Shown: piece by piece, positions 1 to 64,000 of the stretch
Layout: every line of letters begins with the position of its first letter
Position numbering within the stretch: position 1 is the first letter of the stretch
Source of the DNA: Planctomicrobium piriforme
GTDB taxonomy: Bacteria > Planctomycetota > Planctomycetia > Pirellulales > UBA1268
Length of the DNA stretch: 64,000 bases
Reading direction: 5' to 3'
Assembly (NCBI GenBank): GCA_945861585.1
Contig: CAMAVC010000003.1
Coordinates: 1 to 64,000, forward strand
Translations under genes and position numbers: made by a program
Notes under the pieces: model-generated
The model's input: the letters and a program-made list of their open reading frames with translations, nothing else
What the model was told of the DNA's origin: nothing
The model's database searches: none

Positions 1-237
1 ATTTGCCTGCGCTGCGCCATCCATGGCTCCGCTGGTCAAATACGCCGGCGAGCGGGACACGGGGAGCCCGAAGCCTCCTCCACTGGAACGGGGAGGCGAG
101 GGGTTACCCCTGCCGTTGAGACGGCGTATGTGACCAGCGTAGGCAGGAAGCCGGAGCGCAGGCACATCCGAGCGAGCGGAGGCCACGATGGCCGCAGTGA
201 GCGTCCGGCGAGACGGTACGGGGTAACCCCGAGCCGG
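1..237. repeat. MITE-like repeat, copy 1 (left end outside window)
   Basis: First of five related intergenic elements. Bases 1-80 read in the forward sense (around GCTGCGCCATCCATGGCTCC) and bases 100-237 hold the same sequence family in reverse complement, so the element is a large imperfect hairpin. The right terminal repeat at 201-237 contains ACGGGGTAACCCCGAGCC and matches the right ends of the copies at 3961-4351 and 26053-26493. Small open frames through it are by-products of the repeat. Bases 238-377 are the leader of the ompH-like gene; I see no clear promoter there. Confidence 0.75.
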
Positions 238-377
238 ATTGGGCGCGTTGAGCAAGGAAAGCGGGCGTTTTCCCTGCATTTTTGGCCTTGAGCCGGCGTG
301 GGGCGGTTGGCATCATCCCGCCCTCCCCGGAGTTCCCGCGGCACCGCCACGAGTCAATCAAGCAAGGAGTGCATTCC

Positions 378-1001
378 GTGAAGTCGCAACTGGCAGGCGT
401 TCTGTGTGTGGCCGTGCTGGCCATCGTCGAAGTTCCCGCATTCGGCCAGGCGCCGGCCCAGGCGCCGTCGGCGGCCAGCCCGGCGACGCACGTGGCCGTG
501 ATCGACGTGGGCTACGTCTTCAAGAACCACAACCGCTTCAAGGCGGCAATGGACAAGATGAAGGACGAGGTGATGGCCGCCGAAAACGGCCTCAAGGCGG
601 AGCGCGACCGCATCAACGGGCTCATGGAGCAGCTCAAGGGTTTCAACGTGGGCACCCCGGAATACAAGAAGCTCGAGGCCGAGGTGGCGAAGGCGCAGGG
701 TGACTTCAACGTCAACGCCCAGCTCCAGAAGAAAGACTTCATGGATCGCGAGGCCAAGGTGTATCTCCAGGTCTACACCGAAATCGAGAACGCCGTGGCG
801 CAGTTCGCCCGTGAGCACCGGATCGCCGTGGTGCACCGGTTCGACGGCGAGCCGGTCGACAACTCGGATCGCAATCAGATCCTGCGCGGCATCACGAAGC
901 CGATCGTGTACCTCGAGCCGGGCATCGACATCACGCCGGACGTCCTCAAGATGCTCAACGGTGCCGCCGTTGCCGCTGGTGGGGCCCCGGCGCGCCGCTG
1001 A
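378..1001 (+). CDS. OmpH/Skp-family periplasmic chaperone-like protein
   Basis: A secreted 207-residue protein of the OmpH/Skp type, which holds unfolded outer-membrane proteins in the periplasm. The GTG start at 378 is preceded by AAGGAG at 364-369 and gives a normal signal peptide ending near AFGQA; an in-frame ATG at 282 would put 32 unlikely residues in front of it. After the signal comes a short beta segment (VAVIDVGYVFKNH) and then a long charged helical region, as expected for the coiled-coil tentacles. It starts a tandem plus-strand cluster with lpxC, lpxA and an oxidoreductase; ompH next to lpx genes is a common arrangement in diderm bacteria. Planctomycete OmpH proteins are poorly characterised, so the chaperone role is inferred from the family. 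Confidence 0.85.
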   Translation: MKSQLAGVLCVAVLAIVEVPAFGQAPAQAPSAASPATHVAVIDVGYVFKNHNRFKAAMDKMKDEVMAAENGLKAERDRINGLMEQLKGFNVGTPEYKKLEAEVAKAQGDFNVNAQLQKKDFMDREAKVYLQVYTEIENAVAQFAREHRIAVVHRFDGEPVDNSDRNQILRGITKPIVYLEPGIDITPDVLKMLNGAAVAAGGAPARR

Positions 1002-1059
1002 GGCGTTGGCCGGGTCGAGCTCGTGGGTCGGGCCAACGCGAGAACAAGTGCCGCGAAGC

Positions 1060-1926
1060 ATGCAATTCACTTCCCGTCCACGTTCGCAGCAGACGGTTCG
1101 CCGTTCCGTGATCGTGGCGGGCAAGGGCTACTGGAGCGGCCTCGATAACCGGGTCGAGATCGCTCCGGCACCGGCTGGCGCAGGGGTGGTGTTCGTGCGT
1201 GACGGCGTGCGGCTGCCGGCCGTGGTCAGCCTTCGGGTGGATGCCGTGGCACGCACGAATCTGCAGGCGGGCGGTGTGCGGCTCGAAATGGTGGAGCACC
1301 TCCTGAGCGCCCTGGCGGCACTCGAAGTCGACTGCTGCACCGTGTCGCTGACGGCGGATGAACTTCCGCGGCTCGATGGCTCGTCGCTGGCGTTCGTCGA
1401 GGCGATCGACGACGCGGGAGTGGTGCCGCTCGAGGAGCCCGTCGCTCCGCTCGTCGCCTGCGACCGGCTGCGGGTGGGCGACGACGAGGCCTGGATCGAG
1501 GTGTTGCCGCCACGATTTCCGGGCCTGTCGGTCGACTATGTTCTCGATTACGGCCCGGGGCCGATCGGGCGGCAGGAGTTCTCGATCGAGATCACGCCGG
1601 ACTCATACCGGCGCGAGTTGGCGAGGGCCCGCACGTTCATCACGATCGACGAGGCAGATCGCCTGCGGGCGGCAGGGCTCGGGCTCGATGTGTCGATGCA
1701 GGATCTCGTCGTGTTCGGGCCGCAGGGCCCGGTCGACAATCGGCTGCGCTGGCCGGACGAATGCGTGCGGCACAAAGTGCTCGATCTCGTGGGTGATCTG
1801 GCGCTTGCCGGCCGGCCGATCCACGGGCACGTGCGGGCGTATCGTAGCGGCCATCGCCTCAACGCCATGCTCGCCGCCAAGCTCGTGCGAGCGGCCGTCG
1901 AGCGCGATGTTTGCGTGCCGACCTGA
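1060..1926 (+). CDS. lpxC: UDP-3-O-acyl-N-acetylglucosamine deacetylase
   Basis: Catalyses the committed step of lipid A synthesis, the zinc-dependent removal of acetate from UDP-3-O-acyl-GlcNAc in the cytoplasm. The 288-residue protein keeps the family signatures: EHLLSALAAL with Glu79-His80, HKVLDLVGDL with His238 and Asp242, and SGHRLN with His265, positions that coincide with the metal and catalytic residues of the E. coli enzyme. The ATG at 1060 gives the usual short N-terminus (VAGKGYWSGLDN); no strong ribosome binding site is seen in front of it, and the frame is open further upstream. It lies 58 bases after the ompH-like gene and 19 before lpxA. Unlike in some Bacteroidetes there is no fused FabZ domain. 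Confidence 0.96.
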   Translation: MQFTSRPRSQQTVRRSVIVAGKGYWSGLDNRVEIAPAPAGAGVVFVRDGVRLPAVVSLRVDAVARTNLQAGGVRLEMVEHLLSALAALEVDCCTVSLTADELPRLDGSSLAFVEAIDDAGVVPLEEPVAPLVACDRLRVGDDEAWIEVLPPRFPGLSVDYVLDYGPGPIGRQEFSIEITPDSYRRELARARTFITIDEADRLRAAGLGLDVSMQDLVVFGPQGPVDNRLRWPDECVRHKVLDLVGDLALAGRPIHGHVRAYRSGHRLNAMLAAKLVRAAVERDVCVPT

Positions 1927-1945
1927 GGGGCGAAAGGACGACGGC

Positions 1946-2812
1946 ATGGGCGACGAGTACGAACCAACCGAGCGACACGTCCATCCGCTGGAGAGTCTGG
2001 CCCGAGGAGCCGTGCTCGTCGCGCCGACGGCCGTCGTCGAGCCCGGTGCGGTGCTGGGCCCGGGTGTCCGGATCGGGCACTTCAGCGTGATTTCGGCCGG
2101 TGCGGTGATCGGCCCCGGCACCGTCGTGGAAAACCACGTCACGATCGCCGGCGACGTGCGCATCGGGGCCCGCAACCGGATCTTTCCCAACTGCGTGATC
2201 GGGGCCGAGCCGCAAGACGTGAGCTATCGCGGCAGCCCGACCCGCGTGGTGATCGGCGATGACAACGTGATTCGTGAGGGTGTCACGATCAATCGGGCGA
2301 CCGAAAAGGAAGACGGTGAGACGGTCGTGGGGAACGGGAACTTCCTCATGGCCTGCTGCCATGTGGCCCATGACTGCCGGATCGGCGACCACGTGATCAT
2401 CGCCAACGGGACGCTGCTCGGCGGCCACGTGCGCGTGCACTCGCATGCGTCGCTCTCTGGAGCCGTGGCGGTGCACCACTGGGCCACGATCGGCGGCTGG
2501 TCGTTCGTGGCGGGCGTGTCGCGGGTGCTGCACGACATTCCCCCGTTCATGCTCTGCGAAGGGATGCCGGCGCGGCCGCGGTGTGTGAACGTCGTGGCGC
2601 TGCGTCGCGGCGGCTTCACGGCCGACGCGATCGCCGCCGTCACGGAAGCCCATCGGCTCGTCTATCGGGCAAAGGTCGGGCTGGCATCGGCCCGCGAGAT
2701 TCTGCAGTCGCAGGGCATGCTCGTGCCGCCCGTCATGGAGCTGCTCGATTTTCTGACTCATCAACACGAAGGGCGGCACGGCCGCGCCCGGGAACGCCGG
2801 AGGGCTGCATGA
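1946..2812 (+). CDS. lpxA: Acyl-ACP--UDP-N-acetylglucosamine O-acyltransferase
   Basis: First acyl transfer of lipid A synthesis: moves a hydroxyacyl chain from ACP to UDP-GlcNAc (or its 3-amino analogue). The 288-residue protein has the left-handed beta-helix hexapeptide pattern over roughly residues 25-200, the LpxA words GAEPQD and NVIREGVTINRAT, and AHDCRIGD with the likely catalytic His142. The C-terminal helical part is about 25 residues longer than in E. coli and ends in a basic tail. A GAAAGGAC ribosome binding site precedes the ATG at 1946. Its stop overlaps the next start by four bases (ATGA), so the following oxidoreductase is probably translationally coupled. Acyl-acceptor preference (ester or amide) cannot be decided by eye. 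Confidence 0.95.
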   Translation: MGDEYEPTERHVHPLESLARGAVLVAPTAVVEPGAVLGPGVRIGHFSVISAGAVIGPGTVVENHVTIAGDVRIGARNRIFPNCVIGAEPQDVSYRGSPTRVVIGDDNVIREGVTINRATEKEDGETVVGNGNFLMACCHVAHDCRIGDHVIIANGTLLGGHVRVHSHASLSGAVAVHHWATIGGWSFVAGVSRVLHDIPPFMLCEGMPARPRCVNVVALRRGGFTADAIAAVTEAHRLVYRAKVGLASAREILQSQGMLVPPVMELLDFLTHQHEGRHGRARERRRAA

Positions 2813-3897
2813 CGAAGACGAAGATGGCGGTGGTAGGCTGCGGACATCTGGGCACGATCCATGCCCGCCTGCTTGCCGGGCGTGACGACGTGGAACTCGT
2901 GGCAGTGGTCGATCCTTCGCCGGACGCAGCGGCCCGCGTGGCGCAGGCACACGGCTGCCTTGCCGCGTCAGATCCGCGCGATCTCGTGGGCCGCGTCGAC
3001 GCGGCCGTGGTGGCGGCGCCCACCGGCCTGCATGCGAGCGTGTCGCTGCCACTGCTCGAGGCTGGCATCGATCTGCTCGTCGAGAAACCGATCGCGGCCG
3101 AGGTCGAAGACGCCCGCGCGATCGTGACGACGGCCCGCCGGCACGGCCGGATCGTCGCCGTCGGCCACGTGGAGCGGTTCAATCCGGCCTGGAAGCTCGC
3201 GACGGAGCATGTCGGTCGGCCCACGGTGATCGAATCGGCCCGCCTGGCCCCGTTCACGTTTCGCTCGATGGACGTGGGCGTGGTGCACGACCTCATGATC
3301 CACGACATCGACCTCGTGCTCTCGCTCGAGCCGGGCCGACTCGAGCACGTGGAAGCCCACGGCCTCGCCGCGACCGGCGGGCACGAAGACGCCGTCAAGG
3401 CCCGGCTCACCTTCGCATCGGGCCTCGTCGCCGATCTCACCGCCTCCCGCATCAGCCCCGTGCTGCGGCGCACCATATCGATCTGGTCGGCCACGGCGCT
3501 CGCCACGGTCGACTTCAATGCCAAGACGGTCGAGGTGATCGGCGCCTCGCCCGACGTCCAGGCCGGCCGATTCGTCGCCTCGGCCGTGCCGCCCGCCGAG
3601 CGAGCCGTGATGAAAGATGCGTTCTTCACCGCCGTGCTGCCGCGCGAGACGCTCACGGTGCCCGACGCCAACGCCATCGCGTGCGAACACGAAGATTTTC
3701 TGGCGGCGATCCGCACCGGCCGCGCTCCGCTCGTCTCCGCATCGGCAGGGGCTGCGGCCCTCGAGATCGCCAACCGCGTGATCGACTGCCTGGCGTGCAC
3801 GAAATTCGGCAGCGCGCACGAACCGCCCGTCTCGATCGCCCACCCGGCAGCCTCCCCCCGACCGCTCCCGTCGCTCCCACGCCGCAAGACGGGCTAG
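2809..3897 (+). CDS. Gfo/Idh/MocA oxidoreductase, possible UDP-GlcNAc 3-dehydrogenase (GnnA-like)
   Basis: NAD(P)-dependent oxidoreductase of 362 residues. The N-terminus has the Rossmann motif VVGCGHLGTIHARLL, followed by the family EKP motif (LLVEKPIAAE) and a DLMIHDIDLVLSL segment near residue 165 that carries the usual catalytic His/Asp region. The gene overlaps lpxA by four bases. In Acidithiobacillus a related enzyme, GnnA, oxidises UDP-GlcNAc at C-3 and, with the aminotransferase GnnB, supplies UDP-GlcNAc3N for lipid A with amide-linked acyl chains. The overlap with lpxA makes such a role attractive here, but no gnnB-like gene follows; a repeat element comes next. Other sugar-nucleotide substrates remain possible. 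Confidence 0.88.
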   Translation: MTKTKMAVVGCGHLGTIHARLLAGRDDVELVAVVDPSPDAAARVAQAHGCLAASDPRDLVGRVDAAVVAAPTGLHASVSLPLLEAGIDLLVEKPIAAEVEDARAIVTTARRHGRIVAVGHVERFNPAWKLATEHVGRPTVIESARLAPFTFRSMDVGVVHDLMIHDIDLVLSLEPGRLEHVEAHGLAATGGHEDAVKARLTFASGLVADLTASRISPVLRRTISIWSATALATVDFNAKTVEVIGASPDVQAGRFVASAVPPAERAVMKDAFFTAVLPRETLTVPDANAIACEHEDFLAAIRTGRAPLVSASAGAAALEIANRVIDCLACTKFGSAHEPPVSIAHPAASPRPLPSLPRRKTG

Positions 3898-3960
3898 GTT
3901 GCCAGGATTGCGCGGAGCAGGAGATACCAACCTGCACCGAGCGCTGGCGTTATTGGTTGG

Positions 3961-4351
3961 CGCCGGCTCGGGGTTACCCCGTACCGTCTCGCCGGACGTT
4001 CGCCTCCGCCCTCCAGGCTCCGGCTCACTCGGATTTGCCTGCGCTGCGCCATCCATGGCTTCGCTGGTCAAATACGCCGGCTCAACGGTAGGGGTAACCC
4101 CGAGCCTCCCCGTCAGGAAGCCCGAGGCGTGAGCCGAAGGGATGCCGGTTAGCAGTTTCGGCGGAGACGGTCGGTGGGCACGCGCAGACGAAGGGAGTCG
4201 TTGAGGACTATCGGCGTCCGAGCAAAACCCACGAGTCTTGTACTCTCAACACGACCGTAGTCGAGCATGCCTACCGCCGGCTCCGAATGCGGGTGGTTGA
4301 CTGGCTGCCCGAACGTCCGGCGAGACGGTACGGGGCAGCCCCGAGCCGGCA
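3961..4351. repeat. MITE-like repeat, copy 2, with about 39 bp terminal inverted repeats
   Basis: A 391 bp element filling most of the 531 bp gap after the oxidoreductase gene. Its ends, 3961-4000 and 4312-4351, are inverted copies of each other with about 37 of 40 bases matching; the core is CGGCTCGGGGTTACCCCG with its reverse complement at the far end. Inside are a second inverted pair around ATCCATGGCTTCGCTGGTC and a module at 4159-4291 that recurs in the copy at 34 kb and, reversed, in the copy at 21 kb. No transposase is encoded. The remaining bases 3898-3960 and 4352-4428 show nothing except the ribosome binding site of the next gene. Confidence 0.8.
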
Positions 4352-4428
4352 CCACATTGCCGTCCTCAAGCCAGTTTTTGCGAGTTGACGGCCGTCATGT
4401 GCCGAAGAAACCAAGCGGGAGGCGGAGC

Positions 4429-5031
4429 ATGAGAATCGCTATCGTGCTGGCGTGCGTGGTGGTGGCGGCCGGGGGCCGGGCGGACGAATTGCAGTTGCAC
4501 GATTTCGACGGCGTGGCGTCGCTCGCGGCTTCGCTGCGCGCGAGTGATCTCGAAGTCGAGGAGGAGGCGGCCGCGCTCGGCGTCGTGGTGAAGGGTCCCA
4601 CGGCGCCCGACCAGGTGCGGCAGCCGCTGACGGCCGAGGTGCGGCATCGGATCAATGTGATCGACGGGTTGATCGACGGGGTCGAGGGCGTCGAGGTGAT
4701 GGCGGGAATGCAGGCCGATCGCACGATGATCAGCGACGGTCCGGCGAAGCTGGTCGGTGGCGTGGGGATGGCCGCAGAGCACGCGCGCGGCCGCGAGTCG
4801 CTCGAGGTGCGCACGCTCGTGGGCCAGAACGAGCAGTGGGGCCGGATCGGCCTCGAGGTGGGGCCGCGGATCGAGCGCCGGCTGCCGGGGGGCATCACGC
4901 TGTTCTTCGACGGCAAGGCCGAGGCCACCTCGACGCCGTGGCAGCCGATCGGCGGGCAGTCGCTGCCCGGCCAGGCGACCGACGGCCTCGGCCTCATCGG
5001 CGTGGCCGGTCGCACAGGCCTCCTGCGCTAG
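4429..5031 (+). CDS. Secreted protein of unknown function
   Basis: A 200-residue protein with a short signal peptide (RIAIVLACVVVAAGG) starting at ATG 4429 behind a GGGAGGCGGAG ribosome binding site. An in-frame ATG at 4267 lies inside the repeat element and is rejected. The mature part has an acidic helical stretch (residues 30-60), then segments that look like beta strands (VEVMAGMQADRTMISDGPAKL and a C-terminal part ending GLIGVAGRTGLL). I do not recognise a family. It ends four bases before the stop of the converging membrane-protein gene. Confidence 0.75.
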   Translation: MRIAIVLACVVVAAGGRADELQLHDFDGVASLAASLRASDLEVEEEAAALGVVVKGPTAPDQVRQPLTAEVRHRINVIDGLIDGVEGVEVMAGMQADRTMISDGPAKLVGGVGMAAEHARGRESLEVRTLVGQNEQWGRIGLEVGPRIERRLPGGITLFFDGKAEATSTPWQPIGGQSLPGQATDGLGLIGVAGRTGLLR

Positions 5032-5035
5032 CCGG

Positions 5036-6529
5036 CTACGCCAGGTCGCGATTCTGGAAGAGCACGAGCGCCACGAGCAGGGCGACGGCCGAGTAGAGGG
5101 CGGCGTAGAGCGCGGCCCAGCCGAGGTAGATCCAGGGCACGGGGACGCCGCCCACCACCGCCGCCTCGATCGTGAAATGTTCGAGCACGGGCAAGAGCGT
5201 CGCGAAGAGCTGCCCCACGAACCGCACGATCGCGAATTTGCCCACGCTCGATTGCACGATCAGCGGCACGAGGTGGCCGAGCGCGTAGATCGTGAAGCAG
5301 ATGATGAGGTTGGGGATCATGCCGAGCCTGGTCGAGACGGCGAGGCTCACCGCGGCGAGCAGGATCGTCTCGAGGAGCGAGAGCACGAGGCCCGGCACGA
5401 CGGTGATCATCTCGTCGGCGCAGTCGCGCCACAGCGGGTCGACCTTCGAAGATTCGCGGGCATCGTACACCACCTTGAGGCTCGTCGTGGCCATCAGCAC
5501 GCTGCCCAGGATCAGAAACACGAGCAGGGCCACGAGCACGAGGCCGGCGAACTTGCCGAGGATGAACTGCGGCCGGGTGAGCGGCTTCGAGAGCACCGTG
5601 AGCGCCGTGCGGCCTTCGATTTCGTCGGCCACCGCCACGCTCGCCGTCCAGACGACCACGAGCAGGGCCAACACCTTGATGAGCGTGAGCCCGCTGTCCT
5701 TGAGCATCTTCACGTCTTCGCCAAACGTGTTGTAGGGAATCACGATGAACAGCACGAGCAGCACGGCGCCCACGATGAGCGCCACGGTGAACACCGGCTG
5801 GCCGATCGCCTCCTTCGTGGTCGTGGCGGCCACGGCCGCCACGCGGCGCGGGATGAGCCGGAAGAGCGCGTAGGCCGCGGCGATCGCGAGCAGCGTGGCC
5901 GCCGTCCAGGGCAGGATGCCCGACTGGGGAAACTCGGGCTCCAGGCTGCCGCGGACGCGGAGCGTGACCGGCTCGGCCGACGGGTTTGTGGCCTCGAGCT
6001 TGGCCCGCGCGCCGAGGAACGGGCTCGTGGCTCCTTCGCCCCGCGTCCACGTCCAGGGTGCCGTCGCCTGAAGTTCGACGTCGGGCACCTTGGCCATCGC
6101 GAAACCCTCGATCGCCTGCTGCGTGCGCACGGTGAGCGGCGCGGTGCTTTCGAGCGACAAGGAGGCGAGCTCCTGCGGACGCAGATCGAGTTCGATCGGC
6201 TGGAGGGTGGCGTGCGGCGCGATCGTGACCGTGCGGTCGAGGCCGTTGCTCGACGCCATCCGGGCGAGCGACCGGGCGATCTGGCCGAGTGGCACGAGCG
6301 GTGCGAATGCCAAGGCCACGAACGTCAGGGCCAGGAGCAGCCAGCCGAGCGGGCCGGCGAACCCGTCGCCCAGGCTCGCCCGCGCCTCCGTCGCGGCTCG
6401 CGGCTGCACCACGCGGAGCAGCCCCCACGCCGCGAGGATGCCGACGAGCGCGAGGGCGCCGCCTGCACCCACGAGCCAGATGGGAGGCACGGCGATCAGC
6501 CAGCGATTGGCGAACAGTGGCAGGCACAT
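5036..6529 (-). CDS. ABC-2-type multi-pass membrane protein
   Basis: A 497-residue integral membrane protein with two hydrophobic segments near the N-terminus, a soluble beta-rich domain of about 150 residues outside the membrane, and about seven further transmembrane segments. The C-terminal half resembles ABC-2 permeases, including DEIEGRTALTVLSKPLTRPQFILGKF, here given only in part: EIEGRTALTVLSKP is the word typical of that family. No ATPase gene is adjacent, so the partner must be elsewhere. The ATG at 6529 has no clear ribosome binding site; the frame stays open upstream into the peptidase gene. It is the last gene of a minus-strand run that starts with the acetyltransferase gene, 67 bases after the M16 peptidase. 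Confidence 0.85.
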   Translation of the reverse strand: MCLPLFANRWLIAVPPIWLVGAGGALALVGILAAWGLLRVVQPRAATEARASLGDGFAGPLGWLLLALTFVALAFAPLVPLGQIARSLARMASSNGLDRTVTIAPHATLQPIELDLRPQELASLSLESTAPLTVRTQQAIEGFAMAKVPDVELQATAPWTWTRGEGATSPFLGARAKLEATNPSAEPVTLRVRGSLEPEFPQSGILPWTAATLLAIAAAYALFRLIPRRVAAVAATTTKEAIGQPVFTVALIVGAVLLVLFIVIPYNTFGEDVKMLKDSGLTLIKVLALLVVVWTASVAVADEIEGRTALTVLSKPLTRPQFILGKFAGLVLVALLVFLILGSVLMATTSLKVVYDARESSKVDPLWRDCADEMITVVPGLVLSLLETILLAAVSLAVSTRLGMIPNLIICFTIYALGHLVPLIVQSSVGKFAIVRFVGQLFATLLPVLEHFTIEAAVVGGVPVPWIYLGWAALYAALYSAVALLVALVLFQNRDLA

Positions 6530-6596
6530 GGTTGGGGGGCCGCACGGAGCGATGAGGGATGCCGTCTCGAGCCGCTGATTGTGCCTCGCGGCACCG

Positions 6597-7847
6597 TCAG
6601 GCGGAAGTGCCCGTGTGCGGGCCCGCGAGCACGGTCGCGGCCGGGCCATCGAGGGGCCAGCGGTCGAGCACGTGATGGACGTGGTCGAGGCTGATGCTCT
6701 CCACGATCGCCAGGTCGTCGGCCACCGAGCGGTAGCGGCCCGTGTGAGCCCATTCCAAGCCCACGCCAAACAGTCGGCGCCGCGGCCGCTCACCGGCCAG
6801 CACCACCCGGCCGGCGAGCTTGTTGCGGGCTTGGCCGAGTTCGGCGGCCGTGATGCCTTGTCGGGCGGCGTCGGCGTAGCACGCGACGATCCTGGCCAGG
6901 AGAGACTCCACGTCGGTGGCATCGCACGAGAGCTGCGTGGCGAAGAAGCCCGCGTCGAGATAGTCGTGGTGATGGAGCGACGCATGCTCCGCTTCGCCGG
7001 AGTCGACGAGCGACCAATAGAGGCGGCTGCCCGACTCGTCACCCAGGATCACCGCGAGCAGCTTCGCCGGGTAGCGGTCGTCATCGCTGCCATCGGGCCC
7101 GGCCGACATCCGCACCGCATACTCGAGCGCCGCGCCCGGGCGGGTGATCGACTCCACGATCGGCCGGCCGCCGTCGGGATGGGCCGTGGCCGGGACCGTG
7201 CGCGGGGCTGCGGCCTGCGGCTCCCAGTCGCCGCAGTGCCGGCGCGCCGTCTCCACGAGGGCGGCGAAGTCCACCGCGCCGGTCGCCGCGAGCACGATGT
7301 TGTCGGGGGCATACCGGCGCCGATGGTAGTCGCGCATCGCGTCGACGGGGAGCGCGGTGATCGAGTCGACCGTGCCGAGCACGCTCCGCGCCAGCGGGTG
7401 GCCGGCGAAGAACGCCGCCCGGCAGCGGTCGTCGGCGCCGAAGGGCGGCTGGTCGTCGTACATCCGAATTTCTTCGAGGATCACGAGCTTTTCGGTCTGG
7501 AAGTCTTCGTCGCGGAGCGCCGGCCGCATCATCCGTGTGAGGAGCGACACGGCCTCGTGCTGCTGCTCCGGGAGCACGGCGGCGTGGTAGACGGTGTCTT
7601 CCTCGCTCGTAAACGCATTGGCCGCGGCGCCCATCCAGTCGAAGCGGCGGTTGATCTCGTCGCCGGAGAGGTCATGCGTGCCCTTGAACACCATGTGCTC
7701 GAGAAAATGGCTCGCCCCCCAGAGGGCGTCGGTCTCGTCGCGGGCCCCGGTCTTCACGAAGAAGCCGACGCTCGTCGAGAGCGCACCGTCGGTGATCTCG
7801 GCGATCACGTCGAGGCCGTTGGGCAGTCGTTCATGCCGAAACTGCAT
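6597..7847 (-). CDS. M16 zinc metallopeptidase, catalytic subunit
   Basis: A 416-residue insulinase/processing-peptidase-type protein. The inverted zinc motif is intact: His47-Phe-Leu-Glu50-His51, with a downstream ILEEIRMYDD segment supplying the distal glutamate. The C-terminal half keeps the M16 fold (ESGSRLYWSLVDSGEAEH) but lacks the conserved Arg/Tyr pair that positions substrate. That pair is present in the neighbouring subunit, so the two products probably work as a heterodimer, as known for M16B pairs. GGAGGTGC precedes the ATG at 7847, and the start lies inside the end of the upstream gene (17-base overlap). No signal peptide is seen, so a cytoplasmic location is likely. Confidence 0.93.
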   Translation of the reverse strand: MQFRHERLPNGLDVIAEITDGALSTSVGFFVKTGARDETDALWGASHFLEHMVFKGTHDLSGDEINRRFDWMGAAANAFTSEEDTVYHAAVLPEQQHEAVSLLTRMMRPALRDEDFQTEKLVILEEIRMYDDQPPFGADDRCRAAFFAGHPLARSVLGTVDSITALPVDAMRDYHRRRYAPDNIVLAATGAVDFAALVETARRHCGDWEPQAAAPRTVPATAHPDGGRPIVESITRPGAALEYAVRMSAGPDGSDDDRYPAKLLAVILGDESGSRLYWSLVDSGEAEHASLHHHDYLDAGFFATQLSCDATDVESLLARIVACYADAARQGITAAELGQARNKLAGRVVLAGERPRRRLFGVGLEWAHTGRYRSVADDLAIVESISLDHVHHVLDRWPLDGPAATVLAGPHTGTSA

Positions 7848-9078
7848 CGGGCACCTCCAACGGCTCGCGGCCGAGCGACACCACCGAGAGGTCGCGGACG
7901 GGATGGGCGGCCAGCCAGGCTTCGATCGTGGACACGGTGAGCCGATCGTAACGGGCGAGTTCGTCGGCGAGCGTGCGCACGGCACCGAGGTGATACCACT
8001 GGCGGGCGATCGCTCCGGCCCGCGCGGCGCTCGACTCCTGCTGCATGACGAGCCCGCTCTTCGCCCGGGCCTTCACGCGGTCGAGTTCCTCGCTTTGAAT
8101 CGTGCCGGGCAGCCGGCCGATTTCCGCCACCATCACGTCGAGCGTCTCCTGGGCGCGGGCGGCGCTCGTGCCGGAATAGCACACGGCCGCGGCGTGGTCG
8201 CGGAGCGTTTGATACCCGGCCGACACGCTGTAGCAGAGCCCGCGCCGTTCACGCACCTCGGTAAACAGCCGCGCGCTCGAGCCTCCGCCGAGAATCGCGA
8301 GCGCCGCGGTCGCTTCGTACGAGTCGTCACTGCGGTAGGGCGGGGCCGACCAGGCCAGGGCGATGTGGGTCTGCTGTGCGTCGTGGGACACGTGACGGAA
8401 CCGCGGGCCGCGCGGCCCCGCCTGAACCGTCGGCGCCGGGCCCGCCTGCCAGTCGCCGACGAGCGCCGTGATGCGCCGCACGAAATCCGGCCAGTCGATC
8501 CGGCCCGCGATCGCGATGATCGTGCCGGCCGGCCGCACGTGCGCTGCGACGAAGCCGCGGATCGCGGTGAGGTCGAGCTCTTCGACCTGGGTGGAAATGC
8601 CTTCGCTCGGCATGCCCCATGGTGCCGGGTAGTGCAGCTGGCGAAGCGCGGACATCGCCCGGTGGGCCGGGTCGTCTTCGGTGCCGGCGAGATTCTGGAG
8701 GACCATTTGCCGGGCGCTTTCGAGCTGATCGGCCTCGAGCCGCGGGCGGCGCAGGATGTCGGCGTAGATCGGCAACGCTTCGGGCAACTGGCGGGCGACC
8801 ATCGCGCCGGCGAAGCTCGCGTGGCTCGTGGAGACGGCCTGCGACCACTGGATGCCCGCGCCTTCGAGCGATTCGACGATCTCGCGGCTCGAGCGGTCAC
8901 CCGCGCCGCGAAGCATCATCTCGCCGGAAAGCGTCGCGAGCCCGCAGCGGCCGGGCCCGTCGTGCACCGCCCCGGCGGGCGTATGAAACGCGATGGCGAC
9001 CGATTCGAGCCCCGGCAGATCCTCGCCGAGGAGGACGATGCCATTGTCGAGCGTGACAGAGAAGAGAGACTGCTTCAC
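7831..9078 (-). CDS. M16 family protein, non-catalytic partner subunit
   Basis: A 415-residue homologue of the downstream peptidase. Where the zinc motif should be, it reads TLSGEMMLRGAG (residues 48-59), so both histidines and the first glutamate are gone. In the C-terminal half it keeps VRERRGLCYSVSAGY, the Arg/Tyr motif that binds substrate in M16 enzymes and that the downstream subunit lacks. The split of functions matches characterised M16B heterodimers. The GTG start at 9078 overlaps the acetyltransferase stop as GTGA, which argues for translational coupling and against the longer frame that continues upstream. Confidence 0.9.
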   Translation of the reverse strand: MKQSLFSVTLDNGIVLLGEDLPGLESVAIAFHTPAGAVHDGPGRCGLATLSGEMMLRGAGDRSSREIVESLEGAGIQWSQAVSTSHASFAGAMVARQLPEALPIYADILRRPRLEADQLESARQMVLQNLAGTEDDPAHRAMSALRQLHYPAPWGMPSEGISTQVEELDLTAIRGFVAAHVRPAGTIIAIAGRIDWPDFVRRITALVGDWQAGPAPTVQAGPRGPRFRHVSHDAQQTHIALAWSAPPYRSDDSYEATAALAILGGGSSARLFTEVRERRGLCYSVSAGYQTLRDHAAAVCYSGTSAARAQETLDVMVAEIGRLPGTIQSEELDRVKARAKSGLVMQQESSAARAGAIARQWYHLGAVRTLADELARYDRLTVSTIEAWLAAHPVRDLSVVSLGREPLEVPDAVSA

Positions 9079-9707
9079 AGGCAGGCGGCTTCCGCCACGA
9101 GGAGCCCGCCCGTCGCCGCGACGTCGGCATAGGGGGCGGCGGTCGCTGCTTCGGCGTCGACGGCCTGATCGACCACCTTGTAGACCGTCTTGGCTTTGCG
9201 AAAGCCGAGTTGCTGATAGAGACGCACGGCCCGGGTGTTGCTCGCCGTGACTTCGAGCGACGCGCGCCTGAGCCCGTGCCCGCGGAAGGCTGCGAGCGTC
9301 TGCTCGATGAGACAGGTGCCGAGTCCGCGACCGCGGTGCGAGGGCACGATGCCGATATTTTGGATCGAGCCCATCCCGAGCCGGTCGACCACCCCCTGGA
9401 TCGTGCCGCACCATTCGAGATCGCCGAGCGCGTCGTTGCAGACGACGAGCCAGGTGGCGGTTGGCAGAAAGCCCGACTTGCCGCGGATCTCGCGCATCAG
9501 CCGGCGACAGCCCTCGAGGTCGCCGAGACAGGGAAACACGGTGGCGTCGATCTCGCTGCGAAACGCTCGAAACTTCGTTCGGGCGTGGACATCGAGCAGG
9601 GCTTCGTTCCAGGGCACGAAGCGGTAGCCGGGAGGAAGCGGCTGGGGTTGCCGGCGGGAGGACAGATCTGCATCCATCCGAAACCGCTTGAAATAGCTCG
9701 ATTTCAT
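9075..9707 (-). CDS. GNAT-family N-acetyltransferase
   Basis: A 210-residue acetyltransferase. The acetyl-CoA binding motif A is clear at residues 115-140 (NIGIVPSHRGRGLGTCLIEQ), with motif B near ASNTRAVRLYQQLGFRKAK. The N-terminal 40 residues are basic and proline rich. A GGGAG ribosome binding site lies before the ATG at 9707. It heads the minus-strand run and overlaps the inactive M16 subunit by four bases, so the substrate may be connected with the peptidase, but nothing in the sequence identifies it. Confidence 0.88.
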   Translation of the reverse strand: MKSSYFKRFRMDADLSSRRQPQPLPPGYRFVPWNEALLDVHARTKFRAFRSEIDATVFPCLGDLEGCRRLMREIRGKSGFLPTATWLVVCNDALGDLEWCGTIQGVVDRLGMGSIQNIGIVPSHRGRGLGTCLIEQTLAAFRGHGLRRASLEVTASNTRAVRLYQQLGFRKAKTVYKVVDQAVDAEAATAAPYADVAATGGLLVAEAACL

Positions 9708-9819
9708 GAGGGCTCCCGAGAAACCGTCAGCACGACTTCCGCCAAGGTAAGTATGCCCTCCCCAGCGGTCAACGCGCCGGTCAAAGCGAGACGCATTGCT
9801 GGGGTAGGGAGACCATTGT

Positions 9820-10779
9820 ATGCTTTTGAGTATTCAAAAAATGAGTTTTGGTGTCCCAAAATCGGTGTGGGTGAGTGGCCTGTGGGCCGGCGTTGTCGCC
9901 GTGACAGGGTGCGTCGATGCCGCGTCGGGCGTCGACCGCGCGGCCCCGCGGGTGCTCGCCACCACGACGATCGTCGCCGATCTCGTCCGGCATGTGGCCG
10001 GTGACCGCGTGACCGTCGACTGCCTCATGGGGCCGGGCATCGATCCCCATGGCTACAAGGCCACGCCTCGCGACGCCGACCGTCTGGCCCGCGCTGATCT
10101 CGTCGTCGCGTCGGGCCTCCATCTCGAAGGCAAGCTCGGCGAGTTGCTCGAGAAACTCGCGGCTCGCACCCGCGTGGTGGCCGTCGCCGAGGCGTTGCCC
10201 CGCGACCGGCTGCTCGAGATCGCCCCCGGCCTCTACGATCCGCACGTCTGGTTCGACCCGCAGCTGTGGAGCCTGTGTGCGCCGGTGGTGGCCGAGGCGC
10301 TCGCCGAAATCGATCCGGCGGGAGCCACGCTGTTTCGGGAACGGGCCCGCGATCATGCGTCACGGCTCGTACGGCTCGACGAGGAACTCCGCGGTCGCAT
10401 CGCCGCGATTCCCGCCGAGCGGCGCGTGCTCGTGACCGCCCACGACGCCTTCCGCTACTTCGGCCGCGCTTTTTCGATCGAGGTCGTGGGCGTGCAGGGC
10501 ACGAGCACCGAGAGCGAGGCGGGCCTCGCCGACATCAACCGGCTCGTCGATCTGATCGTCGCCCGCAGGCTTCCGGCCGTGTTCGTGGAGACGAGCGTCT
10601 CCGACCGCAACGTGCAGGCGCTCCAAGAAGGTGCCCAGGCCCGCGGCCAAAAGGTGCAGCTCGGCGGCCGCCTGTATTCCGATTCACTCGGGGGGCCGGG
10701 GAGCGACGGTGAGACGCTCGAGGCCGTGTTGCGGGCGAACGTCGCTGCGATCGTGGCCGGGCTCGCCGGAGCCCCATGA
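9820..10779 (+). CDS. Metal ABC transporter substrate-binding lipoprotein (TroA/ZnuA/YtgA family)
   Basis: Periplasmic metal-binding component of an importer. The 319-residue precursor has a lipobox ending in Cys31 (VAVTGC). The four metal ligands of the cluster A-I family are visible: His77 in GIDPHGY, His142 in YDPHVWFDP, His208 in TAHDAF and Asp288 in RLYSDSL, the His3Asp set of TroA, ZnuA and chlamydial YtgA. There is no His-rich loop of the sort found in many zinc binders, so Mn or Fe is as likely as Zn. The ATG at 9820 is preceded by AGGGAGA at good spacing; an in-frame ATG at 9841 is the alternative. Two palindromes lie across these first codons. The stop overlaps the ATPase start (ATGATGA). 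Confidence 0.94.
9824..9861. promoter_or_regulatory. Tandem palindromes, candidate metalloregulator operator
   Basis: Two perfect inverted repeats with four-base spacers: TTTTGA-GTAT-TCAAAA at 9824-9839 and TTTTGG-TGTC-CCAAAA at 9846-9861. Their centres are 22 bp apart, about two helical turns, so a dimeric regulator could bind both on one face. They sit in an AT-rich island at the head of the metal-transport operon. If translation begins at ATG 9820 they are inside the first codons; if it begins at 9841 the first lies just before the start. A weak TTGCTG-17 bp-TATGCT promoter-like pair at 9796-9824 would place the first palindrome near the transcription start. DtxR/MntR binding is inferred, helped by the regulator domain fused to the last gene of the operon. 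Confidence 0.45.
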
Positions 10780-11564
10780 TGACCGACTCCGGCGCCTCCG
10801 CCTGCCCGGCGGTCGAATTCCACGACGTGACGGTCGCCTACGGCCGCAGGCCCGTTCTTTGGAACATCGATCTCGTCATCAAGGCCCCCGGTCTGTTCGG
10901 GATTCTCGGACCGAACGGTGCCGGCAAAAGCACGCTCCTGAAGGCGGCCCTCGGCCTTGTGCCGCTGGTCGGCGGACGGGTGACGCTCTTCGGGCGGCCG
11001 CTCGCCGAGGTTCGCAGCCGAATCGGCTACGTGCCGCAGCGCGAAACAGTCGACTGGGATTTTCCCGTGAACGTGATGGACGTGGTGCTGATGGGCACCT
11101 ACGCGCGGCTGGGGTGGTGGCGCCGGCCGGGTGCCGCCGAACGCGATCGGGCCCGCGCGGCGCTCGAGCGCGTCGGCCTCGTCGATCTCGCCGGCCGGCA
11201 GATCGGCAGGCTGTCCGGTGGCCAGCAGCAGCGGGTGTTTCTCGCGCGGGCGCTGGCCCAAGACGCCGAGCTGTATTTCCTCGACGAACCACTGGCCGGG
11301 GTCGATGTCCGGTCGCAGGAGCGAATCTTTCGCGTGCTCGACGACTTGCGGCGGGAAGGCCGGCTCGTGGTCGTGGTGCATCACGACCTGCGCACCGCCG
11401 CCGACTGGTTCGACGGCGCGGCGCTCGTCGACATGCGGCTGGTGGCAGCCGGGCCCACCGCGGCGGTGCTCACGCCGGAGAACCTGCGCCGCACCTACGC
11501 CGGCCACATCGACGTGCTCGACGAACTCGGTCGCGCGGTCGAGCGCGGAGGCCGCACGGCATGA
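10776..11564 (+). CDS. Metal ABC transporter ATPase
   Basis: The 262-residue energising subunit of the importer. Walker A is GPNGAGKST, the signature [15 protein letters not shown], Walker [10 protein letters not shown], and the switch histidine lies in VVVVHHDL. The Q-loop region reads [16 protein letters not shown], the form usual in Mn/Zn/Fe importers of the TroB/ZnuC group. It overlaps the binding-protein stop and, at its end, the next start (ATGA), so the four genes form one tightly coupled operon. Confidence 0.95.
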
Positions 11565-12421
11565 ACTCCCTGGCCGCCATTCCCTACAACACGCTCGTGG
11601 TGGCGGTGGCAGTGGCCGTGGTGGGGTTTGCGTCGGGAGTGGTGGGCTGCTTCGGCGTGCTCCGCCGCCGGGCGCTCGCCGGCGACGCCGCCGCACACGC
11701 CACGCTCGCGGGCGTGGTGGCTGCGTTCGTGGTGACCGGACGGCGCGACCTGCCCACGCTCCTCGTGGGGGCATTCGTGGCCGCGATGGCGAGCCTCGGG
11801 TGCCTCGTCGTCATTCGGCGGTTCACCCGCACCCGCGACGACGCCGCCACCGCGCTCGTGCTCAGCGTGTCGTTCGGCATCGGCATCGTGCTGCTCTCGG
11901 GGCTCTCGGCCCGGGGCATTCCGGGAGCCGGTGGCCTCGAGCAGTTTCTGCTGGGCCACACCGCGGCGCTCACGGCCACCGACGCGATCACGCTGGCCGT
12001 CGTGTCGGCGGCGGTGGTGCTCGTGGTCTGGGCGGGCCTCAAGGAGGCCACGCTCGTCTCCTTCGATCCAGCCTTCGCCGCCGCCACGGGGTGGCCCGTG
12101 GCGGTCATCGACTATGCACTCGTGGCGCTCGTGGCGGCGATGGTCGTGGTGGGGCTGCCGGCGGCGGGTGCGGTGCTCGTGACCGCGCTCGTGGTGATTC
12201 CGCCGGTGGCCGCGCGGCAGTGGACCGACCGCGTGCCCACGATGCTCATCCTCGCCGGCGTGATCGGCCTCGTGGCGGCGGTGGGGGGCGTGGCCGCGAG
12301 CGCCGCGGTGCCCCGGCTCGCCACCGGGCCGACGATCGTGCTCGTGGCCTCCGGTCTGTTCGCCGTGTCGTTTTTCTGTGCGCCCGAGCGGGGCTGGTTC
12401 GCCCGCCGGCGGGGCGTGTGA
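11561..12421 (+). CDS. Metal ABC transporter permease, first subunit (ABC-3 family)
   Basis: A 286-residue permease with seven to eight hydrophobic segments and the ABC-3 words [17 protein letters not shown] near residue 35 and [18 protein letters not shown] near residue 205. It has no extra domain, unlike the following permease. The start ATG overlaps the ATPase stop by four bases. Together the two permeases would form the heterodimeric membrane pore, corresponding to the TroC/TroD or YtgC/YtgD pair. Confidence 0.93.
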
Positions 12422-12431
12422 GGCACGGCCC

Positions 12432-13721
12432 ATGACCATCGATACGGCAGCGAGCATGTGGGGCGAGTTCAGTGCCATGCACGCCTGGGCGATCGCCACG
12501 GCGGCCGTCGTGGCGGCCGGCTGCGCCCTCGTGGGCACGCTGCTTGTGGTGCGGCGGATGAGCCTGCTCGGCGACGCGATCAGCCACGCCGTCCTGCCCG
12601 GGATCGCCGTCGCCGTGTTGGCGGGCGGCCGGCCCGGCGGGCTGCTCGTGCTCGTGGGCGCGGTGGCTGCGGCGCTCGTGACCGTGCTGCTCGTGCAGGT
12701 GTTGCGGCGGGAGGGCGGCCTTGCCGACGACGCCGGCACAGGCGTGGTGTTCACGACGCTCTTCGCCCTCGGCGTGGTGATCATCACGGCCGCGGCATCG
12801 CGGATCGATCTCGATCCCGGCTGCATCCTGTATGGCATCCTCGAACTCGTGCCGTTCGACACGGTGCGCGTCGCCGGCTGGGAGATGCCCCGCGCGTTCC
12901 TCACCGGTGCGACCGTGCTCATGATCGTGGCGGCCGGCCTGGCCGCGACATGGAAGGAACAACTGTTTACGGCCTTCGACATCGACGCGGCCCGGGCCGT
13001 GGGCCTGCCGGTGGCCGCCGTCACGGGCGGGCTGCTCGCGGCCACCGCGCTCGTCACGGTCGCGAGCTTCGAGGCAGTGGGAGCGATTCTCGTCGTGGCC
13101 ATGCTCGTCGTGCCGGCCGCCACGGCCGAACTCCTCGTGCGGAGGCTGCACGTGATGGCGCTGGTGGCGATGCTCCTCGGCGTGGTGGCGGCCGTGTTCG
13201 GGTATCTGGCGGCGTGGCGGTTTGATACGAGCGCGGCCGGCATGATTGCCGTCGTGCTGGGGCTCGAATACGTGGTCGCGGCGATCGTCGCCCCGGAGGA
13301 TGGGGTGGTCGCCCGCGTGGCGGCCCGGCTCGCGCTGGGGTGGCGGGTGACGTGCGAAGATACGCTCGCACTCCTCTGGCGGGCCGACGAGGCCGGGGCG
13401 GGTGTGGCCCCTCAGCCCTTTCGCTCGCCGGGCGAGTGGGCGGCAGGCCTGTGGCTCGCGGCCAGCGGCCGGATCGCGCGCGAGGCCGGCCGCTGGGGGC
13501 TCACGGCCATCGGCCGCGCGGAGGCGGAGACGGTGGTGCGGTCGCACCGGCTGTGGGAGGCATGGCTCGGCCGTCACGCCGATCTGCCGCTCGATCATCT
13601 CCATCCGCCGGCCGAATGGATCGAGCATCACCTTGGCGCCGATCTCAGACGTCGGATCGAGGCCGACGTGGGCGCCGAGGAGAGCGACCCGCACGGGCGG
13701 TCGATCCCGCGCGAGCCGTAG
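12432..13721 (+). CDS. Metal ABC permease fused to a DtxR/MntR-like regulator domain (YtgCR-like)
   Basis: A 429-residue fusion. Residues 1-290 form an ABC-3 permease (RRMSLLGDAISHAVLPG; AVGAILVVAMLVVPAATAE). Residues 305-429 look like a whole metalloregulator: a first helix CEDTLALLWRADEAG (308-322), a poorly conserved winged-helix part ending GLTAIGRAEAE, and a metal-binding/dimerisation domain with His372 and Glu376 in SHRLWE, Glu395-W-I-Glu398-His399 in AEWIEHHLG, and a DPHGRSIP tail. The EWIEH word matches the Mn ligand motif of MntR (VEGIEHHL), though the residue equivalent to MntR Glu11 is Ala. Chlamydial YtgCR has this architecture and is cleaved to release an iron-dependent repressor of its own operon. 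Whether cleavage happens here is unknown. The end overlaps the converging endonuclease gene by 77 bases. Confidence 0.9.
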   Translation: MTIDTAASMWGEFSAMHAWAIATAAVVAAGCALVGTLLVVRRMSLLGDAISHAVLPGIAVAVLAGGRPGGLLVLVGAVAAALVTVLLVQVLRREGGLADDAGTGVVFTTLFALGVVIITAAASRIDLDPGCILYGILELVPFDTVRVAGWEMPRAFLTGATVLMIVAAGLAATWKEQLFTAFDIDAARAVGLPVAAVTGGLLAATALVTVASFEAVGAILVVAMLVVPAATAELLVRRLHVMALVAMLLGVVAAVFGYLAAWRFDTSAAGMIAVVLGLEYVVAAIVAPEDGVVARVAARLALGWRVTCEDTLALLWRADEAGAGVAPQPFRSPGEWAAGLWLAASGRIAREAGRWGLTAIGRAEAETVVRSHRLWEAWLGRHADLPLDHLHPPAEWIEHHLGADLRRRIEADVGAEESDPHGRSIPREP

Positions 13722-14661
13722 CGCCCGCCATGCGGCGCAGGGCGGCGAGGTTCGCGCGGTCTTGCGCGGGCGTCATCATGCCCTGGGCGTTTTCCTTGGG
13801 CGTTTCCAGAATCAGCGGGATGCCGCGGAGCCGCGGATGGTTGACGAAGAGCCGAAAGGCCTCGCGGCCGATCTTGCCCTTGCCGATCGCCTCGTGCCGA
13901 TCGACGCGTGAGCCGCGATCTTTCTTCGAGTCGTTGGCGTGAATCGCGACCAGCCGGTCGAGGCCGATGCAGGCGTCGAACTCGCGGAGCGTGGCATCGA
14001 GCGCCGTCTGCGGCGCGAGGGCGTAGCCGGCCGCGAACACGTGGCAGGTGTCGAGGCACACGCCCACGCGGCTCGCGAGCCCTGGCACAGCGTCGATCCG
14101 CTCGAGCATCGTGCCGATCTCCGCGAACGCGGCGCCGAGGCACGAGCCCTGGCCCGCGGTCGTCTCGATGAGGATGCCGGCGGCGAGCGCCTTCGTCGCC
14201 GCCAGGGCGGCGGCGATGCCGTCGGCCGCGCGGGCCACGGCCACGTCGATGGGCTGGTCTCCTGCGGCGCCCGGATGGGCCACCACCCACGGGATGCCGA
14301 GCGCCTCGGCCCGCTCGAGCTCCGTGACGAGCCCCGCGATCGACTTGCGGCGGAGTGTCTCATCGGCCGCCGCGGGATTGATCAAATACGAATCGTGCGC
14401 GATCACGAGCCGCAGGCCCGCGTCGAGCACCGCCATGCGGAAGGCCACCGCGTCGGCCGGATCGAGCGGTGCCACGTCCCAGCGGTTGATGTTGCGGGTG
14501 AACACCTGCAGGCACTCGCAGCCCGTTTCCACCGCCCGCTCCACGGCCTTCGTGAAGCCGCCGGCGATCGACTGGTGGGCGCCGAGCACGGGGTGGGGCC
14601 GGGTTGTCCGAGCGGCCGAGCGGCGTTTCGCAGGCCGTTGTGCCGGCTGTTTTGCTGTCAT
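13645..14661 (-). CDS. nfo: Endonuclease IV, AP endonuclease
   Basis: Base-excision-repair enzyme that cuts 5-prime of abasic sites using three zinc ions. The 338-residue protein carries the AP-endonuclease-2 motifs in order: AHDSYLINPAA, VVAHPGA, ILIETTAGQGS, VCLDTCHVFAAGY, IHANDSKKDRGSRVDRHEAI and LILETP, which hold the metal-ligating His, Asp and Glu residues. The N-terminal 25 residues and the C-terminal 30 are basic, low-complexity extensions; the latter lies in the overlap with the permease-regulator gene on the other strand. AAAGGGAA precedes the ATG at 14661. Confidence 0.95.
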   Translation of the reverse strand: MTAKQPAQRPAKRRSAARTTRPHPVLGAHQSIAGGFTKAVERAVETGCECLQVFTRNINRWDVAPLDPADAVAFRMAVLDAGLRLVIAHDSYLINPAAADETLRRKSIAGLVTELERAEALGIPWVVAHPGAAGDQPIDVAVARAADGIAAALAATKALAAGILIETTAGQGSCLGAAFAEIGTMLERIDAVPGLASRVGVCLDTCHVFAAGYALAPQTALDATLREFDACIGLDRLVAIHANDSKKDRGSRVDRHEAIGKGKIGREAFRLFVNHPRLRGIPLILETPKENAQGMMTPAQDRANLAALRRMAGATARAGSTARAGRSPRRPRRPRSDV

Positions 14662-14739
14662 TGCACGTTCCCTTTTTGACGGTTCGCCGCGCGGTCGTAG
14701 ACTTGACGGCGTTCGATCCGTCCCGAGGAGGCGATCACC

Positions 14740-15237
14740 GTGGGCCCAGCGTTGTACTTGATCGCCACCTGTGCGGTCGCCGTCGTGGCAGGCCTGGCCA
14801 CCGCGCTCGCGCTCCGGCCGATTCGCATGGCCCGTCAGGCCGAGCGACTCGCCCGCTCCCAGCGTGATTTCCACCGGCAGCGCGAGCAACTCGAGGCCAA
14901 GTTCATCGAGCGGGCCAGCCAAAGCGGCAAACCCCGCGGCCTCCGGTGGACTGACGTCGCCTTCGATGACGACGTGGTCTACGCCCGCGATCGGAAGTCG
15001 GGCGGCCTCAAGGCCCTCGTCGCGATCGAGGTCAGCTTCGAGGCGATCGAGGGGGGCGGCATGGAGCACGTGGAGGCGGTTTCCAACGTCCGCGCCGCCA
15101 CGGCGGAGTTTCTCTACGACGGCACCCGCTGGAAGACCGACGGCCGCGTGTACTTCAATCTCGCCCCGACGGCGACGGTGAAGTATCTCGCCTCTGATCT
15201 CGAACTCGTCGCGGAAGAGCACGCCGCGAAGGCGTGA
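14740..15237 (+). CDS. Membrane-anchored protein of unknown function
   Basis: A 165-residue protein starting with GTG at 14740 behind a strong GAGGAGG. It has one N-terminal transmembrane segment (YLIATCAVAVVAGLATAL), a charged helical stretch to about residue 60, then an alpha/beta domain (ALVAIEVSFEAIEGGGMEHV). The C-terminal domain has the look of small planctomycete proteins of unknown function; I recognise no motif. It is transcribed divergently from endonuclease IV and converges on the pseudouridine synthase. Confidence 0.8.
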   Translation: MGPALYLIATCAVAVVAGLATALALRPIRMARQAERLARSQRDFHRQREQLEAKFIERASQSGKPRGLRWTDVAFDDDVVYARDRKSGGLKALVAIEVSFEAIEGGGMEHVEAVSNVRAATAEFLYDGTRWKTDGRVYFNLAPTATVKYLASDLELVAEEHAAKA

Positions 15238-15300
15238 GCAGGGAGTCGATGCCCGGATCGCCAACCGCTGGTTGCGGCTGATGCCAGGACGTGGGCTTCG

Positions 15301-15921
15301 TCAAAACGGACATTCCGAGCGCCATTCGACGCTCCGGCCGTCGGCCGGGTGGGTGATGGCCAGCAGCGTGGCGTGGAGCAAGAGCCGCGGGGCTAGCCCG
15401 CGCGTCTCGTCGTCGGCATAGAGCGGGTCGCCGAGAATCGGGTGACCGAGTGTGGCGAGGTGCAGCCGGATCTGATGCGATCGCCCGGTGATCGGCTTCA
15501 CATCCAGCCGGGCCCGGTCCCCGAGCCGCTCGAGCACCTGCCAGCCGGTCTGCGACGGCCGGCCTGCGTCCTGATCGATCCGATACCGCGGCGGCCGGGC
15601 GGGATCCCGGGCGATGGGCAGATCGACGAGGCCGCTTGAGTACTCGGGCACACCCCGCACGATGCACTGGTAGTGCTTCTGCACTTGCCGCTGCTCGAAC
15701 TGCCGGCCGAGTTCTCGTTGGGCGCTCGCATCGAGGGCCATGAGCATGAGGCCGGAGGTGTCCCGATCGAGCCTATGCACGACAAGAGCCGTGGGAAACA
15801 GCTCCTGCACGCGGCGAGCCAGGCAATCCTGCAGGTCGGGCCCGCGGCCCGGCACGGCGAGCAGCCCGGACGGCTTGTCGAGCACGAGCAGCCGGTCGTC
15901 ACGGTGAACGATGCTCGGCAT
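15301..15921 (-). CDS. RluA-family RNA pseudouridine synthase
   Basis: A 206-residue enzyme converting uridine to pseudouridine in rRNA or tRNA. The catalytic motif HRLDRDTSG holds the nucleophile Asp52, and LDVKPITGRSHQIRLHLATLGHPILGDPLY is the second family block (motif cut here: TGRSHQIRLHL). It is a short form without an S4 RNA-binding domain, like E. coli RluA, so a 23S rRNA/tRNA target is plausible but not proven. AAAGG lies before the ATG at 15921. Confidence 0.93.
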   Translation of the reverse strand: MPSIVHRDDRLLVLDKPSGLLAVPGRGPDLQDCLARRVQELFPTALVVHRLDRDTSGLMLMALDASAQRELGRQFEQRQVQKHYQCIVRGVPEYSSGLVDLPIARDPARPPRYRIDQDAGRPSQTGWQVLERLGDRARLDVKPITGRSHQIRLHLATLGHPILGDPLYADDETRGLAPRLLLHATLLAITHPADGRSVEWRSECPF

Positions 15922-16089
15922 CGAAAACCTTTCGTGTCGCGGTGCACCACGGGATGACCTTCGATCACAATCCCGGGGTTCTTCGGTGTACGGAGGGAAG
16001 ACACACCGTCGCCGCATCGTATCGCAACGAGGGCCTGTTTCGCGCCGGTGAGCGGATCCAGAGCACGGGCGACTTCTTTCGCGGCGGGT

Positions 16090-16923
16090 TCATGCTCCCC
16101 CGTTCTTCGGCCGAGTTCCGCGAGATCGCCAGGATCGCAGCAGGGCGATCACGCCGGGAATGACGAGGAGCCACCCGCCGCCGTTGAGAAAATCCCGGGC
16201 GGGCAACGGCAGGTGTCGCGTGATCGGTTGCAGGAGATCGTAGGCCGGCTGCAACAGGTGGTTGACCGACTCCCATCGACGCCACAGCCGGCGGGCCAAT
16301 GGGCCTTCTTCCACGCCGAGCTGCTCGATCCGCTGCTGCATTCCCTGCAGGCCAGAGGGGGCCGCCGCCACGGAGCGACCGCCTGCGTGAACGCCGCGGC
16401 TGTGTCGGGGGTGGGCCTTGGCAGTCGCGCCCTCCTGGACGCCCACGAAGAAGCTGAAGACCAGCGATAGCATTGCCATTGCAAAGATGTCGACGAGCAA
16501 CTGGTTGACGAACACGATCATCCCCGTGCGAAACGGGATCTTCCAGAGCAGCACCTGCACGACCCCCCCGGCGCACAGCGCGAACATCACCGGCAGGTAG
16601 CGGATCAACGGCACAAAGCCGAGAATATGCCACTTCAGGCCCTGCGGCTCCTGCATCCAGTTCCAGTAGTGGTAGCCCGGTGGAAAAGCGATGCCGAGTT
16701 GTGGGTCTTGCATCATGCGGGCGAACACGTAGCCAGAGACGTCATAGGTGAGATAGACGGCCAGCCCCATTGCGACGATGGTCTTCAGGGCGCCAACGAG
16801 CGTGCCCGGCCCATCATCCGTCCAAAACGCGGTCACGCGGACGAGCACCAGGATGGCGATCGGGATCATCAGCAGCCAGTAAAGGATCACGAGCAGACCG
16901 GAATGCTCGATGACAGGGATCAC
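16090..16923 (-). CDS. Multi-pass membrane protein of unknown function
   Basis: A 277-residue protein with about five transmembrane segments (for example VILYWLLMIPIAILVLV and FALCAGGVVQVLLW), a cytoplasmic or periplasmic stretch of about 90 residues rich in Gln, Arg and Leu, and a last hydrophobic segment near the C-terminus. The GTG start at 16923 follows GAGGTG. No family recognised. The 310-base gap on its upstream side, 16924-17233, contains one copy of a short direct repeat and otherwise nothing clear. Confidence 0.78.
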   Translation of the reverse strand: MIPVIEHSGLLVILYWLLMIPIAILVLVRVTAFWTDDGPGTLVGALKTIVAMGLAVYLTYDVSGYVFARMMQDPQLGIAFPPGYHYWNWMQEPQGLKWHILGFVPLIRYLPVMFALCAGGVVQVLLWKIPFRTGMIVFVNQLLVDIFAMAMLSLVFSFFVGVQEGATAKAHPRHSRGVHAGGRSVAAAPSGLQGMQQRIEQLGVEEGPLARRLWRRWESVNHLLQPAYDLLQPITRHLPLPARDFLNGGGWLLVIPGVIALLRSWRSRGTRPKNGGA

Positions 16924-17091
16924 ATCGCACCTCGTGGTTCAGGGATTGCTCGGATCTGGGTTGCCAGGCCGGTCACGCGGAGCAGAACAGGCTGTCTGCC
17001 ACGGTTGTAGTCGTTGGCGGGTCCGTGTGCTTGGGCCTGACCGACTTTTGACAAACAGCCCCGCCCGGCACAACTCAGCGACCAGCCGGAG

Positions 17092-17154
17092 CTCATACGC
17101 AGTTCACCGGACGGGCAATGCTGGCGGACGTTCCATTTGACTGGGCTATCTTTC
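17092..17154 (+). repeat. About 62 bp direct repeat, copy 1
   Basis: Begins CTCATACGCAGTTCACCGGA and ends near GGGCTATCTTT. A second copy in the same orientation at 18446-18507 differs at about eight positions. The two copies bracket the single gene at 17234-18409, 79 bases before its start and 36 after its stop. Confidence 0.8.
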
Positions 17155-17233
17155 TAACTAATGTCATCTCGCTAGCCTGCCGCCGGAATGACTTCGGCGT
17201 GCGGAGGCCCGCCTGCTCACCAGGAGTATTCAC

Positions 17234-18409
17234 GTGATTGCACGACGCACACCTTGCCAGTTCGCCCTCGCCGTCCCGCTGCTGTTGTCGTTGGCAGCGA
17301 TCGGTGCAGCCGACGAGGCGGCCCCGCCAGCCACGCTCAAGGACGTCATCAAGGACACCGTGCAGGACACCATCCAGGGCGCCATCGATGGAACGCTCAA
17401 GGATACGCTGCAGGAAAAGGTGCAGCAGAAGGTGCAGGAGGCGCTCGTAGACACGCCGCAGGAGTCGGCGGACGGCTCGCCCGTGCAGACGAAGGTCGTT
17501 TTGCGAATCTCGAAGGAGTTCATCAAGCAGCACTCGCCGCCGGCCGTCGAACAGGATTCACCGATCAATCGCCATCTCTTCGGCGCCCACGTCACGGGTA
17601 CGGCGGTCATCAGGGGCCGGCCGGTGCTCAAAGTGGACGCCGATCACGGCAAGCCCGTGTTCACGCTGCACTTCAACGGAACGACCACCACCCGGACGGT
17701 GGCGGTGAAGCCTCCCGTGAAGGCCTACAACACCGGATTCGGGGGCTTCGACGTCCACCGGGAGATCCGCTTCGACGGCAGTCAGTTCAGCGAGGGGCCC
17801 GCGTCGATCGAAGCCACGTATCGGTCCAAGCTCGACAGGCTCGCCACGCCGCCGAGGCTTCGCGGCCGGATCGTCCGCCGCTTCGCCGGGCCGCAGATTG
17901 CCAAAACCCGGCCCCAGGCGGATGCGATCGCCCTCGCCGACACAAAGGCGACCATCCTCAAGGAGTTCGAGGAGCACACCGACAGGCTGGTCGACGACCT
18001 CAACGGCAACGTGCCGTGGAAGCAGACCATCGCCCTGCTTGTGCCGCAGGACGCAGGATGGGTCAGCCACTTCGACAACACCGAGGATTGGATCGTCACC
18101 AGCCCGGGCCCCGAGGGGGCGGCGGTGCCGGAGTTGCCCGAGGAAGCGGCCGAGCTGAGAGCCCCGCTCGAACTCTGGGTGCACGGCAAGCCGAATGAGA
18201 TGTCGGCGACCAAATTGATCGTATTGTGGAGCACCGCCCACGTGGGGCTGAACCGGTTCCGCGAAGTCGCTCCGGCGAACGTCGTACAAGCGGCGGAAAA
18301 CCTGAAGCCGACGGTGGAGGGAGACTGGTGGGTGCTGCGGGTGGGGACGGACATCCTCGAGCAGTTCATCGACGGATTGCGCGAAGACGAATCTGCCAGC
18401 CCGGGCTGA
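17234..18409 (+). CDS. Secreted protein of unknown function bracketed by direct repeats
   Basis: A 391-residue protein with a signal peptide (LAVPLLLSLAAIGAADEA). GTG 17234 is preceded by AGGAGT. Residues 33-75 are an amphipathic helical stretch built on a recurring K-D-T-hydrophobic-Q pattern (KDVIKDTVQDTIQG, then LKDTLQEKVQQKVQEAL), somewhat like LEA-type repeats. The rest is a globular alpha/beta domain with RISKEFIKQH at its start and a WWVLRVGTDILEQF end. I do not recognise a family. The two direct repeats on either side suggest that the gene came in, or was duplicated, as a unit. Confidence 0.8.
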   Translation: MIARRTPCQFALAVPLLLSLAAIGAADEAAPPATLKDVIKDTVQDTIQGAIDGTLKDTLQEKVQQKVQEALVDTPQESADGSPVQTKVVLRISKEFIKQHSPPAVEQDSPINRHLFGAHVTGTAVIRGRPVLKVDADHGKPVFTLHFNGTTTTRTVAVKPPVKAYNTGFGGFDVHREIRFDGSQFSEGPASIEATYRSKLDRLATPPRLRGRIVRRFAGPQIAKTRPQADAIALADTKATILKEFEEHTDRLVDDLNGNVPWKQTIALLVPQDAGWVSHFDNTEDWIVTSPGPEGAAVPELPEEAAELRAPLELWVHGKPNEMSATKLIVLWSTAHVGLNRFREVAPANVVQAAENLKPTVEGDWWVLRVGTDILEQFIDGLREDESASPG

Positions 18410-18445
18410 TCGCGGTGAACATCAGGATGGTGGTGCTGACCCCTG

Positions 18446-18507
18446 CTCATACGCAGTTCACCGGACGGAAAATGCTGGCGGAAGTGCCATTGGCCGGGCT
18501 ATCCTTT
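18446..18507 (+). repeat. About 62 bp direct repeat, copy 2
   Basis: Second copy of the repeat at 17092-17154. It ends exactly where the homology to a phospholipase D protein begins, so it marks a junction. Confidence 0.8.
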
Positions 18508-18508
18508 G

Positions 18509-18763
18509 CCACCTTTTGCGGAACGTGAATGCGGCGACCGCTGGGAGCACGACGGCACGCAGCTCAAGATCATCAACCACGCCAAGTTCTGGATGGTGGA
18601 CGACTGCGCGTTTCACGTCGGCTCCGACAACCTCTACCCGCACAACCTCCAGGAGTTCGGCTACGTCGTGGAGTCGGCAGACCTGGCCCGCGTGGCGCTC
18701 GCGCAGTGTTGGAATCCGATGTGGACGTTCACGAGCCGCCTGGCGCTGGGCGTCGATCGCTGA
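18509..18763 (+). pseudogene. C-terminal fragment of a phospholipase D-family protein
   Basis: The open frame here encodes about 84 residues with the second HKD-type motif of the PLD superfamily: IINHAKFWMVDD followed by FHVGSDNLYP (His, Lys, Asp, then Gly-Ser and Asn). A complete PLD protein would have a first HKD motif and several hundred more residues on the N-terminal side; these are missing, and the fragment starts at the edge of the 62 bp repeat. It has no convincing ribosome binding site. I take it as a remnant left when the upstream segment was replaced. Bases 18764-18903 hold nothing recognisable besides the next ribosome binding site. Confidence 0.7.
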
Positions 18764-18903
18764 CGGCGGTTGAGCCCGCACAGTTTGCCGGCCCTGCGCA
18801 GCTGCGCGGCAATCTCGGCAAGGTTGGCGTGCTTTCCGCAGAACCTCGTCGCCACGCTGCCTTTGAGGGCGTTGGCTCCGATACCTGACGCAGGAAGGCG
18901 CGC

Positions 18904-20652
18904 ATGAGAGGCATGACAGCGTGTGGGGCCGTGCTCGTCGGCTGCGCGATCGTCGCAGCGCTGACGGCTGCCGCGCCGGCGGCTCCCGCCGGGGGCGGCC
19001 TGTTCGCCCGCGAACAGCCTGATCCGTTCGTCGTGGCCCAGGGCCACGTGAAGCAGGCGCGCGACTGGGGCACTGCAGCGGCGAAGCTTGCGGAGCAGAA
19101 CGATCCGCATGCTGTCGACCTGTTCTATGCGGCCACGGAGGCGGCGTGGAACGCCGTGTGGACCTGCCCCGGGTCGCGCGAGATTCTCTGCGAAGCGTCC
19201 GAGCTCTATGCGGCCGCGCTCGAGGGGCTGCTCGAGACGGCCTGTGCGTGTGGTCGGCTGACGGAGCAGGGGCTCGCGCTCGGGCCGTCGTGGAAGCGGA
19301 TCGTCGTGCCGATCCAGACGAAGGCGCTCGCCGTCGATGCGTCGCTCATCGAGAAGATCGTGGCCACGCCGCCGCCCGGCGATTCACGGATCACGCGGCA
19401 CCACTGCCGGGGTGGATTCGGCCTGCCCGTCGTCGTGCGCGTGAAGCCGGGGCCGCCCGGGAGCCCGGGGCAGGCGTTCGCGCCAGACCGGCAGTCGCTC
19501 GCGGCCACGGCCGTGTTGCGGTTCAAGATGCCGGGCGACGAGACGTTTTTGCAGACGTTCGCCGGCCCGCTCGCCCGCGACCACGCCCCGGCGATCCTCG
19601 ACCTCGCCAACCCCGTGGAGATCGCAGCGGTGCACATCGGCCAGGCCCGGCCGCTGCTCGCCGCCGACCTCACGGCGCCGCTGCTCGACGTGCTCGAAGG
19701 CTCGCCGAAGGCGGGGCTGACGGGGTTCATCCAGCCCTATGGCCGGGGCGACACGCAGCCGCGGCTCGAGTTTCTCGAGCCCCATCAGCCGGGACGAATT
19801 CCGGTGGTGTTCATCCACGGCCTGGCGAGCGACGAGGGCACGTGGTTCGACCTGCTCAACGAGCTGCGCACCTGGCCGACGTTTCATCGGCGCTACGAGC
19901 CGTGGGTCTTCCACTATCCGACCGGCGCGTCGTTTCTGCAGTCGGCGGCGGTGCTGCGCCGCGAGCTCCGCAAGGCCGTACGCACGCTCGATCCCGAGGG
20001 CACCGACCGCGCCCTGCAAAACATGGTGCTCGTCGGCCACAGCATGGGCGGCCTGCACGCGAAGCTGGCGGTCGTCGAGCCGGGGACGGCGATCTGGGAT
20101 TCGGTCGCCGCGCGGCCCTTCGACACGATGCAGATGCGGCCCGAGGTGCGGCAGTTCATGGCGCCGCTGTTCTTCTTCGAGCCGTTGCCCTTCGTGAAGC
20201 GGGTGGTGTTCATTGCCACACCCCACGCCGGCTCGTCGCTCGCCTCACGGGCGGTGGGGCGAGTGGCGTCGGTCACGGTGCGGCAGCCGCCGCAGATCCG
20301 CGCGATCTACGAGGAGGTCGGGGCTGCGAATCCCGGGGCGTTTCAGGGCGATTTCGAGAACGCGGTGCCGACGACGGTGGACATTCTGGAGCCCACTTCG
20401 ACGATCCTGCAGGCGATCAAGGAGCTGCGGACGCCCTGCTGGGTGACGACGCACAGCGTGATCGGCACGGCACATCAGTCGCTCACGGGCGATGCAGATG
20501 ACTGCGTGGTGCCGGCCTCGAGTGCCCGCCTGCCCGGCACGGTGAGCGAGATCGAGGTGCCGGCCACGCACACGAAGGTGCATCATCAGCCGGCCACGGT
20601 GTGCGAGCTCGAGCGCATCCTCACGCAGCACCTCCACGAGAGCGGTCTGTAG
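18904..20652 (+). CDS. Secreted lipase-like alpha/beta hydrolase
   Basis: A 582-residue exported protein with an N-terminal signal (VGCAIVAALTAAAPAAPA). The first 280 residues are a helical and beta domain of unknown role. From about residue 300 there is an alpha/beta hydrolase domain: VVFIHGLASDEGTW forms the oxyanion strand, VLVGHSMGGLHAK carries the nucleophile serine (GxSxG), and VPATHTKVHHQP supplies a likely catalytic His. It resembles esterases of the PGAP1/lipase class. AGGAAGG precedes the ATG. Substrate unknown. Confidence 0.88.
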   Translation: MRGMTACGAVLVGCAIVAALTAAAPAAPAGGGLFAREQPDPFVVAQGHVKQARDWGTAAAKLAEQNDPHAVDLFYAATEAAWNAVWTCPGSREILCEASELYAAALEGLLETACACGRLTEQGLALGPSWKRIVVPIQTKALAVDASLIEKIVATPPPGDSRITRHHCRGGFGLPVVVRVKPGPPGSPGQAFAPDRQSLAATAVLRFKMPGDETFLQTFAGPLARDHAPAILDLANPVEIAAVHIGQARPLLAADLTAPLLDVLEGSPKAGLTGFIQPYGRGDTQPRLEFLEPHQPGRIPVVFIHGLASDEGTWFDLLNELRTWPTFHRRYEPWVFHYPTGASFLQSAAVLRRELRKAVRTLDPEGTDRALQNMVLVGHSMGGLHAKLAVVEPGTAIWDSVAARPFDTMQMRPEVRQFMAPLFFFEPLPFVKRVVFIATPHAGSSLASRAVGRVASVTVRQPPQIRAIYEEVGAANPGAFQGDFENAVPTTVDILEPTSTILQAIKELRTPCWVTTHSVIGTAHQSLTGDADDCVVPASSARLPGTVSEIEVPATHTKVHHQPATVCELERILTQHLHESGL

Positions 20653-20826
20653 GGAAGGCGTCTTAGCCCGTGACCTTTCTCGAGCATAGGCGATATCTAC
20701 CCGTAATCGGAGCCAAGGGAGGCATGCTCGAGGGATGCTTCACGGAACGGCACGGCATCCTGCCGTCCGTTCCTTGGCCGACCTCCGTCGGCTGGTGCTG
20801 ACCCGGGCCTCCGGCCCTGGCGCGAA

Positions 20827-21079
20827 ATAGTCCTCAACGACTCCCTTCGTCTGCGCGTGCCCACCGACCGACTCCGCCGAAACTGCTACCCGGCATCCCT
20901 TCGGCTCACGCCTCGGGCTTCCTGAGTGGGGGAGGCGAGGGGCTGCCCCTACCGGTGAGACGGCGTATGTGACCAGCGAAGCCATGGATGGCGCAGCGCA
21001 GGCACATCCGAGTGAGCGGAGGCCACGAGGGCCGTAGCGAACGTCCGGCGAGACGGTATGGGGCTGCCCAGAGCCGGCG
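20827..21079. repeat. MITE-like repeat, copy 3, reverse orientation, left end missing
   Basis: Lies in the 830-base gap after the lipase-like gene. Bases 20827-20905 are the reverse complement of the inner module at 4159-4211, followed by an inverted half-element around AGCCATGGATGGCGCAGC. The right end at 21040-21079 is the terminal repeat with the variant core GGTATGGGGCTGCCCAGAGC. No left terminal repeat is seen, so the copy is truncated. Bases 20653-20826 show no feature. Confidence 0.75.
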
Positions 21080-21116
21080 ATTCAGAATCCCGGTAGTTCA
21101 CTCATCAATCGCGTGT

Positions 21117-21155
21117 AAAAAGAAAAGGGCCCGTGGTTGGGGAAACCACGGGCCC
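21117..21155 (-). terminator. Intrinsic terminator with perfect 12 bp stem
   Basis: On the minus strand GGGCCCGTGGTT, loop TCCCC, AACCACGGGCCC, then TTTTCTTTTT (stem bases 21127-21155, tract 21117-21126). It is among the clearest terminators in the window. On the plus strand there is no T tract after the stem, so it works for leftward transcription. Confidence 0.8.
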
Positions 21156-21275
21156 GAGTAGCGGCTATCGAGGTGTGGGTCTTTGGGGGGGGGAACAGCC
21201 GCTGAAGAGAATCGTTGTGTTCGGTTGGTGGCCGGGATGACTTCCTCCCGACACCACAACAATACCCGAAGGTTC
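21117..21275 (-). ncRNA. Candidate structured RNA of unknown class, ending in an intrinsic terminator
   Basis: Read on the minus strand this stretch forms three nested or consecutive helices and then a textbook terminator. Helix 1 pairs 21255-21263 with 21211-21219 (ATTGTTGTG with CACAACGAT, nine pairs), and encloses a CGGGA/TCCCG stem. Helix 2 pairs AGCGGCT with AGCCGCT (21197-21203 with 21160-21166), with a run of nine C in its loop. The terminator is at 21117-21155. No protein frame accounts for these structures, and no minus-strand gene lies upstream that the terminator could serve. The 5-prime end and promoter are not determined. It does not match tmRNA or SRP RNA by eye; a 6S-like RNA cannot be excluded. 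Alternatively the plus strand could act as an acnA leader. Confidence 0.45.
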
Positions 21276-21482
21276 GCGGCGTGTCGAATCCAAGTCGGCC
21301 AAATTTTTGCCGGCGCGAAAAGAACCCTGTTTTTTCAGTGCCAAGCGTGTTTTTTCCCGCCGAGCACCGGTGGACACCCGGTGGCAAACCTTGCGGCCCC
21401 TGCGGCTTGTTCGGCGCGCGTTCTTCCGACTGGATTCGATTTCGGTAGGCTACGCGACCACACCATCGAAAGGGCTCAATCC

Positions 21483-24200
21483 ATGGCTGCCACCCCCGTC
21501 GATCCGTTCTCCGCCCGTGCCACGTTCGAAACCGGCTCCGGCCCCGCCACGCTCTACCGGCTCCGGGCCCTCGACGATGCCGGGATCACGAACACCTCGC
21601 GGCTGCCGTACTCGATCCGGATGGTGCTCGAAGCGCTCCTGCGGACCTGCGACGACTACGAAGTCACGCAGGCCGACGTGAAGGCGCTCGCCACGTGGAA
21701 TGCCGCCAAGCCTGCCGAGACGGAGATTCCCTTCAAGCCGGCCCGCGTGGTCCTCCAAGATTTCACGGGCGTGCCGTGCGTCGTCGACCTCGCGGCGATG
21801 CGGGCGGCGATGAAGCGGCTCGGCGGCGACCCCAAAAAGATCAACCCGCTCGTGCCGGTCGATCTCGTGATCGACCACTCCGTGCAGGTCGACTTCTTCG
21901 GGGCGGCAGACAGCCTCGAGAAGAACGTCGAGATCGAATTCGATCGCAACGCCGAGCGCTATGCCTTCCTGCGCTGGGGTCAGCAGGCGTTTCAAAACTT
22001 TCGCGTGGTGCCGCCGGCGATCGGCATCGTGCACCAGGTGAACCTCGAATACCTTGCCGGCTGCGTGTTTCTCCGCGACGACCCGGCGGCGGGGAAGGGC
22101 GGGCTCAAGGTGGCCGTGCCCGACACGCTCGTCGGCACCGACAGCCACACCACGATGATCAACGGCCTCGGCGTCGTCGGCTGGGGCGTGGGCGGCATCG
22201 AGGCCGAGGCCGTGATGCTCGGGCAGGCGCTGTCGCTCCTGCTCCCAGAGGTGGTCGGCTTCGAACTCACGGGCAAGCTGCCGGCGGGGGCCACGGCCAC
22301 CGACCTCGTGCTCACCGTCACCGAGATCCTGCGCAAGGAAGGCGTGGTCGGAAAGTTCGTCGAATTTTTCGGGGCGGGCCTCGCGGGCATGTCACTCGCC
22401 GACCGGGCCACGATCGCCAACATGGCGCCTGAATACGGCGCCACGATGGGCTTCTTCCCGATCGACGCCGAGACGCTCGCCTATCTCAGGCTCACCGGCC
22501 GCGAGCGAAGCCACATCGAACTCGTGGAGCGCTACACGAAAGAGCAGGGGCTCTTCCGCACCGACGCGGCACCGACGCCGGAGTTCACGAAACGGATGGC
22601 GCTCGACCTGGGCACCGTCGTGCCAAGCCTCGCCGGGCCGAAGCGACCGCAAGACCGCGTGCCGCTCGTCGCCGTCAAAGAGACGTTCGCCGAGTCGCTC
22701 ACGGCGCCGACCGCCAAGCGGGGCTTCGCACTCGAGGGCCCGGCCCTCACCCGCACCGGCACCGTGCACGACAACGGTCACTCCTCCACCATCCACCACG
22801 GCGCCGTCGTGATCGCGGCCATCACGAGCTGCACGAACACGAGCAACCCGAGCGTGATGGTGGCCGCCGGCCTCGTGGCGCGAAAGGCCGTCGCGAAGGG
22901 GCTCACCACGAAGCCCTGGGTGAAGACGAGCCTCGCCCCGGGCTCGAGGGTGGTCACCGACTACCTCGAGAAGTCGGGGCTCGACAAAGACCTCGACGCC
23001 CTCGGTTTCGAGACGGTGGGCTACGGCTGCACGACATGCATCGGCAATTCGGGGCCGTTGCCAGACAACGTGGCGAAAGCCGTGACGGAGGGCGACCTCG
23101 TGGCCGCCGCGGTGCTCTCCGGGAATCGCAACTTCGAGGGCCGCGTGAATCCGCTCGTGAAGGCCAACTGGCTGGCGAGCCCACCGCTCGTGGTGGCCTA
23201 TGCGCTCGCGGGCACCACCGACATCAATCTTGCCAACGAGCCGATCGGGAAGGGCAAGGACGGCAAGGAGGTGTATCTCAAGGACATCTGGCCGACGGCT
23301 GACGAAGTGCGCGACACCGTGGCCGCGTGCGTGCAGCCCGCGCAGTTCCAGGCCCGCTACGGCAACGTGTGGCAGTCGAACCCGCGCTGGAACGCCGTGC
23401 CCACGAGCACGGGCGAGCTCTACGACTGGGACGTCACGAGCACCTACATCCAGGAGCCGCCGGTCCTTGCCGAGCTCTCACGCGAGGCGAAGCCGCCGCA
23501 GAGCGTGCGTGGGGCCCGCGTGCTCCTGGCGCTCGGCGACAGCGTGACCACCGACCACATTTCGCCGGCCGGCAGCATCGCCAAGACGAGCCCCGCCGGG
23601 CACTATCTGATCGAGCACGGCGTGCCCCCCGTCGACTTCAACAGCTACGGCGCCCGCCGCGGCAACGACCGCGTGATGACCCGCGGCACGTTCGCCAACA
23701 TCCGCATCCGCAACCTGCTCGTGCCGGGCACGGAAGGCGGCGTGACGCGGCTCCTGCCGGGCGCCGACGTGCTGCCCGTGTACGACGCGGCGGTGCAGTA
23801 CAAGGCCGCCGGCACGCCGCTCGTGGTGCTCGCCGGCGCCGAGTATGGCACCGGCAGCTCGCGCGACTGGGCCGCCAAGGGCACGATGCTGCTCGGTGTG
23901 CGGGCCGTGCTCGCCACGAGCTTCGAGCGGATCCATCGCTCGAATCTCGTGGGCATGGGCGTGCTCCCCCTCGTGCTCCCGGAGCCCTGGCAGCAACTCG
24001 GCCTCACCGGCGAGGAGACGTTCGACATTCCGTTCGATGCGCTCGCTCCGCGGTCGACCGTCGTCGTGAAGGCCCATCGGCCGGATGGTACGACGAAAGA
24101 GATCACCTGCCTCGTGCGGATCGACACGCCCGTCGAACTCGATCAATTCAGGGCCGGCGGCATCCTCCCCTTCGTGCTCCGGAAGCTGCTCGCAGGGTGA
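21483..24200 (+). CDS. acnA: Aconitate hydratase A
   Basis: Interconverts citrate and isocitrate in the TCA cycle. The 905-residue protein is of the AcnA/IRP1 type and length. The three cysteines that hold the 4Fe-4S cluster are Cys450 in [10 protein letters not shown] and Cys516/Cys519 in [14 protein letters not shown]-terminal swivelling-domain motifs such as [24 protein letters not shown] and [16 protein letters not shown] are intact. ATG 21483 is chosen because translation upstream of it (open to 21183) runs through the candidate RNA region and is not protein-like. The 205 bases upstream, 21276-21482, are AT-richer and probably contain its promoter, but I cannot point to one. Confidence 0.97.
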
Positions 24201-24444
24201 CCGTGATTGGTGCGATCCGCGCGCCGGGCGCGGCTTGCGCAGGCCGAACGGCTTGCCAATCTCGCTGGCGCGGCCGGCAAACCGGTGGCCTGCGGGTGGC
24301 TCGTGCCCGGCGGTGACGGCAGGCCGCTGGCTGAGCGGAGGGGATTCCCGTAGAGTGCGGGGCATCCCGAGCCCGTCGGACGCGGGCTCATTCACTCGCA
24401 GTGTGCGGCGCAGCGACGCGTCGTCCACGAAGGAGGGAGATTTC

Positions 24445-26028
24445 GTGGTCAGCACGCTCGCCACCGGTTTCGCATCCGCTCCTGCTCGGGGTGAGCCTCG
24501 GGCCAGTTCGCGGTCGTCGATCACGCGGCTCGTCATCGACGAGCTTGCCCGCGTCCGGCCGCGAGGCGCCCAGCAGCCGCTCACGCCCGGCATGACGCTC
24601 GTCGAGGCAGAAGTCGATCCGATTGGCTTTCTCGACGCCGTGAACCGGATCGAAGGCCGCTATCAGATGCGGTTTTGCGAGGAATGGCTCGCGGGCATCC
24701 GCACCTGCGGCGACCTCATCGAGTGCATCGCCGACCGCATGTTCGATAGCGCCGACCGCGTTGCCGCGCCGGCCACGCAGGCCGAGACGCGCCTGCCGAC
24801 TCGGGCCATGCCGCGCGTGGCCGACGAGGCCGCCGCCGGCGAGATCTTTCCGGAATGCGCTGCCCTCGAAGAGCGGCTCGCGGCGCTCGATGTCGCGGGG
24901 CTCGACGATCCGTTCCTGTTGGCCAACGAGCAGGTGCGCAAGCGCGTGGCCAGGATCGACGGCCGCGACGTGATCAGCTTCACGAGCTTCGATTACCTCG
25001 GCCTCGCCGCCCACCCCGACGTGGCCCGGGCCGCCAAGGAGGCGATCGACCGCTTCGGCACGAGCGCCTCGGCGAGCCGCATGGTGGGGGGCAACAACAC
25101 GCTCCTCGACGCCCTCGACGAAGAGCTGGCCTCGTTCCTGGGCACCGAGCGGGCCGTGGTGTTTCCGTGTGGCTACGGCACCAACGCTTCGGTGTTCAAT
25201 CATCTGTTCGGTGAAGGCGATCTCATCCTCTACGACGAGCTCGCCCACAACAGCATCATGCAGGGGGCCAATGCGTCGAAGGCCGGCCGACGGTCGTTCC
25301 GGCACAACGACCACGCCCAGCTCGACGGCCTGCTCCGCGACCTGCGGCCGCAGTATCGCCGCGTGGTGGTGGCGATCGAGGGCGTCTACAGCATGGACGG
25401 CGACTACCCCGATCTGCCGAAGTTCATCGAGGTGAAGAAGCGACACGACGCCCTGCTCTACGTCGACGAGGCCCACTCGCTCGGCACGATGGGCCCGGGC
25501 GGCCGCGGTATTTGCGAATTTTTCGGGTGCGATCCCGCCGACGGCGACTTGTGGATGGGCACGATCAGCAAGGCACTCGGCGCCGGCGGCGGCTACCTCG
25601 CCGGCCGTGAGCGGCTCGTGCGGTATCTCGGCTACACCACGCCCGCGTTCGTGTTTTCCACCGCGTGTTCGCCGCCGAACGCCGCCGCGGCGCTCGAAGG
25701 CCTCAAGGTGATCCAGCGCGAGCCGTGGCGGGTGACGCGGCTCCGCGAGCGTTCGGAACTGTTCCTCAAGCTCGCGCACGACTGCGACCTCGACACCGGC
25801 GAGAGCGCCGACACGCCCGTGATCCCGATCATCCTCGGCAGTTCCACGCGGGCGATCCGCGTGTCGCAGATGCTCCTGGAGCGCGGCATCAACGCCCGGC
25901 CGATCCTCTACCCGGCGGTCCGCGAAGTGGCGGCCCGCGTGCGATTCTTCCTCACGGCCGAGCACACCGAAGAGCAGATCGTGCAGGCCGTCGAGACCCT
26001 CGCCGACGTCGTGCGCCAGACGGCCTAG
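24445..26028 (+). CDS. Alpha-oxoamine synthase with degenerate N-terminal ACP-like domain
   Basis: A PLP enzyme of 527 residues that condenses an amino acid with an acyl thioester (family of 8-amino-7-oxononanoate synthase, serine palmitoyltransferase and 2-amino-3-ketobutyrate ligase). The catalytic domain covers about residues 130-525: FTSFDYLGLAAHPDV, YVDEAHSLGTMGPGGRG, and TISKALGAGGGY with the PLP lysine Lys376. Residues about 45-105 resemble an acyl carrier protein (IGFLDAVNRIEGRYQMRF, TCGDLIECI), but the phosphopantetheine serine is replaced by Pro59. GTG 24445 follows AGGAGGGA. Which product it makes, including sphingoid bases, cannot be told. The gap 24201-24444 holds nothing else I recognise. 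Confidence 0.9.
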   Translation: MVSTLATGFASAPARGEPRASSRSSITRLVIDELARVRPRGAQQPLTPGMTLVEAEVDPIGFLDAVNRIEGRYQMRFCEEWLAGIRTCGDLIECIADRMFDSADRVAAPATQAETRLPTRAMPRVADEAAAGEIFPECAALEERLAALDVAGLDDPFLLANEQVRKRVARIDGRDVISFTSFDYLGLAAHPDVARAAKEAIDRFGTSASASRMVGGNNTLLDALDEELASFLGTERAVVFPCGYGTNASVFNHLFGEGDLILYDELAHNSIMQGANASKAGRRSFRHNDHAQLDGLLRDLRPQYRRVVVAIEGVYSMDGDYPDLPKFIEVKKRHDALLYVDEAHSLGTMGPGGRGICEFFGCDPADGDLWMGTISKALGAGGGYLAGRERLVRYLGYTTPAFVFSTACSPPNAAAALEGLKVIQREPWRVTRLRERSELFLKLAHDCDLDTGESADTPVIPIILGSSTRAIRVSQMLLERGINARPILYPAVREVAARVRFFLTAEHTEEQIVQAVETLADVVRQTA

Positions 26029-26052
26029 CAGGCTGTGCCTGATTCGCCCAAT

Positions 26053-26493
26053 CCGGCTCGGGGTTACCCCGTACCGTTTCGCGGGACGTTCGGGTCGTTG
26101 GGCGCGCCGGCTTCGGGCTCCCCATATCCCGCTCGCCGGACGTTCGCCTCCGCCCTCCAGGCTCCGGCTCACTCGGACCTGCCTGCGCTCCGGCATCCTG
26201 CCTGCGCTGGTCAGCTACGCCGGCTCCCGGGACACGGGGAGCCCGAATCCTCCCTCAACGAAAGCCCGAGGCGTAAGCCGAGAGGATGCCCCGGTGGCGA
26301 AACGCTACGCGTATTCCCGTCGGCTTACGCCTCGGGCTTCCAGACAGGGAGGCTCGGGGTTACCCCTGCCGTTGAGACGGCGTATGTGACCAGCGCAGGC
26401 AGGAAGCCGAAGCGCAGGCACATCCGAGCGAGCGGAGGCCAGGATGGCCGCAGTGAGCGTCCGGCGAGACGGTACGGGGTAACCCCGAGCTGG
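26053..26493. repeat. MITE-like repeat, copy 4
   Basis: A 441 bp element with inverted ends: CCGGCTCGGGGTTACCCC near 26053 and its counterpart ending at 26493. Inside are a second variant end (CGGCTTCGGGCTCCCC at 26112) and an inner inverted pair around the palindromic stretch GCCCGAGGCGTAAGCCGA / TCGGCTTACGCCTCGGGC at 26263-26340. It begins 25 bases after the oxoamine synthase stop. Confidence 0.8.
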
Positions 26494-26689
26494 CGCGCAC
26501 CACTGACTCCAAATGAGGGTATTTCTCACGTGCCGTACGACCAGATGACGGTACGGGACTGCCCCGAGCCTGTGCACGTTTCGGGCGATGGGGCGGACCT
26601 TGCGGGCGGAGCCGGAATTTCTGGTGGTGCCGGCTGGCAGGTGTCGATCCGCCGCACAGGGTCGGCTGTGCGCGAAGGGGAACGTGGTC
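26494..26689. other. Remainder of the gap, with an isolated terminal-repeat remnant
   Basis: Bases 26546-26572 (GACGGTACGGGACTGCCCCG) look like a decayed further copy of the repeat end. Otherwise this stretch shows no gene; it includes the ribosome binding site for the next gene at its right edge. Confidence 0.5.
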
Positions 26690-27670
26690 ATGGGGACGGG
26701 AGAGCGGATGCGGTTGGCGATCGTGGCGGCGCCCAAGGCGTTTCAGGGCCACACGGGCATCATTCAGCGGAATGCGATCACCAGCTGGCGGGCGCTCGGA
26801 CGCGATGTCGACATTCTGCTCGGCGGAGATGTCGCCGGCCTCGGGAGCGTGGCGGCGGAGGTGCGGGCGGCTCGGCTCGGCCCGATCGCCGACGGTGTCG
26901 ATGGCCCGCCGCGGGTCGACGACCTGTTTGCCAAGGCGCGGGCGGCCACGCGGGCCGACCTGATCGCCTACGTCAATTCTGACATCATGCTGATGCCCGA
27001 CTGGCTCGCCGCCGTGCACCGCGCTGCGGATGCGTTCGCGGGGCAGGCACTCGTGATCGGCCGCCGCACCGATCTCGATGTCGAGGAGCGCATCGACGTC
27101 GCCGATCCACTCGTGCGGATCGATCTGCTCGACCGGGTGCGGCGGCAGGGCAGCCTGGCCGCCTGCGTGTGCAAGGACTACTTCGTGTTTCACCGCGACG
27201 CGTTCACGCATGTGCCGGCCTTCACGCTCGGCCGGGCCTACTGGGACAACTGGATGGTGCACGATGCCCGTGAGCGCGGCCTGCCCGTCGTGGAGATCAC
27301 GGCCTGCGCGACGGCGATCCATCAAAATCACGACTACGCCCATCTCTCGGGCGGCCGGCTGTCGGCCTACCTGACGAGCGCGGGGGCCCGGGAGAACCGC
27401 CGGCTCGCCGGCGGCAGCCGCATGATCACCGGCGCCGCGGCCACGCATGGCATGCGGGGCTCCGGAGCGATCGACCGAGTGCCGCTCTCGGCGATGGCCG
27501 CCTTCGCCACCGACCTGCCGCGGTTCGTGGGGCTCACGCTGGCGGTGGCCGGCGCTGGCGTGACGCAGGTCGTCCGTCAGGCGACGCGTCGCACCGGCTC
27601 GGTGCCCCTGCCGAAGGTGGTCCAGGCCAGCGGTGAGGCGCCGAAGATGCCGTCGCGGAAGGCGGCCTGA
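26690..27670 (+). CDS. Glycosyltransferase-like protein
   Basis: A 326-residue protein with a GT-A-like N-terminal half: a first strand RLAIVAAPKAF, then ADLIAYVNSDIMLMPDWLAAV near residue 105 (cut: AYVNSDIMLM), where NSD could be the metal/nucleotide-sugar motif, and a CATAIHQNHDYAH segment near residue 200 with histidines often seen in such enzymes. The C-terminal 100 residues include a hydrophobic stretch and a basic tail that overlaps the converging RND gene by 94 bases. ATG 26690 has AAGGGG upstream; ATG 26708 with GGGAG is equally possible and gives the neater N-terminus. Acceptor and donor unknown. Confidence 0.75.
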   Translation: MGTGERMRLAIVAAPKAFQGHTGIIQRNAITSWRALGRDVDILLGGDVAGLGSVAAEVRAARLGPIADGVDGPPRVDDLFAKARAATRADLIAYVNSDIMLMPDWLAAVHRAADAFAGQALVIGRRTDLDVEERIDVADPLVRIDLLDRVRRQGSLAACVCKDYFVFHRDAFTHVPAFTLGRAYWDNWMVHDARERGLPVVEITACATAIHQNHDYAHLSGGRLSAYLTSAGARENRRLAGGSRMITGAAATHGMRGSGAIDRVPLSAMAAFATDLPRFVGLTLAVAGAGVTQVVRQATRRTGSVPLPKVVQASGEAPKMPSRKAA

Positions 27671-29910
27671 TAGCGCCGCACGAAACTGTCGGTGACGACC
27701 AGGAGGGCCGGCAGGAGCATCAGCTCGGCGATCGTGGCCGCGGCGACGGCGGCACAGGCGAGCCGGCCAAACCCGGCCAGCGACGGCACGGAACTGGCCA
27801 TGACCGCCGCGAAGCCGACGGCGAGCACGAGCCCACCGAGCACGATCGGGTTGCCGGTCTCCGCGATCGCCCGCCTGATGGCGCCCTCGATAGGCAGGCC
27901 GGCACGCCTGTTCCGCGACACAGCCGAGAGCACGTGGACCGTGTCGTCGACGGCGAGGCCGAGGCAGACGTTGAATACGATCACCGTCGCCGGGTCGAGG
28001 GCCCGGCCGCTGAGCACGACCACCGCGGCGATCACGGCGAGCGGAAACACGTTGGGCACGAGGCTCACGATGCCGGCGAGGGGCGAGCGAAAGGCGAGGG
28101 CGAGGATCGTGCCGATCACCACCACCTCCAAGAGCAGGCTCGCCCCGAGATCGCGCACAAGCTGGCGGATGTTGCGGGCCGACACGACCGACATGCCCGA
28201 GAGTGTGAACTCATAGCCGGGGCGCTCGGCCGCCAGCCGTGCGAGTCGGGCCTCGATGTCGGCGTAGACGCCCTCGAGCGTGCGGGAGCCGAGATCGCCC
28301 ACGCGGGCCCTCACGATCGCCATGTGCGTTGCCGGATCGACCATTTCACGAAAGTCGGCGGGATCAAGCCGGCGTCGGGCCCGCTCGGGCATGTCCGCGA
28401 TCACGGTCGCCAGTGACACCGGCGGGGCCAGCCGGCCGTCTGACTCGAGCGCTCGGTGGGTCGCGGCGAGCGCGTCGATCACGGCAGCGTCGTGCCAGGC
28501 GGCCCCTGCCGGCCAGCGCACGAGCACGTCGACGCCCGAGGCGCCGCCGAAGTCGCGGTCGACACTCGCCAGTGCCCGCGCTGACGCTGTGCCATGAGGC
28601 AACGCATCGGCGATCCGGTTGTCGGCATCGAGCCGCACGCCGAGAAGGGCCAAAATCGCCGTGGCGGCACAGCCGATCGCGGCGATCGGGCGGGGATGCC
28701 GGAGCGAAAACGCCGTCAGCAGGGCGGCCAGCCGGCCGGCCGGTCGCCATGATCGACCCAGATGCATGCCCCGGGAGAACGCGGTCGTGGCGAGCAGCGG
28801 CGTGAGGAGCGTCACGGCGAGGAAGCTGGCGACGGCCCCGGCCGCCGCCGCGATCCCGAACGTGCGCACCGCCTCGATTCGGGCCGCGGCGAGCGAGGCA
28901 AACCCAATCGCCGTGACGAGGCTCGTGAGCCCGCAGGCGGCGCCGATTCGCTGCATCGCGCCGGTCGAGGCAGCCAGCGCGTCGACGCCTCGCCGTCGCG
29001 TGCGGCGCATGTCTTCCATGAAGTGGATCGAGTCGCAGGTGCCCACGACGAGTGCCAGCGACGGCACGACGCTCGTGAGAATGTTTACCGGCGCTCCACA
29101 CAGCCCGAGGATCCCCATCGCCCACACCGCGCCCACGAAGGGTGGCACGCACGCGACGACCGTCGACCTCAGGCTGCGGGCGGCGGTCGCGGAGAGAATG
29201 AATGCGAGCCCGAGGCCGAGCGAGTTGAAGACCAGCATGTCGCGCCGCAGTGCCTGTGATGCCTGGTGTCGCAGGGGAGGCAGGCCGGTGAGTTCGAAGT
29301 CGAGCGTCGTGCCGTCGTGGCGGGCGATGTCGAGAACGCGCTCGATGCTCCCGAGCGTTGCCGTGAGACGTTCGGCCGAGTTGGCCGCTTCGTCGAGCCG
29401 CACGAGCACGAGCGACGACATGGCATCGGCCGAAAGCAGGTGGCCGGCGACGAGCGGATGGCCCGCAGCCCTCTGCCGTGCCGCAGCTCGGGTCGCTGCG
29501 TCGAGTGGCCCGTCGGCGCGCGGAATGACCGGCAGCAGAGCCCCCGCCACACCCTGGCGGCGGACGTCGAAGATCGAACGCACCTGCACCACGCCGGGCA
29601 CCGTCGCCAGGGCGTCGCACAACGACCGCAATTCGGCGAGGGGCAGCGCGTCGAACACGTCGCCCGTACGGACCGTGGCCCGGATGATGCAATCGCGCTC
29701 CGGAGCGCCGAACCGCTCAGCCACCTCGTCGATCAGGCGGAACTCGGCCGCGTTGTCGCGGAGCAGCGACCGGAGGTCGTCGTCGAGGCGGAGCTTCGTG
29801 ATGCCGACGACGGCGGCGGCCGTCAGGCAGACGACGACGGCGAAGACGGCCCCGCGCCAGCGTCCGGGGTGTCCGGCAGCAGGTGACGCTCGGCCGGGTC
29901 GACAATCCAC
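27577..29910 (-). CDS. RND-superfamily (MMPL-type) membrane exporter
   Basis: About 777 residues with the layout of a single-chain RND/MMPL exporter: one N-terminal transmembrane helix, a periplasmic domain, about five helices (LVVGTCDSIHFMEDM holds the usual central Asp), a second N-like helix and periplasmic domain, and five more helices (VNVCLGLAVDDTVHVLS region with paired Asp). Such proteins export lipids, hopanoids or hydrophobic compounds. The start is uncertain: the frame is open to 30021 inside the SET gene, and GTG 29910 or 29940 are the nearest sensible starts; none has a good ribosome binding site. Overlap with the SET gene suggests coupling. Confidence 0.88.
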   Translation of the reverse strand: MDCRPGRASPAAGHPGRWRGAVFAVVVCLTAAAVVGITKLRLDDDLRSLLRDNAAEFRLIDEVAERFGAPERDCIIRATVRTGDVFDALPLAELRSLCDALATVPGVVQVRSIFDVRRQGVAGALLPVIPRADGPLDAATRAAARQRAAGHPLVAGHLLSADAMSSLVLVRLDEAANSAERLTATLGSIERVLDIARHDGTTLDFELTGLPPLRHQASQALRRDMLVFNSLGLGLAFILSATAARSLRSTVVACVPPFVGAVWAMGILGLCGAPVNILTSVVPSLALVVGTCDSIHFMEDMRRTRRRGVDALAASTGAMQRIGAACGLTSLVTAIGFASLAAARIEAVRTFGIAAAAGAVASFLAVTLLTPLLATTAFSRGMHLGRSWRPAGRLAALLTAFSLRHPRPIAAIGCAATAILALLGVRLDADNRIADALPHGTASARALASVDRDFGGASGVDVLVRWPAGAAWHDAAVIDALAATHRALESDGRLAPPVSLATVIADMPERARRRLDPADFREMVDPATHMAIVRARVGDLGSRTLEGVYADIEARLARLAAERPGYEFTLSGMSVVSARNIRQLVRDLGASLLLEVVVIGTILALAFRSPLAGIVSLVPNVFPLAVIAAVVVLSGRALDPATVIVFNVCLGLAVDDTVHVLSAVSRNRRAGLPIEGAIRRAIAETGNPIVLGGLVLAVGFAAVMASSVPSLAGFGRLACAAVAAATIAELMLLPALLVVTDSFVRRYQAAFRDGIFGASPLAWTTFGRGTEPVRRVA

Positions 29911-30332
29911 TGGCGGCAGACCGCCGTGCCGCACCGGCACGGGATCGCCGCGTCGGCTGGCCAGCAATAGTCGATCGAGAGCTCCTCGCCAGGCTCGATG
30001 CACCGGATCGTCTGCAGCCACAAGCGGTCTTCCTGGGGGCCCTCATCCTCGTCGAACCAATAGAAAAGTTCGCAGTTCGGATCGCAACTGTGGTTCACGA
30101 ATCGCAGCGGCGCCGCCGGTTCGAGCAGCTTTCCGCTCGGCAATTCCATGCAATATGAGGGGTCGGCAGGATGCTCGTCGAACACCTCTCCCTTGATTTC
30201 TCCGATCACGATCCCGGCACGCAGGCGACGAGCCGCGAACACACCCTGGCCGACATGGGTGGGGGCGACACGGAGCAGTCTGGTGAGCCGTTCGCGATTC
30301 GATTCGCGCACGGCGGGTTGCTTGGAGGTCAT
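29823..30332 (-). CDS. SET-domain protein lysine methyltransferase-like protein
   Basis: A compact 169-residue SET protein. It has the N-terminal GQGVFAARRLRAG strand, RFVNHSCDPNCE (the NHS/C pseudoknot motif that contacts S-adenosylmethionine), GEELSIDYCW (catalytic Tyr), and a post-SET CRCGTAVCRQWI with three cysteines that would bind zinc with the NHSC cysteine. SET enzymes are mainly eukaryotic; bacterial ones occur in chlamydiae and scattered others. The end of the gene overlaps the RND gene by about 88 bases. Substrate unknown; ribosomal or DNA-binding proteins are the usual guesses. No clear ribosome binding site before ATG 30332. Confidence 0.92.
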   Translation of the reverse strand: MTSKQPAVRESNRERLTRLLRVAPTHVGQGVFAARRLRAGIVIGEIKGEVFDEHPADPSYCMELPSGKLLEPAAPLRFVNHSCDPNCELFYWFDEDEGPQEDRLWLQTIRCIEPGEELSIDYCWPADAAIPCRCGTAVCRQWIVDPAERHLLPDTPDAGAGPSSPSSSA

Positions 30333-30414
30333 GATGGAGCCACGGACTCTAGCGATGTCTGATTCGGTGAGTCAACGCCCCTGACGTCAGACGCGTGTTC
30401 GACGCAGCAGGGCT

Positions 30415-31344
30415 TCAGGCCGTGAGGGAATCCCTGACGCGCTCGAGGAGCTTTTTCGTGGCCCGGATGCCGTCGGCTTCCGGCAGTGCCTTGCCCTCAT
30501 ACTCGATCCCGATCCAGCCGCGGTAGCCCGCGGCCAGCACGAGCCGCAGCATGCGGTCGTAGTCGGTGCGCACCTCGTTGCCAGCGTCGTCGAACTCGTG
30601 GCTCTTCGCGCTCACGCCCTTCGCGAACGGCATCAGTTCTTCGACCCCGCGATAGCGGTCGTAGTCGTGAAAGTTGCCGAAGTCGGGCAGCGTGCCGCAG
30701 TTGGGGCGGTTCACGAGTTTCATCACGCCGGCAAGCCATTCGCCGTTGCTGGACAGGCCGCCATGGTTTTCCACGATCACGTTCATGCCGAGCTGGCCTG
30801 CAAATTCCGCGAGCCGGGCGAGTCCGTCGGCCGCCAGTTTCTGCTGCTCTTCGAACGAGCCCTTGCTCGCGGCGTTGACCCGGATCGAGTGGCAGCCCAG
30901 CCGCTTGGCCGCTTCCACCCACGGAAAATGGTTTTCGATCGCCTGCGTGCGGGCCTTGTCGTCCGCGTCGCCGAGGTCGCCGAGTCCGTCGCACATCACG
31001 AGCACGTTGGTCACGCCCTCGTCTGCCGAGCGCTTCGCGAGCTCCACGATGTAGTCGTCGTCGCGAGCTTTGTCCTTGAAAAACTGGTTGACGTACTCGA
31101 CGGCATCGATGCCAAATTCGCGGCGGGCTGCCTTCGGGAAGTCGAGGTTGTCGAGCTTGCCGTCGAAGATCGTCTTGTGGAGCGACCATTCGGCGAGCGA
31201 GATCGTGAACGGGGGCGGCTTCACGGACGGCTCCAACGCGGCGGCCAATGATCGCGTGCCGACGAGCCCCGCGACGGAGGCGGCGCCTGTGAGCAGTGAC
31301 CGGCGGGAGAGTGGGCGGGATGGCAGCACGGACAAATTCCTCAT
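30415..31344 (-). CDS. Tat-exported sugar phosphate isomerase/epimerase-like TIM barrel
   Basis: A 309-residue xylose-isomerase-like TIM-barrel protein with a twin-arginine signal ([16 protein letters not shown]). Barrel motifs include [23 protein letters not shown] and GIEYEGKAL, which contribute the Glu, Asp and His metal ligands of the AP-endonuclease-2 fold. It resembles hydroxypyruvate isomerase-like proteins common in planctomycetes. Its ATG overlaps the POT transporter stop as ATGA, so the two are one translational unit; a periplasmic enzyme paired with an uptake system. Confidence 0.9.
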
Positions 31345-32684
31345 TCCTCCGACCGAATATACCGGCGCGTCGGCAGAAATGCCGCCACGGGCACGAAGCA
31401 GATGGCGGCAGCGAGCATCGCACCGGCAAACAGCAGGTAGTAGGTCGTGCCCGTGACGAGCGGCTGGCCATCGACGCCGGTGGTGAGCCAGTTGACCGCG
31501 GCCGCCAGGAGATTGCCGGCGGATACGCTCAGGAGATACAGGCCCATCACGATGCTTTTGAGGGCCAGCGGGGCCTGCGTGTAGGAGAATTCGAGGCAGG
31601 TGACGCTGACCATGATCTCGGCGGCCGTGAGCACTGCGTAGGCGGCCAGCTGCCAGCCGATCGTCGGTCGGGCGCCCGCCTCGATCCGCCACTCCGCCGC
31701 GGCGATGATCGCGAACGACGCCGCTGCAAGGAAGAGTCCGAGTGCGATCCGGGCGAGGGGCGGGAACGGCGCGACCCGCTCGATCGCTGGCCACACGACG
31801 TAGGAAAACAGCGGGATGAATGCCAACACGAGCAGCGGGTTCACGGCCTGCACCTGCGAGGGAAGCCACTCGATGCCGGCGAACGTGCGATCGAGCTTCG
31901 CAGCCTGCAGCACCCACGACGACCCGGTCTGATCGAAGAGTGCCCAGAACACGGCGACGAAGCAGTAGACGAGCGTCAGCCGGCCGAGCGCCGCCCGCGC
32001 CTCGGGGCCACAGGCGTCCTTGAGCGCGCCGAGCCCCGACGGCGGCACGTGCACGAACGAGTGTCTGCCGAGCCAGAAGATGACCGTGGCTGCAGCCATG
32101 AACAGGCCCGGCACGCCGAACGCCCAGCCAGGGCCGAATCGGTCGAGCAGCCACGGTGTGAGCAGGCTCGACACGAAGGCCCCAAGATTAATCGCGAAGT
32201 AAAACCAGCTGAACACGCGCGACAGCAGGCTTTCGTTCGACGGGCCGAACTGGTCTCCCACGTGCGCCGAGACGCACGGCTTAATGCCCCCGGATCCGAC
32301 GGCGATGAGCCCGAGGCCGATCGCCAGGCCCGTGCGCGACTCATCGAGGGCCAGCGCCGCGTGCCCGGCGCAGTAGACGAGCGAGAGGAGCATGATCGTC
32401 GGATATTTGCCGAGCACGAAATCGGCCACGATCGCCCCGGCGATCGGAAAGAAATAGACGGCCGCCGAGAAGGCGTGGTACCAAAACTTCGCTTCGCCCG
32501 CGTTCATCGGAGCCGGGCTGCCGTCGCGGCCAACCAGGAGTGTCGTCATGAAGACCACGAGGATGGCCTTCATCCCGTAGTAGCTGAACCGCTCGGCCGC
32601 CTCATTGCCGACGATGTAGGGCACTCCTGGCGGCATCCCGACGATGGCCTGGGGGCTCGTGCGGTAGGCGGGGCGGCCTGGCAT
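31341..32684 (-). CDS. POT/PTR2-family proton-dependent oligopeptide transporter
   Basis: A 447-residue MFS-fold transporter with the family signatures [16 protein letters not shown] in helix 1 (the ExxER-type motif) and [13 protein letters not shown] in helix 5. About 12 transmembrane helices are visible. Family members take up di- and tripeptides, or nitrate and other solutes, with protons. ATG 32684 is used; an in-frame ATG at 32727 would add 14 residues. Transcribed divergently from the sulfatase-like gene across a 104-base gap. Confidence 0.92.
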
Positions 32685-32788
32685 GGCGGTGTGTTCCCGG
32701 GAACGCGAAGCGACGGAGGGGAGCATGGAGGATGCCGCACGGAAAGGCAATCCGGCTGCCAAGCAGCGAGGAATCTGCACAATGAGGC

Positions 32789-34021
32789 GTGAGCCCAACG
32801 GTGAACCGGATCAGCCCCATGCAGCCTGCCGAACCCGCCCTCCCGGATGCTTCCTCCGCAGGCGGGCTCCTCATCGTCACCGTCGATCGGCTGCCGGCCT
32901 GGATGCTCTCCAGCTACGGTGCCACCTGGGTTTCGACGCCAGCCTGCGACCGGCTCGCTGCGGCGGGAATCACGCTCGATCGCCTGCTCGCCACATCGGT
33001 CGATCCGCGGACCACGCTCGCCGACCTCGCCGCCCACGGCCGACTGTGGAGCGCGGCCACCGCGGCCGGCTGGCCGGCCACCCTCGTGACCGACGATCCC
33101 GCACTGCCCGAGCGGCCCGCCGGCGTCGAGATCGTCGAGGTGCCCGCCGCACCGGCTTCCAGCCCCGCCGACGAGCCTGACGGGACGCGCCTCGCCAGGC
33201 TCTTCGCCCGAGCGCGGGAGGTCGTGACCGCAGGTGGGCGGCGGCTCGTGTGGTGCCATGCCGGCAGTCTGGGCGTGGCGTGGGATGCGCCGCGCTCGTA
33301 TCGCGAGGCCTATGCCGATCCGGACGATCCGCCCCTTCCGGTAGGGGCCGACGTGCCGAATTTTTCGGTCACCCGCGACACCGACCCCGACATCGTCATG
33401 GGCTACCGGCAGGCATTCGCCGGCCAGTTGACGCTCTTCGATGCCTGCCTCGGCGGGCTCGTCGACGCCGTGCGGGCGGTGCAGCCCACGTGGGCGATCG
33501 CGGTCATCGGACTGCGCGGCATGCCGCTCGGGCTGCATGGCCAGGTCGGATGCAAGACGCCCGCCGACGCGCTCGGCAAGCCCTACGGCGAATGGGTGCA
33601 TCTGCCGGCGATCCTGGTTGCGGCCGACGGCCGCATGGCCGGCCAGCGGTCTGCCGACCTCGTGACGCCCGCCGATGTGGGCGCGACGGTCATCGATCTC
33701 GCCGGCCTCGCGCCCTTCGGATCAGCCACGACGTCGAGCGACGCCCGCAGTCTGATCGGCCTGTTCACCGACTGGCAGTACGATGCGCGAGACCGCGTGA
33801 TCGTGGCTGCCGGTGACTCGACGGCGATCGTGACCAGGGGCTGGCATCTCGTCGCTGAGCCCTCAGCCGACGGCACGCCGGTGCCTCGGCTGTTCGCGAA
33901 GCCCGACGACTTCTTCGAACTCTCCGACGTGGCCGACCGCTGCCCTGCTGTGGCCGAAGAACTCCTCGCAGCGCTCGCGGCCGGTGCCGACATGCCGCTA
34001 TCCGCCGATGCGCTCGGGTGA
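32789..34021 (+). CDS. Sulfatase/phosphatase-superfamily-like protein lacking the catalytic Cys/Ser motif
   Basis: A 410-residue protein with the fold words of the alkaline-phosphatase/sulfatase superfamily: LLIVTVDRLPAWMLSSYGA at the N-terminus, ATSVDPRTTLADL where CxPSR would stand, LFDACLGGLVDAV and, later, PADVGATVIDLAGL. The formylglycine cysteine is absent and the first metal Asp pair is reduced to VDR, so it is unlikely to be an active sulfatase. No signal peptide. GTG 32789 gives the longest form; ATG 32819 is an alternative without a better ribosome binding site. Role unknown. Confidence 0.8.
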   Translation: MSPTVNRISPMQPAEPALPDASSAGGLLIVTVDRLPAWMLSSYGATWVSTPACDRLAAAGITLDRLLATSVDPRTTLADLAAHGRLWSAATAAGWPATLVTDDPALPERPAGVEIVEVPAAPASSPADEPDGTRLARLFARAREVVTAGGRRLVWCHAGSLGVAWDAPRSYREAYADPDDPPLPVGADVPNFSVTRDTDPDIVMGYRQAFAGQLTLFDACLGGLVDAVRAVQPTWAIAVIGLRGMPLGLHGQVGCKTPADALGKPYGEWVHLPAILVAADGRMAGQRSADLVTPADVGATVIDLAGLAPFGSATTSSDARSLIGLFTDWQYDARDRVIVAAGDSTAIVTRGWHLVAEPSADGTPVPRLFAKPDDFFELSDVADRCPAVAEELLAALAAGADMPLSADALG

Positions 34022-34070
34022 ACCCGCGGGGCACCTGTTTACCACCGCGTACTCGACGCGGGTCTTAGGC

Positions 34071-34435
34071 GCACCGGCTTCGGGCTCCCCATATCCCGTC
34101 GCCGGACGTTCGCCTCTGCCCTCCAGGCTCCGGCTCACTCGGATTTGCCTGCGCTGCGCCATCCATGGCTCCGCTGGTCAAATACGCCGGCGAGCGGGAC
34201 ACAGGGAGCCCAAAGCCTCCTCAACTCGTAGGCGCTAAGAACTTTCGGCGGAGTCGGTCGGTGGGCACGCGCAGACGCAGGAGTCGTTGAGGACTATCGG
34301 CGTCTGAGCAAAACCCACGAGTCATGTACTCTCAACACGACCGGAGTCGAGCATGCCTACCGCCGGCTCCGAATGCGAATCATTGTCACCTGCACGTATC
34401 ACAGCGACGTGATATCGGGAGCCCGAAGCCGGTGC
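34071..34435. repeat. MITE-like repeat, copy 5, with 25 bp terminal inverted repeats
   Basis: A 365 bp element whose ends, 34071-34095 and 34411-34435, are inverted copies with 24 of 25 bases matching; the core is CACCGGCTTCGGGCTCCC. It contains the forward inner sequence (CCATCCATGGCTCCGCTGG) and the module at 34246-34377 that matches 4159-4291, with a one-base deletion relative to that copy. It starts 49 bases after the sulfatase-like stop and ends 18 bases before the stop of the converging AsmA-like gene. Bases 34022-34070 and 34436-34453 hold nothing else. Confidence 0.82.
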
Positions 34436-34453
34436 AGAGAGAGCCGTGCCGGA

Positions 34454-37400
34454 TCAGCGCCGGTTCTCACGCCGGGCGGCGGCGGCGGCCCGCAGGCTGT
34501 CGGGACCGCGGCGCTGCGCCTGCAACTGCTGGAGTGCTGCCGAGAGCGTGGGGAACGCCTCGGTCGAAATGTCGGGCTGGGCGAGCGTGCCGTCGACGTG
34601 CACAAGCATGAACTGGCCGCTCGCGCCGCCCAGCACCCGCTTCATGACGGGCAGCTGCGTCTCGGAATCACCCATGATCGAGCGAAACGTCATCTGCATC
34701 TGCCCTTCCATGTCGACCTCGCCGTTGCCGACGAGGCTGATCGCATCGCCCGACAGTTCGATGTTGTCGAGGTAGGCATGCGGCCCCTCGACCCGAAAAT
34801 CGACGAGGCTCGAACTGAAGGCCTTGCGATCGGGGGCCTTCACCCGCAGCACCTTGAGGAGCGCCACGATCACGGGCAGCTCGTAGATGTCGGCATCGCG
34901 GAGCCGCAGCTGCCCCCGCCCCGCGAGCGAGTGCATGCCCGCCCGCGATCCGCTGACTTCGATCGCGCCAAACACCTTGCCCCGATACCGCTGCGTGGCC
35001 GCGGTGCCCGCCAGCGACGCGGCCGAATCGGCGGCGAGGCGTTCGAGCTCGGCATCGGCAAGCGAGGCGGCCACGGTAAACGTGCCGGAATCGCCCGCGG
35101 CGACACTTCCGTCGACGAACACGGTGCCGCCGGCCACCCGCGCGGCCAGCCGCCGCGGCCGGCCATGCTTGGCGCCAGCCGGCATTCCGAAGCGCACGCC
35201 GGCCTGGTCCATGGCGAGCGGCCCCTCCACGCCGGTGAGCTGCACGCCCCGCCAGATGGCGCTGTCGAGCGCGATCTCACCGTCGGTCTGCCACGCGCGG
35301 CCGTCGGTCTTGCCCGTCAGGTGCACGCCGCCGTGCACATGCTCGAGTGCCACGCCGACGTCGAGCGACCCCTGCTCCATGTCGAGGTGGAGATCCCAGG
35401 CTGCGGCCGGCGCGGGGGCATCGGCCGGTCGTGGCTGGCCGGGATCGCCGGCCGGCTGCACCGCGTAGATGTCGACGCTGCCGGTAAGCGACAGGAGGCC
35501 GCGCGGGCGGACGGAAGCGAGGGCCTGTTGGAGCCCTGCCGGCAGCGCCTGGAGCACGTCGTGGTCGGCGCGAAAGCGGTCGGCTGCGAGCCGTTCGAAC
35601 GACACGTGCCAGCCTCCGTCGGCGCCGAATCGGCAGACCCCGTCGGTCGCGACGGTGGTGCGATCGTGGACACCCCGCACCCCGTCGAACCGCAGCAGGC
35701 CGTCGCGCCAGGTGAGCCGGCCGCGCAACTGCTCGAGCCGATAGGGAAACCAGGCCGGTTCAATCGAGACGGTGTCGCCCTGCGGCGTCGCCTCGAGCGC
35801 GACGTCGGTCTTGCGGGCCTTCACCTGATGGCGGACCGTGGCGGTGAACTCGGCGTTGCCACGCGGATCGATGTCGTCCCAGATTCGCACCATCGTGCGC
35901 GGCAAGGCGTCGCGGAGCTCACGGTCGAGCACGACCCCGCTGCCGGCGAGATGGAGCGTGAGATCGCCATCATCGCCGGCTTTGGGCACGAGCGACCCGT
36001 TGCACCGCACGACGCCCGTGTCGTTGGACCCCACCACATCCTTGATCGTCCACTGACCCCGATCCATGCGGACGGTGCCCGAGACATTCGAGAGCGGATA
36101 GGGAAATCCGGTGTACGACATGCTGCACTGCACGAGGCGGATGCCGAGCGTGTTGGCATGGCCGCCGGGCAACTGCGGCCCCCGGTCGTGCCGGAAGGCG
36201 AAGTCGAACGTGCCCTGCGCGTGAAGCGACTTCACGATCGCCGCACTCCGGGCTGGCAGTGCCGCGAGCAGGGCATCGTCGATCCGCATGCCATCGCCGC
36301 GCACCTCGAGGAAGCCGGGCATGCCTTCGCCGCCGGTGCGAAAGGCACCCTGCACCTGCACGGGGTGGCCGCCTGCCTGCCCGGTGAGATGGATCGAGAG
36401 CTGTTCACCCTGGAGCACGACGGTGCCCACGGTGCGGTCGAGTCGGTACGGAAAGCGGTAGTGGGTCAGCGAGGCGTTGCGGCAGCGCACCGAAAGGGTG
36501 GGATCGATGCGGCCCGCTCGGCGGCGCACCGTGGCGACCACGTCGACCTCGCCGGCCGGCAGCACCTTGCGCCAGTGCGCTGCGAAGCGCTCCGGCAGAT
36601 GGGCCTCCCATTGCCGGCTGACCGTGAGCCGCTCCGCCTCGACCGTGACGTCGAAATCGGCGTCACTCGCCCAGCCCGTGAGCCGCCCGCCTCCGCGGAC
36701 GAGTGTCGAGCCGGAATGGGCCTCGAACCGCTCGACGTGAATGCCGCCCCGATCGGCCCGAAACGTCGCCGTCAGATCGCTGAGTGCGAACGGCAGCGAC
36801 CGATGCTCGAAGCGGCCCGACTCCAGGCTGCCCGCCGCGGTGAAGGCGATGGCCGCGGGCGCCCGCACCGACCCCGCAGCCTGCCACTGCACGTGGCCGC
36901 GGCCCCGCAGGCCGGCGAGCCAATCCTGCACGTGTGTCGCCGCGAGCCGCTCGTCGGCGACGGCGAGGAAGGCCACGAGCCGATTCGAGACATCGAGCGA
37001 CTCGATCTGCCCCTGCATCTCGAATTGACCGCTCTGCGGTGTCACGCGTCCTTGGAATGCCAGCCGCTCGAAGCGGTCGCCCGAGGCGCTGCCGCGCACG
37101 ATCGCCGTGCCGGCGGCCTGCCCATCGGGCTGCACGTCGAGGCTCACCTGCCGCAGCGTCGACCGCAGCTGACGCCCGGGATCGTCGACGAGCAGCGTGG
37201 CGTCCTCGACCGACACGGGCACGAGACCCCCGGGCGCAGCCTCGCCGAACAGTTTCTGGAGGTTCCAGGCGCCATCGGTCTGCCGCACCGCATGCACCAC
37301 AGGCCGGCGCAGCCGCACGGCGGTGATCCGCGGCGGACCCGTGGCGAGCTCAGTCAGGCTCGTGGTGCAGGCGAGGCGGATCTCGTCGACCCAGACGATC

Positions 37401-37657
37401 TGCCGCCACTGCTGTGGCATCTTCGGATCGACGAGCGACACGCCGCGCACGACGATGCCCTCCCCTTCCACGAGGCTCGCACCCTGCACCTGCACGGTGA
37501 GCGTGGGAAACTGTTTCGCGAGCCGGGCCTCCACGCGTCCGCGCACCTCCTCGCCGATCCGGCTCGACCCGATGGCGCCGGCCGCGACGACGCCGGCCAC
37601 CGTCACGGGCACGGCCCAGCGCACGAGGGTCCAGAGCGTGTCGGCGAGCGAGTTCAC
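34454..37657 (-). CDS. Large AsmA/TamB-like membrane-anchored protein
   Basis: A 1067-residue protein with one N-terminal transmembrane helix (WAVPVTVAGVVAAGAIG) and a long chain of beta-strand units rich in short G-x-hydrophobic repeats, as in AsmA-like proteins that bridge inner and outer membrane and carry lipids. The C-terminal portion has the AsmA-type block DIYELPVIVALLKVLR followed by SSLVDFRVEGPHAYLDNIEL. Repeating elements such as FPYRLD/FPYPLS/FPYRLE (three times between residues 400 and 670) point to internal duplications. The start codon is GTG 37657 without a clear ribosome binding site. It is divergent from the MFS gene. Confidence 0.85.
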   Translation of the reverse strand: MNSLADTLWTLVRWAVPVTVAGVVAAGAIGSSRIGEEVRGRVEARLAKQFPTLTVQVQGASLVEGEGIVVRGVSLVDPKMPQQWRQIVWVDEIRLACTTSLTELATGPPRITAVRLRRPVVHAVRQTDGAWNLQKLFGEAAPGGLVPVSVEDATLLVDDPGRQLRSTLRQVSLDVQPDGQAAGTAIVRGSASGDRFERLAFQGRVTPQSGQFEMQGQIESLDVSNRLVAFLAVADERLAATHVQDWLAGLRGRGHVQWQAAGSVRAPAAIAFTAAGSLESGRFEHRSLPFALSDLTATFRADRGGIHVERFEAHSGSTLVRGGGRLTGWASDADFDVTVEAERLTVSRQWEAHLPERFAAHWRKVLPAGEVDVVATVRRRAGRIDPTLSVRCRNASLTHYRFPYRLDRTVGTVVLQGEQLSIHLTGQAGGHPVQVQGAFRTGGEGMPGFLEVRGDGMRIDDALLAALPARSAAIVKSLHAQGTFDFAFRHDRGPQLPGGHANTLGIRLVQCSMSYTGFPYPLSNVSGTVRMDRGQWTIKDVVGSNDTGVVRCNGSLVPKAGDDGDLTLHLAGSGVVLDRELRDALPRTMVRIWDDIDPRGNAEFTATVRHQVKARKTDVALEATPQGDTVSIEPAWFPYRLEQLRGRLTWRDGLLRFDGVRGVHDRTTVATDGVCRFGADGGWHVSFERLAADRFRADHDVLQALPAGLQQALASVRPRGLLSLTGSVDIYAVQPAGDPGQPRPADAPAPAAAWDLHLDMEQGSLDVGVALEHVHGGVHLTGKTDGRAWQTDGEIALDSAIWRGVQLTGVEGPLAMDQAGVRFGMPAGAKHGRPRRLAARVAGGTVFVDGSVAAGDSGTFTVAASLADAELERLAADSAASLAGTAATQRYRGKVFGAIEVSGSRAGMHSLAGRGQLRLRDADIYELPVIVALLKVLRVKAPDRKAFSSSLVDFRVEGPHAYLDNIELSGDAISLVGNGEVDMEGQMQMTFRSIMGDSETQLPVMKRVLGGASGQFMLVHVDGTLAQPDISTEAFPTLSAALQQLQAQRRGPDSLRAAAAARRENRR

Positions 37658-37829
37658 TGGAAGTGCCGGAAGGGGTCGGGCGCAGGGGGGCGGGACAATA
37701 CGTTCCCGACCGGAAGCCAGTCAATCGGCGCCGGGCCCCTCCTGGCCTGCCGATTTCCCGCCGTTCCCGCCGCCTGCGCCCCTTGCTATAGTTCCCGCTT
37801 GTCTCATCAACCATCTTCGGGGCAGACGC

Positions 37830-39518
37830 ATGCACGCGACCCACCACGATGCCGGCACGAACGGCACGGTTTCCAACGCCCAGCGGCTGCTGTGGGCCGG
37901 ATTCATGGCGATCCTCGCCGCCGGCGTCGGCTTCTCGATCCGCGCGGGCATCCTCGGCCAGTGGGCCGAACAGTACGGCTTCACGCAGACCGAACTCGGA
38001 GCCATCACCGGCGGCGGCCTCACCGGCTTCGGGATCATCATCCTGCTCTCGAGCCTGATCGCCGACCGGATCGGCTTCGGGCCGCTGATGTTCGCCGCCT
38101 TCGTGATGCACCTCGTGTCGGCCGGGCTCACGCTCGCGACGGGCGCAGCGTTCGCCGCCGGCGGCAAACCGCTCGCCTTCCAGTGTCTGTTTTGGGGCAT
38201 GTTCCTGTTCGCGATCGGCAACGGCATCGCCGAAGCGGTCGTCAACCCACTCGTGGCGACGCTGTTCCCCAAGAACAAGACGCACTATCTCAACATTCTC
38301 CACGCCGGCTGGCCGGGCGGCCTGATCCTCGGCGGCCTCGCGAGCTATTTTCTCACCGGCGGCGCCGACACGAAACCCGTCGCCTGGCAGGTGCAGATCT
38401 CGCTGTTTCTCATCCCGGTCGCGCTCTACGGCCTGATGATGCTCGGCCAGCGATTCCCGAAGAGCGAGGCGAGCAGTTCGGGCGTGTCGTACAAAGACAT
38501 GCTCGGCGAGCTTGGCCTGATCGGGGCGGCGGTGATCTGCGGCCTGCTCGCGCTGTTCTTCAAGAGCGACCTCGGGCTGTCGCCGATCGTGGCAGCCGGC
38601 ATCGCCACGGCGCTCCTCGCCGTCTTCGGCGCCGCCACGGGCTTTCGCTTCGGCCACGTCCTCCTGGCGTTCCTGCTTCTGATCCACGCGCTCGTCGGCT
38701 ACGTGGAGCTCGGCACCGACTCCTGGATCTCGAAGATCACCGGCACGATCATGGCCAATCCCGCCAACGGGCTGTTGCTCTTCGTCTACACGTCGGGCCT
38801 GATGTTCGTGCTGCGGTTTTTCGCGGGGCCGATCGTGGAGAAGATCTCGCCACTCGGCCTGCTGGCCGTGTCGGCCGTGTTCGGGGCTGCGGGGCTGACG
38901 CTCCTTGGCAACGCTCAAGGCGCGATCATGTGCGTGATCGCGGCGACCGTTTACGGCATCGGCAAGACCTTCCTCTGGCCGACGATGCTCGCGGTGGTGA
39001 GCGAGCAGTTTCCGAAGGGGGGCGCGATCACGATCGGCGCGGCCGGTGGCGTCGGCATGCTCTCGGCTGGGCTGCTCGGCGGCCCGGGCATCGGCTTTCT
39101 CCAGGATCAGAACGCCTCGGCCAATCTCGCTCAGGCGAATCCGGCGGTGTACGAACGCTACAAGGCACCAAAGGAAAACGAGTTTCTCTGGATGAAGACC
39201 GTGGGCCTCGACGGTGCCAAGGTGGGCGTGCTCGAGGATGGCGGCAAGGAGGCGGAGCGGGCGCTCGAACTGATGCGCCAGGAGCAGGCCAAGCCCGAGG
39301 CGATCGCGGCCCAGCAGACGCTCGTCGACTGGTGGAAGAGCTCCCAGGGATCGGCCGCAACCGACAAGCCGCTCGTCGAGGCGGCAGGCCTCTTCGGAGG
39401 CCGCCGGGCGCTCACGCTGACGGCCCTGGTGCCCGCCGCGATGTTCGTCTGCTATTCACTGCTGCTGGGATGGTTTCGGATGCGAGGCGGATACCAGGCC
39501 CGCGGCATGCATCATTGA
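37830..39518 (+). CDS. MFS transporter with a large C-terminal loop
   Basis: A 562-residue transporter of the major facilitator superfamily with twelve predicted helices. The N-half has QTELGAITGGGLTGFGI and a RIGF loop; the second half has GPIVEKISPLG. Between helices 11 and 12 lies a hydrophilic insertion of about 110 residues, starting GFLQDQNAS and containing ENEFLWMKTVGLDGAKVG; this makes the protein longer than typical sugar permeases. Substrate unknown, sugar likely from the general resemblance to nucleoside/sugar porters. A TATAGT hexamer at 37787-37792 may be its -10 box. Confidence 0.88.
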   Translation: MHATHHDAGTNGTVSNAQRLLWAGFMAILAAGVGFSIRAGILGQWAEQYGFTQTELGAITGGGLTGFGIIILLSSLIADRIGFGPLMFAAFVMHLVSAGLTLATGAAFAAGGKPLAFQCLFWGMFLFAIGNGIAEAVVNPLVATLFPKNKTHYLNILHAGWPGGLILGGLASYFLTGGADTKPVAWQVQISLFLIPVALYGLMMLGQRFPKSEASSSGVSYKDMLGELGLIGAAVICGLLALFFKSDLGLSPIVAAGIATALLAVFGAATGFRFGHVLLAFLLLIHALVGYVELGTDSWISKITGTIMANPANGLLLFVYTSGLMFVLRFFAGPIVEKISPLGLLAVSAVFGAAGLTLLGNAQGAIMCVIAATVYGIGKTFLWPTMLAVVSEQFPKGGAITIGAAGGVGMLSAGLLGGPGIGFLQDQNASANLAQANPAVYERYKAPKENEFLWMKTVGLDGAKVGVLEDGGKEAERALELMRQEQAKPEAIAAQQTLVDWWKSSQGSAATDKPLVEAAGLFGGRRALTLTALVPAAMFVCYSLLLGWFRMRGGYQARGMHH

Positions 39519-40546
39519 GCCGGTGACGCCGCCGGCACGCGCAGCGTCAGTTCGAGGCGTCGGCCCGCCGCCAACCGGGCCCGCACTCCCCCGGGCAAAT
39601 CCAGCGCTGCCTGGTCGGGCTCGTCGCCCCGTCCGACGGCCGCGATGAGCCCGGCGAGCGCCGCATAGTGCCTCGCTGTCATGTGCCGGCGCGGCCAGCC
39701 CTCCCGGTCCCAGAGCACCACGAGCACGTGACCAAGCAGGTGGTCATCGAGGGGCGCGAGCGCGACAGCTTCGAGGCCGACGCTCCCATCGGCATGCCGC
39801 CGGGCATGCGCATCGAGCAAGGCGGCAGCGGCGCTCTCGAGCGCTGCCGCCACACCGGCCGCCTGGAGGCCCAGCCGCACGAGCGCGTCGATCGCGCCGG
39901 GATAGGGGCCGTGGGTCGCGGCAGCGAGGAGCTCGTGCCGGAGGAAATTGCGGGCGTACCGCGGATCGGCATTCGTGGCATCCTCACGCCACGCTTCCCC
40001 CTCGGCTTCAAGGAAAGCGCGGCCCAGCGCCCGAGGCAGCGTGAGCATCGGTCGCATGAGGGCGACGCCGTCGGCAAGAGCACGGCTCGGCCGCATGCCG
40101 GCGAGCCCCACGACCCCGGTGCCGCGCAGGGCACGATGCAGGATCGTCTCAGCCTGGTCGTCTGCCGTATGCCCCACCACGACATGCCGGGCAGCGTGCG
40201 CATGAGCCACATGCATGAAGAAGTCGTAGCGCAGCCGCCGCGCCCGTGCCTCGACCCCTTCCCCACGGCCCTCGGAATCGTCACGCACGGCGAGCGCCCG
40301 CGACTCGCACCGCACACCGAGCCGACCGGCAAGGGCCGACACGAACTTCCGATCCTCATCGGCCTCCGGCCGCAGGTCGTGGCAGGCATGGGCGACCACG
40401 AGCCGCGCGTCGGGCGGTGCCAGCCGTGCGAGCCCCACGAGCAAGGCCACGCTGTCAGCCCCTCCCGAAACAGCCACGATGGCGGGCGACTCCCACAAGC
40501 CCGTGCGAGGCAAGGCAGCCGACAGGGATGTGAGAAACGGATGCAT
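39512..40546 (-). CDS. tilS: tRNA(Ile)-lysidine synthetase
   Basis: Modifies C34 of the CAU-anticodon isoleucine tRNA to lysidine with ATP, an essential decoding step. The 344-residue protein has the PP-loop SGGADS (residues 27-32), the conserved HDLRPEADED and VVGHTADDQAETILHRALRGTG segment (cut: HTADDQAETIL), and the REDATNADPRYARNFLRHEL motif (cut: DATNADPRYARNFLRH). The C-terminal tRNA-binding part is short. GGGGAG stands before the ATG at 40546. Its stop overlaps the converging MFS gene by seven bases. Confidence 0.95.
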   Translation of the reverse strand: MHPFLTSLSAALPRTGLWESPAIVAVSGGADSVALLVGLARLAPPDARLVVAHACHDLRPEADEDRKFVSALAGRLGVRCESRALAVRDDSEGRGEGVEARARRLRYDFFMHVAHAHAARHVVVGHTADDQAETILHRALRGTGVVGLAGMRPSRALADGVALMRPMLTLPRALGRAFLEAEGEAWREDATNADPRYARNFLRHELLAAATHGPYPGAIDALVRLGLQAAGVAAALESAAAALLDAHARRHADGSVGLEAVALAPLDDHLLGHVLVVLWDREGWPRRHMTARHYAALAGLIAAVGRGDEPDQAALDLPGGVRARLAAGRRLELTLRVPAASPAQ

Positions 40547-40701
40547 GGCGCAGCTCCCCTGGCAAGGATACCCGTTTTGCCCCTCGATTTTGCCTGCGGC
40601 AAGCGGCATTGAGCCGATCCGGCCATCCCGACTACCCTCCCCGGCCCCGGCCCGGCCGCACCCACGGCCCACCGGCAGACCATCACGCGAAGGAAGAGTG
40701 C

Positions 40702-41349
40702 ATGCCCAGCCACACCGTCCGTTGCGCCCGGCCGATCCTCCTTCTAGCCGTGGCGATGCTCGTCGCCTGCTCCGGCTGCTCGACGCTCCTCACGGCCGCC
40801 TACATCCTGATGCCCGAAGACACGCCCGCCGAGTTCAAGGGGCTCAAAGGGAAACACGTGGCCGTGGTCTGCAAGCCTATCGTGGAGCTCGAATACGCCG
40901 ACGCCGGTTCGTCGCGCGAGCTCGCCGTCACCGTCGGCTCGCTCATCCAGCAGCACGTGCGCAAGTCGCACATCATCGACCAGCAGGAAGTGGCCCGCTG
41001 GATCGACGAGCATGCCTGGGTCGACTACCCCACCGTCGGCAAGGCTCTCGATGCCGATATGGTGGTGGGCATCGACCTCGAGGAGTTCCGGCTCCACGAA
41101 GGCATGACCCTCTACCGGGGCCGGGCGTCCGCCCACGTGCGCGTGTTCGACGTCGCCGCCGGCAAGGTCGTGTTCGAGAAGCGGTTCGACGACTTTCAGT
41201 ATCCGGCCGACGGCGCGATCCCCACGAGCGACCGCACGGAGCCGCAGTTCCGCGCGATGTTTCTCCAGATCCTCGCCGGCCGCATCGCCCGCAGCTTCCA
41301 CGCCTACGACAGCCGCACGAGCTTCGCCGAAGACAATTTAACCTTCTAG
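40702..41349 (+). CDS. Lipoprotein of unknown function
   Basis: A 215-residue predicted lipoprotein, lipobox VACSGC near residue 26. AAGGAAG precedes ATG 40702. The mature part is alpha/beta: HVAVVCKPIVELEY, IIDQQEVARWIDEH, ADMVVGIDLEEFRLHEGMTL (20 residues). It resembles small planctomycete lipoproteins built like the CsgG or curli-secretion type N-domain, but I cannot assign a family. Followed after 56 bases by the end of the converging STELLO-like gene; a CCTGTC-GCCAT-GACAGG hairpin at 41372-41388 lies between them. Confidence 0.82.
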   Translation: MPSHTVRCARPILLLAVAMLVACSGCSTLLTAAYILMPEDTPAEFKGLKGKHVAVVCKPIVELEYADAGSSRELAVTVGSLIQQHVRKSHIIDQQEVARWIDEHAWVDYPTVGKALDADMVVGIDLEEFRLHEGMTLYRGRASAHVRVFDVAAGKVVFEKRFDDFQYPADGAIPTSDRTEPQFRAMFLQILAGRIARSFHAYDSRTSFAEDNLTF

Positions 41350-41405
41350 CTTCACGCGAAACATCGGCATCCTGTCGCCATGACAGGGACGCGATGGCGC
41401 AGCTG

Positions 41406-42410
41406 CTATTCGGGTCCGCGCTCGACGCGGATGGCATCGAGGTCATGAAGCCAGGCCGAGAGGATCGCGAGTTCCTGCCGCGGAACGATTTCCGCGGCCA
41501 CGAGCGCCCGGTATGCCTCGAAGAGCTTGCTGGGGATGTCCGGGCAATCGGCGATGGCTCGCGTCACGACCGCGATCACCCTCTCTCCATGCACATACAT
41601 TGGGATCTCGTCCTCGAAGTCTCGCCACAGGTCGTGGGCGTTCCTTCTCTGATCCACGGTCGCTCCGGTGAAGCCCAGTCGATATCCCTCCGACCACATG
41701 ATCGGCTGCGCCACCAGCCCCCGAAGGATGTCCGTGAAGCGAAAGCTCACACAGGCGGGAAGGTAGAGGAGCGGAAAGAGTTCCCTGCGCCAGGCGGTGT
41801 TCTGGCTGTTGAAGGGTGAAAGGACGCCTTCCGCCAAACTGACCGGTGCCCGCGCTGCGAATGACACCGGCTCCCGGTGCGTGAGCCGGTAGAGCGCGTC
41901 GACATCCGGATCGCCATCTGCCAGGCCCTGCCACACGCCCACGCGGCTGATCCGTGTCGAGCGGTCGACCTCGACCGGACGGCTGTCGTCGATCAGCCGC
42001 AATGGCAGGCCCCGCGGCCAGATCCGGCCGGACGTGAACAAGCGGTAGATATTCACGAACCCCGCAGGCCCCGTGACGACGTCGCAGGCGAACTCGAAAC
42101 CGGGAAACTCCCATTCGGCCTTGGGGATGTTGTCGTCGTCGGTATCGACGATGACGTCGACGTCGCGCATGGCTGCCAGCAGATATCCGACCATCTTCCG
42201 CGTGTAGTGGTTGCGGGGGAGGAGCTCGACGGTTCGAAACGGAAGCGATTCCTGTTCCGTGAGGCTGACAAACATCGCTCCCGGGCACTGCCACTCCCTG
42301 GGCGTTTTCGCATCGCCCACCACGAGCACGTTTCCAGGCGACCGTCGGGCGAACGCCGCGACGGCCTCCGTCGGAGGATTTATCGAGGTGATGACGATGC
42401 AGTTCCCCAT
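41406..42410 (-). CDS. STELLO/DUF288-like putative glycosyltransferase
   Basis: A 334-residue protein that resembles the catalytic-like domain of plant STELLO proteins (DUF288). Visible words are IVITSINPPTEAVAAFA at the N-terminus, VIVDTDDDNIP near residue 90 with a DxD-type acidic cluster, SPFNSQNTAWRRELFPLLYL near residue 205 and FTDILRGLVAQPIMW. In Arabidopsis, STELLO proteins sit in the Golgi and help assemble cellulose synthase; their enzymatic activity is unproven. A bacterial role in surface polysaccharide is an inference. ATG 42410 is used; ATG 42425 is also in frame. It overlaps the upstream gene by 31 bases and probably shares its mRNA. Confidence 0.78.
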   Translation of the reverse strand: MGNCIVITSINPPTEAVAAFARRSPGNVLVVGDAKTPREWQCPGAMFVSLTEQESLPFRTVELLPRNHYTRKMVGYLLAAMRDVDVIVDTDDDNIPKAEWEFPGFEFACDVVTGPAGFVNIYRLFTSGRIWPRGLPLRLIDDSRPVEVDRSTRISRVGVWQGLADGDPDVDALYRLTHREPVSFAARAPVSLAEGVLSPFNSQNTAWRRELFPLLYLPACVSFRFTDILRGLVAQPIMWSEGYRLGFTGATVDQRRNAHDLWRDFEDEIPMYVHGERVIAVVTRAIADCPDIPSKLFEAYRALVAAEIVPRQELAILSAWLHDLDAIRVERGPE

Positions 42411-43276
42411 GGCTCCGTATCCCATTGCGACAGCTTGATCGGGTGCAGGTAGAGATGCTGGTCTGGAAACTCATCCAGCAGTCGCCGGAGCGACCCTCCG
42501 TAGCAGTCGAGGATCGCCCGGTCCTCGGCCGTCCAGAGAGCCCGCCCCTGATACGGGAGCGACTGCTCCGTGACAATTCGATCAGCCGCCAACACGAGCG
42601 CCGTGGGGATTGCCAGTTCCACGAACAACCGCCCCACGGCGAACAATCCGCAGAGGTGCGCGAATGGCTGGATGCACTGCCGACTGACGGCGAAGATGTC
42701 GGAGTAGCCACCGACCAGCGGATAGCGCATGGCATACCGCACCCTGCGTTCGGCGTCGGTGGCGGGCTGCCTATTCATGACCTGGAAATACGTGAGCGGC
42801 TCAGCCGTCAGCCCGAAGCGGGCGAAGCGGGCGGCCACCGTGGATGCATCGGGCAACGACCCGACGATCTGGGCTCCCGGGACGCTGGGATTCCAGCGGG
42901 CAGCCTCGGTCGCTCGTGGCCAATACTCCGTGAGTCTGTGAAGCTCGACGAATCCTGGCAGAAAGCAGGCGTCGGGACCCAACCGCAGTCGCTCCCGATA
43001 GGTGTCCTCGGAGATGTCGGGCCGCAGCAGGAGATCGTCCGCCACGAACAGGTAGTGGTCGAATGCATCGTCGACGATGCGGGAGATCGCCTGGCAGACA
43101 TACCCCTGGAAACAACGACTGTTTTCGTAGACCGGCACGACATGCGGTGCCGACCCCGTGTAGAAGGGAGCGAGGTGCCGGATGTGACGAAACCGGCTGC
43201 CGTACAGCCTGTCGAGCGTGGCGATGTTCGCATAATGTGGATGATTGTGAATGATCACCAACACAACGCTGCCCAT
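42380..43276 (-). CDS. Glycosyltransferase-like partner of the STELLO-like gene
   Basis: A 298-residue protein starting VVLVIIHNHPHYANI, with HYLFVADDLLLRPDI near residue 75 (an acidic pair after a strand, as in GT-A enzymes), FLPGFVELHRL and YPLVGGYSDIFAVSR. I do not recognise a family. GAGGT precedes ATG 43276. It overlaps the STELLO-like gene and lies 44 bases after the von Willebrand A gene, so the three appear co-transcribed. Confidence 0.72.
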   Translation of the reverse strand: MGSVVLVIIHNHPHYANIATLDRLYGSRFRHIRHLAPFYTGSAPHVVPVYENSRCFQGYVCQAISRIVDDAFDHYLFVADDLLLRPDISEDTYRERLRLGPDACFLPGFVELHRLTEYWPRATEAARWNPSVPGAQIVGSLPDASTVAARFARFGLTAEPLTYFQVMNRQPATDAERRVRYAMRYPLVGGYSDIFAVSRQCIQPFAHLCGLFAVGRLFVELAIPTALVLAADRIVTEQSLPYQGRALWTAEDRAILDCYGGSLRRLLDEFPDQHLYLHPIKLSQWDTEPWGTASSSPR

Positions 43277-43320
43277 GGACGACCTCTGGACTGCCGGAAC
43301 CATGCCGCACCGTCGTGCGA

Positions 43321-45294
43321 TCAGAGCCGCTTGGGGTCCCGCTTGAGCTTCGGGGGGCCGAGCATTTTTTTCTTGTCGTCGGCCCGGGCGTTCGGCATGT
43401 TCGGATTGTTGTTGCCCTGCATGCGCTTCTCGCCGTTGACGTCGGTGAACGTTTCGGTCCACTCGTAGCCCAGCGGCATCCGCAGTTCCTCGGCTGCGAG
43501 CAGCGCCCAGGGCGTGCCGGGATGGTCGTCCACCACACGGGTGAGCAGTTCGGCGGCCTGCTTGGCGATTTTCTCGGTGGCCGATCCGACCTTCACGGTA
43601 TCGCTCGGCACGAGCTTCCAGGTGTCGCTCTTGGGGTTCTTGAACGTCATGCCCAGCGACGCCTGAGCGAGCATCAGGTTGTAGGCATCGGTGCGCACCT
43701 TGACGGCAAGCACCCGGCCGAGGGCGAGATCGTAGCCCGCCTGCCAGCGCTTTTCCCGAATCCGCTCCCGGTCCGACTGGCCGCCCTTGAGCAGTTCGTA
43801 GAGGGCGTCGATCTTCGGCTGCAGCCGCGCCGCAGTTTTCTGGGCGTCCCCGAGCAGATTCTTGAGGGCCCCTTCGTCCTTCCGCGGAAACGTCATTTCG
43901 GGCGACTCCATCGGCTCGATCACGGTCTTCCGCGCAGCCTCCACGAGCACCTGCTTGGCGCGATTCTCGGCAAGCTCCTGCTTGAGCTTGGCCTGCGAGA
44001 CGTAATCGGGCTGATAGGCACGCATGACGTCGGCGTCGAAGAAATACCGCAGTTGCGCGGCCATCGGCGCGGTCATCTCGTTGGTCACCCGCCCACGTGC
44101 GCCGCTGTTGGCATGCACACGGAAGTAGATGCCGCCGGTGTCGGCGCAGATCTTCGACAGGCTGAAGGGGCCGAAGCCCGAGTCGATCGCGTCGTCGGCA
44201 AAGCGTCCGGACCGCACGCGGACGACCTCCGGATAGAGCGTCTCGGGCCCCTGCTCGATCACGACCCACTGCTCATCCTGTTCGTACTTGGGGTCGAACT
44301 CGACGTACTTCATCCGCACCTCGGCGAGGCCGAACGGCGCCGGCACCCCCACGACGTACACGGGAATGCCGAGGCCCACGCAATACTTTGTGGTGTCGTC
44401 GGCCTTGTCCTGGTCGTTCCCCACTTCGTCGGTGAAGACGACGATCATTACGTTCCTCTTCGGGGACGACGTGCGGAAGATGCGGGCCGCCTCGGCCGTG
44501 CGGCGGATCGCGGTGAACGTGTTTTCTGATCCGCTCGGATCGACGGGGATCGATTTGATCGCTTTCACGACTTCCTCGACCTCGTCGGTGGGCTTGGGCG
44601 TGACGAGCGACACGCTCTCCCCGAATGCCACCACCATGTTCGTCAGGTCGGGGCGGCGGGCCGACGAGCGGTTGGCACCGAGCTCGTCGAACACGCGGTC
44701 GAGCCGATCGGCGATCTGCTGCCGCTGCGCCGACAGGCTCACCGACTGGTCGAACACCCAGCACACGACGGTCGGCCGCTGGGCGAGCGCGCCGGCGATC
44801 TCGGCGGTGAGATGATCGACGGCTCCGGCGGCGCCCGTCGTGCCGACGCCGACCGATCCCTTCACCGTGACCGAGGCGTCGATCTCCTGTGCCGTGGGCA
44901 GGTCGTCGACTACCTGCAGGGTCAGATCGCTCACGAGATCGGGCTCGGCCTCGACCGACACCACGGAGATCTCCGAAAGGGTCGGCGCGAGCGCCTGGGC
45001 CACGGAGTCGCTCTGGTCGCTCTCGGCGCCTTCCGTCTCCTGCCGTTCGTCGGAGACGGTGATCTCCTGCGGCACGAGCTGCACCTCTTCCTCGGCGGCG
45101 AGCGGGGCCTCGATGACGGTCACGTTGCGAACCGCCTTCGGCGGCTCAGCGAGGCCGGCGAGCGCCAGCCCCAGGAGCACGACCACATGGATCGCGAGAC
45201 TCATGGCCCAGGCTGGTGCGTCGCCATCGAGCGGACCGTCCTCTTCGGCGAAGACGTCCGCCCACCACGCCTGTGCTCGCTGCATCAGATTCAT
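43321..45294 (-). CDS. Membrane-anchored von Willebrand factor A-domain protein
   Basis: A 657-residue protein with one transmembrane helix near residue 35 (MSLAIHVVVLLGLALAGLA), a Glu/Asp-rich stretch to about residue 150, and a vWA domain from about 175 to 380 (VVCWVFDQSVSLSAQ in place of the canonical DxSxS, FTAIRRTAEAARIF, VMIVVFTDEVGND). The MIDAS motif DQSVS keeps the first Asp and both serines. The C-terminal part is helical and Lys/Arg-rich. ATG 45294 chosen; no ribosome binding site is evident. Similar proteins in planctomycetes have unknown roles. Confidence 0.87.
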   Translation of the reverse strand: MNLMQRAQAWWADVFAEEDGPLDGDAPAWAMSLAIHVVVLLGLALAGLAEPPKAVRNVTVIEAPLAAEEEVQLVPQEITVSDERQETEGAESDQSDSVAQALAPTLSEISVVSVEAEPDLVSDLTLQVVDDLPTAQEIDASVTVKGSVGVGTTGAAGAVDHLTAEIAGALAQRPTVVCWVFDQSVSLSAQRQQIADRLDRVFDELGANRSSARRPDLTNMVVAFGESVSLVTPKPTDEVEEVVKAIKSIPVDPSGSENTFTAIRRTAEAARIFRTSSPKRNVMIVVFTDEVGNDQDKADDTTKYCVGLGIPVYVVGVPAPFGLAEVRMKYVEFDPKYEQDEQWVVIEQGPETLYPEVVRVRSGRFADDAIDSGFGPFSLSKICADTGGIYFRVHANSGARGRVTNEMTAPMAAQLRYFFDADVMRAYQPDYVSQAKLKQELAENRAKQVLVEAARKTVIEPMESPEMTFPRKDEGALKNLLGDAQKTAARLQPKIDALYELLKGGQSDRERIREKRWQAGYDLALGRVLAVKVRTDAYNLMLAQASLGMTFKNPKSDTWKLVPSDTVKVGSATEKIAKQAAELLTRVVDDHPGTPWALLAAEELRMPLGYEWTETFTDVNGEKRMQGNNNPNMPNARADDKKKMLGPPKLKRDPKRL

Positions 45295-45462
45295 AGGCGG
45301 CGGTGGCACCCGATGAGGCTGCAGGCCGTGGAAGGCAAGGCTGCTCCGGCCCTGCCCCGACCCCAAACAATGAATTCGTGTGAGAAAGTGTACCTTATTC
45401 CCGGTCCCTGCGGCCCGGCCGGTAGCCGGCTGGGGCCGGTTTCCGCCCCTTGGAACGCGTCC

Positions 45463-46455
45463 ATGCCCCCGCTTGTCATGCCCTCACTCCCCATGGTCAT
45501 TCTTGCCCGCCGGTCGGGGTTGATGCGACTCGTAGCGACGGCGTCACTCGCCTGCCTCTTGGCGGCCGGCAGTGGATCAGCGACCCCCGCACATGCCGCG
45601 GCCGATGGCCAGCGGTTCGATCTCGAGACCTCCGACGGAGTCACCCTGGCGACGTGGCTGTATGAACCACCGGAAGACGTGAAGACCCTGGCGACCGTGA
45701 TCCTCGTGCACGATTTCGAAGGCTCCCACGAAACGGTCGAGCCGCTCGCTGTCGCGCTCCGGGACGCCGGCTGCACCGTCGCCGTGCCCGACCTGCGCGG
45801 CCACGGCGCGAGCAAGAACCGGACGCAGCCGGGGGGCCGCGACGACACGCTCGACATCCGCCAGATGCGCAAGCCCGATCTCGAACTCATCGCGGCCGGC
45901 GCGGGCGGCAGGCTGCGCGAGCAGTCGGCGGTGCGCGGCGATCTCGAGACGGTGTACGCATTTCTCGCCTCCCGGAGCGGTTCACCTCCCGACACGCTCG
46001 TGGTCGTCGGGTGCGGAGCCGGGGCCACGCTCGCGACGCTCTGGACGGCCGCCGACTGGGCATGGCCTCCGCTCGCGAGTGGCCCGCAGGGGCAGCACGT
46101 GCAGGCGCTCGTGCTCGTGAGCCCGTCGTGGACCGCGAAAGGTGTGTCGCTCCAGCCTGCGCTCGGCACCGATGCCGTCAAGCAAGAGATTCCCGTGATG
46201 GTGCTCGCCGGCACCCACGACCGGGATGCGATCCGCCTCTTCGACCAGCTCAAACGTCAGCGGCCGAAGGCATGGTTCGACCAACGGGCCGGGGCGGAAT
46301 TCACGAAGGCAAGGGATGTGGAAAAGCCCGGCGATGCCACGCTCTTTTTGATGCAGCTCGACACGCCCCTCACCGCTGACAAACTCGCGGCCGAAGCCGA
46401 CGCTGCCGCCCGCATCAAGACCTTCTTCTCGCTCGTGCTCGACGCCGATCGCTGA
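45463..46455 (+). CDS. Secreted alpha/beta-hydrolase-fold protein lacking the nucleophile serine
   Basis: A 330-residue exported protein. After a signal region (LVATASLACLLAAGSGSATPA) comes an alpha/beta hydrolase fold: TVILVHDFEGSHETVEPLA, VAVPDLRGHGASKN and PVMVLAGTHDRDAI. At the nucleophile elbow, where GxSxG is expected, it reads VVGCGAGATLA, so the serine is replaced by glycine. The enzyme is therefore probably not a normal serine hydrolase. Several in-frame ATGs (45463, 45478, 45493, 45523) could be the start; 45463 is given. Confidence 0.82.
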   Translation: MPPLVMPSLPMVILARRSGLMRLVATASLACLLAAGSGSATPAHAAADGQRFDLETSDGVTLATWLYEPPEDVKTLATVILVHDFEGSHETVEPLAVALRDAGCTVAVPDLRGHGASKNRTQPGGRDDTLDIRQMRKPDLELIAAGAGGRLREQSAVRGDLETVYAFLASRSGSPPDTLVVVGCGAGATLATLWTAADWAWPPLASGPQGQHVQALVLVSPSWTAKGVSLQPALGTDAVKQEIPVMVLAGTHDRDAIRLFDQLKRQRPKAWFDQRAGAEFTKARDVEKPGDATLFLMQLDTPLTADKLAAEADAAARIKTFFSLVLDADR

Positions 46456-46462
46456 GCCGCGA

Positions 46463-47359
46463 TCAGGGCAGCCGGAGCTCCATCCCCGCCACGACCAGCT
46501 GGGGATTGCGAAGCAGGTCGCGATTGGCTTCGAAGAGCCGCGGCGCCATCGAACGATCGCCGTAGAACCGCTGCGCGAGGCTCTCGAGCGTCTCGCCCGG
46601 ACCGACCCGCACCTTCGCCGGCCGACGGCCCGGCTCGATCACCTGCCCCGCCAGCGGATTCTGCTGCACGGCCGGCACGCTCCAAGCAGGTGGAATCCGC
46701 AACTCCATGCCGATCGGCAGCACGTTGGGGTCGGCGAGCCGGTCGCGGTTGACCGACCAGATCGCCTGGGCTCCCCCAGCGTGCCCGTAGAGTCTGATCG
46801 CGATGCTCGTGAGATCGTCGCCGTCGCGGACGACGTAGGTCGAGGTATCGCCCTGCGGCAGGCTCGCCGCTCCACGGGCGAGCGCCGTATTCGATCCATT
46901 GGCAGACCAGGCCACGGCCAGCGGCGGCGGCGCGTCGGCGTCGAGCAGAGGCGGTGGCGGCACGTCGACGGTAGACCGATAGGCCGCGTCGATCGCCGGA
47001 GTCGACCGCGCCAGATCCATGGCCGCCGGCGGCAGGGCGCCAGGGGGCGTCGGCGGGCGATAGTCACCGCGCGGCACGAAGGGGGCCGAGGGAGCGGCCT
47101 GCTGTTCGTGGGAAAGCGGCTCGGGCCACGCGGGCGGTGGCCCGGCATTCTCCGGCTGCACCGGGGCGAAGGTGGCCGGCGTCATCGCGGGCTGGGCCGC
47201 CTGCTGCACCCAGGCCACCGTCTCCGGAGGCGGCGCCAGGGCGGCCCGCCGCCCGTGGGCGGCCACGAGGCTCGCGGCATAGGGGCCCGCCACGATCACG
47301 CCGGCGACGAGCATCGCCAGCCCGACCACGAATCGGACCGTCTGCACAACCTTCGACAT
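46463..47359 (-). CDS. LysM-domain membrane-anchored protein
   Basis: A 298-residue protein with an N-terminal transmembrane helix (FVVGLAMLVAGVIVAGPYAA), a Pro/Ala-rich linker of about 130 residues, and two LysM-like repeats at residues about 180-230 (STYVVRDGDDLTSIAIRLYG) and 250-298 (VRVGPGETLESLAQRFYGD). LysM binds N-acetylglucosamine polymers; planctomycetes have a thin peptidoglycan, which is a possible ligand. GGAAGGA before ATG 47359. Confidence 0.9.
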   Translation of the reverse strand: MSKVVQTVRFVVGLAMLVAGVIVAGPYAASLVAAHGRRAALAPPPETVAWVQQAAQPAMTPATFAPVQPENAGPPPAWPEPLSHEQQAAPSAPFVPRGDYRPPTPPGALPPAAMDLARSTPAIDAAYRSTVDVPPPPLLDADAPPPLAVAWSANGSNTALARGAASLPQGDTSTYVVRDGDDLTSIAIRLYGHAGGAQAIWSVNRDRLADPNVLPIGMELRIPPAWSVPAVQQNPLAGQVIEPGRRPAKVRVGPGETLESLAQRFYGDRSMAPRLFEANRDLLRNPQLVVAGMELRLP

Positions 47360-47518
47360 GAGCGTCCTTCCCACAACGGGGCCACGCTCAACTATGCCCC
47401 CGATCGGGCTCCCGGACGGCGGCTCCGGGCCTCACGTGCCCTCGGAATGCCCCCTTCGGACCCGCAGCCTGCGTACAGCCGGCAGAGTTTGCCAGGGAGC
47501 GTGCCGGGAGGCGCCGGC

Positions 47519-50449
47519 TCAGGCCGCCCGGGCCGCGGCCGGGGCCGGCTCGCCGAGGCCGAAGCGGTGCTGCAGCCAGAGCACGATCGGTGAAGCGATG
47601 TAGATCGTGCTGTAACTGCCGGTGATGATGCCCACGAGCATCGCGAAGGCGAAGGCATGAATGCCCTGTCCGCCGAATGCGTAGAGGATGAGCGTGGCCA
47701 GGAAGGCCGTGCCCGAGGTGAGGATCGTGCGGCTCAAGGTCTGGTTCACGGCCTTGTCGATCATCGCTGCAGTCACGTAGCGGGCCTTGCCGCGGAGTTC
47801 ACGCAGCCGATCGAAGATCACGATCGTGTCGTTGATCGAGAAGCCCACGATCGTGAGCAACGCCGCCACCACGTCGAGGCTGATCTTGAAGTCGTCGACG
47901 AGTGCCCAGCCCATGAACGGGGCCACGAACTTGCTGAGCGCGAGGCAGGCCACCGTCACGAGCACGTCGTGGGCGAGGGCCACCACGGCCGCGAGGCCGA
48001 AGGCGACGTTCTGAAACCGCAGCCACACGTAGAGCACGATCATCAGCAGACTCGCGAGCAGCGCATAGACCGCGGTCACCTTCGTGTTGCCCGCGACCTT
48101 GCCGCCGATCGTGTTCGCCGAGAGATACACAGGCGTGTCGTTGAGCTTGTTCGCCACCCGCTGGAGCACCTTGCGGGCCGCGTCGGGATCGAGCGACGTC
48201 GACAGCGCCCAGTTGCGATAGGGCTTGAGGCGACTCGTCATCCCTTCGGCCTCCAGCTCGAACGGGGCGTCTGCCTGCCCCTCCGCCTCGCAGGCGGCCT
48301 GGATGGTCGACCTCAGCGTGAGCAGGTTGATCTTCTCTGGAAAGTCGAGCGCCGCCACCGTCGTCAGGCCGCCGGCCTCCGGCTTCGCCGGGCTGCCATC
48401 GGCAGACTTCTCGGCCTTGGCCGTCGAGGTCACCTCGCCGAAGCCCATCGAGTAGGTCTGCAGCCGGCCAGGAAACGCCTCGCGCAGGGCTCCCTCCACG
48501 GCATCGTCGTCCCGAAGCGAGGTGTCGATCTTGTAGCGCAGCCCGGGAGCGGAGTCGGCGGTGGTCACCGAGCTCACTGCGGCATCGGGCAGGGCCGACA
48601 CTGCCGTGCGAACGTCGGCGATGTCGAGCGCCTGGTCGGGCTTGAAGGCCACCTGCACGCTCGTGCCACCAGTGAAATCGATGTCGAAGAGCCCCTGGCC
48701 ACGCTGCTGGGCCGCGGCGAGCCCGAGCAGAATGAAGAGCGTCGAGCCGATGATCGCCGGCACCATCCACTTCACGAACTGGAAGTTCGGCTGGCCGAAG
48801 AGCCGCGCCATCGAGAGCGTGGTGATCCAGCGGTTGCGCTCGGCGAGGTCGAAAATCACCCGCGAGCAGAACACGGCCGTAAAGAGGTTCAACGACAGGC
48901 CCAGCACGAGCGTCACGGCGAAGCCCTTGAGCTGGTCGGTGCCGATCGCGAACAGCACGATGCCGGTGATCAGCGTCGTGAGGTTCGAATCGACGATCGT
49001 GGAGAAGGCCCGCTGGAAGCCGTTGCGAATCGCCGTCCGCACGCCGGCCCCACGGTCCATTTCCTCGCGCATGCGCTCGTAGATCAGCACGTTGGCGTCG
49101 ACGGCCATGCCGACGGAGAGCACGAGGCCGGCGAGGCCGGCGAGCGTGAAGGCCGCCTTGATCGAGATCATGAGCGCGAGCACGAGGATGATGTTGAGCA
49201 GCACCGCCAGATCGGCCACGAACCCGGAGAACCGGTAGTAGGCGAGCATGAACGTGAGCACCACGATCGTGGCGAGAAGCATCGCCCTGGCCCCCGAGCG
49301 GATCGTGTCGGCCCCGAGCTGCGGGCTGATCTTCTGCTCGCTGATCGGCTCGCTCTGGAGCGCCGCCGGCAGGCTGCCGGCATTGAGCACGCCCACGAGG
49401 AAGTCGACGTCGGCCTGCTTGAAGCTGCCGGTGATCTGCCCGTCGCCCGAGATGGCACTACGGATCGTGGGGGCCGAGAGGAGCGTGTCGTCGAGGAGGA
49501 TGCCCAGGCGGCTCGTGAGCCGATTCGCCGGATCGGGGAGGTTTTGGCCCGTGAGCGTGCCGAAGAGCGCCGCCCCGGACGAATTGAACGAGAAGTTCAC
49601 GCACGGCTGGAGGTTGTTGTCGTAACTCGACGCAGACCGCGAGAGATAGCCGCCCGTGACGTTGAACCGGTCGAGCACCACGAGCACCTCCACCCGGCCG
49701 TCGGGCATCGAGCGGGTGACGAGGCCGCGATCTTCGGCGGGGTTCATCTTGGCCGTATCGAGCTGCACCCAGCGGCCGATCGCCGATCCGCCGTCGAGCA
49801 CGGTGGTGCCAGCGGCGGTGCTGCCGAGCTCGATCACCCGCTTGTGCCGGGGGTCTTCGGGATTGGCCGTGATCCGGAATTCAAGCACGCCAGCGCTCGA
49901 CACGATCCGCTTGATGAGATCGACCTCGGCCTGATCGACGTCCGGCACGATCACCTCGAGCTGGTCGAGGCCGTAGCGGCGCACCGTCACTTCCTTCTGT
50001 CCGCCCGGATTGACGCGCCGACTGACAGCGGCCACGAGCTTGTCCATGTCGATCGGAGCGGCACCCTCGGCGTTCCCTTCTGCATCGACCGTCTTCGCAG
50101 CCTGCTTGGCAGCGTCGATCTCGTAAACGAGGATCACGCCCCCCTTCAGATCGATGCCGAGCCGCGGCGGCCAGCCGAGCACCGTCACCGCGACGCCGGC
50201 CGTGAGGGCGACGAGCACCGCCGCCATGCGGCCCCACATGTCGCTCGCCCGCAGCTGCTTCGCCAAGAGCCAGGCGACGAGCGTGGGCACCGCGATCACG
50301 AGCAGCGTGAGCAGCCACAGGAACCAGCCTTCGCGCCACACCGGCGGGAGCGTCGCCGCGGGGGCCGCTGCAGCTGCAGCCGTACCGGTCGCGGCGGCGA
50401 CGGCGCCGGCCTGCGCGAAAAGAAAACCCGTGAGTGCGTTGCTGTCCAT
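47519..50449 (-). CDS. secDF: Fused protein-export membrane protein SecDF
   Basis: A 976-residue fusion of SecD and SecF, which use the proton gradient to pull exported proteins from the SecYEG channel. SecD part: LGIDLKGGVILVYEI near residue 100, the P1 periplasmic domain, and the six-helix block with LAGLAGLVLSVGMAVDANVLIYERMRE (cut: GMAVDANVLIYERMRE). SecF part begins near residue 560 with the helix before DIDFTGGTSVQV and has VGFSINDTIVIFDRLRE. Both transmembrane Asp motifs needed for proton coupling are present. The N-terminus has an extra Ala-rich segment and helix, as in other planctomycete forms. Follows yajC after 54 bases. Confidence 0.95.
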   Translation of the reverse strand: MDSNALTGFLFAQAGAVAAATGTAAAAAAPAATLPPVWREGWFLWLLTLLVIAVPTLVAWLLAKQLRASDMWGRMAAVLVALTAGVAVTVLGWPPRLGIDLKGGVILVYEIDAAKQAAKTVDAEGNAEGAAPIDMDKLVAAVSRRVNPGGQKEVTVRRYGLDQLEVIVPDVDQAEVDLIKRIVSSAGVLEFRITANPEDPRHKRVIELGSTAAGTTVLDGGSAIGRWVQLDTAKMNPAEDRGLVTRSMPDGRVEVLVVLDRFNVTGGYLSRSASSYDNNLQPCVNFSFNSSGAALFGTLTGQNLPDPANRLTSRLGILLDDTLLSAPTIRSAISGDGQITGSFKQADVDFLVGVLNAGSLPAALQSEPISEQKISPQLGADTIRSGARAMLLATIVVLTFMLAYYRFSGFVADLAVLLNIILVLALMISIKAAFTLAGLAGLVLSVGMAVDANVLIYERMREEMDRGAGVRTAIRNGFQRAFSTIVDSNLTTLITGIVLFAIGTDQLKGFAVTLVLGLSLNLFTAVFCSRVIFDLAERNRWITTLSMARLFGQPNFQFVKWMVPAIIGSTLFILLGLAAAQQRGQGLFDIDFTGGTSVQVAFKPDQALDIADVRTAVSALPDAAVSSVTTADSAPGLRYKIDTSLRDDDAVEGALREAFPGRLQTYSMGFGEVTSTAKAEKSADGSPAKPEAGGLTTVAALDFPEKINLLTLRSTIQAACEAEGQADAPFELEAEGMTSRLKPYRNWALSTSLDPDAARKVLQRVANKLNDTPVYLSANTIGGKVAGNTKVTAVYALLASLLMIVLYVWLRFQNVAFGLAAVVALAHDVLVTVACLALSKFVAPFMGWALVDDFKISLDVVAALLTIVGFSINDTIVIFDRLRELRGKARYVTAAMIDKAVNQTLSRTILTSGTAFLATLILYAFGGQGIHAFAFAMLVGIITGSYSTIYIASPIVLWLQHRFGLGEPAPAAARAA

Positions 50450-50503
50450 GGCGATGGTCGTCCTGTTCGAATGCGGTGTGGTGCCGGGCGTCGTCCGCCG
50501 GCG

Positions 50504-50824
50504 CTAGCTCCCCGGCGTGGCGGCGCCGTCCGTGTCGGAGAGCACTTTCGAAATGCTCGCCAGCGTCACGGTGAGCCGGACATTCTCCGACTCGTCCACC
50601 TTGAGCGAAACCTTGTCGGCCGTGCGGTCCACGTTGGCCACCGTGCCGTAGATGCCCGATGTCGTGAGCACGCGGTCGTTTTTCTTGAGACCCGCGAGCA
50701 GATCCTGCTGCTTCTTCATCCGCTCCCGCTCCGGCTTGTAGAGCAGGAACCAGGCGACCGCCATCACCAGCACGAACGGCAGGTAGGAGACGAGGAGTTC
50801 GAGGGGATTGGGCTGCTGCTGCAT
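50504..50824 (-). CDS. yajC: Preprotein translocase subunit YajC
   Basis: A 106-residue single-span membrane protein that associates with SecDF. Helix at residues 10-28 (LVSYLPFVLVMAVAWFLLY), then the family word KPERERMKKQQDLLAGLKKNDRVLTTSGIYGTV (cut: LKKNDRVLTTSGIYGTV). Position between tgt and secDF is the standard arrangement in many bacteria. Confidence 0.94.
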   Translation of the reverse strand: MQQQPNPLELLVSYLPFVLVMAVAWFLLYKPERERMKKQQDLLAGLKKNDRVLTTSGIYGTVANVDRTADKVSLKVDESENVRLTVTLASISKVLSDTDGAATPGS

Positions 50825-50948
50825 GGCACTATCACGGGCATCGTGGGGCGAACGAAGCCGCAAATGTATCGGCCACCGCGCGCCACGGACAAGGGCAGAC
50901 CGGCTTCGGGCCGCGAGACCTTGCTGCAGCACGGCATGACGCGAACGG

Positions 50949-52064
50949 TCATTCGCCGACGGTCGTGAACCGCGGCAGCAGGTCAGCCGCGACGACCGCG
51001 AACTCCCCCGCCACGATCGCGGCCCGCAGCCGCGCCACGAGCCGCTGGTAGAAGGTGAGGTTGTGGATCGACGCGAGCACCGGCCCGAGCATCTCGCCGG
51101 CCATGAAGAGATGGCGGATGTAGCTCCGGCTGTGACGACAGGCCAGGCAGGGGCAGCCCTCCTCGAGCGGCCGCTGGTCGGTGGCATGGCAGGCGTTTCG
51201 CAGCCGCACCTGCCCCGCAAAGGTATAGACGAGCGAATTGCGGCCGCAGCGGGTGGGGAGCACGCAGTCGAACATGTCGATGCCGGCGGCCACGGCGTTG
51301 ACGATGTCCTGTGGCTGCCCGACGCCCATTAGATACCGCGGCTTGTCGACCGGCAGGTGGGGCGTGGTCGCCCGCAATGCTTCGCCCATCGCCTCAGGGC
51401 CTTCGCCGACTGACAGTCCGCCGACCGCAAAGCCTTCGAAGGGCAGCGCCCGCAGCGCCTCGGCGCTCTCCTGCCGGAGGTCGCCGTCGAGCCCGCCCTG
51501 CACGATGCCAAACATGGCCTGGTCGGGCCGCGTGCGGGCCGCCAGGCAACGCTCGGCCCAGCGCAGCGACCGGCGCATCGCCGCGTCGACACGTTCACGA
51601 TCGGCAGGCAGCGCCACGACCTCGTCGAGCTGCATCGCCACGTCGGCTCCGAGCCGCTCTTGAATATGGATGGCCCGCTCCGGCGTGAGATCGATGGCCG
51701 AGCCGTCGATGTGCGAGCGAAAAAACGCCCCCTCCTCCGTCACCTTCACCTGCTTGGCGAGGCTGAACACCTGAAACCCGCCGGAGTCGGTGAGCGTGGG
51801 CCCATTCCAGCCCATGAAACGCGCGAGGCCCCCGCCCTCGGCCACGATCTCCTCACCGGGCCGCAGGTGGAGGTGGTAGGTGTTGGCAAGAATCATCCCC
51901 GCGCCCGTCTCAGCGACACGGCCGATATCGACCCCCTTCACGCTCGCAAGCGTGGCGACCGGCATGAAGAGCGGCGTCGGCACACTCCCATGCCACGTCG
52001 CGAGAGTGCCAGCCCGCGCCGTGCCATCCGTCGCCTCGACCGTGATTCCAAAGCCTGCATGCAT
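50949..52064 (-). CDS. tgt: tRNA-guanine transglycosylase
   Basis: Exchanges guanine-34 for preQ1 in tRNAs with GUN anticodons. The 371-residue protein has [23 protein letters not shown] (active-site Asp93), [28 protein letters not shown] with the nucleophile Asp, and the zinc motif [16 protein letters not shown]. It heads the tgt-yajC-secDF run. The ATG at 52064 is the only sensible start. Confidence 0.97.
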
Positions 52065-52132
52065 GCCCGCAGGCTACCCGTTTTCCAGCGGGCGGGCAGC
52101 GGCACCGTTGTGCGCCGGCTGCGGCGCAACTT

Positions 52133-52440
52133 TCACGGGACGGCTTCAGGCCGCACGAGACGCACAGGACCGAGGAGGCCCGACGGCAGCAGAGGCTCGG
52201 TGGGGGCGGCCACGATCGTGGTCCGGGTGACACGCTCCGCGACAGGCTGCGCGGCGTCGCCGATGAGCCGGTTGCGCCACAGGTTCACGACGTCGATCTC
52301 GAGCTGGTTGTCGCCGGCCTTGACGGCGTCGCCCACACTCACTCGCCATGGCGGGCACCACACCGTGCCGAGCGGCCTACCGTTGAGCCGAACCGTGGCG
52401 ACCTCCTTCACCGCGCCGAGATCAAGGGCGAGCGATGCGC
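52133..52440 (-). pseudogene. C-terminal fragment of a glycoside hydrolase (GH106/GH2-like beta-sandwich)
   Basis: In the minus-strand frame ending at 52133 the last about 100 residues read LALDLGAVKEVATVRLNGRP, then GTVWCPPWRVSVG and NLWRNRLIGDAAQP, the C-terminal sugar-binding sandwich typical of large rhamnosidase-like GH106 proteins. Upstream, beyond about 52440, the same frame has no homology because the opposite strand there carries another piece of such a protein. The fragment lacks any catalytic domain. Confidence 0.65.
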
Positions 52441-52443
52441 GAG

Positions 52444-52879
52444 CCTCCACGAGCAACAGAAACTCCAGCGGTTCGAGGCCGCAGGTGGCAAGGTGCTGTG
52501 GGTGGATGGCCTGCCGCGTTTGGGCGACACGCCGGCCGAGCACGCCCAGATTCGCACCGCCGTCGCGGCGAGCCGGGTCATCTCGCCGCAAGAGGTGGTG
52601 GCCAACCTCGGGCCGGCATTTCCAGAGGATTTTCGGCTGCGGCTGGACGGGAAGCCGGAAGGCCTGTTCATCACGCGCTGGCTGCAACAAGGACGCCGCG
52701 TGAACTTCGTCGTCAACGCCGCCTACGAACCGCTGACCGCCACCCTGCGTCTGGAAGGTCAGCCCGACGGCACACTGTGGGTGTACGATCCGGCGGATGG
52801 CAGCATCGCCACGCGCGAGGCCTCAGGCTCACTGACGCTCGAGCCAAACAGCAGTGTTTTTCTGATCGAGCAACCGTGA
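52444..52879 (+). pseudogene. Internal fragment of a glycoside hydrolase, inverted relative to its neighbour
   Basis: Plus-strand frame of about 145 residues: LHEQQKLQRFEAAGGKVLWV and, further on, LGPAFPEDFRLRLDGKPEGL, VNFVVNAAYEPLTATLRLEG and SGSLTLEPNSSVFLIEQP. This is the part that in GH106-like enzymes precedes the C-terminal sandwich. There is no start codon with a ribosome binding site, and the sequence butts head-to-head against the minus-strand fragment at about 52440. Both are best read as remnants of one or two rearranged genes. Bases 52880-52969 show nothing more. Confidence 0.65.
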
Positions 52880-52969
52880 GCGGGATCCCGAACACCGGCG
52901 GGAAGAGAGCCGCCGGCGGGAGCGACATGCAAGGGCAGGTTTCATCGCTCTTGCCTGTGCCCTGGATCG

Positions 52970-54631
52970 TCACTTCTCCGCTTTGGGCCCCGTGGCCAGC
53001 AGGCTGAGGTCCTTGATCTGCGCGCTGACTGAGCTCAGCCCGTTCACTTCCCAACCGATATTCATGCCGCCGATCCGGTAGTCGGCCAGGTTGGTCGAGG
53101 CATTGCACACTCCCCTGCTCCAGGCCCTTTCCAGCGCCTGCACCATCAGCGGCAAAACATCGACGTGCACATGCAACCACTCGCCCGGAACCAGTCCGCG
53201 TTCCGCGAAGGCCTTGGTGCCAACATTGTTGATGAAGCGGCCGGTACCCCGCTTCTCACCCCTGCTTTCGTCTTCCTTGCCGGTCCCGTCGAGCATCAAG
53301 CAGGGGCCGATCACCGGCTGGCGATCATCGTAGAACGGCACGCCGAACCACACGTATTCCTTGTTGTATCCCGGGCTCTGGCGATTCAAATTGAGCAGGG
53401 TGAAGTAGAGCAGGAACTGGGCGGCATGGATGCCTTCGGAATAACCGCGGCCGCGGTCGTGGAGGTTGTTGGCATGGCGGAGTTGGACGCTGATCCGGAG
53501 CGTCATCGCTTGGCAATCTGCGAGCGAGGGGCCGGTTTTCGACAGGTGTCCACCGGGGGCACTGATGACCTGCTCGAGGAGCAGGTGCGGCCACGGGGCG
53601 GTGGGCGATCGATAGTGGTTACCGTATTCCTCGATCGAATTCACCGCCAGGACGAAGTCCGCATCGGGGGTGCCGTGGCCGAGAGTGAATTCCTTGTAGG
53701 CGTTCGCCCATTTTTTCCGGCCGTCAGGGAGGGTCAGCGGCTCGACCGGAGCGATGCTCGCCTTGCTGTAGGCTTCCACCAGGGTCCAGATCGGGTTCGC
53801 CCCTCCGCCTTGCCGGCGCAGTATGCCTTCTCCGCGGGCACCGTTGCCGCCGGGCTTGGGATTGATCCATTTCAGCTCGACGCCACGCTCGCCATGCGGA
53901 TCGCCGATGAGTTCAACGGAGAACGGAGCCTGGAAGTTCGGTTTTTCGGCTCCCCTGGCGTCGACGGCTTCCGGGACTTCGTTGAGGTGGAGCAGGAGCA
54001 CCGTATCGGAATCACCAACGTTTTCCTTGCTCAACTCGAACGCCCGGCGACAGCTCGCGGAGATGCGCACCTCGTCGATCAGCCCCTCAAATCCTGAGGC
54101 CATTTTTTCGCCGTCGTTGCCGATGCAAACAGGCGCATCGACCACCCGGATGGCCCGAGCGGCTGGCTCTGCAGTCCTGATTTCCTTTCCGTTGACGACA
54201 ATCCTGGCCAGTCCCTGACCATCCCAGGTCGCCGCCACGTGGGTCCACGTGTTGTGCGGCAGCACCTGATCGGCCTGCAGATTGACGAACGCCACCCCGT
54301 CCCGGTCCATCAGCACGAACCGCACGCTGTCGCCGGTGGAACCGGTGTCGAGGAAGTAACTCCGGCCCCTGCCGACGAGCCGGCACCACGGGTCTCCCCC
54401 CAAACGATTCACCCACGCTTCGATGGTGATGGGGCCGGCGACGTCGTAGCGCTTGTCATTCCCGCAATCAAGGCAGGCGTCCCCGCCTGTGAAGTGCGGT
54501 GCGGCTGCGAATCGGCCTTGTGCCCACGTGACCCCTTCGGCCGTCAGGCGCGGTGGATCGTTCGCCATGACCGCCACGCTGCCGAACGCCGAGGCAAGGC
54601 AGGTTGCGAGCAGCCGACATGTCTTGTTCAT
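52970..54631 (-). CDS. Secreted LamG/concanavalin-like domain protein
   Basis: A 553-residue exported protein (signal LLATCLASAFGSVAVMA). Residues about 60-215 form a LamG-like jelly roll: ITIEAWVNRLGGDPWCRLVG, TWTHVAATWDGQGLARIVVN and GFEGLIDEVRISASCRRAFE. The remaining 330 residues are a larger domain with several tryptophans and YVWFGVPFYDD. I cannot name its family; carbohydrate binding or degradation is suggested by the LamG domain and the neighbouring GH32-like gene, from which it is divergently transcribed. Confidence 0.85.
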   Translation of the reverse strand: MNKTCRLLATCLASAFGSVAVMANDPPRLTAEGVTWAQGRFAAAPHFTGGDACLDCGNDKRYDVAGPITIEAWVNRLGGDPWCRLVGRGRSYFLDTGSTGDSVRFVLMDRDGVAFVNLQADQVLPHNTWTHVAATWDGQGLARIVVNGKEIRTAEPAARAIRVVDAPVCIGNDGEKMASGFEGLIDEVRISASCRRAFELSKENVGDSDTVLLLHLNEVPEAVDARGAEKPNFQAPFSVELIGDPHGERGVELKWINPKPGGNGARGEGILRRQGGGANPIWTLVEAYSKASIAPVEPLTLPDGRKKWANAYKEFTLGHGTPDADFVLAVNSIEEYGNHYRSPTAPWPHLLLEQVISAPGGHLSKTGPSLADCQAMTLRISVQLRHANNLHDRGRGYSEGIHAAQFLLYFTLLNLNRQSPGYNKEYVWFGVPFYDDRQPVIGPCLMLDGTGKEDESRGEKRGTGRFINNVGTKAFAERGLVPGEWLHVHVDVLPLMVQALERAWSRGVCNASTNLADYRIGGMNIGWEVNGLSSVSAQIKDLSLLATGPKAEK

Positions 54632-54698
54632 GCGTTCATCGTGAAGTGGTTCCGAAAATCACGCCTCCTCAAAAACTACGTCGCGGCGAGGCTTGGGG

Positions 54699-54716
54699 CA
54701 TGTCGCATTTCATGCG
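54699..54716. promoter_or_regulatory. 18 bp palindromic motif, site A (CGCAT-N3-ATGCG)
   Basis: CATGTCGCATTTCATGCG, containing the inverted repeat CGCAT-TTC-ATGCG, in the 235-base divergent gap between the LamG protein and the GH32-like gene. A copy with 17 of 18 bases identical lies at 61255-61272. Both are followed a few bases later by a TTTT-rich stretch. Candidate operator. Confidence 0.45.
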
Positions 54717-54866
54717 AACGCACCTTTTGTTTTCGGAGCGGAACGACCGCGCGTCCGATGCCCGAAGGCGGCCGGGGTAGTGCCGTGGCATAATGGATGA
54801 CAGTCCGCGAGAGCGTGCTACGGGATGACGCTACGATCAAGTGACGGAGAAAGGAATCCAACCTTG

Positions 54867-57011
54867 ATGACGTGCGCTCGGATGGACATTGGTGGCTTGT
54901 TGTTCTTTCTGGCCAGCCTGGCCTGCCTGCCATCGTGGGCAGCGGACCCGCGCGACGCCCTGCTGGAAACTGCCATGGCGCACTGGCAGATGGGCGACGG
55001 CGCGAAGTCCGCGAAGCATCCACTCACCCCAGTCGGCGCCGTCCAGTTGAACCTCGACGCCGAGGGCGCAGGGGCGACTCCCGGGGCGAAGGTCGCCCGC
55101 CTGCACGGGGGCTATTTCGACGCCGGCAAGGATCTCAACCTCAAGGGCGACCAATGCACGGTGTACCTGCGGGCCCGCGACCCGAGCGGGCGTTGGGGGC
55201 TGGCGCTCTTCGCCAAGCGGGGCACGCACGCCACCATCAATTTCAACCTCTTTGCCGTCGGCGATCGCATCGGCTTTGAACTGCACGGCAGCGCGGGCCT
55301 GAGAAGCCTCACGTTTCCTCGGGCAGAGATCAATGCCACGGCGTGGCATGATCTGATCGGCCGCTACGACGGCAAGACGCTCGAAATCATCTGCGACGAC
55401 AAGGTGATGGCGAGCGCCCCGTGGCAGGGAGGGAGTCTGATGCAGAGCGACGTGGCCCTGCTTATCGGCGCAGAAATGAACGATGGCCAGCCCGTCCGTC
55501 CGTTCAGTGGCGAGATCGAGGAGGCCGCCCTCTGGTCACGCGCGCTCAGCGACGACGAAATCGCCGTGCTCGTGCGGAAAGCGAGCCTGACGAAGCCGCC
55601 GATCAAGCCGAGCGTCCGGATTTCGCCGCTGCACATCCGCCCGCAGACGGGCAATGCCGGCGACGCGATCGCCTTTTATTGGCAGGGCCAGCATCACGTC
55701 TTCTATCTCCACCAAGGAAAATGGGCGCACACCGTCAGCACCGACCTGATTCATTGGAAAGACCTCCCGCCCGCCCTGTCGCCCTGCACCGATCCCGCTG
55801 GCCCGGATGCGCAATGCTGGACGGGCAGCGTCGTCGAGCACGACGGCACGTTTTACCTCTTCTACACCGGCCAGAATCCCCAAGACCCGAAGAGCGACCA
55901 GAAGGTGATGCTGGCGACGAGCCAGGATTTGATCACCTGGGAAAAACAGCCCAGGCGCACGTTCTATCCCGACGGCAAGATCTACTGGAGCAAGTCGATC
56001 AACGGGCCGATTCCCGGCATGGGCTATCACCACCAGGCCTTCCGCGACCCGGACGTGTTTTGGCATGAGGGCAAGAAGCAGTGGTGGATGATCTTCCACG
56101 CGCTCACCGCCGCAGGCCACGAGCCCTGCCTCGCGTTCTACACCTCGGATGATCTTCTGAACTGGACGCCACAGCCGCCGCTCGCCACCTACCCGGCGAA
56201 CGTGTCGCTCGATTGCGCCCACGCCGCGCCCCTGCAGGGGCAGTGGTTCGTCATCGCCGCCGACACGAGCTACACCTCGGCCCCTGCGCCCGAAGGCCCG
56301 TATCCGCCGGGCATGAAGCTCTACGACAGCGGCGATCTGTTCGTGCCGAAATCGCTGTTCGACGGCAAGCGCCGCGTGGCCTGGGGCTGGATTCGCGACC
56401 TGGAGGGCGACCGCGACGACGGCAAGCCGCAGTGGGGTGGCACGCTCTGCCTGCCTCGCGAGATCTATCCCGGACCGGCGGGCCAGCTCTATTCCCGTCC
56501 CGCTGCGGAGATCACGGCCGCCTTCACCGAAACCACCCTCGACCTGGCTTCTACACCGGCGCCGGACAGCACGAGCGGGACTTGGAAATACGCCGACGGC
56601 AAACTTGGCTGCGGCGACGATGGCGGCGCATGCCGCTTCAATGTCCCCGACGACTACATGATGCAAGGCACGTTCCAACTCGATCCGAAGGCTGTGCTGA
56701 CGATCACCATGCGGCAGCAGAAGGAAGGCAATGCCGGCTATCCGCTGGTCATCAGTCCGAAGACGCAGGAAGCGATCATCAGCCGCGCGGGCAACCGCTT
56801 CGGCCGCGGCGTCGAGCTCGATGCCTCCAAGCCCATTACGGTGCAGGCCTTCGTTCAGGGCGCGATCCTCGAGTGCTTCATCAACGGCAGGGAAGCGTTC
56901 ACCTGCCGGGCGTACGACCATTCCACGGGCGGCTTGAGCTTCGCCGTCGCCGGTGGGCAGATGACGATTCTCAACGTCGCCGTGAAAACCCTGCCCCGAA
57001 AGACGCCGTAG
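54867..57011 (+). CDS. Secreted GH32-like glycosidase with N-terminal LamG domain
   Basis: A 714-residue exported protein. The ATG at 54867 follows AGAAAGGAAT and begins the signal region (GLLFFLASLACLPSWA); an ATG at 54825 is possible. Residues about 45-245 are LamG-like. The five-bladed propeller of GH32 follows: WAHTVSTDLIHWKDLPPAL, DGTFYLFYTGQNP, HQAFRDPDVFW with the RDP motif, and FYTSDDLLNWTPQPPLATYP. The nucleophile motif WMNDPNG is replaced by a GNAGDAIAFYW stretch that keeps one Asp, and the acid/base Glu-Cys is Asp-Cys (SLDCAHAAPL). A C-terminal beta-sandwich ends the protein. Fructan hydrolysis is the family activity, but the altered acids make substrate and activity doubtful. Confidence 0.85.
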   Translation: MTCARMDIGGLLFFLASLACLPSWAADPRDALLETAMAHWQMGDGAKSAKHPLTPVGAVQLNLDAEGAGATPGAKVARLHGGYFDAGKDLNLKGDQCTVYLRARDPSGRWGLALFAKRGTHATINFNLFAVGDRIGFELHGSAGLRSLTFPRAEINATAWHDLIGRYDGKTLEIICDDKVMASAPWQGGSLMQSDVALLIGAEMNDGQPVRPFSGEIEEAALWSRALSDDEIAVLVRKASLTKPPIKPSVRISPLHIRPQTGNAGDAIAFYWQGQHHVFYLHQGKWAHTVSTDLIHWKDLPPALSPCTDPAGPDAQCWTGSVVEHDGTFYLFYTGQNPQDPKSDQKVMLATSQDLITWEKQPRRTFYPDGKIYWSKSINGPIPGMGYHHQAFRDPDVFWHEGKKQWWMIFHALTAAGHEPCLAFYTSDDLLNWTPQPPLATYPANVSLDCAHAAPLQGQWFVIAADTSYTSAPAPEGPYPPGMKLYDSGDLFVPKSLFDGKRRVAWGWIRDLEGDRDDGKPQWGGTLCLPREIYPGPAGQLYSRPAAEITAAFTETTLDLASTPAPDSTSGTWKYADGKLGCGDDGGACRFNVPDDYMMQGTFQLDPKAVLTITMRQQKEGNAGYPLVISPKTQEAIISRAGNRFGRGVELDASKPITVQAFVQGAILECFINGREAFTCRAYDHSTGGLSFAVAGGQMTILNVAVKTLPRKTP

Positions 57012-57027
57012 CAGCGCGGCGGCTCAC

Positions 57028-57447
57028 TCAGTCGCCGGCGATCTCGATGTCGAACGTGTTCCTGCCGGGCTTCACCGTGAAGGAAAACTTTTTCTTCAAT
57101 CCTTGGGGCGACTGGAGCGACGCGTTGGGATCAGTGTTGTTCATGAAGCTCTCCGACAGCGAGACGACGTGCTCGCCGACGATGGCCCCGCGGGCGGCGT
57201 CGGTGTAGTGAAGCGTGTAGCGACCGCTGGCATCGGTCGTTCCCGTCGATGCCCGGCCGCCGGCGGTGGGCTGAAAGAAGACCACGATATTCGCCATTGG
57301 CTGGTCGCTGCTCGCGACCTTCCCCGTGACTTCGCCGAGCGGCGGATACTTTGCCGTGCGGGAATTGCATCCACCCGCCAGGAGCAGGGCAGCGACGGCT
57401 GACAGCCGGAGGGCGGCGCTTCGCAAGGGATGAGCGTTCGTGGGCAT
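57028..57447 (-). CDS. Small lipoprotein with carboxypeptidase-regulatory-like fold
   Basis: A 139-residue lipoprotein with lipobox LLLAGGC (Cys27). The mature part has the beta-sandwich pattern GEVTGKVASSDQPMANIVVF, TGTTDASGRYTLHYT and GEHVVSLS, typical of the transthyretin-like domain found in many planctomycete small lipoproteins that sit behind DUF1559 genes. It lies 15 bases downstream of the DUF1559 gene. Confidence 0.88.
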   Translation of the reverse strand: MPTNAHPLRSAALRLSAVAALLLAGGCNSRTAKYPPLGEVTGKVASSDQPMANIVVFFQPTAGGRASTGTTDASGRYTLHYTDAARGAIVGEHVVSLSESFMNNTDPNASLQSPQGLKKKFSFTVKPGRNTFDIEIAGD

Positions 57448-57462
57448 GAAAAGCAGCGGGCG

Positions 57463-58470
57463 TCAGTACACAGGGTCAGCCAGCCCGTCATTGCGCGACA
57501 GGAGCCGCTCGAATGCCTGCCAGGAGGAGGCGGAAGCCGGCAGCCAAGGCGGAGGAGTCGCTTCGGTAAGAAACCGTCGGGGCGTATGCGAAATGGTTTC
57601 GGAAACAGTCCGCACGGATCCATCGCACATCAGGAATAACAGCTGGCCGGCGTGGCTGCTCGAAAAGCCGGCTGCTGCATAGTCGATCTCAGTGCTGTTG
57701 ATCGGCGCGTTGCCGCCGCCCAGGCACGCCCAGGGTGACCGCTGCTCATTTGTATTATTCGCAACCAGGGCAAGGGCAGCATTGCCGGCTGACCACTTCC
57801 GCTCGCCGAGCATGATCGTTTTGCTGAGGCCGTCGACGATCTGGTTGGGCTTCTGATTCGAATCACGCCAGAAGACTCCGTCGGCCTCCGGAGCCGGGGC
57901 CCACTGCGATGACGACCCGGCCGGACCGCCGAGAAGCCTCCCGCCACTGAAGTGCCACCCGTAACTCGAGTTGTTGGCCACGTAGCTCGAGGAGGTCGGA
58001 GCGATCCACCCGATGACCCCGAACTGAACCCCGATCTTGGGGTTGATATTCTGAAATTCGCTGTCGGACGGACAACGAAACCCTCGCAGGGGCGTCTGGA
58101 GATCGGCCTGCGAGCCTCCGTTTGAAACATGGTCGAAAGCCCGGCGTCGCCGGGGTGAGATCCTGTCGCCCAACGGCTCCTCGATGTAGGAGAGAATCTG
58201 GGCGCCCCACGACCACGTGGACTGGTTGTTGGAATCCCACGCGTTGCCGCTGAAGCCGGGCAGCACTCCGACATAACCGGCGGGAAAGAATCGCATGCCC
58301 GAGAGGTGGCTGTGCATGCCCAAGCCCAGCTGCTTGAGATTGTTGGTGCACGACGACCGCCGCGCCGACTCCCGAGCCGTCTGGACGGCCGGCAAGAGAA
58401 GGCCGACGAGCAGGCCGATGATGGCGATCACCACGAGCAGCTCGACGAGCGTGAAGCCGCGGCGGTGCAT
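57463..58470 (-). CDS. DUF1559 type IV pilin-like (pseudopilin) protein
   Basis: A 335-residue protein with the prepilin motif RRGFTLVELLVVIAIIGLL at the N-terminus, where cleavage before Phe and methylation are expected, followed by LLPAVQTARESARRSSCTNN (20 residues) and the DUF1559 body, ending in a H-x-G/DGS block (SSHAGQLLFLMCDGSVR). The family is hugely expanded in planctomycetes; its role is unknown beyond secretion-linked surface location. AGGATAGG precedes the ATG at 58470. Confidence 0.95.
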   Translation of the reverse strand: MHRRGFTLVELLVVIAIIGLLVGLLLPAVQTARESARRSSCTNNLKQLGLGMHSHLSGMRFFPAGYVGVLPGFSGNAWDSNNQSTWSWGAQILSYIEEPLGDRISPRRRRAFDHVSNGGSQADLQTPLRGFRCPSDSEFQNINPKIGVQFGVIGWIAPTSSSYVANNSSYGWHFSGGRLLGGPAGSSSQWAPAPEADGVFWRDSNQKPNQIVDGLSKTIMLGERKWSAGNAALALVANNTNEQRSPWACLGGGNAPINSTEIDYAAAGFSSSHAGQLLFLMCDGSVRTVSETISHTPRRFLTEATPPPWLPASASSWQAFERLLSRNDGLADPVY

Positions 58471-58535
58471 GATGCCTATCCTGTTGACTCGTCCATTATA
58501 GTTGCAGGTTGGCGATCTGCAGTCCGCGATGGTGT

Positions 58536-58553
58536 GACAGGCTGAAGCCTGTC
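58536..58553 (-). terminator. Hairpin directly after the PEP-CTERM gene stop
   Basis: GACAGGCT-GA-AGCCTGTC, a perfect 8 bp stem, starts immediately after the TAG stop of the PEP-CTERM gene. There is no T tract, so it may stabilise or end the message rather than act as a strong intrinsic terminator. Confidence 0.5.
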
Positions 58554-61133
58554 CTACGAGCGGCGGCGGCGGAGGCCCCACGCGGCGGCGGCGATGCCGA
58601 GGCCGGCGAGGGCCAGCGCACCCGGCTCGGGCACGATCACGAGGTTCACCTGGCCCGTGGTCGCCGTGTCGATCTGAAAGTACTTCCCGCTCGCACCGAC
58701 CGACGGCATCGTGCCGAGCGTGAGCACGCCGTCAGTGAACGTGCCGCCGGAGTAGTTGAAGAGCCGCCACTTCGTGTTGTCGGCCACCGTCGAGAAGTCG
58801 CCCGTGCCTGCCACGTTGAGCACGCCATCGAGCAGGAAATTGCCAGTCACCACGATGAGGTCGTTGATGCCGCCGCCGATGGTCGTGTCGGTGGCGATCA
58901 GTTCGAAATTCAGAATCGACGAATCGGCCAGCCCGAGCCCCGCCGTCATCGTCTGCGTGCCCGGGCTGTTGCCGGGAGCGAGGATGCCGCCCCCCGCCAC
59001 GGTGACGAGGCCGCTGATCGTGCCGGTGCCGCTGAGGATCGCCGCGTTCGCCACGTTCACGGCACTGGCGATCGATCCATTCACCGCGAGCGTGCCGGCC
59101 GAGATTGTGGTTAGCCCGGTGTAGGTGTTGCTGCCGGAGAGCGTGAGCAGGTTCTCGCCCGTCTTCTCGACTCCACCCGTGCCGCCGATCGCGGTCGACC
59201 GCGTGCCGCCGCCGGCAAACCGGGCGGTGCCGCCGCCGAGCGTGATCGCGGAGTTGTTGGCGACGCTGCCCGCTCCGGAGAACTCAAGCACGCCGGCGTT
59301 GATCGTCGTGGGGCCGGTGTAGGTCACCAGGCCGGAGTCGCCCGAGAACACCTGCGAGCCCGACCCGGTCTTGGTGATCGAAAGGGCGGAGTTGGTGGCC
59401 GAGCCTGGCGCATTGCGAAGGTAGCCGGCATACATGAACGACGTGCCGCTCGCCACGGCGACCGTGAGCGTGCTCGGCGTGTTGCTGACGTTCACCGAAG
59501 CGGCCTCGACGATCATGATGCCGCTGCCGCCGGAGGAATCGATGCCCGACACGGTCTGCGAAAAGCCCTCCGGGATGAACCGGGCATTCGTGGAGTTGGG
59601 CGTGTTGAAGACGAGCCTCGTGGTCGAGGGGAGGGCGCTGTTCGTGCCGAGCTTCAGGACACCGGCGGACTCGATCACTGCGTTACCCAGGAACGTGTTG
59701 GCCGTGCCTCCCATGACGACCTGGCTACCAAAGAGCACGTTGCCTGTGCCGGTGATGGCGGCCGTCCGAGTGGGAGCCGACGATGGCGAGAACCGTACGC
59801 TCCCGCCATTGAGCGTGATCGCGGAGTTGTTAGCGACGCTGCTCGATCCCGAAAACTCGAGCACGCCGGCGTTGATCGTCGTGGGGCCGGTGTAGGTCAC
59901 CTGGTCGGCGGCCCGGCCGGAGAATACCTGCGTGCCCGCACCGTCCTTGGTGATCGAGAGGACGCCGCTGGCGCTGCGGACATGCCCGGAATACGCGTAC
60001 GACGTGCCCGTCGCGACGTTCAGCGTGAGCGTGCTGTTGATACTGCCTTGTGTGTCCACGAGCCTCGGATTGACATTCGCGGCTCCCGCACTGTCGTCTA
60101 GGCCCGCGAAAGTCTGATTGGCTCGCATATAGAGCGCCAGTTGCGTGGCGCTCGCAGCGAACCGCAGGACGCCGTTGGTGGCGAAGGCATTGACGGCATC
60201 ATTCCGGATCCAGTTGTTGCTGATGATCGTGTCGCCCACGTAGGTGTTGTTGCTGCTGGCGAGAATGAAGCCGCCGTTGCCGTCCTTCGTGAAGCTGCCG
60301 GTGCCCGTGATGGCGCCGCTGTATGTCGTGACCGCGGCATTGATGATGTTTGCGGTGAGCGCCCCGCCATTGCCCAACGCGATGGTGCCGCCGCTGCCGC
60401 CGAGGCTGGTGAGCGTGACGGTTCGGCCGGCGAGATCGAGCACGCCGCCGTTGACGGTCACCGTGCTCGCGCCGAGAGCATTGGTATGCCCGAGGACCAG
60501 CGTGCCCTGGCTGACTGTGGTGGTGCCGTTGTAACCGGTATTGTTGCCGTTGAGCGTCCACGTGCCAGAGCCGGTCTTGGTAATCGCACTGCTGACGCCC
60601 GTAAAGTTCCCTGATTGGCTGATCGTGCCGCCGATGGTGCCGCTGGCGGCACCCGTGAGGGTCAAGGTGTTTGTTTGTCCGGAGGTCATAGCATCCGATC
60701 GAAAGGTCACGGCGCCGAGGCTGAGGTTGCCGGTATTTGCATTGAAGCCCTTGGACCCGTTGAAAAACACCCGAGCTTCGGGAGAGAACGTCTGGAGATT
60801 CGAGCTGTTGTTCGCAATGGAGTCCACTCCAACTGAGGTAAACTGAAGTGCGGCCCCGCTGGTCATCGTGTAGGCGGAGGCGGTGCTCGTGAAGGTGATG
60901 CTGCCGACATTTAAGTTCGAATTCCAATTGATCGCTGTTCCGCCGCTTCCGGCTGCGCCGAAGATGGCGTTCAGACCATGATTGAGGGGGCCGGCGGGGT
61001 TCCAGTTTGAATTCGTGGCGGTGTTGGCATCGGTGTTGCCAACCCACGTCCACGTTTGAGCGGAAGCGGTCTGCATGCCGGAGACGAGCAGTGCGGCGGC
61101 GACGACGAGGAGGTAAGAAATGCGAGTGTTCAT
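58554..61133 (-). CDS. PEP-CTERM surface protein with autotransporter-associated beta-strand repeats
   Basis: An 859-residue exported protein. After a signal (YLLVVAAALLVSGMQTASAQ, 20 residues) it consists of Gly/Ser/Thr/Asn-rich beta-helix repeats of the autotransporter-associated kind, at least five units of the form ITKTGSGTWTLNGNN or YTGPTTINAGVLEFSG. The C-terminus VPEPGALALAGLGIAAAAW followed by RRRRS is a PEP-CTERM sorting signal, read by an exosortase-type system. ATG 61133 gives the cleanest signal peptide; ATGs at 61145 and 61178 are in frame. It is divergent from the histidine kinase gene. Confidence 0.9.
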   Translation of the reverse strand: MNTRISYLLVVAAALLVSGMQTASAQTWTWVGNTDANTATNSNWNPAGPLNHGLNAIFGAAGSGGTAINWNSNLNVGSITFTSTASAYTMTSGAALQFTSVGVDSIANNSSNLQTFSPEARVFFNGSKGFNANTGNLSLGAVTFRSDAMTSGQTNTLTLTGAASGTIGGTISQSGNFTGVSSAITKTGSGTWTLNGNNTGYNGTTTVSQGTLVLGHTNALGASTVTVNGGVLDLAGRTVTLTSLGGSGGTIALGNGGALTANIINAAVTTYSGAITGTGSFTKDGNGGFILASSNNTYVGDTIISNNWIRNDAVNAFATNGVLRFAASATQLALYMRANQTFAGLDDSAGAANVNPRLVDTQGSINSTLTLNVATGTSYAYSGHVRSASGVLSITKDGAGTQVFSGRAADQVTYTGPTTINAGVLEFSGSSSVANNSAITLNGGSVRFSPSSAPTRTAAITGTGNVLFGSQVVMGGTANTFLGNAVIESAGVLKLGTNSALPSTTRLVFNTPNSTNARFIPEGFSQTVSGIDSSGGSGIMIVEAASVNVSNTPSTLTVAVASGTSFMYAGYLRNAPGSATNSALSITKTGSGSQVFSGDSGLVTYTGPTTINAGVLEFSGAGSVANNSAITLGGGTARFAGGGTRSTAIGGTGGVEKTGENLLTLSGSNTYTGLTTISAGTLAVNGSIASAVNVANAAILSGTGTISGLVTVAGGGILAPGNSPGTQTMTAGLGLADSSILNFELIATDTTIGGGINDLIVVTGNFLLDGVLNVAGTGDFSTVADNTKWRLFNYSGGTFTDGVLTLGTMPSVGASGKYFQIDTATTGQVNLVIVPEPGALALAGLGIAAAAWGLRRRRS
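59238..59328 (-). repeat. Internal duplication in the PEP-CTERM gene, unit 1
   Basis: About 91 bases (beginning GAGCGTGATCGCGGAGTTGT on the plus strand) nearly identical to 59811-59901, encoding the unit with YTGPTTINAGVLEFSG. Recent duplication or gene conversion between repeat units. Confidence 0.8.
59811..59901 (-). repeat. Internal duplication in the PEP-CTERM gene, unit 2
   Basis: Second unit of the pair starting at 59238; about seven base differences over 91 bases. Confidence 0.8.
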
Positions 61134-61254
61134 GAACCTAAAGCTCATGGGATTGGAATTGTCTGCAAACTGGAACATTGGGAAGTGCCCCCGGAAATGG
61201 AATCAGCACCCATCAGCATCTATCTAATAGACTAGGTCGCCGCCGGGGCCCGTT

Positions 61255-61272
61255 CATGTCGCATTTGATGCG
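61255..61272. promoter_or_regulatory. 18 bp palindromic motif, site B (CGCAT-N3-ATGCG)
   Basis: CATGTCGCATTTGATGCG, with CGCAT-TTG-ATGCG, in the divergent gap between the PEP-CTERM gene and the histidine kinase gene, 107 bases before the kinase start. See site A at 54699-54716. The T-rich stretch after it (CTGTTTTTTTGG) is also shared in outline. Confidence 0.45.
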
Positions 61273-61379
61273 GTTATGCTGTTTTTTTGGGTCAAAACGC
61301 CTGCGGGGGGGCCAGCGGCATGCAGAGGCTGCGGCGGCATGGCATCATTCCAGGAAGGCCAGGGACAGGACGCGACAGG

Positions 61380-64000
61380 ATGCCAGCCGTGAGAGCGCGG
61401 AGCCTCGATTCCGTAGGATGGAGGCCTGTTCCGGCCCTGGTCGCAGCCGTGCTTCTGGCGGCGGCGTTGCCGGCCTCGAGGGCCTGTGCCGCAGGGGCGA
61501 AGCTCGACCCTTCCGGGGCCTATGCCATCCGCTGGTGGACGGTCGAGGATGGCGTGGCCTCGATGCCGCTCGTGGGCGTGGCCGTGGCTGCCGACGACGC
61601 TGTGTGGTGTGCCAGCCGCTCGCATCTCATGCGGTTTGACGGGCGGCGCTTCGAAACCCTCTCGGAGCCGGTCACAGCCGAACTCCATAGGAGGATCAGC
61701 GACTTCCGCGCCTTGGGCATCGCACCGGACGGTCGCCTGTGGCTCGTCGGACTGAAGGGCGCGGCGGTGGCCCGGCCGATGGCCGCGGTCGACCACTCCA
61801 CGCTGGCGGACTGGGCCGTCTATTCTCATGCCGGCCGCGACTTCTGGGGCGTTGCGTTCTTTCCGTCAGGCGTTCCGCTGTTCTACGGCATGAACACGCT
61901 CGTTGATTTCGACGGCACGGGGTTCGTACCCCGCGCGTTGCCCGGCCTGGAGCCTCCGTTCGCCTATTACGCAGCATTACTCGATCGACGCTCCTCCGAC
62001 CTGTGGCTGTGGGGATACGGCCGTGCCCGGCGGATCCACGGCGGCGTGGCTCGCGCCGACGACAAACCGGTCGCCGAGCGGATCACCAATCTGACGGCCG
62101 GAAAATCTGGCATCTGGGCGGGGCTCGTCGATCTCCCGTCGCGCACCGTCGAGGGCGCGGCCGTCTTCCGCGACGAGGCGTGGCACGAATACCCGATGGC
62201 CACGAAGCCCAGCACCGCGGCCCGCGAAGCACATATCTGCGAGGGTTCCGACGGGACGGTCTGGCTGTGGACCCACGGCGCGGTGCATGCGCTTCACGGC
62301 GGCGACTGGCAGACGATCCTCGAGGGCTTGCCGGGCTTCTCCCTCACGACCGAAAGCCTGACGACCGACCGCCAGGGAGCCCTCTGGGCTGCCTGCACGG
62401 CAGGACTTTTGTCGATCAGCAGGACGTCGCTCGAGGCGGCGGCGCTGCCGCCCTGTGGGGTCGTGTCCGTCCGACGCGACGGATCGCTCGTGGCCGGCAT
62501 CCCCGAAGCGGTCGTGGGGCTCGCGCCGGGAACGGCGGACGAGGCGGGCGGCTCGTGGCGGCACGACGTGATCGCGGAACTTCCCCCAGGGGTCGCGCCG
62601 ACGGCGATCGCAGAGACGGCCGACGGCACCCTGTTCGTCGGCACCCGTGATTCCTTCATCCACGTCATCCGCAGTGGCTCCTCACGTATGGTCGTCCAGA
62701 ACAGCGACGTCGTGATCGAGGTACGAAACGTCGCCGCGATGGCGTGTGATGCGGCCGGCTCGATCTGGGCAGGCACCGCCAACGGCCTGGCCCGATACAA
62801 CCCGCAGACCGATTGCTTCGACTTCATCGATGCGTTCATCAAGCCCACGCCGCTGCCTGTGCTTGGCTTGCACGCGGAGCCCGATGGAAGTCTCCTGGTG
62901 GCGGTCCAGGGCCGCGGGATCGAACGATTGGCACCGGACCACACCATTTCTCAGGAAGTGCCTGCAGCGCTCATGCCGGGAAAACGTTCGGTGCACTTCC
63001 TTCGCACCCCCGACGGCACGCTCTGGGTGGCCGGAGACAAAGGCCTGCTGCGCCGCGACTCGACCGGGCAGATGTCGCTCTTCGACACGCGCCATGGGCT
63101 CGCGGAGCAGGCGATCGTGCAGGTGGCGGCCGACGATGCCGGCCGGCTGTGGCTGGCGTTTGGCGACAGCCACCTGCAGGGACTCCGCATCGCCGACCTT
63201 GCCGACCTCGCGGCCGGTCGCCGCAGTGTCGTCCGTGGCATCGTGCTCGGCTCCCTCGACGGACTCGGCGACACGGAACTGCTCGGCGGTTTGGTCCATG
63301 TGCCGGGCCGCGGGTTGCTGGCCACGACTTCTGCCGGCATCGTGACAGTCGATCCGGCGCGACGCTTGGTGCCCGACACGGCCTCCACATCGGCGATCAC
63401 GGTCGTGCATGGGCTCGTCGACGGGCAGTCACATTTCCACTGGGCCGACGTGACGACGCACGAGTTCGATCCACCGCTCTATCAGACCAGACTCGTCGGC
63501 GTGGATGCCGCCTGGTCTGCGCTCTCGGGCGAGACGACGCGAGCCTACGCCTCGATCCCGCCCGGGCGGCGCCGCTTCGAGGTGCGGCATCTCCGGGGCG
63601 ACGCTATCGAAGATGCTCCCAGCGGCACGGTGGAGATCACGATCCCCACACCGTTCTGGAAGACCGCCTGGTTCCTCACGACGGCGGCCGTCGGCCTGAC
63701 CGCCCTGGCAGCCGCCGGCGGCACGGCGGTAACCCGAATGCTCGCGCAGCGGCGAATCGCGCAGCTCGAACGCGAGCAGGAGCGGCATCGCGACCGGGCC
63801 CGGATCGCCCGCGACCTCCACGACAGCCTCGGTGCGGGACTCGCACAGATGGCGATGCTCAGCGACGTCATGCGCCGCGGCGCCGGCGGCGAGGCTTCGG
63901 CCGGCGTACCCACCCGCCCGCAACTCGACGAGGCGCTCGACGAGATGTTTCGCAGCGCCCAGCGGCTGACGCGGGCCGTGGACGAGATCGTGTGGGCCGT
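61380..64000 (+). CDS. Propeller-type sensor histidine kinase (partial, cut by window end)
   Basis: At least 873 residues, open to the window edge. After a signal region (ALVAAVLLAAALPASRACA) come two-component-regulator propeller repeats over about residues 50-640 (DGRLWLVGL, DGTVWLWTHG, QGALWAACTAGLL, AGSIWAGTANGLARYNPQT, DGTLWVAGDKGLLRRDSTG, AGRLWLAFG), a Y_Y_Y-like domain, and a transmembrane helix near residue 765. The cytoplasmic part begins with the HisKA_3 dimerisation helix RIARDLHDSLGAGLAQMA, phospho-acceptor His814. Related kinases sense oligosaccharides and signal to a NarL-type regulator, which would be encoded beyond the window. Site B lies in its promoter region. Confidence 0.92.
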   Translation, partial: MPAVRARSLDSVGWRPVPALVAAVLLAAALPASRACAAGAKLDPSGAYAIRWWTVEDGVASMPLVGVAVAADDAVWCASRSHLMRFDGRRFETLSEPVTAELHRRISDFRALGIAPDGRLWLVGLKGAAVARPMAAVDHSTLADWAVYSHAGRDFWGVAFFPSGVPLFYGMNTLVDFDGTGFVPRALPGLEPPFAYYAALLDRRSSDLWLWGYGRARRIHGGVARADDKPVAERITNLTAGKSGIWAGLVDLPSRTVEGAAVFRDEAWHEYPMATKPSTAAREAHICEGSDGTVWLWTHGAVHALHGGDWQTILEGLPGFSLTTESLTTDRQGALWAACTAGLLSISRTSLEAAALPPCGVVSVRRDGSLVAGIPEAVVGLAPGTADEAGGSWRHDVIAELPPGVAPTAIAETADGTLFVGTRDSFIHVIRSGSSRMVVQNSDVVIEVRNVAAMACDAAGSIWAGTANGLARYNPQTDCFDFIDAFIKPTPLPVLGLHAEPDGSLLVAVQGRGIERLAPDHTISQEVPAALMPGKRSVHFLRTPDGTLWVAGDKGLLRRDSTGQMSLFDTRHGLAEQAIVQVAADDAGRLWLAFGDSHLQGLRIADLADLAAGRRSVVRGIVLGSLDGLGDTELLGGLVHVPGRGLLATTSAGIVTVDPARRLVPDTASTSAITVVHGLVDGQSHFHWADVTTHEFDPPLYQTRLVGVDAAWSALSGETTRAYASIPPGRRRFEVRHLRGDAIEDAPSGTVEITIPTPFWKTAWFLTTAAVGLTALAAAGGTAVTRMLAQRRIAQLEREQERHRDRARIARDLHDSLGAGLAQMAMLSDVMRRGAGGEASAGVPTRPQLDEALDEMFRSAQRLTRAVDEIVWA

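Follow-up and report, generated by a model that had tools for sequence, protein, structure and literature searches.

Most of what is known about fusions of a permease with a DtxR-type domain comes from Chlamydia, and there a membrane protein acting as a repressor has been the puzzle. In C. trachomatis, cleavage of YtgCR releases its tail, a repressor of the ytg operon (PMC5599777). A gene of similar build (12432–13721, forward strand) stands in a metal importer operon of the window, that is, the whole stretch of 64,000 nucleotides analyzed here, which comes from a planctomycete (genome G000, contig C3, 3.67 Mb) and whose closest named relatives are Planctomycetaceae/Pirellulales metagenome assemblies. 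The initial annotation likened this gene to YtgCR, and the question raised by the locus is whether its tail is likewise a repressor precursor or serves another purpose at the transporter.

The importer operon reads forward and encodes a ZnuA-type substrate-binding protein (SBP; 9820–10779, with an alternative start at 9865; PF01297, E 4.8e-73), an ATPase subunit of 262 amino acids (10776–11564; PF00005, E 3.8e-27), a first ABC-3 permease of 286 amino acids (11561–12421) and the fused gene, which contains the second. This composition fits an ABC-3/cluster A-I metal importer, and the earlier description of the operon as a planctomycete metal importer is upheld; the SBP, the ATPase and both permeases all have Pfam matches. 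As to specificity for Mn, Zn or Fe, best NCBIfam matches of the importer are mixed (AztC, MntC and EfaA), none reaching its cut-off, and those of the ATPase are metal-importer ATPases, all below their cut-offs. Of the two possible starts of the SBP gene, the ATG at 9820 overlaps the operator described below, and the GTG at 9865, just past the operator, gives a lipoprotein-like signal (lipobox-like VTGC). An SBP, an ATPase and an ABC-3 permease are also found in Mn/Zn/Fe importers of the PsaBC/TroBCD/MntBC type; to our knowledge, permeases of that type end after the last membrane helix, without a cytoplasmic metal-sensing tail.

The fused gene is one frame of 429 amino acids, as first proposed. 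It contains an ABC-3 permease domain at residues 18–286 (12483–13289; PF00950, E 1.1e-44), matched in a Foldseek search by the PsaBC 7kyp chains (E 3.5e-13), and a PF02742 metal-binding/dimerization domain at residues 358–427 (13503–13712; E 1.9e-16). Permease and DtxR-type tail are joined in frame in dozens of related genomes, from the same family, the same order and many other Planctomycetota, and because the fusion recurs in one frame across so many genomes, a frame error or assembly artefact is excluded as its origin. Permease 1 has no tail in this genome: its stop lies 10 bases 5' of the fused gene and no remnant of a tail is present, whereas its orthologues carry tails.

The tail was initially taken for a complete DtxR/MntR-like protein. 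When residues 295–429 are compared with DtxR profiles, the metal half matches PF02742, but the helix-turn-helix (HTH) half gives no match to PF01325. PF02742 is present in all 23 aligned relatives, and the ligands named at the outset (H372, E376, E395, E398 and H399) are invariant in every one of them, as are H391 and D310. Tail residues were matched to MntR/DtxR numbering with reference to the structures of those proteins, D310 being taken to occupy the position of MntR D8 and DtxR M10. The sole ligand position replaced is that of MntR Glu11, already noted as missing, where the fused tail has Ala313. D310 comes from alpha-1 (residues ~300–320; 13329–13391; E309-D310 invariant), which is retained, while the DNA-contacting segment is lost. 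The tail therefore resembles MntR, DtxR, IdeR and DR2539 in its PF02742 half, in both sets of metal-site ligands and in its DtxR-like fold, with an MntR-like Glu at the place of DtxR Cys102; it differs from regulators of this family in the absence of PF01325, in the Ala at the Glu11 position and in being tethered to a permease.

The HTH and wing segment (residues ~321–357; 13392–13502) is eroded. PF01325 is found neither in the fused protein of the window (P0001) nor in any of the 23 aligned fused relatives, whereas all three stand-alone DtxR controls that were scanned have both PF01325 and PF02742. The spacing from D310 to H372 has a median of 60 residues in fused tails versus 71 in stand-alone DtxR, so that about 11 residues are missing. 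Over 20 species, mean pairwise identity in the fused tail is 0.23 for the HTH core and 0.76 for the metal half, compared with 0.77 and 0.89 in the stand-alone DtxR of the same 20 species. The dN/dS of the fused gene was pooled over 14 close pairs, of which some share a member and which are hence non-independent. It comes to 0.045 in the metal half, 0.115 in the permease and 0.42 across the HTH and wing; with dS similar throughout (0.38–0.42), the metal half is under tighter constraint than any other part of the protein. Net charge gave no useful information on the HTH segment. With its HTH shortened, poorly conserved and under relaxed selection, the tail is not a complete regulator, and the earlier remark that the HTH is weakly conserved, although right in direction, understates the erosion of the core, which contrasts with strong selection on the other elements. 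DNA binding by the fused tail appears to have been given up or to be in the course of being given up.

Structure prediction, proposed earlier as a check, agrees in part with the expected regulator. The AlphaFold2 model of the tail (pLDDT about 66–90, in blocks of ten residues) comprises helix 1 (292–320), wing strands (348–351 and 354–357) and the dimerization helices, and its best matches in a structure search are DtxR-family structures, with DR2539 at the top. A DtxR-like fold is thus recovered, but a single helix (333–344) stands where an HTH normally has two, and no separate helix 2 is seen.

At the start of the importer operon lies a tandem operator of consensus TTTTGR-N4-YCAAAA, composed of TTTTGAGTATTCAAAA (9824–9839) and TTTTGGTGTCCCAAAA (9846–9861), 22 bp apart from centre to centre. 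The tandem array occurs exactly twice in the whole genome, at the importer operon and at C70:9723, against none for the reversed control pattern, a count that rules out a chance palindrome. The array is conserved before the orthologous operons, and a similar one is found in an Opitutales locus. The second array of this genome (L101:4724 = G000:C70:9723–9760) precedes a DUF1559/N-methylation (prepilin-like) gene, and importer and putative surface protein are likely to form a two-member metal regulon. Pairing of the operator with a DUF1559 gene recurs in G006, G007, G008, G011, G014, G022, G033, G034 and G035. In G006 and G034 the operator stands before the DUF1559 gene though no fused operon was found there (the G034 assembly is incomplete).

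The genome also encodes a separate, intact stand-alone DtxR (on G000:C4), and a match that includes this protein is found in nearly every genome examined. Of 22 fused-operon loci in other PVC lineages (Planctomycetota and Verrucomicrobiota), 8 have a strong stand-alone DtxR adjoining the operon (L032, L188, L278, L279, L282, L284, L286 and L290), which is far beyond chance because there is about one such gene per genome; three more have a weaker DtxR-like gene nearby. In L032, L282, L286 and L290 an operator site is present either in the gap from that DtxR to the SBP gene or where the SBP frame begins. The stand-alone DtxR is the presumed reader of the operator. The tail itself was rejected for this role in the window's family, since it has lost its HTH and since the operator is retained in genomes that yielded no fused operon. 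A reader of the Fur family is less likely: one or the other of two Fur-type genes was not found in several genomes with good operators, and neither was found in G034 (some of these assemblies are incomplete), whereas a match that includes the stand-alone DtxR is present in nearly every genome. A Fur-family gene was observed directly before the operator and DUF1559 gene in G006 (C13:367408–367686; L102), a genome in which no importer operon was found.

The wider history of the fusion was traced through its permeases. A tree of 119 permease domains places all first-position permeases on one side and all second-position ones on the other, and the fused permease P0001 belongs to the second-position group, in the place of ytgD, next to a permease 1 that is bare. 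In the tail tree, built on few columns and only weakly resolved at its deep forks, the tails split nearly as their permeases do. In Planctomycetota and Verrucomicrobiota alike, it is common for both permeases to have tails, which have degenerated in different ways. The suggestion that the fusion could be shared and old is favoured by this survey: the two phyla have it in common and the tails track their permeases, which points to an old, PVC-wide architecture.

Several variants of this architecture are seen. Some loci have full DtxR tails on both permeases. In L190–L194 and L196 the first permease has a full DtxR tail and the second ends in a winged helix of ~90 amino acids without a metal half, the opposite of the division in the window's family: there the metal half is all that the second tail keeps, and the first tail is either missing or, as in L018, L042 and others, a winged helix devoid of ligands. 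A structure search with a first-permease tail returned winged-helix (MarR-like) structures, all of them weakly, with no match reaching E 0.001; it is taken here as no more than support for a winged helix. Elsewhere the first tail is full and the second permease bare (L032, L232–L234 and others), or a single fused permease carries a tail made up of a DtxR-type and a FeoA/SH3-like part (~230 amino acids; L117, L118, L197 and L198). Beyond the window's family, PF01325 is matched by 1 of 43 first-position and 0 of 25 second-position fused tails, with a diverged winged helix often visible. First-position tails, for example in L064:2789–4237(-) and L236–L251, mostly have Asp in place of His391 and Glu395 (site variant HVDRDAD..EH), which possibly reflects a different metal preference. 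Sequences from metagenome assemblies titled Candidatus Kuenenia stuttgartiensis (L004, L007, L014, L022, L025, L029 and L031) group with Planctomycetaceae/Pirellulales, and these assemblies are probably mislabelled.

The reading that we favour, with a confidence somewhat above even, is that the tail works in the cytoplasm as a metal sensor, gates the importer to which it belongs and has lost DNA reading, while the separate DtxR sets transcription at the operator. The dimerizing tail, derived from DtxR/MntR, would sense imported Mn2+, Fe2+ or Zn2+ in the cytosol and would alter the activity of its own transporter, most likely by trans-inhibition when the cytosol is metal-replete; the intact DtxR would set operon transcription at the tandem TTTTGR-N4-YCAAAA site. 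In short, the tail probably throttles the importer and a separate, normal repressor controls the genes. We infer from sequence that the tail binds metal and dimerizes beside the paired ATPases, as well as the direction of its effect and the identity of the metal. Gating is the most economical reading because the metal/dimerization half has been kept, DNA binding dropped, the tail tethered to a membrane subunit and promoter control placed in a separate protein.

Related control of importers has been described. MetNI and ModBC are trans-inhibited by C-terminal dimerizing regulatory domains, and the proposed principle shared with MetNI (C2 domain) and Methanosarcina ModBC is that a cytoplasmic, substrate-binding, dimerizing domain stops the importer when substrate is plentiful (PMC10710835). 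However, their regulatory domain sits on the ATPase and has another fold, whereas the putative one in the window sits on the permease and is of DtxR origin. Moreover, tails of the wider family retain a winged helix, if a diverged one, and in the second position some amount to a winged helix with no metal half, which does not agree with a simple metal gate in every lineage. With permease 1 bare, a tail dimer would also need a permease-2 homodimer, or the tail would have to act asymmetrically.

Transport could also be coupled to gene control, for which MalK–MalT is a precedent. The HTH-less tail might pair, by way of its dimerization domain, with the stand-alone DtxR and hold or poison it at the membrane, so that the state of the transporter is passed on to gene control. 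Such a decoy or co-regulator would suit a tail whose conserved part is the dimerization half and which co-occurs with the stand-alone DtxR in the same genomes, but the dimerization halves of the two proteins form separate, diverged groups, and we consider this alternative doubtful.

The reading closest to Chlamydia is that the tail, cut off or tethered at the membrane, uses metal as co-repressor to shut down the operon that encodes it. YtgCR (CT069) and the window gene have in common an ABC-3 permease with a C-terminal DtxR-type domain in one frame, a four-gene metal importer operon and a PVC host, so the YtgCR-like build first recognized is real; the cleavage and repression known for YtgCR, the conserved palindromic operator at the operon and a tail whose overall fold is DtxR-like would all fit. 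The ytgD gene is the ORF immediately downstream of ytgCR (PMC7755916), and by gene order YtgCR would therefore be a first-position fusion, our permease tree having been built without chlamydial sequences. Unlike YtgCR, a DNA-binding repressor released by cleavage and encoded before ytgD, the window gene has no intact HTH in its tail, is a second-position paralogue in the ytgD place and comes from a genome with a stand-alone DtxR. Relaxed selection on the HTH in the window's family, operators retained where the fused operon was not found and the stand-alone DtxR genes adjoining such operons in other lineages argue in the same direction. Equivalence with YtgCR as a repressor precursor is thus not sustained, and a cleaved repressor is unlikely for the window gene.

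That the tail is a relic of an ancestral repressor, now serving only stability or metal buffering, would agree with the decay of the HTH and with a tail 1 that is repeatedly missing within this family; the low dN/dS of the metal half, the lowest of the protein, and its seven invariant ligands are unexpected for a relic, which makes this equally unlikely. A mixed dimer of the tails of permeases 1 and 2, with the winged helix on one and the metal site on the other in a single membrane-bound device, is suggested by the many PVC genomes with both permeases fused, by several relatives of the window's family with a ligand-less winged helix on tail 1 and a metal half without HTH on tail 2, and by the swapped roles in L190–L194 and L196, but it cannot be the mechanism here, where tail 1 is absent, and is given very little credence.

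The permease–DtxR architecture itself is already known, since permease–repressor fusions have been reported in 11 phyla, according to the citation of Thompson et al. 2012 within PMC5599777. HTH-less tails, fusions of both permeases and their pairing with a stand-alone DtxR have no report in the literature searched, which omits most subscription papers; what looks new is the sensor lacking an HTH and the paired occurrence of fusions. We know of no earlier case of a DtxR-type domain that feedback-gates a Mn/Zn/Fe ABC importer, and that of the window, if true, would be the first. The broader reading, evenly balanced in our estimation, is that a DtxR-family repressor has been turned into the built-in allosteric sensor of an ABC importer, within an old PVC system that had tails on both permeases; the DNA-binding and metal-sensing halves of these tails would later have been divided or lost in different ways while an ordinary DtxR kept the promoter. 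Fusions of both permeases in two phyla, with tails that track their permeases, point to an old and complicated history that is absent from the literature searched. As a natural experiment in which the metal site was kept and DNA binding discarded, the window's family suggests that part of the fusion's job lies at the transporter, and the question is raised for YtgCR whether iron import may be gated by its uncleaved form.
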